Shown here piece by piece: positions 1 through 43,920 of a stretch of 43,920 nt of DNA. Positions within the stretch are counted from its first letter, which is position 1. Each line of letters opens with the position of its first letter. The notes beneath the pieces are model-generated. The model was not told where the DNA came from. It searched no databases and was given only the letters and a program-made list of their open reading frames with translations. Source of the DNA: PVC group bacterium (GTDB lineage Bacteria; Verrucomicrobiota; Kiritimatiellia; PWTM01); NCBI GenBank assembly GCA_003563855.1, contig PWTM01000131.1:1-43920 (forward strand), written 5' to 3'. A program made the position numbers and the translations under genes.

Positions 1-120
1 ATACCGCATTGACGGGGCCTGGGGCCGATGTAGTTCGCGGCAAAGTTGACGGATACGTTAGCTCCGGTGTAGTTTGCGAGTAAGCTGACGCCGTAGTCGA
101 TGGTGGGCAGTATGGTCGCG

Positions 121-876
121 ATGTCGTTTCCGCACGAGAATCTATCCGTATACCGAAAAGCCCTCGATTTCTTCGGTGGGATTCAACGGCAGGTAGCCGC
201 GTGGAGCAGACGGCACGTGTTTGTAGATCATCTGATACGTGCGGCGGAGAGCATACTCTTCAATTTGGTGGAGGGCGTGCGACTGCGTGCTACGGATAAG
301 AAGGTGATCACTCTCGACTACGCCATCGGTTCGGTTCTGGAGTGTGCGGCCTGTATGGACATCGCGATGCTGAAGGGGTTGCTGACCGAGTCTGTTGCGG
401 TTGGACAGAAGACCGCCTTGTTGGAACTCTGCAAGATGCTTGTGGGGCTGCGCAACTCATGGAGCGCACCGCGTGTGGCGGAAGATGCTGTGTCCTATGA
501 AGCCGGCAGCGTGCCGTCGGGCGGATCCGTCATCTTCTATCATGAGACCATGGATCGCTATATCGTGACGCTCGAATTCTATCGATGGCTCATCGCCACA
601 GTGGCCACGCAGCGCCCGCCTGTCGCGTATGCGAAGGCCGCGGACACGTTGGCCACGCGCATTCTGTTGAACATCGCGGAAAGCAACGGACGCTATGCGT
701 CCCTCTCTCGGCAGACCTTTCTCGATACAGCCAATGCGGCGACTGCCAAACTTGCGGTTCTACTCGATATGGGTGTTCGCCGAGGCATCATGGCACAGCC
801 AGAGGTCGCAACAGGAAAGGGGCTTCTGGTACGAGTAGGACAGATGACAGCCAGGAAGGACTACACGACCCCATGA
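121..876 (+). CDS. Four-helix bundle protein (23S rRNA intervening-sequence protein-like), apparently two tandem domains
   Basis: ORF 100..876. MSFPHENLSVYRKALDFF...HLIRAAESILFNLVEG resembles the four-helix bundle/IVP family; a second similar half YHETMDRYIVTLEFYRWL...ATRILLNIAESNGR follows. Start M chosen at 121. Confidence 0.6.
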   Translation: MSFPHENLSVYRKALDFFGGIQRQVAAWSRRHVFVDHLIRAAESILFNLVEGVRLRATDKKVITLDYAIGSVLECAACMDIAMLKGLLTESVAVGQKTALLELCKMLVGLRNSWSAPRVAEDAVSYEAGSVPSGGSVIFYHETMDRYIVTLEFYRWLIATVATQRPPVAYAKAADTLATRILLNIAESNGRYASLSRQTFLDTANAATAKLAVLLDMGVRRGIMAQPEVATGKGLLVRVGQMTARKDYTTP

Positions 877-1189
877 TCTTCGGTGTGAAAGAAACCGTTG
901 AACGCGAGAACGAAGCGTTTGAAGGTCTTTCTTTTTCGCTAACTGCCTCGAAAACTCCTGCGAGGCTAACTCCAACGCTATCTTTGCCGCGAACTCCACC
1001 GAGTCGGGGCAAGCAGAATTGTCTCCGTCGGCCTTTCGTGCGTCGGCGCATTGCACAATGCGCACATGCTAAGATAGTCGGGGCCGGGCATTTCGGGCAG
1101 AGACCGCCAGAAGTGAGATGCGCCCCGGCGCGGGCGCGAAGAACAGTGGGCTGGCCGGCTGGGCCGGCGTGTGCGAGCATGGGCGCTCG

Positions 1190-2392
1190 ATGAACGCGCG
1201 ACGCATCGGGGTGGCGATCCAGACCCAGCAGGTGCACGCCGAGCACCAGCAGCTCTATCGCGGGGTCCGCGACTACAGCCGGGAGCACGCGGGGTTCCGC
1301 TGCATCCTGGCGCCCTTCGCCGCCGCGGATCTGAAGGCCGCGCCGAAATCCCGTCCGCCTTACGACGGCATCCTGGCCCAGGCGACGCCGGAGCTGGTGG
1401 AGGTCGCCGCGGGCGCGGGAGTTCCTGTGGTGGACGTCTGGCGCGATTCCCGGGTCACCGTGCCGATCAATTGCGTGTTCCCGGACTTCGCGCAGGCGGG
1501 CCGCCTGGTGGGACAGCACCTCGTCTCGCGCGGGTTCGAGCGCTTCGGTCTCGTCGTGAACCGGAACAGCATGGCCCAGATCACCATGGGCGACGCATCG
1601 CTGATGGGGGGCGACACGCTGGGGTTCGCGGCCTATGTCGAGGCAAGGGGCTTCCCCTGCGCCCGGTTCCAGGCCCCGAGGGTCGTGCACGCCGACGAGG
1701 AGGCCTGGCGGGACTGGTCCCGGGCGATCCGCGCCTGGATCGTCGAGCAGCCCCGGCCGCTGGGGCTCTTCGTGCCAAACGACATGCTCTGCCGGCACAT
1801 CGCCGACCTGGCGCCGGAACTGGGGCTGCACGTCCCCCGCGATCTCGGGTTGGTGTGCGCGGAGAACGAGCCGAACTACTGCCTGCTCAGCCGCCCTTCG
1901 CTGACCGCCGTCGACCTCGGTTTCCGCCGGGTCGGCTACGAGGCGGCCGCGCTGCTGGACCGCATGCTGGCCGCCGGGCGGCGGCGGACGCGGCGCGAGA
2001 TTCTCCTCGTGGACCCGCATGCGCTGTACCCCCGGGAGTCCACCGATGCGATTGCCGTCGAGGATCCGCTCGTGGCCACCGCACTGCGCTACATCCTCGA
2101 ACACGCGCACGAGCCGATCCATGTCGGCGACGTCGCCCGGCACGCGGCCACGACGCGGCGCACGCTGGAGCGCCGCTTCCGGGAGGTGCTGGAGCGCACC
2201 ATCACGCAGGAAATCGTCCGCTGCCGTCTCGACCGGCTGAAGCGGCGCCTGGCCGAGAGCGATACGCCGATCAAGATCCTGGCCGCCGATTCCGGCTTCA
2301 ACAGCCCCCGCGCGCTCTACGAGACGTTCGTTCGCGAGGAAGGCCTCTCCCCTTCCGCCTACCGGGTCCGGCGGCGCGGCGAGCGGCGGTAG
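1190..2392 (+). CDS. XylR-like AraC-family transcriptional regulator (periplasmic-binding-like sensor + AraC HTH)
   Basis: N-terminal LacI/XylR-like sensor (GVAIQTQQVHAEHQQLYRGVRDY...) and C-terminal AraC helix-turn-helix (VGDVARHAATTRRTLERRFREVL...ILAADSGFNSPRALYETFVREEGLSPSAYR). Confidence 0.85.
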   Translation: MNARRIGVAIQTQQVHAEHQQLYRGVRDYSREHAGFRCILAPFAAADLKAAPKSRPPYDGILAQATPELVEVAAGAGVPVVDVWRDSRVTVPINCVFPDFAQAGRLVGQHLVSRGFERFGLVVNRNSMAQITMGDASLMGGDTLGFAAYVEARGFPCARFQAPRVVHADEEAWRDWSRAIRAWIVEQPRPLGLFVPNDMLCRHIADLAPELGLHVPRDLGLVCAENEPNYCLLSRPSLTAVDLGFRRVGYEAAALLDRMLAAGRRRTRREILLVDPHALYPRESTDAIAVEDPLVATALRYILEHAHEPIHVGDVARHAATTRRTLERRFREVLERTITQEIVRCRLDRLKRRLAESDTPIKILAADSGFNSPRALYETFVREEGLSPSAYRVRRRGERR

Positions 2393-2682
2393 CCGCCGCC
2401 ATCGCTCCGTCGATGGGTTGCGGCGCATGACCCGTGCGGCGGCCGTCCGGTCCTTGTCTCTGCGAATGCCGAAGCGTAGACTCTATTCCATCGCACGGTT
2501 CGCCGGGCGCGAAATATGCGTGAGCGGCCAGGAATGCAGGTCCGATGACGCGCTCGCGTGATCGTCCTCGTCCTTCGTCCTCCTTCCCGGACGCTGGAGG
2601 ACGGAGGAATCGAGGCCGACGAAGGAAATGAATGATGTTCGCGCGACCCCGAAAGGGTGCGCCTCGGCAGGAGACTGGAACG

Positions 2683-5600
2683 ATGAGACACAGACGTTGG
2701 ATCCCCACCGCGGCGTTCGGCCTTTTCGCGGGCCTGTTGGGCTTACCCCGGGTGACGCCGGCGGCCCGCGGGGCGGAGGGCGGCTCGTATTACACGCAGA
2801 CCCCGCTCTTCTCCACCCACCCGAAGGAAGACGAACCCGGCTCGATCGACCGGTTCGGGCCCGTGGGCATGGGCATCCAGCTCCATCTGCCCGCCTTCCG
2901 TATGCGCATCAAGAGCATCGAGGAGGGCTCGCCGGCGGCCGCCACCGGCCGGCTCCGGCCCGGGCAGTGGATCGAGAGCATCAACGGGCGCACCCTCCGG
3001 GATCGGGATCCGCGCAAGGTCCTGGGCGACGTCCTGGCGCGGGCGGAAGCGACCGACGGCCGGCTCGTCTTCCTTGTGCGCGAGGACGAGGACGCCCGTC
3101 CCGAGGAAGTCGTGGTGACGGTTCCCGTGCTCGGCGCCTACAGCGAGACCTGGCCGCTCGACTGCCCGAAGTCCGACCGCATCGTCCGCAACATGGCGGA
3201 CTACCTGGCCACGCGGACCTGGGGCGGCGGCGTCAACCTCGACGGCCCCGCCCTGCTCTTCCTGCTCTCGACCGGGGAGGATCGGGACCTGGAAGTCGCG
3301 CGCCGGTGGATCCAGCGAACGGTCGCGTTTCACCGCGATCGGCCGGTGACGCGGCACGGCGCCTGGATGCTGGGCTACGGAGGGATCCCGCTGGCGGAGT
3401 ACTACCTGCGGACCGGCGACGAAACGATCCTGCCGGTCATCGAAGACGCCGTCCGCGCAGCGGAGGAGCTTTACATGCCGGGCGGCTGGTCCACGCGGGG
3501 GCACGGCGTCTGGACGTACTACGGCGGCGGCCGAATGAGCGCGGCGGGCGTGCACGTGCTCACGTTCCTGTTGCTGGCCCGGGAATGCGGCGTCGAGGTA
3601 GACGAAGAAGTCTTGCAGGGCGCGCTGCGTCAGTTCTTCCGCTTCGCCGGCCGGGGCAATCTCGCCTACGGCGACCACCGGCCCGAGGGCGGCTTCGTGG
3701 ACAACGGCAAGACCGGGGCGCTGGCCTTCGCCATGTCCGCGGCGGCCGGCCTCACGCCCGGGGGCGAGGACTCGGTCTACGCCGCCGCGCGCGATATCTC
3801 GGCCGTCAAGGGCTTCTACTCGACCTCCTGGATGCTCCACGGCCACACCGGCGGCGGGATCGGCGAGATCTGGCGCAGCGCCTCGATGGGGCTGCTCGCG
3901 GAACGGGAACCGCTCAAGTACCGGGAGTTCATGGACAACCGCGCCTGGCACTACGACCTCTCGCGGCGGTTCGACGGCTCGTTCACGATCCTGGGCGGCG
4001 AACGGTACGACAACACGCAATGGGGCGTGGGCTATGCCCTGACCTACACGATCCCGCGGCGCACGCTGCGCATCGCCGGGGCGCCCCCGGGCCCGTTCAG
4101 CCGGACGCATGCGCTCCCGGAGCGGCCCTGGGGCACGGAAGCGGACGACGCGTTCTACTCGCGGACGCCGGCGCCGGACCGGCAGGGCCGCGTGCACAAC
4201 GTGGGCGCCGAGCGGCTGGCGACCGACGCGGGGGCCGCGATCGGCCGCCGGTTGAGCCGGCCCGACGTGTCCGACGAGGAACTGCTCCGGTACGCGCGCC
4301 ACCCGGACCAGGGCATCCGGGACATGGCGGCGGGCCAGATTGGCCGGCGCCGGCGCACGGCCCTGATCGCGGAGCTTCTCGACGACCGCGACGCGCGCGG
4401 ACGCTTCTCGGCCGTGCAGGCCATCCGCGCCCTGCCCGCGGCCGAGGTGACCGGCCCGATGCAGGAGCGGATGATCGCGATGCTGAACGATCCGGCGGAA
4501 TCCTGGTGGGTCGTGGACAACGTCCTTCAGACCGCGAACCGGATCGAGACCGAAAGGCTCGCCCGGCACACGGACCGCCTGCTCCACTGGCTGGACCACG
4601 AGGACTGGTGGATGAGCAGCTCGGCGCTGCAGGCGCTGGTGCGCGTGGCGACGCACGAGGAGGACGCGGTCGACCGGGTGTTCCCTCGGATCGGCGCGGT
4701 GCTGGCCGCCAACCAGCGCTTCGGCCGCTGGACGCCCTGGGGGCTGGAGCCGCTTCTGAAGGACGCGCCGCCCACGGCGCAGGCGGCGGCGCGCGATATG
4801 CTGACCGACGCCTACCTGGCCTGGCCCGAGGGCAAGGAACGCTACGGCGACCCCCAGCATCCGCAGGCGGGGGCCTGGTTCGTGGACGGCCTGGCCCGGC
4901 TCCTGGCGGGCCTGCCGGACGGCATGGAGACGCTCTACCGGGTCGGCCGCGTCCGCTTCCCCGATCGAACGCTTCCGCACCAGGATCTCTTCCTGGGCGC
5001 CGATCGCGACCGGCTCGGCCCCGAGCTGGCCGAGGCCGTGGACGCGACGATCCGCGAGAACCTGATCCCGGAGTTCGTGGGCCGGCATGCCGCCGACCTG
5101 CTGCGCGGCAACCGCCTGGAGGAGCTGGTGGCGCTGTACCGGAGCATCGGCGTGCACGACTACGACTGGCAACGGCACGGACCGCGACGGAACGAGATGG
5201 AATGGAACTATTTCAGCTTCGATCCCGTCGAACAGCCGCCGCACGGACGGGAGCGCGCCCGGCTCGGACGCTACCGCGAGGTGACCTATCCGGCGGGCAT
5301 GGAGCGCTGGTATGCGCCCGATTTCGACCCGGCCGCGGCCGGCTGGCGCCGCGGGTTTGCGCCTTTCGCGTCGGACGAAGGGCGTCTGCCGCCCCATGCG
5401 GGCCTGAGGAATTGCCAGGGCGAGCATGATTTCTGCGGCTGCGGCGAACCGGCGCGCACCCTCTGGGAGAACGAGGTGCTTCTGCTGAACGGGACGTTCG
5501 ATGTGCCGCCGTTCGAGGAAGGGTATGCCTATCGCATCCTGATCGGCGGCATGTCCCACGTCAGCGCCGGCGACGGCGCGCGGGTCTACGTGAACGGCCG

Positions 5601-6261
5601 GCTGATCTATCAGCGCAGGACGGCCGTGGACCGACGCGGGGGCATGCAGCCGATCGGTACGACGATCGACCGGGAGTGGTGGCCCGAATTCGAGGACGGC
5701 CGGGTGCAGCTCGCCGCGACCAGCTTCCTGAAATACCACCCGCGCACCGGTCGGTACGGCAACTACATCACCATCTTCCTGCAGCGACGGAAGATGCCGC
5801 CGCTCGACACGGAGATGATGTTGCGCGCCGCGCGCGTAACGCCGATGACCTCGACCGCCTGGCAGGCGATGCAGGACCCGGATCGCGGCGAGGAGGCCTC
5901 GCCGGATGAAGGCAAGTTCACCTGGGATGGCACACGGACGCCCAACCGGGCGCTGCGTGGAAGCTGGACTCAGCTCGGGCGGGTGAACTCGCTGGAAACG
6001 TTCATCCCCGGCCAACGAATCCCGACCAACGCCCGATGGCCATTGCAGAGGATCGCCTTCGAGCCCAACGGCCGGACGGACGATCCGCTGCTCTTCTACA
6101 CGGGCGACACGCTGATGGACCTGGGGCGGAGAGAGGCGCTCGAGATGACAGTTCGCGAGATCGACGGCGAGACGTATCTCTTCGTCGAGGCCGGCGGCTT
6201 CGATGCCCGCCACGGCCCGGATTGGAAGCCGCCGCTGTACGTGTTAAGGCGGGAACGGTGA
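2683..6261 (+). CDS. Large secreted PDZ-containing protein, DUF6288-like
   Basis: ORF 2632..6261. Signal peptide MRHRRWIPTAAFGLFAGLLGLPRVTPAARGA; PDZ-like IKSIEEGSPAAATGRLRPGQWIESINGR; long helical-repeat/C-terminal region. Confidence 0.7.
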   Translation: MRHRRWIPTAAFGLFAGLLGLPRVTPAARGAEGGSYYTQTPLFSTHPKEDEPGSIDRFGPVGMGIQLHLPAFRMRIKSIEEGSPAAATGRLRPGQWIESINGRTLRDRDPRKVLGDVLARAEATDGRLVFLVREDEDARPEEVVVTVPVLGAYSETWPLDCPKSDRIVRNMADYLATRTWGGGVNLDGPALLFLLSTGEDRDLEVARRWIQRTVAFHRDRPVTRHGAWMLGYGGIPLAEYYLRTGDETILPVIEDAVRAAEELYMPGGWSTRGHGVWTYYGGGRMSAAGVHVLTFLLLARECGVEVDEEVLQGALRQFFRFAGRGNLAYGDHRPEGGFVDNGKTGALAFAMSAAAGLTPGGEDSVYAAARDISAVKGFYSTSWMLHGHTGGGIGEIWRSASMGLLAEREPLKYREFMDNRAWHYDLSRRFDGSFTILGGERYDNTQWGVGYALTYTIPRRTLRIAGAPPGPFSRTHALPERPWGTEADDAFYSRTPAPDRQGRVHNVGAERLATDAGAAIGRRLSRPDVSDEELLRYARHPDQGIRDMAAGQIGRRRRTALIAELLDDRDARGRFSAVQAIRALPAAEVTGPMQERMIAMLNDPAESWWVVDNVLQTANRIETERLARHTDRLLHWLDHEDWWMSSSALQALVRVATHEEDAVDRVFPRIGAVLAANQRFGRWTPWGLEPLLKDAPPTAQAAARDMLTDAYLAWPEGKERYGDPQHPQAGAWFVDGLARLLAGLPDGMETLYRVGRVRFPDRTLPHQDLFLGADRDRLGPELAEAVDATIRENLIPEFVGRHAADLLRGNRLEELVALYRSIGVHDYDWQRHGPRRNEMEWNYFSFDPVEQPPHGRERARLGRYREVTYPAGMERWYAPDFDPAAAGWRRGFAPFASDEGRLPPHAGLRNCQGEHDFCGCGEPARTLWENEVLLLNGTFDVPPFEEGYAYRILIGGMSHVSAGDGARVYVNGRLIYQRRTAVDRRGGMQPIGTTIDREWWPEFEDGRVQLAATSFLKYHPRTGRYGNYITIFLQRRKMPPLDTEMMLRAARVTPMTSTAWQAMQDPDRGEEASPDEGKFTWDGTRTPNRALRGSWTQLGRVNSLETFIPGQRIPTNARWPLQRIAFEPNGRTDDPLLFYTGDTLMDLGRREALEMTVREIDGETYLFVEAGGFDARHGPDWKPPLYVLRRER

Positions 6262-6265
6262 TCCG

Positions 6266-6356
6266 AATGCGGAACGCGGAATGCGGAATGCGGAACGGGG
6301 GACGGGGAAATGCCGAATGCCGGGTGCCGAAGGCCGAAGGCTTCGGAGGCAGAAGG
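6266..6356 (+). repeat. Heptamer array, GCGGAAT family (about 13 units, degenerating rightwards)
   Basis: Strict 7-bp phasing: aatgcgg aacgcgg aatgcgg aatgcgg aacgggg gacgggg aaatgcc gaatgcc gggtgcc gaaggcc gaaggct tcggagg cagaagg; begins 4 nt after the stop codon of the preceding gene. Confidence 0.85.
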
Positions 6357-6414
6357 AGGAACCGGGGAGGAGGGGGCGAGGCGGCGCTTGCGGGCGCGCC
6401 TTCCCGGCAGGCGC

Positions 6415-7764
6415 ATGGCAGGGGCGATGCTTTGCGCGGCGGCGGTTGTGCTGTCCGGTAGCGGGGCCATCGGGGAGGCAGAAGCCTTGAACGACGTGGA
6501 CGGGGTGCATGGCCGGGTATTCCGCGTGGACACGGAAAACCGGCAATTCGAGCTGCTCACGGAGACGCTGTTCGATCCGACGGCGCCGGAAGGCCGTTCG
6601 CGGCACCGGGTGCACTGGACCGACGAGACCCGGTTCATCCGGGTCGTCCGCCAGAACTCCTTCGCCGGGCTGGAGGGAACGTTCCGGGCGCACTTCCGGA
6701 ATCTCGATGAGGCCAACGCCGAAGCCGCGCGGGCGGGCCGGCCGTTCGTCGCACTGCGCGTGACGCTGCGGGCCGAGACCGAGCCGGCGGAGGCGCCACC
6801 GGACGACGCCTCGCAACTGGTCGCGGAGTTCCGGCCGGACCCGGACTCCGAGGCGCATCGGGGCGGGACGGTCCTCCTCGAAGGACGAGCCGTTCCGGTG
6901 CGGTTGCGCGGCCCGCGCGCCGAGGTGGAGATCCGGCGGCCCGCGGCCGCGGCCCAACTCGCCGAGGGGTTCTGGGACGCGCGGGTGTGGGGGACGCGGG
7001 AGGCGGACGGCGCCTGGGTCGCGCGCCGGATGGACATCGAGGCCCGCGAGGATCCGCGCACGGTCGACGATCCCCGTCTTCCGCGCGTGCTCGTGATCGG
7101 CGACTCGATCAGCATGAACTACCACGAGGCCGCAAAGCGCGCGCTGCAGGGGGTGGCCAACTATTACCGGAACGACGGGAACGCGGGTCCTTCGGACCGC
7201 GGGGTCCTGTGCGTTGAGCTCTGGCTGGGCGACCACACGCAGCCGGGGTTGCACTGGGACCTGATCCAGTTCAACCACGGCTTGCACGACCTGCGCCAGG
7301 CCTACGACGAGGCGACGGGCGAATACGGCGCCCACCAGGTCCCGGTCGAGGCCTACCAGGAGAACCTCGAGCAGATCATTGCCGTGCTCAAGCGGACCGG
7401 CGCCCGGCTGATGTGGTGCACGACCACGCCGGTGCCCAACGACTCGCACGGCCGCTGGCCGACCGGCGTCTTCGGCCGCCGCAAGGACGAGGATCTCGTC
7501 TACAACCGCGCGGCGCTGGAGGTCATCCGCCGCCACCCGGAGATCCTCGTGAACGACTTGAACGCCTTCGTACGCGGCTCGCCGGAATTCGACGCCTGGC
7601 GGAACCAGGCCGACGTGCACTTCTGGGACGGGCGACTGCCGGAGTTCCTCGGCCAGGCCGTCGCCGGGGCCGTGACCAGGGCGCTGTCCGCGTCTCCGTC
7701 GGGTTCGGCGCAAGGGCAGCAGACCGCAGGGCAGGATGGGGACGCCGGCGTACCGGGGAGGTGA
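6415..7764 (+). CDS. SGNH/GDSL hydrolase family protein, secreted
   Basis: ORF 6310..7764. Signal peptide MAGAMLCAAAVVLSGSGAIGEAEA; GDS motif RVLVIGDSISMNYHEAAKRALQG; HxxxxD-type NHGLHDLRQAYD. An upstream in-frame ATG at 6310 lies within the heptamer array. Confidence 0.8.
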   Translation: MAGAMLCAAAVVLSGSGAIGEAEALNDVDGVHGRVFRVDTENRQFELLTETLFDPTAPEGRSRHRVHWTDETRFIRVVRQNSFAGLEGTFRAHFRNLDEANAEAARAGRPFVALRVTLRAETEPAEAPPDDASQLVAEFRPDPDSEAHRGGTVLLEGRAVPVRLRGPRAEVEIRRPAAAAQLAEGFWDARVWGTREADGAWVARRMDIEAREDPRTVDDPRLPRVLVIGDSISMNYHEAAKRALQGVANYYRNDGNAGPSDRGVLCVELWLGDHTQPGLHWDLIQFNHGLHDLRQAYDEATGEYGAHQVPVEAYQENLEQIIAVLKRTGARLMWCTTTPVPNDSHGRWPTGVFGRRKDEDLVYNRAALEVIRRHPEILVNDLNAFVRGSPEFDAWRNQADVHFWDGRLPEFLGQAVAGAVTRALSASPSGSAQGQQTAGQDGDAGVPGR

Positions 7765-7770
7765 TCGGGC

Positions 7771-9219
7771 ATGAGCAAGGTAACCCTGAACACGGCGGAG
7801 TTGCGCGACCGGATCAACGGTTGCTGGATGGGCAAGAGCATCGGCGGGACGCTGGGCGCCCCCTTCGAGGGCCGGAGGGCCATCCTCGACGTCACCGGCT
7901 ACACCCATCCGGCGGGTGAACCGCTGCCCAATGACGATCTCGACCTGCAGCTCGTCTGGTTGCGCGCCGTTCAGGAACGGGGACCCCGGGGGATCTCCAG
8001 CCAGGTCCTCGGGGAATACTGGCTGAACTACATCCCCCCGCACTGGAACGAATACGGCATCAGCAAGGCGAACCAGCGCGCCGGACTGCTGCCGCCGATT
8101 TCCGGACACTATCGCAACGAACGGTGGCGCAACTCGAACGGGGCCTGGATTCGCTCCGAGATCTGGGCCTGCCTCGCCCCCGGACAACCGGATGTGGCGG
8201 CGCGGTTCGCCTGCGAGGACGCGTCGGTCGATCACGGCGGCGGCGAGGGCACCATCGCGGCGGTCTTCACCGCGGCGGTCCAGAGCGCCGCGTTTGTCGA
8301 GCACGACCGCGATGCGCTCCTGCGCATCGGCCTCTCCAAGCTCCCACCGGACAGCCGGGTCGCCCGAAGCGTCGGCATCGCGATCGACGCCTGCAAGGCG
8401 GGGCTGACCTGGCAGGAGGCGCGCGCGAAGGTGGTGGCGGACAGCGCCGACCTGGGATGGTTCCAGGCGCCGGCAAACGTGGCGTTCGTCGTCATCGGCT
8501 GGCTGTACGGCGAGGGCGACTTCGGGAAGTCGATCTGCACCGCGGTCAACTGCGGCGACGACACGGACTGCACCGGCGCCACGCTGGGGGCGCTGCTGGG
8601 GATTCTGCTGGGCCGGAAGGCGCTGCCCGCGGAATGGATCGAGCCGATCGGCGAACGCATCGTGACGGTCGCCATCGACCGCGGGTCCCTCTACGGCATC
8701 CCGGGCGACATCGGGGCGCTCACGGAGGCCGTGATGGCGCAGATCCCGGCGATGCGCACGGCCTTTCCCGGCGACGTGGAACTCTCCGAGACGGCACCCA
8801 CCGATCTCTCGGACGTCGCCGGGCTGAAACTGGACGACCCGAAGGCCGCCCGGGATCTGTGGAGCCGCTCCCCCTACGCGGTATCCTTTGATTTCGTCCA
8901 CACGCGGGTCTGTCTCGATTATGGCCGCGACCCGGAAATCGCGGCCGGGAAGCCGTTCCCGATCGCGGTCACCCTGACGAACCGGATGCCCGAAAGCCGG
9001 CATATCGACCTGCGCTGGCATCTGCCGGAGGGTTGGACGGTGACGCCCTCGGCAGTGAATCACGTGATGCTGGACCACTGGCCTCCCGAACGCCGGGTCG
9101 AGGTGGAGATCAACGCCGACCGGCTGGAGCAGGGGGTCAACCGCGGCATTCTCGAGGTCCTTGCCGAAGGACGTCCGACCGTCGGTCTCGTGCCGCTGGT
9201 ATTCATGAGCGCGAGATGA
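7771..9219 (+). CDS. ADP-ribosylglycohydrolase family protein with C-terminal beta-sandwich-like extension
   Basis: MSKVTLNTAELRDRINGCWMGKSIGGTLGAPFEG...PNDDLDLQL; second metal motif NCGDDTDCTGATLGALLG. Confidence 0.85.
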   Translation: MSKVTLNTAELRDRINGCWMGKSIGGTLGAPFEGRRAILDVTGYTHPAGEPLPNDDLDLQLVWLRAVQERGPRGISSQVLGEYWLNYIPPHWNEYGISKANQRAGLLPPISGHYRNERWRNSNGAWIRSEIWACLAPGQPDVAARFACEDASVDHGGGEGTIAAVFTAAVQSAAFVEHDRDALLRIGLSKLPPDSRVARSVGIAIDACKAGLTWQEARAKVVADSADLGWFQAPANVAFVVIGWLYGEGDFGKSICTAVNCGDDTDCTGATLGALLGILLGRKALPAEWIEPIGERIVTVAIDRGSLYGIPGDIGALTEAVMAQIPAMRTAFPGDVELSETAPTDLSDVAGLKLDDPKAARDLWSRSPYAVSFDFVHTRVCLDYGRDPEIAAGKPFPIAVTLTNRMPESRHIDLRWHLPEGWTVTPSAVNHVMLDHWPPERRVEVEINADRLEQGVNRGILEVLAEGRPTVGLVPLVFMSAR

Positions 9220-9241
9220 CGCTCCCTGGGAGGGTTTCCAC

Positions 9242-10702
9242 ATGCCCCACGGAACAAGACCAAGCCGGGTCCTTCATATCCTGCTGTCCCTGGCGACCGC
9301 TTCCTGCGCGGCCTGCATGGCTCGGGCGGGAGACGCCGAGGCCACGGAGACCCGGACCCCGGGAGGTGCGCCCGTGATCGAGGAAAGCATCGTCCTCGAC
9401 CGGATCTGGTCCGCGGTCCGGGTGCGGTTCTCGCTCTTGACCGAGGGCGAGCGTCAGTACGTGGCGTACTTCAACGCGGATCGCCGCATGGTCGTCGGCA
9501 TGCGAAATCTCGGGGACCCCGAATTCGTGAAGACGGTCCTTCCATCGCTCTCGGACGCTCCCCCGACACGCGGCACGCGCAGCACGATCCAGGGATGGGA
9601 CTCCCACAACTACATCACGATGGCGCTGGATGCGGAGGGACACCTGCACCTGGCGGGGAACATGCATGCCAATCCGCTGACCTACTTCCGATCCCGGGAT
9701 CCGCACGACGTAACGACGCTGGAGCCCGTGGAGTCCATGGTGGGTCGCTTGGAGAATCGGGTGACCTATCCGCGTTTCATGAACGCGCCGGATGGGCGTC
9801 TCGTCTTCCTCTACCGTCACGGAGGCAGCGGCAACGGGGACGAAATCCTCAACGTCTATGACGAAGCGACCCGGACATGGCGGCGGCTGAGGGATCAACC
9901 GCTGTTGGCCGGCGAGGGACAACGGAACGCCTACCCGAACGGGCCGAGGCTCGGCCCCGACGGGTGGCATCATCTGCTCTGGGTATGGCGCCGGACCCCG
10001 GCCGCCGAAACCTGTCACGACCTGTCCTACGCGCGCAGCCGTGACCTTGTGAACTGGGAGAATGCGGCCGGCGAGGCCTTGGAACTGCCCATCACGATCT
10101 CCAGTCCGGGAACGATCGTGGACCCCATCCCCGTGAATGGAGGCATCATCAATGGTTGTCAGAGGTTCGGGTTCGATCGCCGGAACCGGGTGCTGGTCAC
10201 CTATCACAAGCATGACGAACGGGGCCACACCCAGGCCTATGTCGCCCGCTTCGACGACGGCCGGTGGCAGACCCGACCGGTCTCCGACTGGGAGGGGGAG
10301 CATGTCTTCCGCGGGGGTGGATCCGGGCCCTCGACGTTCGGGACCTCGTTGTGGCTGGGCACGATCGAACCGTACAGCGATGGAAAGCTGGCTCTGCCGT
10401 ATCGACATTGGATCCACGGGCGCGGCGTGCTGGTGGTGGACGAAGAGACCCTGGCGCCGCTCGGGAGCGCCGCCGCACCGCGCCGTCCGCCCCGCTTCCC
10501 GCCGGAACTGACGCGGGTGCAGTCCGACTTCCCGGGGATGCAGGTCCGCTGGACGGAAGACGAGGGCCGTTCCCCGAAAGCCGGGAGCCGCTACGTGCTG
10601 CGCTGGGAATCGCTGGGGACCCATCGCGACCGGCCACGGTCCGGTCCGTTGCCGGAAAACTCCGAGCTGGTGCTATACCGGATCGGAGATGTCGTGGAGT
10701 AG
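9242..10702 (+). CDS. BNR-4 repeat-containing secreted protein
   Basis: Signal peptide; WDSHNYITMALDAEGHLHLAGNMHANPLTYFRSRDP and YPRFMNAPDGRLVFLYRHGGSGNGDEILNVYDEATRTW are typical of BNR_4 repeat proteins. Confidence 0.75.
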   Translation: MPHGTRPSRVLHILLSLATASCAACMARAGDAEATETRTPGGAPVIEESIVLDRIWSAVRVRFSLLTEGERQYVAYFNADRRMVVGMRNLGDPEFVKTVLPSLSDAPPTRGTRSTIQGWDSHNYITMALDAEGHLHLAGNMHANPLTYFRSRDPHDVTTLEPVESMVGRLENRVTYPRFMNAPDGRLVFLYRHGGSGNGDEILNVYDEATRTWRRLRDQPLLAGEGQRNAYPNGPRLGPDGWHHLLWVWRRTPAAETCHDLSYARSRDLVNWENAAGEALELPITISSPGTIVDPIPVNGGIINGCQRFGFDRRNRVLVTYHKHDERGHTQAYVARFDDGRWQTRPVSDWEGEHVFRGGGSGPSTFGTSLWLGTIEPYSDGKLALPYRHWIHGRGVLVVDEETLAPLGSAAAPRRPPRFPPELTRVQSDFPGMQVRWTEDEGRSPKAGSRYVLRWESLGTHRDRPRSGPLPENSELVLYRIGDVVE

Positions 10703-10745
10703 GCGGGTGTCGGGTTTAGGGTGTCGCGTGTTAAATGAGTGCTAC

Positions 10746-12326
10746 TTACAAGGGCAATCCCTGGCGCGTGACGATGGGAACGTAACCGATCTCCAATCCC
10801 CCGGGTGGCGTGACGATCAGCGCCGGGTCGATTTCGGCCAGCACGCCGACGGACGGCGGCGCCAGGTATTCCTTGTCCTTCGTCCAGTGTCGGTGAATCT
10901 TCTCGACCTTGAGCTGCATTTCCTCACGTTCCGCGTCGGTCATGCCGGCATTCAGCATCGACGGCTGATCGGCGAAACGATACCAATAATAGGTGATCTC
11001 ACTGCCGTCGCCAGGGCAGGCCTTGAACGGCCCGGCGACGGGCCCCGGCGTCTTCCAGCAGGACGCAGGGTCGTCGGGCGTGACGTAGGGTTCGGGTGGG
11101 GGTTCGTCGGGAACGGGAAACGAATACCCGGGCAGGCCCGTCTCCGGCGGGACCTCCTCCGGCGCTACGGCTATCCAACTGCCGCGCTCCCCCAGGTCCG
11201 GAACAAATGTGAAGAACTCCGGAACCCTCATCAGCTCGATGCCGTTCTTGCGGACGGTCTTGACGAGATCGCTCACCGGTTTGTATGCCAGGCTGTAGGG
11301 ATCGGGCAGGGTAGGGACGATATAATCGCGCGCGACGAGAGGTTTGCGCTTGAACCGATCCACCTCAGGCTCCCATTGGCCCCATTCGATGCCGCGCGAA
11401 TCATCGAAACGATGTTTAAACGCGCCGTCGTCGTCGATCCTTGTGTCGGAGGCCGCGCCACCCTCGAACCACGCTTTGGCGCGGTCCCAAAGGGCGCTTC
11501 TTCTATAGGCCGTGACCTGATGCAGCACCACCTCGCGGCCGCCTTGACCGGACCTGGGGAAGTACGTCGGCGCCAGGCGCGCGTACAACGTGCCGTCCTT
11601 CGCGGTTCCCTGCGCCCAGGGGATGTACTGGGTTTCCATGGAGTGCGTGCGATTCTGCTTGGCGGGCCGGGAGTCCAGGAACAGGCCGGCGGTCCGTGGT
11701 TGATCGACGGAAAACTTGGCGAAGAAATAGGGAAGCACGAAATTGGCCGGGCCTTTGAAGTTGGCGGTGTTCAGGAACAGCGTCCAGCATTGATCCCCGG
11801 TGGGGACCGGATGTCCGTCCGTCACGTCCTTGGCCCGGGCAAGGGGAAGCGGAAGATACCCGTAGCCCACCAGCTCGCCGCAGGCCCCCTGCTTGACGTT
11901 CAATGCATCCGGCGGCCAGAGCAGGTTGGGACTGAGTTGCGCCGAACCGTATTGGCCTTTGGGATGGTTCCAGTCGTTGCCTTTGCCCGCACCCGGGCCG
12001 TTCGACCAGGCGCAGAAACCCAACGCCACGGCGCCTACCGTGAATTTCGGGGTGAGCGTTGGAAAACGCGTGCCGCGCCACCATCCCAGACCTCCCTCGA
12101 TGGTGTTGTAGAACCACACGCCGTCGATGTTCGGATTCTCGCTGTCCGGGTACATCCAGGTTCCGAAGAGCCCGGATTGGAACGCGTGTCCGGGATAGAC
12201 GTCCAGCATCGGCCATGCGGACGAATACATGGAGAACCCCGCGTTGTAGCTTCCGTCGCCTTGCTCGATGCCCAACCGCGCATACCCGCAAGCGTGGTAG
12301 CGTCTATCGACCGTCGCGCCGCTCAT
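10746..12326 (-). CDS. Uncharacterised protein, about 526 aa
   Basis: Long minus-strand ORF (10746..12353) with balanced amino-acid usage: MSGATVDRRYHACGYARLGIEQGDGSYNAGFSMYSSAWPMLDVYPGHAF...; no family recognised. Confidence 0.6.
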   Translation of the reverse strand: MSGATVDRRYHACGYARLGIEQGDGSYNAGFSMYSSAWPMLDVYPGHAFQSGLFGTWMYPDSENPNIDGVWFYNTIEGGLGWWRGTRFPTLTPKFTVGAVALGFCAWSNGPGAGKGNDWNHPKGQYGSAQLSPNLLWPPDALNVKQGACGELVGYGYLPLPLARAKDVTDGHPVPTGDQCWTLFLNTANFKGPANFVLPYFFAKFSVDQPRTAGLFLDSRPAKQNRTHSMETQYIPWAQGTAKDGTLYARLAPTYFPRSGQGGREVVLHQVTAYRRSALWDRAKAWFEGGAASDTRIDDDGAFKHRFDDSRGIEWGQWEPEVDRFKRKPLVARDYIVPTLPDPYSLAYKPVSDLVKTVRKNGIELMRVPEFFTFVPDLGERGSWIAVAPEEVPPETGLPGYSFPVPDEPPPEPYVTPDDPASCWKTPGPVAGPFKACPGDGSEITYYWYRFADQPSMLNAGMTDAEREEMQLKVEKIHRHWTKDKEYLAPPSVGVLAEIDPALIVTPPGGLEIGYVPIVTRQGLPL

Positions 12327-12635
12327 ACGTGTTCCTTTCCGTTGATGAAACAATCTCTTCTAAACGGCATTATTGAGGGAATTCAGAATAATTCAAATCA
12401 ATCTTCGGTTCCGCCGCCTGACGGTCAGCGGTCGTCGTCTCGATGGGGCCTGCATGCGCGAAGTCTCCTTATCAGGCGACCGAACGCCTGGCCGGCTTTG
12501 TCGCCCATTCGATCCTTGTGGCGATCGAAGTACTCGACGCCCGGGGGGTTGAAAAGATCGCGGAACCATGCCACGCTACGATCTGCATTCCGCATGAACC
12601 GACGCCCGAAACGCGCACACCGAAAGACCGCCTCC

Positions 12636-12857
12636 ATGCCCTCCCCGCATCTCCTCCGGTCTCCGCAACCCGTCACCGCGCCCACCGCGGAACGGAGAAA
12701 GGCCTACGCCTCGCAGTGGGACGCCCGCCGCCTCCCCGTGGATCGCGGATTGGAGACGTTGTTCTACCAGTACTCGCGCTACCTGATGCTGAGCTGTTCA
12801 CGCCCAGGCGAGGGCGCGGAGGCGATCCTGACGGCGGAAGACTTCAAGACAGATTGA
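12636..12857 (+). pseudogene. Internally deleted GH95 remnant
   Basis: MPSPHLLRSPQPVTAPTAERRKAYASQWDARRLPVDRGLETLFYQYSRYLMLSCSRPGEGA matches the N-terminus (MPPHPLLWSRNPVVAPTA) and then an internal segment (PTAERRQAYAEAWENDGVPRDRELEALLYRYARYLMLASSRPGEGA) of the intact GH95 at 14375..16945. Confidence 0.7.
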
Positions 12858-12874
12858 ATGGAACGGGGGAACAA

Positions 12875-13918
12875 ATGGAGCTTGAGTACAGGCCTGATTT
12901 TGACGCCGTGCGGACACGGTGGGCGCGGTTCTGGCGGGGAGAAAGCGACCGGCCGCTTTTTCATGCCATGCGGCCGAAGGGCGAGGTGTCGCCGGTTCCG
13001 AAACCGCGCCCCTACGACCTCGCGTTCGGCGAGATCGACCCGGTGATTGACCAGGCGCTGGGATGGGCGGCCTCGCACGAGTTCCTGGCCGATGCCATCC
13101 CGTACTTCACGATCACGTTCGCGCCGGACCACTTCGCCGCGCTGCTCGGCGCCGAGATCATGCGGGGCGAGTCGGGCACAACGAACTGGGTGAAGCCTTG
13201 CCTGTCCGGCCTGGAGGATGCCGAGATCGCCTTCCGGCGCGAGGGGCGGTGGTGGCGGCGAACCGTGGAGTGCATCGAACGATTCCGCGCGCGCGCTGAC
13301 GGGAAGCTGATCGTCACCGGCACGCATCTGCAGGGCAGCCTCGATGCGCTGGCCGCCTTGTACGGCACGCAGAACCTGCTGGCGGACCTGGCCGAGGCCC
13401 CGGAGCAGGTGCATACCGCATTGGAGCAAATAGACCGGGCGCAGGCGGAGGTCCGCCAGGCACTCGCGGACGTCCTCGACATCGCGACCTGGGGCAGCCT
13501 GAATCGTTTCGGTATGTACTGCGCGGGGATCCTCGATGTGCCGCAGTGCGACCTCTCGTGCATGATCGGCCCCGGCATGTTCGACGCCTTCGAGCTCCCG
13601 TACCTGCGCAACGAAATCGCCGGCATGGATGCCAGCATCTACCACCTGGACGGACCGGACGCCCTTCGGCATCTCGAGAGCCTGTGCGGGATCGAGCGGC
13701 TGGACATGATTCAATGGATGCCCGGCGAAGGGTACTACGACGACGACTGGAGCGCGTTGAACGCGCGAATCGATGCCCTGGGCAAGGGCCAGATATTCCA
13801 GCCGTTCTATAAGCTGTCCGCGGATGACATCCGCCGCCGCTGGGAAACCTATCGTTCCCGCAAGCTCTTCTTCCACGTGGCGCCCGGACAGATCGAGGAA
13901 CTTTCTTCGGATGTGTGA
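12875..13918 (+). CDS. Uroporphyrinogen decarboxylase (URO-D)-like protein, possible methyltransferase-type
   Basis: MELEYRPDFDAVRTRWARFWRGESDRPLFH...GSLDALAALYGTQNLLADLAEAPEQVHTALEQI...IYHLDGPDALRHLESLCGIERLDMIQWMPG. Confidence 0.7.
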   Translation: MELEYRPDFDAVRTRWARFWRGESDRPLFHAMRPKGEVSPVPKPRPYDLAFGEIDPVIDQALGWAASHEFLADAIPYFTITFAPDHFAALLGAEIMRGESGTTNWVKPCLSGLEDAEIAFRREGRWWRRTVECIERFRARADGKLIVTGTHLQGSLDALAALYGTQNLLADLAEAPEQVHTALEQIDRAQAEVRQALADVLDIATWGSLNRFGMYCAGILDVPQCDLSCMIGPGMFDAFELPYLRNEIAGMDASIYHLDGPDALRHLESLCGIERLDMIQWMPGEGYYDDDWSALNARIDALGKGQIFQPFYKLSADDIRRRWETYRSRKLFFHVAPGQIEELSSDV

Positions 13919-13932
13919 CGTCCCGGTTGAGG

Positions 13933-14051
13933 GTGTCGGGAGTCGGGAGTCGCGTGTCGCGTGTCGCGTGTCGCGTGGCGCGTGGCGCGTGTCGGGTGGC
14001 GGGTATCGGGCGTCGCGTGGCGGATGGCGGATGGCGGGTGTCGGGCGTCTG
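13933..14051 (+). repeat. Heptamer array, GTGTCGG family (17 units)
   Basis: Phased units with no indels: gtgtcgg gagtcgg gagtcgc gtgtcgc x3 gtggcgc x2 gtgtcgg gtggcgg gtatcgg gcgtcgc gtggcgg atggcgg x2 gtgtcgg gcgtctg. Confidence 0.9.
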
Positions 14052-14067
14052 TAGGAGAGGATAGACG

Positions 14068-14277
14068 ATGAGTCGAAATCGAGTTGAGGATTTCGGTCCC
14101 CATCAGGATGCACGGCAGCTCTTCGATCACGTCACGTTGATGGGCGACTACGACACGCCACACCCGACACGCTCCTCACAAGCTCAGGAGACGGGTAGTT
14201 CTTATGGAACACCTGCGCGATGTGACCAAGACCTGCTCACCGACGAGGATATTGAGCAACTCTTGCGGATCAATTGA
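14068..14277 (+). pseudogene. Small ORF, possible deleted remnant of a four-helix bundle/IVP-like protein
   Basis: MSRNRVEDFGPHQDARQLFDHVTLMGDYD...DQDLLTDEDIEQLLRIN; the VEDF..QDARQL start resembles IVP-type proteins, but the body is missing and includes repeat-like sequence (DTPHPTR). Confidence 0.3.
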
Positions 14278-14280
14278 CCC

Positions 14281-14371
14281 ACACGCGACACCCGACACGC
14301 CAAACCCGACACCCGACACCCCAAACCCGACACGCCAAACCCGACACCCGACACCCGAAACCCGAAAGGCC
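14281..14371 (-). repeat. Heptamer array, reverse complement of the GTGTCGG family (13 units)
   Basis: acacgcg acacccg acacgcc aaacccg acacccg acacccc aaacccg acacgcc aaacccg acacccg acacccg aaacccg aaaggcc; ends 3 nt before the GH95 ATG. Confidence 0.9.
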
Positions 14372-14374
14372 GCC

Positions 14375-16945
14375 ATGCCCCCCCACCCTCTTCTCTGGTC
14401 CCGGAACCCTGTTGTCGCGCCGACGGCCGACGACCCGGCGTCGCGCCGGGCGTTCTTCCGCACCTGGGAGTCGTCGGTGTACCCCATCGGCAACGGCCGC
14501 CTCGGTGGGACCGTCTTCGGGGAACCGCGCCGCGAGCGCATCCAGTTCAACGAGGACTCGCTCTGGGTGGGCAACGAGGATTGCACCGGGGGGTACCAGC
14601 CTTTCGGCGACGTGTTCGTCGATTTCCCGCACGGAGAGTTTTCGGAGTACCGCCGCGAGCTGGACCTCGCGCGCGCGGTACAGACGGTCGCCTACACGTC
14701 GGACGGCATCCGCTACCGGCGCGTGTTCTTCGTCAGCCATCCGGCGCAGGTCCTGGTCTGCCGCATCAGCGCGGATCGTCCCGGCGCTTTGCGCGGCCGT
14801 ATCGCGATGGGCAACGAGCACGAGATTCCAGTCCGGGCCGAGGGTGCCGACACGCTGGTGATGCAGGGCGATACCGCGAACTTCTGGTTCTGGCGAAAGC
14901 AACTGGCGGAGCCGCAACGACTGATGGGGGATCGCGCCTACGCTTCCGACAAGATTATTGACCTTACACTCGAAGCCCGCGTCCGCGTGCTCCATGAGGG
15001 CGGCGCCTTGGCCGCGCAGGATGACATGCTGGTCTTCGACGGATGCGATACCGTGACTCTGCTGCTGGCGGCCGACACGGACTACCTGGCCGATCGCGCC
15101 CGGGGCTGGCGCGGCGAACACCCGCACGCGCGCCTCTGCGCCTGGATCGACGCGGCGGCGGCGCGTCCCTTCGCGACGCTGCTCGCGGAGCACGTCGCCG
15201 ACTACCGGTCGTTCGCCGACCGGCTGACGATCGACCTCGGGGCTACCCCGGACGAGGCGGCCGCGCGCCCCACGGCGGAGCGCCGGCAGGCTTACGCGGA
15301 GGCCTGGGAGAACGACGGCGTGCCGCGGGACCGCGAGCTCGAGGCGCTGCTCTACCGGTATGCGCGCTACCTGATGCTCGCGTCTTCGCGCCCCGGCGAG
15401 GGCGCGCTGCCGGCGAACCTGCAGGGCCTCTGGCTCATCAACCGGCATCCCCCGTGGCGCTGCGATTACCACACCGACATCAACGTCCAGATGAATTACT
15501 GGTTCGTCGACGCCGCCAACCTCGCCGAGTGCTTCCAGCCCCTGGCCGAGTGGATCGACTCCATCCGCGAAGTGCGCAAGGAGGAGACCCGCCGGGTCCT
15601 GAACGTGTCGCGCGGCTGGCTGATGCGTTCGGAGAACGGAATCTTCGGCGGCTCCACCTGGCACTTTCAGAAGGGCGACTCGGCCTGGCTCTGCCAGAAC
15701 CTCTGGGACCATTACGCCTTCACGCAGGACCGGGCCTACCTGGAGCGCTATGCCTACCCGGTGATGAGGGAAATCTGCGAGTTCTGGCTCGACCACCTCA
15801 AGGCGCTGCCCGACGGCACGCTCGTAGCGCCCATGGGGCGTTCGCCCGAGCACGGCCCCGTGGACGTGGACGGCGTCACCTACGACCAGGCGCTGTGCTG
15901 GGACCTGTTCACCAACACGATCGAGGCCGCGGAGGCGCTCGGTATCGACGCCGCTTTCCGGGACGAGCTCGCGGAGCGGCGGTCGCGACTGCTCGGACCC
16001 CGGATCGGCCGCTGGGGCCAGCTCCAGGAGTGGATGGAGGATATCGACGATCCGGCGGACGACCACCGGCATATCAACCACCTGATCGGGGTTTACCCGG
16101 GCCGCCAGATCCACCCCCTGACGACCCCCGAATGGGCAGCGGCTGCGCGGGTCGGTCTCGAGGCACGGCGCGACCACGGCCAGGGCCATCCCGCCTGGAG
16201 CCGGGTCTGGAAGGCCTGCCTCTTCGCCCGCCTGCTCGACGGCGAAGCCGCGCACCGCGAACTGGCGCAGACCCTGGCAACCCACGTGCACGGCAACCTG
16301 TGGGCCGTTCATCCGCCATTCCAGATCGACGCCAACTTCGGCTACGCCGCCGCCGTCCACGAGATGCTGGTGCAAAGCCATCTGCAAATGCGGAATGCGG
16401 AATGCGGAATGCGGAACGGGGCGAAGGCGGAAGGCGGAACGCGGAAGGCCGAACAGGGCGAAGGCCTATCTCTTGAGGCGGATCGGCGAGGGGAGGAACC
16501 CCGAATGTGGAATGCGGAATGCGGAATGCGGAACGGGGCGAAGGCGGAAGGCGGAACGCGGAAGGCCGAACAGGGCGAAGGCCTATCTCTTGAGGCGGAT
16601 CGGCGAGGAAAGGAGCCCAGAATGCGGAACGGCAGAGGGGGCGACAGAGCTTCGACGTCCATCATTCCGCATTCCGCATTCCGCATTCCGCATTTACTAC
16701 ACGTCCTCCCCGCCCTGCCGTCGGCCTGGCCGGAAGGGCGGGTGCACGGGCTGCGGGCGCGGGGCGGCTTCGAGCTGGACGTGGAGTGGAAGGAGTGCGC
16801 GCTGACGCGGGCCCGGCTACGGAATCGGCTGGACGCCGCGAATGCCTGCGTGGTCCGATACGGGGCCGGGACGAAATCCCTACGCCTCGCCGCTGGCGCG
16901 GAGATCGAGCTGACAGCGGGCGATATCCCTTCGAGCCCGGAGTGA
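14375..16945 (+). CDS. Glycoside hydrolase family 95-like (alpha-L-fucosidase/alpha-galactosidase type), with in-frame repeat insertion
   Basis: Motifs YPIGNGRLGGTVFGEPRRERIQFNEDSLW, LPANLQGLW, CDYHTDINVQMNYWFVDAANLAECFQPL, DANFGYAAAVHEMLVQSH, LLHVLPALPSAWPEGRVHGLRARGGFELDVEWK. Confidence 0.9.
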   Translation: MPPHPLLWSRNPVVAPTADDPASRRAFFRTWESSVYPIGNGRLGGTVFGEPRRERIQFNEDSLWVGNEDCTGGYQPFGDVFVDFPHGEFSEYRRELDLARAVQTVAYTSDGIRYRRVFFVSHPAQVLVCRISADRPGALRGRIAMGNEHEIPVRAEGADTLVMQGDTANFWFWRKQLAEPQRLMGDRAYASDKIIDLTLEARVRVLHEGGALAAQDDMLVFDGCDTVTLLLAADTDYLADRARGWRGEHPHARLCAWIDAAAARPFATLLAEHVADYRSFADRLTIDLGATPDEAAARPTAERRQAYAEAWENDGVPRDRELEALLYRYARYLMLASSRPGEGALPANLQGLWLINRHPPWRCDYHTDINVQMNYWFVDAANLAECFQPLAEWIDSIREVRKEETRRVLNVSRGWLMRSENGIFGGSTWHFQKGDSAWLCQNLWDHYAFTQDRAYLERYAYPVMREICEFWLDHLKALPDGTLVAPMGRSPEHGPVDVDGVTYDQALCWDLFTNTIEAAEALGIDAAFRDELAERRSRLLGPRIGRWGQLQEWMEDIDDPADDHRHINHLIGVYPGRQIHPLTTPEWAAAARVGLEARRDHGQGHPAWSRVWKACLFARLLDGEAAHRELAQTLATHVHGNLWAVHPPFQIDANFGYAAAVHEMLVQSHLQMRNAECGMRNGAKAEGGTRKAEQGEGLSLEADRRGEEPRMWNAECGMRNGAKAEGGTRKAEQGEGLSLEADRRGKEPRMRNGRGGDRASTSIIPHSAFRIPHLLHVLPALPSAWPEGRVHGLRARGGFELDVEWKECALTRARLRNRLDAANACVVRYGAGTKSLRLAAGAEIELTAGDIPSSPE
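16382..16693 (+). repeat. In-frame repeat insertion within GH95: GCGGAAT heptads, 117-bp direct duplication, terminal inverted heptads
   Basis: aatgcgg x4 from 16387; near-identical 117-bp units with equivalent points at 16411 and 16528; attccgc x4 at 16664..16691 in opposite orientation; peptide (M[RW]NAECGMRNGAKAEGGTRKAEQGEGLSLEADRRG[EK]EPR)x2 ... IPHSAFRIPH. Confidence 0.9.
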
Positions 16946-16965
16946 CGGAACCCCAGGGAGTCCCC

Positions 16966-17973
16966 ATGCAATACCGGAACGTCGAGCTGCACAACGTATG
17001 CGATGTGATCGAGGACGACGGGAAGCCGGGCGTCGGCCTGCTGCGGCTGCCGCGCGGAATCCTGGACGCCATCAATCCCGGCGCGCGCGACCGGGCACGG
17101 ATGGGCGCGAATTGCGAGATCCGCGGCCTGCTGGCGGAAGGCGCCGAGGCCCGGGTGAAGCTCCAGGTGCTGGACAGCAACACGACGCCGCCCGTGGTGA
17201 CGGTCTACCACGGATGCTTCTGCGGCCAATCGGTGGCGCTGGGGAAGGCGCCCGCGGAGATCGTCATCCAGCCCCCGGCGACGCTTTCCGCCCTTCAGGC
17301 CATCGCCCGCAAGGACGGCCACCCCTTCGACCCCCGCCTGGTCCGCGTACGGTTGCCGTCCATCCACACGACCCGGATTCTCGCGATCGAGGGCGGGCTG
17401 ACGCCCCCCACCCCGGGAACCACGCCCTCGAAGGTCATGCTCTGCTACGGCTCATCCATCACGCACGGCGCCTGCGCCATCCCGCCGGAGGGCACCTACG
17501 TCGCGCAGTGCGCCTCGCGGCTCGGCTGCGATGTCCTGAACCTGGGATTCGGCGGATCCGCCCACATGGACCGCGCGATTGCCGAACACATCGCGGCGCG
17601 GAAGGACTGGGACTTCGCGACCTTCGAGATGGGCATCAACGTGCGCGACTGGCCCCGCGAGAAGTTTCGCGAGGCCGTGGAGACCTTCGTGCGCACGGCG
17701 GCCGCGGCACATCCGGACAAGTTCATCTTCTGCATCGACCTCTTCACGAATGACGCCGACTTCCAGGCGCAGCCGACGCGAGGCGTGGGCTTCCGCGAGG
17801 TCGTGGCCGACCTCGCCGGATCGTTCGCCTCCGGCAAGGTCGTCCACGTGGACGGCCGCAAGATCCTGACCGATCCGACCGGCTTGCGCACCGACCTGGT
17901 GCATCCGAGCGACCTCGGCATGCAGGAGATGGGCGCCAACCTGGCCGCATTCATCGCGCGGCGGCTGGGGTGA
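16966..17973 (+). CDS. SGNH/GDSL hydrolase family protein
   Basis: VMLCYGSSITHGACAIPPEGTYVAQCASRLGCDVLNLGFGGSAHMD...DLVHPSDLGMQEMGANLA. Confidence 0.85.
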   Translation: MQYRNVELHNVCDVIEDDGKPGVGLLRLPRGILDAINPGARDRARMGANCEIRGLLAEGAEARVKLQVLDSNTTPPVVTVYHGCFCGQSVALGKAPAEIVIQPPATLSALQAIARKDGHPFDPRLVRVRLPSIHTTRILAIEGGLTPPTPGTTPSKVMLCYGSSITHGACAIPPEGTYVAQCASRLGCDVLNLGFGGSAHMDRAIAEHIAARKDWDFATFEMGINVRDWPREKFREAVETFVRTAAAAHPDKFIFCIDLFTNDADFQAQPTRGVGFREVVADLAGSFASGKVVHVDGRKILTDPTGLRTDLVHPSDLGMQEMGANLAAFIARRLG

Positions 17974-18020
17974 AGGACGCGCGGGGGGCACGGGGAAGAA
18001 CGACGAACGGGGAATACCGG

Positions 18021-19325
18021 ATGCCGGACACAGAGCCCTCGGGCGCCTACTACGACTACACGAAGACGATGCAGCCGGAGCGGCCGTGGCTGCTGCCGTA
18101 TCATCAGAGCCTCGTTTACCTGATCATGCTCGCGACCCGGGACGGGACCGGGAAGCTGGACAAGCTCAACCTGACCTTTGAACAGGCCCTCGACGCCATC
18201 CGCAAGGTGCATGACCTGACCTGCGGGATTCCCCAGATCGTCTACCTGATCGGCTGGCACCACGAGGGGCACGACTCCAAGTACCCCGACTGGAGCGAGG
18301 TCAACCGCCACCTCAAACGCTCCGGCGATCCCACGGCGCTGGACAGCCTGCGCTGGCTGATCCGCGAGGCGCGCCGCTACCGCGCCACCGTCAGCCTTCA
18401 TCTCAACATGTTCGACGCCTACATGGACAGCCCGCTCTGGGATCTGTACGTGGAAAAGGACGTCATCGCCAAGGACCGGGACGGCCGGGTCATCCCGGGC
18501 AAGGCGTGGGGCGGCATGACCTCCTACCAGATCAGCTACACCCGGGAGTGGGAGTTGGGACTGGCCCGGAAGCGCATAGACGGCCTGATCGCGATGGTCC
18601 CGGAGCTGGTGGAGGGCAAGACCATCCATATCGATGCGTTCCTCGGCGCGCGCCCGCTGGACCGGCAGGGGTTGATCAGTCCGTACCTGGGCTACACGAA
18701 GGCGCAGGAGCTCGCAACCCAGCGCAGGATCTACCGCTACTGGCGCGACCGGGGCATCGACGTCACCTCCGAATGGGTGGACGGTCTCCGCGGCGACCGG
18801 TTCGTGGGGCTCCAACCATGGGCCTGGCACGGGGGGGACGCCATCCGGGATCTGCCCGATGCGATCTACTGCACGAACGTCATGGAGCAGGCCCGCGAAT
18901 TCCACGGCGACCCCGCAAGCCCCGAGTACGCGGCCTACCTTGGCGAGTTCTGCCTGAAGGTCCTGCCGTGGTACTATCGGAATCACCCGCGAGGCGGGGA
19001 CGATCCCGGCAAGATGATCGATGGCGGGGATATCTGCATGCCGGCGCTCTGGTGCGAGCAGCCCACGCTGATCGCCTACAGCCGGGACGGTTGCCGGGGC
19101 CGGACCTGGACGCTGCCGGCGGACTGGCGGAACGTCGATTCGTTATCGATCGCCCGCCTCACCTTCGAGGGCCCCGTACCGCTGGACGGAATCGAGGCGG
19201 TGCCGGTACGCGAGGGCCGGTTCGCCCTGGATATCGAACGCGATACAGCGCTGCGGCTGCAGCCGGAAGACGTGACCCGCGTGGGGCGGACCGCCGTACC
19301 GTCGGATTCGCGGACCAGGGATTGA
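18021..19325 (+). CDS. GH101-like (endo-alpha-N-acetylgalactosaminidase-type) glycoside hydrolase domain protein
   Basis: VYLIGWHHEGHDSKYPDWSEVN...LRWLIREARRYRATVSLHLNMFDAYMDSPLWD...TIHIDAF...TSEWVDGLRGD; TIM-barrel glycosidase-like, by motif recognition only. Confidence 0.5.
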   Translation: MPDTEPSGAYYDYTKTMQPERPWLLPYHQSLVYLIMLATRDGTGKLDKLNLTFEQALDAIRKVHDLTCGIPQIVYLIGWHHEGHDSKYPDWSEVNRHLKRSGDPTALDSLRWLIREARRYRATVSLHLNMFDAYMDSPLWDLYVEKDVIAKDRDGRVIPGKAWGGMTSYQISYTREWELGLARKRIDGLIAMVPELVEGKTIHIDAFLGARPLDRQGLISPYLGYTKAQELATQRRIYRYWRDRGIDVTSEWVDGLRGDRFVGLQPWAWHGGDAIRDLPDAIYCTNVMEQAREFHGDPASPEYAAYLGEFCLKVLPWYYRNHPRGGDDPGKMIDGGDICMPALWCEQPTLIAYSRDGCRGRTWTLPADWRNVDSLSIARLTFEGPVPLDGIEAVPVREGRFALDIERDTALRLQPEDVTRVGRTAVPSDSRTRD

Positions 19326-19360
19326 GGGTAGATGACGGTAACCATGCGGAGGACACAGCC

Positions 19361-20995
19361 ATGACCGAGACGGTCCGCGATCGCCCCAACGTGCTCCTGT
19401 TCTGCACCGACGAGCAGCGCGCCGACTACCTCGGCTGCATGGGGCATCCCTGGCTCCACACCCCTCACATCGACCGGATCGCCGCCGAAGGGACCTTGTT
19501 CCGGAACTGTTTCTGTTCCTCACCGGTCTGCATGGCGGCCCGGGCGACGATGTTCACGGGCCTGACGAACCGTGCCTCGGGGGTGTACTCGAACGGGGTC
19601 CCGCTGAACCCGCGTATCCCGACCCTTCCGGGCATCCTGGCCGAAGCGGGCTACCGCACCCACTCGGTGGGCAAGCTGCACCTGCAGCCCTGGGGCGGCC
19701 GCACCATCGCCGAGGGGGAGGACACCCGCATCAACCCCGAGCGCCGCATCTACTGGAAATGGCCCGGGCATTGGGAAGGGGGTATCTACACCAAGGCCCC
19801 CGACGACTATTACGGCTTCCAGACGCAAGACTCCGTGGGCGGCCACGTCAACTACGCCTACGGCGACTACGTCACCTGGCTCGAGGCGCACCACCCCGGG
19901 GCCTATGCCGGTTACCGGTGTTCCCTGGAGCATCCGGCCCCCCTGGCGATCGATCCGGAGCTGCACTACAACCACTGGATCGCCGACCGCGCCATCGCCT
20001 TCCTTCGTCGCCATGCGCAGGAATCCGCTCAGCCTTCGGCCGTTCGGAATGCTTCCGCCGTTCCGCATTCCGCACTTGTCCGGCGTAGCCTTGGCGAAGG
20101 CGGATTCCGCATGCCGCATTCGAAACCCTTCTTCCTCTGGTGCTCGTTTCCCGATCCGCACGCGCCGTTCGCGGCGGTGCGGAAGTGGAGCGATTTCTAC
20201 AAGGACGTCGATATCGAGCTCCCGCGGCATGCCCTGGAACTCAGCCCCCACAATCGCAGCGAGACCATGCAGCGGATGGGCAAAGGGGGGAAGGTCTTCG
20301 ATCCCGCCTGGCTTTGCGAATGCATCCGCCAGACCGCCGCCATGGTCTCGCACGTGGACGAGCAGGTCGGCCGCGTATGGAAGGCCCTGGAGGACACCGG
20401 GCTGGCGGACAACACCGTGGTCATGTTCATCTCCGATCACGGCGACCAACTCGGCGAGCACGGGCTGTGCTACAAAATCGATTATCCTTTCGATGGCCAC
20501 ATGCGCGTCCCGTTCGTCGCGAGGATACCGGGCGGACGTCGGGGGCAGGTCGTGGACGATATTGTCAGCCAGCTCGACCTCGTGCCCACCGTGCTGCACA
20601 TGGCCGGCGTGCCCCACCCCGACGACCTGCGGCGCGCGGAAACCTGCGGCGAGGAGGGAAAACCGCCGCCGGCCCTTCCGGGCGAGGCGCTGACCTCCGT
20701 GCTCCGGGACGGCGCGCAGCCCGGCCGGCGGAATGCGCTCGTGGAGCACGACACGATCCGCGGCGCATTCGAGACCGTGCACATGCGGACGCTCGTCACC
20801 AACAACTACAAGCTCGTTTTCTACGCGCCGCTGGGGGAAACGCTGCTCTTCGACCGCCGGAACGATCCTCATGAGCTGACGAACCTGGCCGGCCGGCCGG
20901 AGTGTCGGGACCTGCTCAACGACCTGCTCCGGCAACTGCTGGCCGAGCTGGCGCGCACCGAAATGCCCGCGCACGACCGGCGCACCGGCGCTTGA
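19361..20995 (+). CDS. Sulfatase (arylsulfatase A-like)
   Basis: RPNVLLFCTDEQRADYLGCMGHPWLHTPHIDRIAAEGTLFRNCFCSSPVCMAARATMFTG (C-M-A-A-R formylglycine-type motif); TVVMFISDHGDQLGEHGL. Confidence 0.93.
   Translation: MTETVRDRPNVLLFCTDEQRADYLGCMGHPWLHTPHIDRIAAEGTLFRNCFCSSPVCMAARATMFTGLTNRASGVYSNGVPLNPRIPTLPGILAEAGYRTHSVGKLHLQPWGGRTIAEGEDTRINPERRIYWKWPGHWEGGIYTKAPDDYYGFQTQDSVGGHVNYAYGDYVTWLEAHHPGAYAGYRCSLEHPAPLAIDPELHYNHWIADRAIAFLRRHAQESAQPSAVRNASAVPHSALVRRSLGEGGFRMPHSKPFFLWCSFPDPHAPFAAVRKWSDFYKDVDIELPRHALELSPHNRSETMQRMGKGGKVFDPAWLCECIRQTAAMVSHVDEQVGRVWKALEDTGLADNTVVMFISDHGDQLGEHGLCYKIDYPFDGHMRVPFVARIPGGRRGQVVDDIVSQLDLVPTVLHMAGVPHPDDLRRAETCGEEGKPPPALPGEALTSVLRDGAQPGRRNALVEHDTIRGAFETVHMRTLVTNNYKLVFYAPLGETLLFDRRNDPHELTNLAGRPECRDLLNDLLRQLLAELARTEMPAHDRRTGA
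20028..20130 (+). repeat. In-frame repeat-derived insertion in sulfatase
   Basis: Sequence gttcggaatgcttccgccgttccgcattccgcacttgtccggcgtagccttggcgaaggcggattccgcatgccgcattc encodes AVRNASAVPHSALVRRSLGEGGFRMPHS, between AIAFLRRHA and KPFFLWCSFPDPHAPF. Confidence 0.7.
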
Positions 20996-21029
20996 GGGGA
21001 AAGCGCGGAGCGCGCCGAATGCGGAACGG

Positions 21030-21043
21030 GAGCGAGGAGCGAG
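21030..21043 (+). repeat. Short heptamer array GAGCGAG (2 units) next to a degenerate GCGGAAT unit
   Basis: cgaatgcggaacggga gagcgag-type units: gagcgag gagcgag gaatgct. Confidence 0.5.
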
Positions 21044-21156
21044 GAATGCTCGTCAACCGTACCCGTCGCCGTTCGGCTATCGCCCGTTCATAGCGGAGAT
21101 GCTATACAGGGCCGGCCGGGAACCGGCCGGCGTGCATCCGGTAAAGGAGCCTTGGA

Positions 21157-22314
21157 ATGAAACGGATAGGCGTGTTGGGTTACGGCAGCAGGATCGCGCA
21201 CGTCCTGCACAACGCGGTCGCGCTGGCGCCGGACGAAATGCGGGTCGTGGCCTTCTATGACCCTTCGGAGAAGGCAGTCACCCGGGCAAGGAAGGCGCAC
21301 CCGGACCTGGAGGCCTGCGGGAGCGTGGAAGCCGTCGTGGGTCGCGACGATCTCGACTGGATCTTCATCGGGTCGTTCAACGCGATGCACCGGGATCACG
21401 TCATCGCGGCCCTCGATGCCGGCAAGCACATCTTCTGCGAGAAGCCGCTCGTCACGACGAAGGCGCAGGGCCTGGATGTCCTCGCCGCCCGGCGCCGGCA
21501 CCCCGACAGCGAATTCGCCGTGGGGTTCGTCCTTCGGTATTCGGCGTTCTACCGGACCATCAAGCAGTGGATCGATGAGGGCCGGCTGGGCGACGTGATC
21601 AGCCTGGAGTTCAACGAGACCCTGTCGCCGTTCCACGGGGCGGCCATGCACGGCAACTGGCGGCGTCGGACGGAGTGGAGCGGGCCGATGGTCGTCGAGA
21701 AATGCTGCCACGACATGGATATCCTGCACTGGCTGACCGGCAGCCGGCCGGCGCGCGTGGCCAGCTTCGGGAGCCTTCGCTTCTTCAGGGCCGAGAACGC
21801 GGGCTACAACGACCTGTACCCGGTCGGCGAGAAGGGCTACCGGTATTACGACCGGGGCCTGGCCACGGGGTACGCGGTGGGACAGGAGCACAACGTCCCG
21901 CCGTTCAGCGACGACAAGGACACCGTGGACAACCAGGTCGCCATCCTGGAGCTGGAGAACGGCGCGAACGCCTCGTTCCACTACTGCATGCACAGCGCGC
22001 AGCAGGAGCGGCGCTTCGTCCTGTGCGGCACCCGGGGCACGATCCGCGGCGACGTGCTGACCGGCACGCTGGAATACACGCCCGTGGGATGGACGCCGGA
22101 GACCGAGAAGGTCCGCCCCATCAAGGGCGACGATCATGGCGGGGGCGAGCAGCCGATGGCCCGGGATATCGTCGACTGCATCCTCGCCGGGAAGCCGATG
22201 CCGACCACACTGGAGGACGGCATCGCAGCCTCGTTCACGAGCCTGGGCATCGACGAGTCCCGCCTCACGGGAACGGTGGTGGACATGAGCTCCTACTGGA
22301 GGGCACTGGCATGA
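21157..22314 (+). CDS. Gfo/Idh/MocA family oxidoreductase
   Basis: [21 protein letters not shown]...[48 protein letters not shown]. Confidence 0.92.
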
Positions 22315-24815
22315 AACACGTGGACCTGAACGGACGTTGGACCCTTACGCAGGTGGGCGGCGAACCGCCGCTGCCGGCGCGCGTGCCGGGCGACGTCATG
22401 AACGACCTGCTGCGCGCGAAGCGGATCCCCGATCCGTTCATCCGTGAGAACGAGCGCCAGGTTCAGTGGATCGGCGAGGCCGACTGGGTGTACGAGCGCG
22501 CGTTCACGGCGCCGGCCGCCCTGCTGCGCGAGGAGCGGGTGTTGCTGCAATGCGACGGGCTGGACACCTTCGCCCACGTGCAGATCAACGGAAAGACCGT
22601 GGCCCGCACCGACAATATGCACCGCCGGTACGAGTGGGACGTCAAGCCCCTCCTGCGCGCGGGAAAGAACACGATCCGCGTGACGTTTCACTCGGTCAAC
22701 GAGTACACCCGGAAACGCCATCGGGAGTGGGCCATCCGTTCCCGGGTGGGCGAGGGTCACGGGGCCGCGTATCCCTCCTGGGTACGCAAGCAGGCCTGCA
22801 ACTTCGGCTGGGACTGGGGGCCCATCCTCGTCACCTGCGGCATCTGGCGCGCGATCCGGCTGATCGGGTACTCGACGGGGCGAATCGAGGACGTCGAGGT
22901 GCGCCAGGTTCACGCGGACGGCCGCGTCGAGGTCGGGATCGGGTGTCGTGTGTCGCGGGCCGGGCGGGAGACCGTCCGGGTCCGCGCGACGCTTCGCCAC
23001 GGGGACGAGGGCACGGTGGCCGAGCGCGTCGTCACGCTTCGGGGCGGACGCGCCAACCTGGCGCTCGACGTGGCCGAACCGCGGCTGTGGTGGCCGAACG
23101 GCATGGGGGAGCAGGCGCTCTACGACCTGGAGGTGACGCTGCTTGACAAAGAGGAGCGGGTCCTGGACACCTGGTCCCGTCGAATCGGACTGCGCACGCT
23201 CCGGCTCGACCGGCACGCGGATACGTGGGGCGAGTCGTTCCAGTTCGTCGTAAACGGGGTGCCCTTCTTCGCCAAGGGCGCCAACTGGATTCCCGTGGAC
23301 GCGGTGCTCGGGCGGCGCACGCCCGCCGACTATCGTCGGCTGATCGAGGACAGCGCGGCGGCGAACATGAACATGCTGCGGGTCTGGGGCGGCGGCATCT
23401 ACGAGGACGACGTCTTCTACGACCTGTGCGACGAGCTCGGCATCTGCGTCTGGCAGGACTTCATGTATGCCTGCATGGCCTACCCCACGTGGGAACGGGC
23501 GTTCATGCAGAACGTCGAGGCTGAAGCCCGCGACAACGTTCGTCGCCTGCGGCACCACCCCTGTCTCGCGCTCTGGTGCGGGAACAACGAGCTCGAACAG
23601 CAGGTGGTCCGGTTCAAGCCGCCGCCGAAGGGCGCCGCGAAGAGCGCGCGGATGCGCCTCCAGCCGAAGGACTACAGCCGGCTCTTCGACCAGCTGCTGG
23701 CGAAGGTCGTCGGCGAGCTGGCGCCGGAGTCCGACTACTGGCCGAGCAGCCCCCACTCGCCCCACGGCGACCGGTCGGACTTCAACAACCCGACCTGCGG
23801 CGACGCACATCTCTGGGACGTGTGGCACGGGCGAAAGCCGTTCGAGTGGTATCGCACCTGCAACCACCGGTTCAACAGCGAGTTCGGTTTCCAGTCCTTC
23901 CCCGAGCCGCGGACCGTCTACGGGTTCACCGCAAAGGAAGACCGCAACATCACGACGGCGGTCATGGAGCACCACCAGCGTTCCGGGATCGGCAACACGG
24001 TAATCCTGCAGTACCTGCTGGACTGGTTCCGCATGCCCGCGTCGTTCGACCTGACGCTCTGGCTCTCGCAGATCCTGCAGGGCATGGCCATCAAGTACGC
24101 GGTCGAGCACTGGCGGCGCAGCATGCCGCGCGGCATGGGCACGCTCTACTGGCAGCTCAACGACGTCTGGCCCGTGGCGAGCTGGAGTTCCATCGACTAT
24201 CCCGGCCGATGGAAGGCGCTGCACTACATGGCGCGGCACTTCTTCGCGCCCGTGCTCGTCAGCGGCCTCGAGGACCCGGCGAAAGGCCTCGTCGAGGCGC
24301 ATATCACCAGCGACCTGCGCAAGGCCGCGAGCGGGACGCTGAAGTGGGCGGTCACGGACGCGGCCGGCCGCCGGCTGCGCCAGGGATCGAAACGCGTGCG
24401 GACACCCGTGAACGGGAACCGCAAGGCGACGACCCTGCGCCTCGGGGACCTGCTGGCCAAGCACGGCAAGCGGGACCTGCTCGTCTGGCTGGAGCTGTCG
24501 GTGAAGGGGCAGCCTCTTTCGACCAACCTCGTTACCTTCGCGCGGCCCAAGCATCTGGAACTGGCGGACCGGCCCGGGATCACCGCACGGGTCGCCAGAA
24601 ACAAGGATGGTTCGTTCCAAGTGACGCTTACGACGAAGCAGCCGGCGCTCTGGACCTGGATGGAGCTGGACGGGTCCGACGCCCGCTTCTCCGACAACTT
24701 CGTCCACCTGCGCCCGGGTCGCGCGGTGGAGGTCACGGTCACGCCGACGCGCGACCTCACCGCCGCGCAGGTGCGCAAGCACCTGCGGATCCGGAGCCTG
24801 GTCGACACGTTCTGA
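22311..24815 (+). CDS. GH2 beta-mannosidase-like glycoside hydrolase
   Basis: [43 protein letters not shown]...[94 protein letters not shown]. Confidence 0.93.
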
Positions 24816-24837
24816 GGGCGCAGAGGAGCGCGGGACG

Positions 24838-25785
24838 ATGAACCGCCCAGACGCGCCCGCGCTGCCGAAGAGCTTCTCGCAGAAGCTGCGCATGCCCGGC
24901 CGCGACTACTCGCGGCCGGGCTGGTATTTCGTAACGCTCGGCGCGGACTACCACCGGCACCTTTTCGGCGCGGTCGTGGACGCCGAGATGCGGCCCAACG
25001 CGCTGGGCCGGCTGGTGGCGCGGTGCTGGGCGGAGATCCCGCGGCACTACGGCCACATCGCGCTCGGCGCCTGGCAGGTCATGCCCAACCACTTCCACGG
25101 ACTGGTGCGCATCACGCGCGCCGGGGGCAAGGGCCTGGGCGAGGTCATGAACGTGTTCAAGGGCGCGGTGACCCGCGAGTGGCGGCGGAGCCTTCCCCCG
25201 GCAGGCTCTCGCTATAGCGAGAGCACACGGGGCGGCGGCTCCTCCCCGCCGCGAACCGTCTGGGCGCCCAACTACTACGACGTGATCTGCTTCAACGCGG
25301 AGGAGCTGGAGGTGCGCGAGCGGTACGTCCGCGCCAACCCCAGGCGCTGGGCGCTGCGGGAGGTTCCGCGGGGCGTCATCCGCCGGAGCCGCTACCGGGG
25401 CAACCTGGCGCTGCTGCGCGACCGCGGCCCGCGGCGGGCGCTGCGCGTTTCGCGCCACGCAACCGACGCGCAGATCGCCGCACTGCAGGCCGAGCTCGCC
25501 GACTTCGACGGCGTCGTGTGCAGCACTTTCTTCTCGCCCGGCGAGCGCGCCGCTCTCGAGGCGCTGCAAGCGGGCCCGGCGCGCATCGTCTGGGTGCTCC
25601 CGATGGCCATGCCCGAAGCCATCCCGACCGCCTGGACGGAAGCCTTCCTGCAGCAGCGCGCCCTCTGGCTGTCGGCCTTCCCCGACGATCAGCCGGAGGC
25701 CACGCGCGCGACCTGCGAGCAGGCCAACCGCTGGGTCCGGCAGTTTTGTGCCGGACCACCCACGGACGCGCCGCGAACGGGGCCG
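24838..25785 (+). mobile_element. REP-associated tyrosine transposase (RAYT)-like HUH protein with DprA/SLOG-like C-terminal extension; frame stays open to 27096
   Basis: GWYFVTLGADYHRHLFG; HUH motif QVMPNHFHGLVRI; VNVFKGAVTREWR; VWAPNYYDVICFNAEELEVRERYVRANPRRWAL; C-terminal FDGVVCSTFFSPGERAALEALQAGPARIVWVLPMAMPEAIP...TRATCEQANRWVRQFC. End set at the neighbouring convergent gene because no in-frame stop occurs there. Confidence 0.8.
25205..25224. repeat. Perfect 20-bp palindrome GCTCTCGCTATAGCGAGAGC inside the RAYT-like gene
   Basis: Direct reading: gctctcgcta|tagcgagagc, arms exactly reverse complementary. Confidence 0.95.
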
Positions 25786-27027
25786 TCAGCCCCAGTAGCG
25801 ATCGATGACGGCGCTGGCGGTCTCAGCCCAGCGGGTCAGGTTCTCGGGACGGTTGGCGATGGTGCTGATGTCCTTGAGCACGAACTCGCAGGGCGTGCCG
25901 TGCCGCCGGCAGGCCTCGAGGTAGCGCGTCATTTCCTCGCGGACCGGCGCGGGATCGAAACCGGCCGAGGCCACGAAGGCCGGGTTCGGCTTGGCCGCCA
26001 TCACCAGGTCCCGGCCGAGGGCCTCGGCGGCCCGCTCCGGATCGGCCCAGGGCGTGATCGAGACCTTCCGCAGGTTCGCGAAACGCTGACGCAGGAGGTC
26101 GATCTTGCGGTCCATCGGCTCGCAGCAGCCATAGTAGACGAGGCCGCACCCGCCGAAGAGATCGGCGTTGTAAGCCAGGTCGAAGGCATCGTGCATGGCC
26201 GGCGAAACCGAGCCGAAGATCTGTGCGGCGCAACGGCCCCACACGTCCTTCCGGCGCACCTTGCCGGCAAAGTCCGCCGCCGGCAGCTCGCGGGTGGATC
26301 CGGCGGTGCAATGAAGGTAGAGCGGGTCCGGGTCGAGCAGGTCCAGCGCCTCGAGTTGCCGGAACTGCGCCGCGGCGATGTCCGCGAATCGGCGCACCGT
26401 CCGGTGCATGAAGTCCGGACGCTCGACCAGGTCCGTCAACAGCGGTTCCACGCCGCGGTACCGCGCGATATCGTCCCAGAGGTTGTAGTAGAGCGCCGTG
26501 CCCCTGGGTTCCACCGGAAGGATACCGTCGAAGACCTCGGCCGCCAGGGCGAGGGGCCGCTCGGTGGCTTCCGGGTCGCAGGTGATTCGCGGCGTCTGCA
26601 GGCGGGCGAGATCCTCGTCGTTTTGGAGCTGGTCCCGGTACGCGTGGGATGCGATGGCCGCGCCCGTGTCGCCCCGGATCACCGTCTCCGTCACGCGAAG
26701 GCCGATCCCGGTCGAGTGCCAGCGCTTCGAAACGTCGAAGACCGGCGGCACAACCATGTCGCCCTGGAAGTGCTCCCACTGGTAGAGGGTCTGCCGCAGC
26801 CGGCGCTCGATCCCCGCGACCTCGGGACCGCAGGTCAGGACGAGGGCCTCGTCGCGGATCTCGCCCCAGGGCACCTCGGAGATCAGCAACACGGGCCGGA
26901 CCGGCTTGAGGGCGTTGATATCCCGAAAGCGTTCGAGACGCTTCCGCTGTACGTCGAGCCGCGCGATTTCGCCGTAGCGTTCCGCCAGCGCCCGCAGCGT
27001 CGTCCAATTCGCCGACCGTTCAGCCAT
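25786..27027 (-). CDS. Uroporphyrinogen decarboxylase (URO-D)-like protein
   Basis: ORF 25786..27036. LLISEVPWGEIRDEAL...YGCCEPMDRKIDLLRQRFANLRKVSITPWADPERAAEALGRDLVMAAKPNPAFVA; resembles UroD-like proteins of glycan loci. Confidence 0.7.
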   Translation of the reverse strand: MAERSANWTTLRALAERYGEIARLDVQRKRLERFRDINALKPVRPVLLISEVPWGEIRDEALVLTCGPEVAGIERRLRQTLYQWEHFQGDMVVPPVFDVSKRWHSTGIGLRVTETVIRGDTGAAIASHAYRDQLQNDEDLARLQTPRITCDPEATERPLALAAEVFDGILPVEPRGTALYYNLWDDIARYRGVEPLLTDLVERPDFMHRTVRRFADIAAAQFRQLEALDLLDPDPLYLHCTAGSTRELPAADFAGKVRRKDVWGRCAAQIFGSVSPAMHDAFDLAYNADLFGGCGLVYYGCCEPMDRKIDLLRQRFANLRKVSITPWADPERAAEALGRDLVMAAKPNPAFVASAGFDPAPVREEMTRYLEACRRHGTPCEFVLKDISTIANRPENLTRWAETASAVIDRYWG

Positions 27028-27092
27028 GCGCGCCACCCTTCCGAGAAGTCCGACGCCCGCATAGCATACCCCCCGACCCCGCGCAAGCGCGG

Positions 27093-27154
27093 GTGAGTGA
27101 GTGGGTGTGTGAGTGAGTGGGTGTGTGGGTTTGTGGGTTTGTGGGTGTGTGGGG
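27093..27154 (+). repeat. Octamer array GTG[A/G]GT[G/T][A/T] (about 8 units)
   Basis: gtgagtga gtgggtgt gtgagtga gtgggtgt gtgggttt gtgggttt gtgggtgt gtgggg. Confidence 0.85.
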
Positions 27155-27196
27155 AGGAGCTACCGCTCGCGCCATTCCCTTTTCCAGAGTCCTGTC

Positions 27197-27237
27197 GGTC
27201 GACGATGAGGTTCGACGATTACGGTCGACGAGACTCC
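27197..27237 (+). repeat. 13-bp array, copy 1 (GAtnaGGTtCGAC-like)
   Basis: GGTCGAC GATGAGGTTCGAC GATTACGGTCGAC GAGACTCC. Confidence 0.75.
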
Positions 27238-27240
27238 CCC

Positions 27241-27285
27241 ACACACCCACTCACCCACACACCCGACACCCGTCACCCGTCACCT
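27241..27285 (-). repeat. Mixed octamer-to-heptamer array (reverse orientation)
   Basis: acacaccc actcaccc acacaccc gacaccc gtcaccc gtcacct; unit length changes from 8 to 7 within one array. Confidence 0.8.
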
Positions 27286-27292
27286 GCCACGC

Positions 27293-27339
27293 GAGTACGG
27301 TCGACGAGTAGGTTCGACGAGTACGGTCGATGAGTCTCC
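27293..27339 (+). repeat. 13-bp array, copy 2 (GAGTACGGTCGAC)
   Basis: GAGTACGGTCGAC GAGTAGGTTCGAC GAGTACGGTCGAT GAGTCTCC; same orientation as copy 1. Confidence 0.8.
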
Positions 27340-27357
27340 TCCGCTGCCCCGCCCACC

Positions 27358-27378
27358 GCTCCTCGCTCCTCGCTCCCC
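27358..27378 (-). repeat. Heptamer array GCTCCTC (3 units; reverse complement of the GAGCGAG family)
   Basis: gctcctc gctcctc gctcccc. Confidence 0.7.
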
Positions 27379-27485
27379 GGCAAGGTCGAACCGAAAATTC
27401 CCTGAAGACACAGCACGCCACGGACGTCCCAGAGCCAGGGAAGACTAAGGCCCCTCCTCATGTCCCCATCGAAAGGATACATCGG

Positions 27486-27959
27486 ATGAAGAAGTTCATT
27501 GTCATTGGCGTCCTGGCTGCCGGTCTGACGTCCGGCGCAAACGTTCGCGCTGGCACGGGTTATGCCATGCGATGCGGGGTTGAACCGGCCGCGGAGCCGG
27601 CCTCCGGGCAGGCTGTCCGGGGCTGCGGGTACAGGGTGAGAGTCACCTTCGGGGGGGGAATGTTCTTCTCCCAGATCACTGCGTATTGCAGCCGATGCCA
27701 GGGCTTCGTTTACCTGTCATGGACGCCCGATAGGGGCCTTCCTGAGGGGATGCCCCGACGCGAGGCCACCCCGCCCCCCACCCCGCTCGGCCAGGTCTGG
27801 GACCCCGTGACGGGTCGGACCCTCACCCTCTACGCCTGTCCCCGCTGCGACGGACCGAGCGTGGAGATCAAGCGTCTCGAAGACCTGGTGCATTGCCCCG
27901 CGTGCGGAGCGCCCGGCTTCGAGGTCGACCCGACCGCGCCGGTGATAGCGATCGACTGA
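27486..27959 (+). CDS. Small secreted zinc-ribbon-like protein
   Basis: ORF 27330..27959; signal peptide MKKFIVIGVLAAGLTSGANVRAG; paired cysteines YCSRCQGFVYLSW, YACPRCDGPSVEIKRLEDLVHCPACGAPGFEVD. Confidence 0.65.
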   Translation: MKKFIVIGVLAAGLTSGANVRAGTGYAMRCGVEPAAEPASGQAVRGCGYRVRVTFGGGMFFSQITAYCSRCQGFVYLSWTPDRGLPEGMPRREATPPPTPLGQVWDPVTGRTLTLYACPRCDGPSVEIKRLEDLVHCPACGAPGFEVDPTAPVIAID

Positions 27960-27994
27960 TGCGCATCCCGGGATCTGCTGTCCGCCGCCCTCTG

Positions 27995-28029
27995 CTCCGC
28001 ATTCCGCGTTCCGTGCCCCGCATTCGGAA
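27995..28029 (-). repeat. Heptamer array, GCGGAAT family, reverse orientation (5 units)
   Basis: ctccgca ttccgcg ttccgtg ccccgca ttcggaa. Confidence 0.75.
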
Positions 28030-28055
28030 CGTTCGTGGTATATATTTGGACTTGG

Positions 28056-29252
28056 ATGAAGCGAACCCCGCGGACACGGAAACCGACACCGCAGCCGATC
28101 GCCGGAACGGCGGCCGCCCGGCGCGGTCGGCGGACGATCGCGCTGACGGCACAGCCGGACAGCGCCCTATGCGCCGAGGCACACGCGCGCGGCTGGCGGC
28201 TCGTGCACCTCGAGCACTTCGGCGGCGCCCTTCCCGGGGGCCTCGCCATCCATGGCGCACTGATCGACGTGCCGATCGACGACCCCCGCGCCGCCGAGAT
28301 GCTCCCCCTGTGCCCGGCGGTGGTCCGGCTCGGAACGGCGCCTTCGGCCGGGGACCGGCGTGCGCCGGCCGTCCTGTGCGACCTGGCGGCGGAGGGCCGC
28401 CTGGCGGCCGAACACTTCGCCGAGCGCGGTTTTCGCCATGTGAGCTACATCGGAAGCCGGCCGATGCAGGTGCTGGCCGCCCTCTTCGAGAGTTTCCGGG
28501 ACCGGGCGACGGCCTTGAAAATGACCTGCCACCTGCACCAGGTCGCGATCGGGTCGTCCGGGGACCGGCCAGCCGCGGACGCCGCGCGCAAGCAGCGGGC
28601 GTTCACCGATTGGCTGCGCGGTGTACCGAAGCCCATGGGACTTCTGGCCCCTACCGACGGACGCGCGGTCCGCTATGCCCTATGGGCCGCCGGAGCGGGA
28701 TTCAACCTGCCCGCCGATGTCGCCGTGCTCGGAAGGGGTAACGACGTCGGCATCTGCGAGAGCATGACGCCGACCCTCTCCTCGATCGATCCCGACGCTG
28801 GCGCCCGGACCTACGCCGCCTGCGAGCTGCTCGCGCGGCTCATGGCCGGCGAGCCGCCGCCCAGCGAGCCGATCGTCGTCCCGCCGGCGGGCATCGCCGA
28901 GCGCGAGAGCACCCACCTGCTCGCCGTTCCCGATCGGGACGTGGCCGCTGCGCTGCGCCACCTCTGGGACCACTTGGACGAGAACCTGTCCGTCGACGAC
29001 GTGGCCCTCGAGGTCGGCGTCGCACGGCGCACGCTCGAACGCGCCTTCCGCCGCCACCTCGGGCGCGGTATCAACGACGAACTCCGGCGCAAGCGGCTGG
29101 AAGAGCTGTGCCGTCTGCTGCGCGCAACCGACCGGCCGGTCGCCGACCTCGCCCCCGCCGTGGGATTCCGCAACCTGGCCAACCTCTACAAGGCCTTCCA
29201 CGCCGCCTACGGCATGACGCCGAGGAAGTTTCGCATCGGTTCCGGTGAATGA
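28056..29252 (+). CDS. XylR-like AraC-family transcriptional regulator
   Basis: LacI/XylR-like sensor (LAAEHFAERGFRHVSYIGSRPMQ) and AraC HTH (VDDVALEVGVARRTLERAFRRHLGRGINDELRRKRLEELCRLLRATDRPVADLAPAVGFRNLANLYKAFHAAYGMTPRKFR). Confidence 0.85.
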   Translation: MKRTPRTRKPTPQPIAGTAAARRGRRTIALTAQPDSALCAEAHARGWRLVHLEHFGGALPGGLAIHGALIDVPIDDPRAAEMLPLCPAVVRLGTAPSAGDRRAPAVLCDLAAEGRLAAEHFAERGFRHVSYIGSRPMQVLAALFESFRDRATALKMTCHLHQVAIGSSGDRPAADAARKQRAFTDWLRGVPKPMGLLAPTDGRAVRYALWAAGAGFNLPADVAVLGRGNDVGICESMTPTLSSIDPDAGARTYAACELLARLMAGEPPPSEPIVVPPAGIAERESTHLLAVPDRDVAAALRHLWDHLDENLSVDDVALEVGVARRTLERAFRRHLGRGINDELRRKRLEELCRLLRATDRPVADLAPAVGFRNLANLYKAFHAAYGMTPRKFRIGSGE

Positions 29253-29333
29253 CTTGAACCGGTCGGCGGGGCGATCCGGCGGAGGGAGAGGCGTCGTTGA
29301 GGCTCGCCGACGCCGCCACCGCTCGCACCCGGC

Positions 29334-30506
29334 TCAATCGCGGGTTGCCAGCGCCAGCGCGAGGCGGCACCCGTCGAGGTACTCGGCCACGTCCGCGTAC
29401 TCGTCCGTGCTGTGCGCGCCGTGCTGGCCCGCGCCGAGAGTGACCGTTGGGATGCCCTTGGCGTTCAACGGGTTCGCGTCGAGCCCGCCGTTCGTGCATT
29501 CCGCGGCGGCCTCGAGGCCGAGCGCGCGCGCCGCCGAAAGCGCGAGCCGAACGACCGGCGCGCGGCGCGGCAGACGAAACGCCTCGTAATCGGCCTCGCT
29601 GCGGAAGTCGGTCGCGCCGTGCTGCCCGGCGGCGTTTCGCACCGAGCGCGCCGCCCACGCGAGCGCCTGCGCGTGCTCCCGCTCGATCCGCCGGAGAAAA
29701 GCCGCGCGGTGGCTGCGGCACTCGCCGCGGAGTCGGACGCGGTCCGTCACCTGGTTCGTCGCCTCCCCCCCCTCGATCACGCCGACGTTCGCGGTCCCGC
29801 GCCGCGCGCCCTGTCGGATGGCGCCGAAGTAACCCCGCGCGGCGATCCGCTCAATCGCCCGCGCCGCGATCAGGATCGCCGAGATGCCGTCCTCGGGATG
29901 CGCGCCCGCATGTGCGCTGCGGCCCTTGACGTCCGCCGTCCAGCGGATCGCGCCGACCGCGGCCACGACGATGCCCCCGGGGCGACCGCCGTCGATGTTG
30001 AAGGCCATCGCGGGCAACCCCAGGTTGCGCGGCCGGACGGCCTTCGCGCCGTTGAGCCCGTTCTCCTCCCCGACCGTGAAGAGCACCGTCAGCGGCGGGT
30101 GCGGGGGCCGCTCGCGCAGGAGCGTCTCGACCAGCGTCACGAGGCAGCCGACCGCCGTGCGGTTATCGGCCCCGAGCGCCGTCGCGCCCGCCGGCCGGAT
30201 GCGCCCGTCGCGAAGGACCGGCACCGCGCCGCGGCAGAGCGGCACCTTGTCCATGTGCCCGCAGAACATCCGCCGCGGGCCGCGCCGCCGGCCGGGGATG
30301 CGGACGATCAGGTTGCCCGTCTCGAAGCCGGGTCCGAGCCGTTGCGCGGCGGCGTCCTCCCGGATCCAGTCCGGGGCGCACCCCGCCTCCAGCAGTCGCC
30401 GCCGCACCGCGTCGGCCACCGGCCGCTCCCGGCCGCTCAGCCCCTCGAGCCTGAGCAGCGCCAGGAGCGTCTCCACCGCACGCCGTTCATCCACCGGCAC
30501 CCTCAT
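29334..30506 (-). CDS. M20-family metallopeptidase (peptidase T-like)
   Basis: MFCGHMDKVPLC..., ALGADNRTAVG, LTVLFTVGEENGLNGAKAV, NGGLDANPLNAKGIPTVTLGAGQHGAHSTDEYADV. Confidence 0.85.
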   Translation of the reverse strand: MRVPVDERRAVETLLALLRLEGLSGRERPVADAVRRRLLEAGCAPDWIREDAAAQRLGPGFETGNLIVRIPGRRRGPRRMFCGHMDKVPLCRGAVPVLRDGRIRPAGATALGADNRTAVGCLVTLVETLLRERPPHPPLTVLFTVGEENGLNGAKAVRPRNLGLPAMAFNIDGGRPGGIVVAAVGAIRWTADVKGRSAHAGAHPEDGISAILIAARAIERIAARGYFGAIRQGARRGTANVGVIEGGEATNQVTDRVRLRGECRSHRAAFLRRIEREHAQALAWAARSVRNAAGQHGATDFRSEADYEAFRLPRRAPVVRLALSAARALGLEAAAECTNGGLDANPLNAKGIPTVTLGAGQHGAHSTDEYADVAEYLDGCRLALALATRD

Positions 30507-30779
30507 CGTCGATACCCTCTCCGCCCGCGCATCCCCGCGCCAGCCGGCCGAAGTGTAGCACCCCTCCCCCGCCGGCCCAATCTCTCCGCCCTTGGACTCG
30601 CCCCCAATTCTTCGCGGCGTCCTCTTTTCGGTCGACGACGACGGCGACGACTACGATGGACGACCGGACGCATTGCGGTCGTAATCCGTAGTCCTCGCGC
30701 TGGTCCATGGGGGCGGCCCGTGGCATACTTCGGGCCGGCTCGCAACGCGCGGGGGGGCGGTTTCTTGGCGCAGCATTGG

Positions 30780-31925
30780 ATGGAACGGACCGAGGCCTAT
30801 GTCCTCGGCGTGATCGAAGGCCGGCGGCGCGGAGCGTGGCCGTCCGTGCTCTGCGTCATCCTCCGCCAGTTCTCCCACGCCTACGGCGCCGTCGTCCAAC
30901 TGCGCCTCGCCCTCTTCCGCAGCGGCATCCTGCGCCCGCGCGCGCTGGGCTGCCAGGTGCTCAGCGTCGGGAACCTGACGGTGGGCGGCACCGGAAAGAC
31001 GCCGGTCGTGGAAGCCTTCGCCCGCGCGCTCCAGCAACGGGGCCGCAAGGTGGCGATCCTGAGCCGCGGCTACAAGAAGAGCCAGCCGCCGCTTCGCCAG
31101 CGGCTCTGGAAAGCACTCCGCCGCCGGGGCGCCGAACCGCTGGTCGTTTCCGATGGCCGCCGCCTGCTGCTGGACAGCGCGATCGGCGGCGACGAACCCT
31201 TCATGCTCGCCTCGAACCTGCCGGACGTGGCCGTGCTCGTCGGGAAAGACCGGGTGCGGTCCGGCCAGTTCGCCATTCGCAAGCTCGGCTGCGACACGCT
31301 CATCCTCGACGACGGGTTCCAGTACCTCTCGCTGCAGCACCGGCTCGATATCGTGCTGGTCGACCGCACGAACCCCTTCGGGAACCGGCGGCTGCTGCCG
31401 CGCGGCATCCTGCGCGAGCCCATCCGCAACGTGCGCCGCGCGGGCTTCATCTTCATCACGAAGTCGAACGGCGACGGCGCCGAGGCGTTGCGCCAGGACC
31501 TGCGGCAGTTGAACCCGGACGCGGAGATTTCCGAGTGCCGGCACTGCGCGCGGCACCTGCAGGACGTCTTCACGCGCGACCGCCACGGGCTGGACTACCT
31601 GCGGGACCGCGACGTGGCCGCGCTTTCCGGCATCGCGATGCCGAAGAGCTTCGAGGACGAGCTGACGCGGCTGGGCGCCCGGGTGCTCTACCACAAGCGC
31701 TATACGGACCACCACCGCTACACGCAGCAGGAGATCCTCGACGTAATCAACCGCGGCCTCGAGCGCGGGGCGACCGCGGTGATCACGACCGAGAAGGATG
31801 CGGTGCGGTTTCCCTGGATCGAGCGCTGCGACCTGCCGGTCCTGTTCCTGCGGGTCGAGATCGAGATGCTCAGCGGCGCGGAGGCGTTTCATGACTGGAT
31901 CGAGCGCATCTGCTTCCGCCGCTGA
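30780..31925 (+). CDS. lpxK: Tetraacyldisaccharide 4'-kinase
   Basis: [41 protein letters not shown] (P-loop), [48 protein letters not shown]. Confidence 0.93.
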
Positions 31926-33099
31926 CCCGCCGGCGCCGGACGAGCGCATCCTGGTCTGTGGCACGAACTGGGTCGGCGACACCGTGATGAGCATGCCGGC
32001 GCTGCAGGCCCTGCGCGCAGCCGCGCCGGACGCATGGATCTGCCTGCTCGCCAAGCCGCGCGTCGCCCCGCTCTGGACCTTGAGCCCGGTACCCGACGAG
32101 GTGCTGGAGCTTTCGCCGGGCTGGCGCGGCGTGCGCGCGGCGGCGCGCGCCGCGCGCGCCGCGTCCTTCACGCGCGCCTACGTGTTGCCGCATTCCGTCC
32201 GCGCGGCGCTCGTGCCGTGGCTGGCCGGCATTCCCCTTCGCATCGGCCTGCGGGGCGGCATCCGGGACCCGTTGCTCACGCGCGCGATCGCCCCGCCCAC
32301 GGAACCGGCCCGCGCGCACCAGGCCTGGGAGTCCCTTCGGCTGTTCGGCCTCGACGGCAACGGGGCCGCGCTGCCGCCGCCCGCGCTCTCGCTTCCGGCA
32401 CGGACGCGCGCCGCCGCCTGCGCGGCGCTCGCCCCGTTGCCGCGTCCGGTAGTGGGCCTGCTGCCCGGCGCGGCGCGCGGCCCGGCCAAGCGCTGGCCGG
32501 TCACCCGCTTCGCCGCGCTCGCGCAGCGGCTGGCCGCGGAACGCGAATGCGGCGTGGTCGCACTCGGCACCGCCGGCGAAGCGGCGGACTGCGCCGCCAT
32601 CGCGGCCGCGGCCGGGACGCGCGGCCTGAGCCTCGCCGGGCGTTCCGACCTGATCGGCTGGGCGGCGCTGCTGGCCGCCTGCGACCTGGTCGTGGCCAAC
32701 GACAGCGGCGGCATGCACCTGGCCGCCGCGCTGGGCGTTCCGGTTGTGGCCATCTTCGGCGCGACCGATCCGCGCCGCACCGGTCCGCTCGGCCGGTCCG
32801 CGACACTGGTGCAGGCGCCCGGCATCGCGCGCGATCGCGACGTGGCGCGCCGAAGCCGCCGCGCTCAACGCGCCCTTTCGATCATCGAGCCCGAAACCGT
32901 CTTCGACGCCTGCGCCGCCGCGCTCGACCGCACCGCGGCGGACGCCCCCGACCCCGATGGAATGCGGCGTCAACCTGCGTGCGCCGCCGGGGAGAAGACG
33001 ATGGGTTCGCCCGGAACCGGGGGTGACCGCGGGCGGGCGGGGCGCAGGCGCGACGGCCCACCAAGGGGAGACCGGAGTGGAGGCGTCGACGAATCGTAG
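31891..33099 (+). CDS. waaF: Glycosyltransferase family 9 / lipopolysaccharide heptosyltransferase II-like
   Basis: ILVCGTNWVGDTVMSMPALQALR; GLLPGAARGPAKRWPVTRFAALA; ACDLVVANDSGGMHLAAALGVPVVAIFGATDPRRTGP. Confidence 0.88.
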   Translation: MTGSSASASAADPPAPDERILVCGTNWVGDTVMSMPALQALRAAAPDAWICLLAKPRVAPLWTLSPVPDEVLELSPGWRGVRAAARAARAASFTRAYVLPHSVRAALVPWLAGIPLRIGLRGGIRDPLLTRAIAPPTEPARAHQAWESLRLFGLDGNGAALPPPALSLPARTRAAACAALAPLPRPVVGLLPGAARGPAKRWPVTRFAALAQRLAAERECGVVALGTAGEAADCAAIAAAAGTRGLSLAGRSDLIGWAALLAACDLVVANDSGGMHLAAALGVPVVAIFGATDPRRTGPLGRSATLVQAPGIARDRDVARRSRRAQRALSIIEPETVFDACAAALDRTAADAPDPDGMRRQPACAAGEKTMGSPGTGGDRGRAGRRRDGPPRGDRSGGVDES

Positions 33100-33736
33100 C
33101 GAAGGCCATTCGCCGCCCGCACCGCCGTGGCGGGCGTGGCTGCTGCTCGGCCCAACCGGCTCAGGCAAGACGCCGCTCGGCGACCTGCTCCAACGCCGCG
33201 GCCTCGCGGGGCGCCCCTGCGCGCACTTCGATTTCGGACGCTGCCTGCGCGCGGCCGACGCCGATCCGCGCCGCGCAAAGGCCTGGGGCCTCGACGCGGC
33301 CGAGCGGCGCACCGTGGCCGACGTCCTGCGCCACGGCACCCTGCTTGAGGCGCCCACCTTCGCCATCGCGCTCAAGATCCTGGACGCCTTCGTCGCGGAC
33401 CGCCTGACGCACGACGGGCTCCTCCTGATGAACGGGCTGCCCCGGCATGCGGACCAGGCCCGCTGGCTCGAATCGCGTCTGCGGGTGGCGCGCGTCCTGC
33501 AGCTCGACTGCGAGCCGGAGACCGTCCGGGCACGCCTGCACGGCGACCCCGGCGGCGACCGGGCGCGGCGGACCGACGACGACCCGGCCGCCGTCCAGCA
33601 GCGGCTCGCGCTCTACGCGGAACGCACGGCGCCCCTGGCGGACTACTACACCGCCCGGGGCGCCCGGCGGGTACGGATCAGGGTCGGCCCGGCCGACGAC
33701 GCCGCCGCCCTCGCCGCACGGCTCCCGCGCAGGTAG
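33077..33736 (+). CDS. Adenylate kinase-like nucleoside monophosphate kinase (GTG start)
   Basis: WLLLGPTGSGKTPLGDLLQRRGLAGRPCAHFDFGRCLR; LLLMNGLPRHADQARWLESRLRVARVLQLDCEPETVRARL; overlaps the end of waaF. Confidence 0.7.
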   Translation: MEASTNRSEGHSPPAPPWRAWLLLGPTGSGKTPLGDLLQRRGLAGRPCAHFDFGRCLRAADADPRRAKAWGLDAAERRTVADVLRHGTLLEAPTFAIALKILDAFVADRLTHDGLLLMNGLPRHADQARWLESRLRVARVLQLDCEPETVRARLHGDPGGDRARRTDDDPAAVQQRLALYAERTAPLADYYTARGARRVRIRVGPADDAAALAARLPRR

Positions 33737-33743
33737 ACGGTGC

Positions 33744-34412
33744 TCAGGCGCGGCAGGCCCAGTCGAACGCGCGCTGGACAATGACGCGGGCCGGCTCGAC
33801 CTCGAAGTCCTTGTTCGTGTGGCCCCAGCAGGCCACGAAGACACGCCCCTTCCCCCAGGCGCGCGTGTAGGCGTAGGGCATGACGACCCCGGCGGGGTAC
33901 TGCCCGGAATCGCCGTGGGCGCCGCTGAAGACCGTCGTACAGAGCACGTGACAACCCGGGTCCACGTGGATGTAGTACTGCTCGGTGTCGCGCAGTTCGA
34001 AGGCCTCGATGCCCCGGGTGATGGGGTGATCCGGATCGGCGATGTCCACGCGGTAGGACGGGATGCAGCCGCCGGGGTGCGCGACCCACTGGCCGCCCGT
34101 CATGAACTGGTAGTTCGTGTTCTGCCGGAACGCGTCGATGATCCCGCCGTGCCAGCCGACCAGCCCCGCGCCGCCGGCCACGGCGCCGAGAAGGCCCTTC
34201 TCCTGCGCCGGCGTAATCGTGCCCATCGTCCAGCAGGGCACGATGAGGTCAACGGCCGCCATGCGGTCCGTGTCGAGGTAGACATCGAGCGTGTCCGCCA
34301 CGTCAACGGCATATCCCTGTTCGCGCAGCCAGGGGACAAAGACATCCACCGACGCCTTCGGCGTATGCCCGGCCCAACCGCCCCACACGACCTGCACCTG
34401 CTTCGTTGCCAT
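33744..34412 (-). CDS. ThuA domain-containing (trehalose utilisation-like) protein
   Basis: VQVVWGGWAGHTPKASVDVFVPWLREQGYAVDVADTLDVY...GLVGWHGGIIDAFRQNTNYQFMTGGQWVAHPGG...VFVACWGHTNKDF. Confidence 0.9.
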   Translation of the reverse strand: MATKQVQVVWGGWAGHTPKASVDVFVPWLREQGYAVDVADTLDVYLDTDRMAAVDLIVPCWTMGTITPAQEKGLLGAVAGGAGLVGWHGGIIDAFRQNTNYQFMTGGQWVAHPGGCIPSYRVDIADPDHPITRGIEAFELRDTEQYYIHVDPGCHVLCTTVFSGAHGDSGQYPAGVVMPYAYTRAWGKGRVFVACWGHTNKDFEVEPARVIVQRAFDWACRA

Positions 34413-34465
34413 GCCTGTACTCCTCTCTCTGGGGTTTCCCGTTCGAACATCGCTTCGCCGTCGCC

Positions 34466-35515
34466 TCAACCGTAACGCGCCGGCTGCGCGCGGCCTTCAG
34501 TGGCGCTGCGGACGGCCAGGTCGAGGACGTGGATCGGCCGGCGCGCCCAGGCGGGGGTGATGGCCAGCGGCTCGCCGGCGACCAGGTAGTCGGCGATATT
34601 CTGGTAGAGTCGCCACCCCTCGCTCGGCGGATTCAGGCCGCTCTCGACCGTTTCGCCACCCGCGCCGTCCTTGCGGACAATCCGCCAGTCGCGTCCGTTC
34701 ATAATGTACGTGCCGTCCGTGCCGGTGATCTCGAGCTGGCCGCGGTCGGACTTCGGCAGGTGGTCAAGCGCGCTGAGCGTCAGCGTCAGCCACTGCCCGC
34801 TCGAGAACCGGGCGACGGCGAACCCCTCATCCTCGTTCGTATCGTCCTTCCACGGCGTCTGCGGCGCCCAGAACCCGGTATGCGCAAACCCGGAAACCTC
34901 GACGAGATCGCCGTCGAGCAACTGGAGCGCGTACTCGATCAGGTGGACGCCCCAGTCGTAGAGGATGCCGCCGGAGATCGAACGGCTCGAACGCCACCAG
35001 TCGCGCGGCTTGCCGAACCCGCCCATGTGCGCCTCGATGCGGACGACCTCGCCGATCGCGCCGCCGCGGATCCGTTCGACCGCGTGCAGGATACACCCGT
35101 CCCAGTGGCGGTTATGGTAGGTCGAGAGCACGACGCCGGCGGCCTCCGCCGCTGCGATCATCTCGTCGCATTCGTCCGTGGTGATCGCCAGCGGCTTCTC
35201 GCAGACGACGTGGCGCCCGGCCTCGAGGCAGCGGACCGCCAGTGCCGCATGCGTGTTGTGCGGCGTGATGATCGCCAGCAGGTCGACCTTGGACCGTTCG
35301 AGCAGCGTTTCGAGGTCGCTGTACGTTTCGATCCCGGGGAACTCCGTCGCGGCCACCTTCAGCCGCTCGGCGTCGATCTCGGCCACGGCCGTTGGCGTCA
35401 TGCCGGCCTTCTTCATCTCCTCGAGATGGCTTCGCCCCATGCGGAAGGCGCCGCCATAGCCGACGACACCGACCCGGATGTCGGCGGGATTCGCGTACGT
35501 CTTTTGTTTACTCAT
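34466..35515 (-). CDS. Gfo/Idh/MocA family oxidoreductase
   Basis: IRVGVVGYGGAFRMGRSHLEEMKKAGMTPTAVAEID; HAALAVRCLEAGRHVVCEKPLAITTDE. Confidence 0.92.
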   Translation of the reverse strand: MSKQKTYANPADIRVGVVGYGGAFRMGRSHLEEMKKAGMTPTAVAEIDAERLKVAATEFPGIETYSDLETLLERSKVDLLAIITPHNTHAALAVRCLEAGRHVVCEKPLAITTDECDEMIAAAEAAGVVLSTYHNRHWDGCILHAVERIRGGAIGEVVRIEAHMGGFGKPRDWWRSSRSISGGILYDWGVHLIEYALQLLDGDLVEVSGFAHTGFWAPQTPWKDDTNEDEGFAVARFSSGQWLTLTLSALDHLPKSDRGQLEITGTDGTYIMNGRDWRIVRKDGAGGETVESGLNPPSEGWRLYQNIADYLVAGEPLAITPAWARRPIHVLDLAVRSATEGRAQPARYG

Positions 35516-35590
35516 GCGGGGTCCGTCCTATCGGATACGCAGGCCTGCGGGAACGCGCCCCGTCCGGCCCGCGCGGGGTGTGGTGGTGTG

Positions 35591-36586
35591 CTAGGTGCGC
35601 TCGAACGCCGCGTCGAAGGCGACGTCCGAGGGCTTGAAATCGACATTGCGGACGAAGGCGCAGGCCTCGCGCGCCCCGTGCTCGCGGTCCATCCCGATAT
35701 CCTCCCACTCGATGGACAGCGGTCCCTGGTAACCGATGTCGTTCAGCGCGCGGATGATGCGCTCGAAGTCGATGTGGCCGCGTCCGAGCGAACGGAACTC
35801 CCAGAACCGGCGCGGATCGCCGAACGGCAGGTGCCCGCCGAAGACGCCGGAGAGGCGCGGCGTCTGCGACCAGGCCACGTCCTTCATGTGCACGTGAAAG
35901 ATGCGTTCGCGGAACCGGTAGATGAACTCGACATAGTCGACGCCCTGGTAGCCGAGGTGGCTCGGATCGTAGTTGAACCCGAAGGCCGGGTGTCCGCCGA
36001 CCGCCTCGACCGCCCGCTCGGCGGAAGCGACGTCGAAGGCGATCTCGGTGGGATGCACTTCGAGCGCGAACCGCACGCCGGCTTTCTGGAAGGCATCGAG
36101 GATCGGCTTCCAGCGGCGGCCGAAGTCGGCGAAGCCCTCGTCGATCGCCGCGGGCGGCACGGGCGGGAACGAGTAGAGCAGGTGCCAGATCGGGCTTCCG
36201 GTGAACCCGTTGACGACCTTCACGCCCAGCCGGGCGGCGGCTTGCGCGGTCCGGATCATCTCCTCCGCCGCCCGCGCGCGGACCCCCTCCGGCTCGCCGT
36301 CGCCCCAGACGGAAGGCGGAAGGATGGCCTGGTGCCGCTCGTCGATCCGGTCGCAGACGGCCTGGCCGACCAGGTGGTTCGAGATCGAGAACAACTCGAG
36401 CCCGTGCCGGGCCAGGAGCGCGCGGCGCTCCTTGACGTAATCCGCGTCGGCCTTCGCGACCTCGAAGTGGTCGCCCCAGCAGGCGAGTTCGAGCCCGTCG
36501 TACCCGAAGGCTTTCGCCTTCTCGCAGAGCGTCTCGAGCGGGAGGTCCGCCCATTGTCCCGTGAACAGCGTAACCGGTCTGGCCAT
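35591..36586 (-). CDS. Sugar phosphate isomerase/epimerase (xylose isomerase-like TIM barrel)
   Basis: [93 protein letters not shown]. Confidence 0.92.
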
Positions 36587-36588
36587 GG

Positions 36589-37731
36589 CTATCTCCTTCG
36601 TGGTGGGGTTGAAGGTTCCTTGCGTGACTTCGCAACGCGGTGACACCGCGACGCTGCGGCTGGGCGGGCCGCGCGACCGGCGGTCTCGGTCACCTTCACC
36701 GGACGGCCGAGCGCGGCGCTGGAATAGAGCGCGTCGAGCAGCCGCATGACGACCAGCCCTTCCTCGCCGGTGGCGGGATGCGGCCGGTCGCGGACAATGG
36801 CCTCGACGAAATGCCAGGAGGCGGGACGCGGCGGGCGCTTCCCCTCGGGAAGCCGGCGGGTCTCGACCCGACCGCCGCGGCGCTCGGTGAACGTCTCGGC
36901 CTCGAACCGGTACCCGCCGTCGAGGTTGCGCTGGACGAGCCCGCCTTTCGTGCCGAGCAGCCGCGTCTCCATCAGATCCTTCTCGGCGATGTTCGCGGCC
37001 CAGGAAGCCTCGACGATCAGCGTCGCACCGTTGCGGAACCGGATCGCGCCGGCGGCGAGGTCCTCGACGTCGAACGTCTTCTTCTGCTCGCGCGCAAGCC
37101 GGCCGGCGATCGGGTCGTAGGCGGCGCCGAGCACCCAGTCCGGCTCCGGGTAGCCCATCAGCCAGAGCGCCAGGTCGAGACGGTGCACGCCGAGGTCGAT
37201 CAACGGGCCGCCGCCGGCCAGGGCCTTCTGCCCGAACCATCCGCCGAACTTCGGCATGCCCCGCTGCCGGTGCCAGACGGTCCGGCCGAAGTAGACCTCG
37301 CCCAGGAGGCCGCGATCAACCGCCACGCGCAGGGCCTGGGACGGGGCGCTGAAGCGGTAGGAGAAGTGGATCATCAGCCGCCGTCCGGCCCGGCGGGCGG
37401 CGTCGACCATCGCACGCCCCTCGCGCGCGTTCATCGCCATCGGCTTCTCGCAGAAGACATGGCAGCCGGCCTTCAGCCCGGCGATCGTCAGCGGTTTGTG
37501 GAAGACGTTCGGCGTCGCGACGCTGAGGATGTCGATCCGCTCGGCCGCAAGCATGGCCGCCGCGTCGGTGTACCGCGCGGTTATCCCGAGCGCCTCGCCG
37601 ACGGTCTCCAGGCGCGCCGGGTCGGTGTCGCAGACGGCGACGACTTCCGCGCGCGGATGCAACCGGTAGCCCCGGACGTGCCCCCGCCCGATGCCCAGCC
37701 CGACCACCCCGATCCGCAGCTTTGCCGGCAT
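36589..37731 (-). CDS. Gfo/Idh/MocA family oxidoreductase
   Basis: [79 protein letters not shown]. Confidence 0.93.
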
Positions 37732-37830
37732 CGCCTCTCTCCCGGCGCGCTTCACCCTGCGCCCTGCGCCCGGCGCGAAGACCGCCACGCCGCGCGCGAC
37801 CCGGTATCCTCGGGGGGCGGCCCCCGGGGG

Positions 37831-38982
37831 TCAACCCTTCATCCGCGTCCACTTCAGCCGCGAACGGTGGCTGGCCAGCAAGGTCTCGATGAACGCCATC
37901 CCGACGACGCCGTCGTCGATGCCGGGCACGTCGCAGGCGGGGATCTTCCGCCCGGCGAGTTCGGCCCGGATCGCGCGGAAGGCCTCGCGGTAGAGGTTGG
38001 CGAAGGCTTCGATAAAGCCGTCCGGGTGACCCCAGATCAGGCGGCCGGCCTCCCGCGCCGCCTTGCAGAGGTTGGCCTCCCCCTTGGAGTAGCGCACGTG
38101 TACGCCGGCGGGGTCCTTGACCCAGAGGTAGTTCGGATCCTCCTGGCGCCACTCGATGCCCAGCCGGGTGCCGTAGATGCGCACCGAAAGCGGGTTCTCC
38201 TCGCCGGTCGAGATCTGCGAAGCGTAGAGCACCCCCCGGGCGCCGCCTTTGTAGCGGACCAGCACGTTGCCGTCGTCCTCGAGCCCGTTGGTCGGGACGA
38301 ACCGGGTCAGGTCGGCGCAGAGGTCCTCGATCTCGAGGCCCGTGATGTAGCGGACGAGGTTCTCGGCGTGCGTGCCGAGGTCGCCCATGCAGCCGGCGCC
38401 GCCGGCGATTTTCGGATCCATCCGCCAGAGGCCGATCGCGTTCTTGGGGTTTTCGATGAAGCCGGTCATCCAGCCCTGCGGGTACTCGACGACGACCTTG
38501 TTGATCGTGCCCAGCTTCCCGGAACGCGCCAGGTGGCGGGCCTGCTTGACCATCGGGTAGCCCGTGTAGTTGTGCGTCAGCGCGAAGACCTTTCCGGACT
38601 TCTCGACGTGGCGCTTCAAGGCCTTGGCCTGGGCGAGCGTCAGGGCGAGCGGCTTGTCGCAAACGACGTTGAATCCCGCGTCCAGGAACGCGACGGCCGC
38701 CGGATAGTGGCCGGCGTTCGGAACCACGATCGAGACGAAGTCGATCCGATCGCCGGCCGGGCGGGCGGCCTCGGCACGGGCCATGGCCTTGAACGAGTCG
38801 TAGACGCGGTCCGGATCGAGCCCGAGTTCCCGGCCCGTCGCCCGGGATTTCGCGGGGTCGGAGGAGAACGCGCCGGCGACCAGTTCGGCCTCGCCGTCCA
38901 GCGTCGCAGCCATCCGGTGCACCGGCCCGATGAGGGCCCCGATTCCGCCGCCTACCATGCCCATTCGCAACCGTCGCTTCAT
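37831..38982 (-). CDS. Gfo/Idh/MocA family oxidoreductase
   Basis: MKRRLRMGMVGGGIGALIGPVHRMAATLDGEAELVAGAFSS; HYPAAVAFLDAGFNVVCDKPLALTLAQAKAL; GCMGDLGTHAENLVRYITG. Confidence 0.93.
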   Translation of the reverse strand: MKRRLRMGMVGGGIGALIGPVHRMAATLDGEAELVAGAFSSDPAKSRATGRELGLDPDRVYDSFKAMARAEAARPAGDRIDFVSIVVPNAGHYPAAVAFLDAGFNVVCDKPLALTLAQAKALKRHVEKSGKVFALTHNYTGYPMVKQARHLARSGKLGTINKVVVEYPQGWMTGFIENPKNAIGLWRMDPKIAGGAGCMGDLGTHAENLVRYITGLEIEDLCADLTRFVPTNGLEDDGNVLVRYKGGARGVLYASQISTGEENPLSVRIYGTRLGIEWRQEDPNYLWVKDPAGVHVRYSKGEANLCKAAREAGRLIWGHPDGFIEAFANLYREAFRAIRAELAGRKIPACDVPGIDDGVVGMAFIETLLASHRSRLKWTRMKG

Positions 38983-39137
38983 CGTCTGCGTCCTCCCGTC
39001 CCCGCGCTCCGCGCCCGCGCCTTTCGCGTACGCCTTGCGGACTACGCATACCCTTATCGGAACCGAAGGCCGAAGCCAAGCCCTGATAAGGTACCAACGA
39101 CGTTGCATCGGCGGGGTTGCGGTTCTATGCTGCGGCC

Positions 39138-40577
39138 ATGAGACGATGTCTACGGATGGGACTTCTGGCCCTGGCGTTCGCGGTCGCCGGACGACCGGGC
39201 GAGACGCGGGGCGTGGAGCCGGAGGCGCCGGCAGAAGACGCCGGGCTGGTGTACATCATCCCCGTGCGCGGCCTGATCGAACCGGCGCTCCTTTACGTGA
39301 TCCGCAGGGGCGTGGCCGAGGCGGTGCGCGCGGAGGCCGAGGCGATTGTCTTCGTGATGGACACCCCGGGCGGGCGGGTCGATGTCGTGCAGCAGATCAT
39401 CTTCACGATTCAGAACCTCCCGCTGCGAACCGTCACCTTCGTGGAGAGGAACGCGATCTCGGGCGGCGCGATGATCGCGCTGGCCACGAACGAGATCTAT
39501 ATGGCGCCCTGCAGCGTGATCGGTGACGCGATGCCCATCATGGTCACCCCGTGGGGCTCCGTGGTGGAACAGCCGGAGGCGCACGAGGAGAAGACCGTCT
39601 CCGCCGTGGCATCGATGATCCGGGCGGCCGCGCAGCAGGGCGGCCACGATCCGGACCTGGCGGAGGCGATGGTCCGGCGGGATAACGAGTACCGCGTCGG
39701 CGGGGAGCTGATCAGCCCGGCCGGCCAGTTGCTGACGCTGACGGACGAGGAAGCGGCGCGTCCCCTGCGCGAGGACGGGCGTCCGCTGCTCTCCGCCGGA
39801 ACCGTTTCCGACCTCGACGCGTTGCTCGAGCGGCTCGGCCTCGAGGGCGCCGAGCGGCGCACGCTGCAGGTGACGGCGGCCGAACGCCTGGCCCGGTACA
39901 TTGCCGGCCTGGCGCCGCTGTTCCTGATGGCCGGGCTGCTGGGGCTCTACATCGAGGTGCGCACGCCGGGATTCGGTCTGCCGGGCATTCTCGGGCTGCT
40001 CGCGCTCGCGGTCTTCTTCTGGGGACACCACATCGCCGGGCTGGCCGGGCAGGAGGACATCGCGCTGTTCCTGGTCGGCGTCGCGCTGTTGACCGTCGAA
40101 CTGGTCTTTCTCCCGGACTTCGGCGTGGTCGGCGTCCTCGGACTGATCTGCATGCTGGCCGGGATGCTGCTCTCGATGACGCAGCGCCTGCCGGGCGGCC
40201 CCTGGCTGCCGGCGTGGGGCGACCTTCACCTGCCGTTCGTCAACCTGGCCATCGCGCTGGCGGGCACGGTGGCGGCCGGCCTTCTGGCGGGCCGCTTCCT
40301 TCCGTCGACAACGCTGTTCCGGCGGCTGGTCCTCGAGCAGGCCACGCTGCGCGACCAGGGGTTTTCGGCGAGCCCGAGCGATCCCTCGCTGGTGGGGATG
40401 ACCGGCCGCGCGTTGGCGCCGCTCCGGCCCTCGGGTCCGGCACGATTTGGCGAACGTCGCCTCGACGTTATTTCGCAGGGCGCCTTTCTCGAGACGGGCG
40501 CGCGGGTCCGGATCGTGGAAGTACACGGCAACCGGGTGGTCGTGGAGCCGGTGGCCGGGGAGGACGCACCGTCGTGA
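39138..40577 (+). CDS. nfeD: NfeD-family membrane-bound serine protease (ClpP-class domain)
   Basis: VYIIPVRGLIEPALLYVIRRGVAEAVRAEAEAIVFVMDTPGGRVD; AISGGAMIALATNEIYMAPCSVIGDAMPI; C-terminal TM segments and NfeD OB-fold. Confidence 0.9.
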   Translation: MRRCLRMGLLALAFAVAGRPGETRGVEPEAPAEDAGLVYIIPVRGLIEPALLYVIRRGVAEAVRAEAEAIVFVMDTPGGRVDVVQQIIFTIQNLPLRTVTFVERNAISGGAMIALATNEIYMAPCSVIGDAMPIMVTPWGSVVEQPEAHEEKTVSAVASMIRAAAQQGGHDPDLAEAMVRRDNEYRVGGELISPAGQLLTLTDEEAARPLREDGRPLLSAGTVSDLDALLERLGLEGAERRTLQVTAAERLARYIAGLAPLFLMAGLLGLYIEVRTPGFGLPGILGLLALAVFFWGHHIAGLAGQEDIALFLVGVALLTVELVFLPDFGVVGVLGLICMLAGMLLSMTQRLPGGPWLPAWGDLHLPFVNLAIALAGTVAAGLLAGRFLPSTTLFRRLVLEQATLRDQGFSASPSDPSLVGMTGRALAPLRPSGPARFGERRLDVISQGAFLETGARVRIVEVHGNRVVVEPVAGEDAPS

Positions 40578-41086
40578 ATCCCGGATTGTTGAACCTCTAC
40601 ATCACGCTCGTGCTGGCCGGCCTGCTGCTGATCGGCGTAGAGATTTATATTCCCGAGGGCGTGATCGGGTTGCTTGGCGGGCTGTGCCTGCTGGCCGCGG
40701 CCGTGATCGGGTTCTTCGTCTTCCCGTCCCCGTGGGGGCTTCTGAGCGCAGTCGCCATCGTGCTGCTCAGCGTCCTGGCGATGGCCGCCTGGGCGTTCTG
40801 GGTTCCGCGCACGCGCGCCGGCCGCCGGCTTACGCTCGAGCGCGACGGCCGCGACTTCCGTCTGGACGCGCCGGGGGCGGACCTCGAGGGCCGCGAGGGG
40901 GAGGCGCAGAGCACGCTGCGACCCGCCGGCGTGGCGCTGATCGACGGGCGCCGCTGCGACGTGGTGGCCGAAGAGGGCACCTGGATCGAGGCGGGCGCCC
41001 GTATCCGCGTGACGGCCGTCCGCGGAACCCGCGTGATCGTTCGGCCGGTGGAATCCGCCGGCGAAGCCGGACAGAAGGACGATTGA
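40574..41086 (+). CDS. Short NfeD-like membrane protein (GTG start)
   Basis: TM segments NLYITLVLAGLLLIGVEIYIPEGVIGLLGGLCLLAAAVIGFFVF and C-terminal OB-like STLRPAGVALIDGRRCDVVAEEGTWIEAGARIRVTAVRGTRVIVRPV. Confidence 0.8.
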   Translation: MNPGLLNLYITLVLAGLLLIGVEIYIPEGVIGLLGGLCLLAAAVIGFFVFPSPWGLLSAVAIVLLSVLAMAAWAFWVPRTRAGRRLTLERDGRDFRLDAPGADLEGREGEAQSTLRPAGVALIDGRRCDVVAEEGTWIEAGARIRVTAVRGTRVIVRPVESAGEAGQKDD

Positions 41087-41088
41087 CC

Positions 41089-42264
41089 ATGGGCCGCTGC
41101 GTCCGGGCCGTGGCCTTGAGCCTGGCGCTGCTCGCGGGAGCCGCCCCGCCGGCGGCCGCCGTTCGAGGGGTGCGTGCGGAGACGTTCCACCTCGGCGCGG
41201 ACGAGACGCTGGAGGACGAACGGGCTATCCTCGCGTTGCAGATCGATGTCGACGGCACGGCCCGCGACGACCTGTTTCTCTTCGGGAGCGCGCTGCGGCT
41301 GGGCGGCCGGTTCGAACGGGGCCTCTGGGCGCTCGGCGACACCGTCACCCTGACCGGCCACGTCGGCGCGCACGCGCGGCTGGGCGGCCGCACGGTATCG
41401 ATCGAAAATGCCGAGATCGGCGCGGGCGCGCTGCTGCTCGGCGGGACGGTTCGGATCGACGACACCAGCCGGCTCCACGGGAATGTGCGCATCGCGGCCG
41501 AGGACGCGATCGTGCGCGGCCGCGTCGGCGGCGCGCTGCGCGTCGAGGCGCGGCGTGCGCGTCTGGGCGGCCGATTCGACGGCGATGTGACCGTGGACGC
41601 CGACGACCTGGCGGTGCTCCCGGGAACACGGATCGCGGGCAACCTGACGGCCCGGGTTCCCGCGCCGTTCGTGCTCGATCCGCGCGTGACCGTCGAAGGC
41701 GAAACCCTGATCGGCCGGCCGGTCGAGGAGGCGCCGCGCGGGCCGAATCTTGGTTTCCGGTTCGCGCTGCTCCTCGCGGCCTACCTCTCCTTCCTTCCCT
41801 GGCTGGCGCTGTTTCCGCGTTTCGCGGGCCGCGCCGCCCGCCGGCTGCGCACCGCGCCGTGGCGGTGCGCGCTGGCCGGCCTGATCGCGCTCGGTCTCGT
41901 CCCGTTGGCCGCCATGCTGACCGCCGCCTCCGTCGTCGGTCTCCCGCTGGCCCTGACCCTCGCCGCCGGCTACGGGCTGCTGCTCTGGTTCGCGCCGGCG
42001 GTCCCCGCGCTGGCGGCCGGGCATCTACTCCTCCGCGGCGAGGGAACCCTGCGCCCGCTGCGCGCGCTGGCAACGCTTGCGCTCGGGCTTACACTGATCC
42101 ACCTCCTGGCGCTGGTTCCGCGGATCGGCGGCGGCCTGGTGCTTCTCGTGTTGATCTTCGGCCAGGGCGCGCTGCTGCTCGCCCTGCGCGAGAGCGAACC
42201 TCCGCCCCCGCCGCCGAATCCACAGCCCGGGAGCGAGGGCGCACCGGGGGAACCGGTAGCATGA
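41089..42264 (+). CDS. Bactofilin-like (polymer-forming repeat) integral membrane protein
   Basis: Signal peptide; bactofilin-like repeats DLFLFGSALRLGGRFERGLWALGDTVTLTGHVGAHARLGGRTVSIENAEIGAGALLLGGTVRIDDTSRLHGNVRIAAED; C-terminal multi-TM domain. Confidence 0.7.
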   Translation: MGRCVRAVALSLALLAGAAPPAAAVRGVRAETFHLGADETLEDERAILALQIDVDGTARDDLFLFGSALRLGGRFERGLWALGDTVTLTGHVGAHARLGGRTVSIENAEIGAGALLLGGTVRIDDTSRLHGNVRIAAEDAIVRGRVGGALRVEARRARLGGRFDGDVTVDADDLAVLPGTRIAGNLTARVPAPFVLDPRVTVEGETLIGRPVEEAPRGPNLGFRFALLLAAYLSFLPWLALFPRFAGRAARRLRTAPWRCALAGLIALGLVPLAAMLTAASVVGLPLALTLAAGYGLLLWFAPAVPALAAGHLLLRGEGTLRPLRALATLALGLTLIHLLALVPRIGGGLVLLVLIFGQGALLLALRESEPPPPPPNPQPGSEGAPGEPVA

Positions 42265-43307
42265 AGGCCTGCGCGCTGACCGCCCCGCGACGTCTGGACA
42301 TCATCGACTGGCCGGACCCGGCCATCCGCGAACCGCAGGACGTGCTGCTCCGCATCGAATCGGTCGGCGTCTGCGGATCCGATATCCACTACTACGTCGA
42401 GGGCCGGATCGGCAGCCAGGTGGTCGAGTACCCGTACCTCGTCGGCCACGAGAGCGCCGCCACCGTGATCGAGACCGGCCCGGCGGTCACGCGGGTGAAA
42501 CCGGGGGACCGCGTCGCCGTCGAGCCGGCGATCCATTGCGGGGACTGCGACCAGTGCCGCGCCGGACGGCCGCATACCTGCCGCCGGCTCCGCTTCCTCG
42601 GCTGCCCGGGCCAGATCGACGGGTGCCTGTGCGAGCGGATCGTCATGCCCGAGGCCTGCTGCTACCCGATCGGCCCGGCGACGACCTTCGACCGGGCAGC
42701 CTTGGCGGAGCCCTTGTCGATCGGCATCTATGCCGCTCGGCTCGGCCAGGCGCGGCCGGGCTTGCGCGCCGCGATTCTCGGGGCGGGGCCGATCGGGCTC
42801 TGCACGCTGCTCGCGTCCCGGGCGGAGGGGCTCGATTCCTTCTTCGTCTCCGAGCCGATCCCGGAGCGGCGCGCCCTCGCCGAGCGCGCGGGCGCATCGT
42901 GCACGGCGGACCCGTACGGGGAGGACCTCCTGGCCGCGGTGTCCGCGGACACACCGGAGCTGCTCGACCTGGTCTTCGAGTGTTCCGGTAAGCAGGAGGC
43001 CTTCGACGACGGGGTCCGGCTGCTGAAGCCGGGCGGGTTGTTCGTGCTGATCGGGATCCCCACGGAGGACCGGATCCACTTCAGCATGGACGAGCTTCGG
43101 CGCCGGGAACTGACCCTGCAGAACGTCCGCCGGCAGAACGCGTGCATGCGGCCGGCGCTCGACCTGATCGAGCAGGACCGCGTGGACATCGGCCTGCTGC
43201 AGACGCATTCGTTCCCGTTCGGACGGACGCGCGAGGCGTTTGACCTCGTGGCGGACTACGGCGAGGGCGTGATGAAGGCCATGATCCACGTCGGGCCGGA
43301 CGCGTGA
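42261..43307 (+). CDS. Zinc-binding alcohol/sorbitol dehydrogenase (MDR family)
   Basis: VGVCGSDIHYYVEGRIG..., GHESAATV, CGDCDQCRAGRPHTCRRLRFLG, ILGAGPIGLCTLLASRAEG. Confidence 0.92.
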   Translation: MKACALTAPRRLDIIDWPDPAIREPQDVLLRIESVGVCGSDIHYYVEGRIGSQVVEYPYLVGHESAATVIETGPAVTRVKPGDRVAVEPAIHCGDCDQCRAGRPHTCRRLRFLGCPGQIDGCLCERIVMPEACCYPIGPATTFDRAALAEPLSIGIYAARLGQARPGLRAAILGAGPIGLCTLLASRAEGLDSFFVSEPIPERRALAERAGASCTADPYGEDLLAAVSADTPELLDLVFECSGKQEAFDDGVRLLKPGGLFVLIGIPTEDRIHFSMDELRRRELTLQNVRRQNACMRPALDLIEQDRVDIGLLQTHSFPFGRTREAFDLVADYGEGVMKAMIHVGPDA

Positions 43308-43447
43308 GCCCGCGGCGAACGCCGGCCTGCGGTTCGCGCGGAGGCGCGCCTGCCGGCCCGCGACGCTGACCTGCGCCCGGCGGGCAGCCGTCCCCGGGGC
43401 CCGTTTCCGCCAAGGCGATGCGCAGGCGCCCTGAGCCGAAAAAGAAA

Positions 43448-43477
43448 CCGCCGGCATCCCCGATGGGATGCCGGCGG
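43448..43477 (-). terminator. Rho-independent terminator of the minus-strand rRNA operon
   Basis: CCGCCGGCATCCC-CGAT-GGGATGCCGGCGG: 13-bp perfect stem, followed on the minus strand by TTTCTTTTT. Confidence 0.85.
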
Positions 43478-43489
43478 ATCAGAAAAATA

Positions 43490-43604
43490 CCCGGCAACGT
43501 GCTACTCTCCCACGGCCTTTCGCCGCAGTACCATCGCCGCTGAGAAGCTTAACGGCCGTGTTCGGGATGGGAACGGGTGTTTCCTTCTCGCCATGGTCAC
43601 CGGA
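43490..43604 (-). rRNA. rrf: 5S ribosomal RNA
   Basis: Reverse complement: CCGGTGACCATGGCGAGAAGGAAACACCCGTTCCCATCCCGAACACGGCCGTTAAGCTTCTCAGCGGCGATGGTACTGCGGCGAAAGGCCGTGGGAGAGTAGCACGTTGCCGGG. Confidence 0.95.
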
Positions 43605-43672
43605 TAAAACGGTTGCACAGACACTGCACGGGATGAGGGGCGAACGCGATTCAATGAGCGGGAACCGAACGA

Positions 43673-43920
<248 letters not shown>

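Follow-up and report, generated by a model that had tools for sequence, protein, structure and literature searches.

Introduction

Palindromic repeats that lie in frame within protein genes have been described as RPEs and as intragenic REPs, in Rickettsia and Opitutus (PMC10969869, PMC3733652). The insert analysed here, in a sulfatase gene, resembles these repeats, which are likewise short, palindromic and in frame, occur in protein genes unrelated to each other and seem to be tolerated, and the alignments given below place an in-frame palindromic repeat within the protein gene, as for RPEs. RPE families have a consensus of about 100–150 bp, and by this general description the insert is set apart in that its arms are heptamer arrays with a changing unit and its palindrome is unrelated.

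The second system for comparison is the intervening sequence (IVS) of Coxiella, which has been described as selfish (PMC4990558). Its inverted ends are cut by RNase III, and it carries an S23p ORF with tandem heptamers of the unit GACAGAT next to it. The IVS/S23p element of 23S rRNA (Coxiella, Leptospira) has the architecture of the full elements found here, but these lie between protein genes and not in rRNA; the sulfatase insert differs from it in having no ORF and in being located in a protein gene rather than in 23S rRNA. Intergenic heptamer arrays are also documented for Beggiatoaceae (TAACTGA) and Xanthomonas (GGGAATC, often as inverted pairs), where the portions of the reports used here treat them as regulatory or as G-quadruplex repeats and contain no link to S23 (PMC4679880, PMC4692102). 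Long inverted ends composed of short tandem repeats also characterise the Foldback (FB, Galileo) transposons of Drosophila (PMC3573991), which are an analogy only: they are eukaryotic, far longer, and show no homology to the elements described here.

An in-frame insert in a sulfatase gene

The window (the whole stretch of DNA analysed, 43,920 nucleotides) derives from a 3.27 Mb draft genome that is about 90% complete. The sulfatase gene and its insert were located as follows:

19361–20995, forward strand: sulfatase gene encoding 544 aa, with the active-site motif CMAAR and a retained SDHGDQLGEHG stretch (PF00884, E 3.7e-51; translation and alignment)
20015–20125, forward strand: span within which the in-frame insert of about 32–33 codons (96–99 nt) lies (alignments)

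The nearest named relatives of the sulfatase come from two MAGs, one of Kiritimatiellae (61% identity) and one of Lentisphaerae (52%). Residues F214 and F257 are spaced by 42 residues, compared to 10 in homologue L045 and 9 in homologues L046–L049, and all five of these homologues lack the insert in the alignments. The sequence-only reading, which had placed about 30 extra in-frame codons at 20028–20130, is thus confirmed with slightly shifted borders, and an equally long loop free of repeats, the case that would have spoken against it, was not seen among the aligned homologues: the one with a longer loop (L044, see below) carries repeat DNA there too.

In the alignment, columns that are invariant near the active site were retained. 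In an AlphaFold model (mean pLDDT 60.6, pTM 0.70, based on a thin alignment), the insert was placed between a helix (residues 203–223) and a strand (257–264), and residues 225–253 had a pLDDT of about 28 and were predicted to be disordered. Because of this predicted position and disorder and the kept active-site columns, the insert is probably a disordered, tolerated surface loop. Of the earlier proposal that such elements are tolerated or selected for, the first half is therefore retained as probable, and nothing tested points to selection. No known RNA families were detected across the insert. A heptamer remnant lies directly behind the sulfatase stop (21015–21028).

Repeat composition of the insert

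The insert is repeat DNA, consisting of nested inverted arms, heptamer units, and a palindrome of 24–26 bp:

20020–20028, forward strand: outer inverted arm GGAATCCGC, pairing with GCGGATTCC at 20100–20108 (DNA and RNA folds)
20045–20072, forward strand: inner inverted pair of CGGAATGC (20045–20052) and GCATTCCG (20065–20072) (DNA and RNA folds)
20060–20073, forward strand: heptamers GTTCCGC-ATTCCGC, in the span of the inner inverted pair region
20079–20104, forward strand: palindrome TCCGGCGTAGCCTTGGCGAAGGCGGA (core copies in the genome; 24-mer in class genomes)
20104–20124, forward strand: heptamers ATTCCGC ATGCCGC ATTCGAA, the first two at 20104–20117 (motif census and sequence)

The heptamers of the (A/G)TTCCGC kind thus form two pairs. 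The palindrome core GTAGCCTTGGCGAAGGCGG was found in 13 copies in the genome at up to two mismatches (control: 0). Of 193 class genomes, 20, representing 19 genera, contained the exact 24-mer CCGCCGTAGCCTTGGCGAAGGCGG (reversed control: 0). Within the window, CATTCCGCATTCCG occurred 34 times at up to three mismatches, against 6.1 expected, and the phrase CCGCCGTTCCGCATTCCGCA was common to the insert and to intergenic repeats of its own genome (seen in L292). Since the fold of the whole insert was only modestly better than that of shuffled sequences (z of −1.8 for DNA and −1.3 for RNA), the claim rests on repeat identity and not on folding energy.

The insert in the GH95 gene and other arrays in the window

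The insertion of a repeat family into the sulfatase had been read as the second in-frame event in neighbouring enzyme genes, and this holds, the first being located in a GH95 gene upstream:

14204–16945, forward strand: GH95 fucosidase-like ORF, host of the first insert (PF22124, E 4.2e-136; real start probably near 14375)
16386–16695, forward strand: in-frame heptamer-armed insert in the GH95 gene (310 bp; arms at 16386–16416 and 16665–16695)
13931–14049, reverse strand: GTGTCGG-family heptamer array, the left arm of an inverted pair that encloses no gene (period-7 census, inverted-partner test)
14281–14367, forward strand: CCGACAC-family heptamer array, the right arm of this pair, which spans 13931–14367 (period-7 census, inverted-partner test)
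6265–6307, forward strand: intergenic GGAATGC heptamer array (motif search, period-7 census)

The arms of the GH95 insert are 31 bp each, built of heptamers and 100% complementary; they enclose an internal 117 bp tandem duplication, and the insert sits between the catalytic domain (ending at aa 722) and the C-terminal domain (starting at aa 832). Both inserts share the GGAATGC/GCATTCC heptamer and GGCGAAGGCGG, and to this extent the assignment to the same repeat family stands; arms and architecture differ, with long perfect arms and a duplication in the GH95 insert versus short arms and a palindrome in the sulfatase insert. Neither contains an ORF. Terminal inverted repeats without an ORF are also found in MITEs, but no target-site duplication was visible and no parent with the same arms was found among the GGAATGC loci examined. 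Directly upstream of the GH95 gene, the intergenic GTGTCGG arms (13931–14049 and 14281–14367) are 232 nt apart. An intergenic cluster of period-7/8 arrays with TCGACGAG-type repeats was noted at 27119–27376; repeats of this type also accompany heptamer arrays at other places in the genome (L284, L289).

A different heptamer in the orthologous loop

In the closest sulfatase orthologue (L044, 61% identity), the loop at the insert position is about 21 residues longer. These extra residues are encoded by the heptamer repeat GTGTCGGGTGTCGGGTGTCG, comprising three direct units only, and the unit is GTGTCGG, differing from that in the sulfatase of the window. GTGTCGG is also the heptamer of the intergenic pair upstream of the window's GH95 gene. 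One sulfatase loop thus carries two different heptamers in two orthologues, which on comparison of the two sequences are independent inserts. A further heptamer array (GTCTTCA, L044 4626–4657) lies directly behind the stop of the orthologous gene.

Heptamer arrays across the genome

The heptamer census covered 0.88 Mb of the 3.27 Mb genome and yielded period-7 arrays of many unit sequences. Most GGAATGC arrays were solitary and not arranged as inverted pairs. On neither strand does any frame of the units GGAATGC and GTGTCGG contain a stop, so that translation can pass through their arrays whatever the frame; AACGTTC, which is the most frequent heptamer in the genome, contains a stop on one strand. 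Among the motif sites examined in this genome, only the GH95 and sulfatase inserts lie within a Pfam-defined enzyme with domains on both sides, and a scan of ten ORFs at the other intragenic motif sites returned no Pfam domains on both sides; intragenic copies are therefore exceptional. To survive within a gene, a copy has only to be open, to keep the frame and to sit in a tolerant loop; selection for the element is not required. A second abundant short tandem repeat of the sampled 0.88 Mb is the hexamer GAGGAC (28 arrays), which often adjoins a long palindromic element holding most GTAGCCTTGGCGAAGGCGG copies.

An ordinary heptanucleotide microsatellite that expanded in a tolerant loop through replication slippage, independently of any mobile element, would be in keeping with the commonness of heptamer arrays in this genome and the mostly solitary GGAATGC ones, with the over-representation of heptamer SSRs in bacteria (PMC4692102), and with the three direct units of L044. 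It does not, however, agree with the just two adjacent units per side of the sulfatase insert, its inverted arms and multi-copy 24-mer palindrome, or the perfect 31 bp inverted copies forming the GH95 arms. Slippage makes no inverted partners, but these were observed within 600 bp at 29 of 70 array sites compared to 2 of 159 random segments, and we regard this explanation as unlikely.

We consider it slightly less likely still that the insert represents a REP (or TIR) element of the GTAG type, mobilised by a tyrosine transposase (RAYT/TIRYT), with the heptamers being incidental. The core GTAGCCTTGGCGAAGGC forms a hairpin with a GTAG tag, the genome has 13 Y1_Tnp matches, and GTAG REPs are known in frame in genes of Opitutus terrae (PMC3733652); against this, the motif was found at none of the 13 Y1_Tnp loci (genome about 90% complete), GTAG occurs in 5 of the 13 core copies with GAAG in the remainder, pairing in the commoner copies runs past GTAG (CCGCC/GGCGG), and the inverted repeats that flank the Y1_Tnp genes are different ones without periodicity. 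Such non-periodic inverted flanks were seen at 5 of 9 correctly tested Y1 genes, among the Y1 loci being one with a perfect 33 bp inverted repeat around the transposase gene (L052 802–834 and 1905–1937).

A long variable loop of the sulfatase subfamily, unrelated to repeats, would fit the longer loop of the closest orthologue L044 but is very improbable, as both long loops are repeat DNA known from elsewhere and the five other homologues have 9–10 residues at this position.

S23/IVP genes bracketed by heptamer arms

The reading favoured here, a remnant of an S23-type element, draws on the surroundings of genes of the PF05635 family (S23/23S rRNA intervening-sequence four-helix-bundle family), of which the genome has 12 matches. 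One of them, close to the beginning of the contig, is flanked by weak inverted arms (26–80 and 947–1001):

100–876, forward strand: double four-helix-bundle (S23/IVP, TIGR02436) gene (PF05635; TIGR02436, E 4.3e-14)

Six of eight testable distinct S23 genes of this genome had inverted short-period brackets scoring 24–33, compared to a maximum of 21 at 200 random places (counts excluding L165, L051, L057, and L058, for which the test position was wrong). The family was present in 170 of 193 class genomes. At 30 class loci, lag-7 identity of the S23 flanks was about 0.356 versus about 0.259 at other lags (z about 20), whereas control flanks were at about 0.26 with no lag-7 excess and Y1_Tnp flanks likewise lacked a lag-7 signal. 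Comparing the two flanks of these 30 loci gave median scores of 13 for inverted, 7.25 for direct, and 7.5 for mismatched loci, and a bracket score of at least 18 was reached by 12 of 30 loci but by none of 203 control windows. On plasmids of Cyanobacteria, Gemmatimonadota, and Bacteroidota, 10 of 10 S23 genes were bracketed by inverted heptamers, each element with its own unit; for a few class and plasmid loci close to the ends of contigs the test position was displaced, an error that could lower but not raise the association. Plasmid elements were located inside operons, for example cas6/cas4, cas10/Cmr3 gene, and nrdB/nrdA. On the Anabaena sp. 90 plasmid pANA02 (L325 500–850), a very long GGTGACA/GGGAACA array lies between cas6 and the four-helix-bundle gene.

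Inverted heptamer arrays whose unit differs per element thus bracket the S23 genes at most of the class loci as well as on the plasmids, and these comparisons of flanking sequences suggest that such arms normally enclose a little-studied mobile element with an S23 gene. A limited search of the open-access literature returned no paper that connects heptamer arrays with S23 genes more generally. One S23 protein of this genome matches the DGR protein Avd below the cut-off (E 3e-8), RVT_1 has one match in the genome, and the solved structure of the S23 family is 2gsc (Xanthomonas XCC0516).

Empty sites and arms-only derivatives

The G128 element is absent from five relatives (G070, G061, G031, G042, and G189), in which the joined flanks match contiguously (86% identity to the joined G128 flanks for the empty site of G070), and in G016 the arms are kept at this site with another gene between them. 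The element of the Nostoc plasmid C052 is present in N. edaphicum and absent in C057 (96% identity), and the nrdB/nrdA S23 element is absent from Calothrix NIES-4105. No target-site duplication was seen at the element sites. At the site that is occupied by the full S23 element in C052 and empty in C057, the plasmid pNsp_c of Nostoc sp. ATCC 53789 (L338 410–745) has heptamer arms without the gene, and this arms-only derivative is proposed as a model for the GH95 and sulfatase inserts.

Origin of the inserts

Taken together, it is slightly more likely than not that the sulfatase insert is a gene-less, heptamer-armed fragment of an S23-type mobile element. It would be joined to another common repeat, the palindrome, and the whole would have become fixed, in frame, in a loop at the enzyme surface. 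The full element consists of an inverted 7-bp array, an S23/IVP gene, and the complementary array; such elements insert between genes and can lose their gene, and inside genes survival would be restricted to frame-keeping, stop-free copies in a tolerant loop. Movement might, speculatively, depend on the S23/Avd-like protein, assisted in trans by a reverse transcriptase or by some other enzyme.

Short-unit tandem inverted ends, as in S23/IVS elements, are represented by the perfect 31 bp arms of the GH95 insert; the inverted arms of the sulfatase insert are short, with two heptamers per side. The sulfatase insert has no PF05635 ORF between its arms and is not located in 23S rRNA; by analogy, it may be filed as an arms-only derivative of an S23/IVS-type element and not as a member. 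Its descent from such an element is inferred from shared anatomy, since the searches returned no S23 gene flanked by GGAATGC arms and most GGAATGC arrays are solitary. At the loci examined in this and related genomes, no S23 gene lay within about 1.5 kb of GGAATGC arrays, and none was found near the 24-mer CCGCCGTAGCCTTGGCGAAGGCGG. These results count against the reading as an S23 fragment, as do the shortness of the sulfatase arms, a fold that barely exceeds shuffled sequences, a palindrome that these searches did not link to S23 elements, and the absence of a visible target-site duplication.

Implications

In-frame palindromic inserts were already known; the present one is built of heptamers, with two different heptamers at one orthologous loop. 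The association of S23 genes with heptamer arrays is the less expected and wider result. It leads to a more tentative proposal, to which we give slightly less than even weight, that the scattered heptamer arrays of bacteria from many phyla may be arms or gene-less remains of one foldback-like class of mobile elements whose sole gene encodes an S23/Avd-like four-helix-bundle protein, and that the sulfatase and GH95 inserts would be such remains within enzymes. If this wider association is true, it would give an origin for the unexplained heptamer arrays of bacteria, the IVS of 23S rRNA would become one particular form of a more general type of mobile element, and a function would be provided for the S23 four-helix-bundle family, which is weakly similar to Avd of diversity-generating retroelements.
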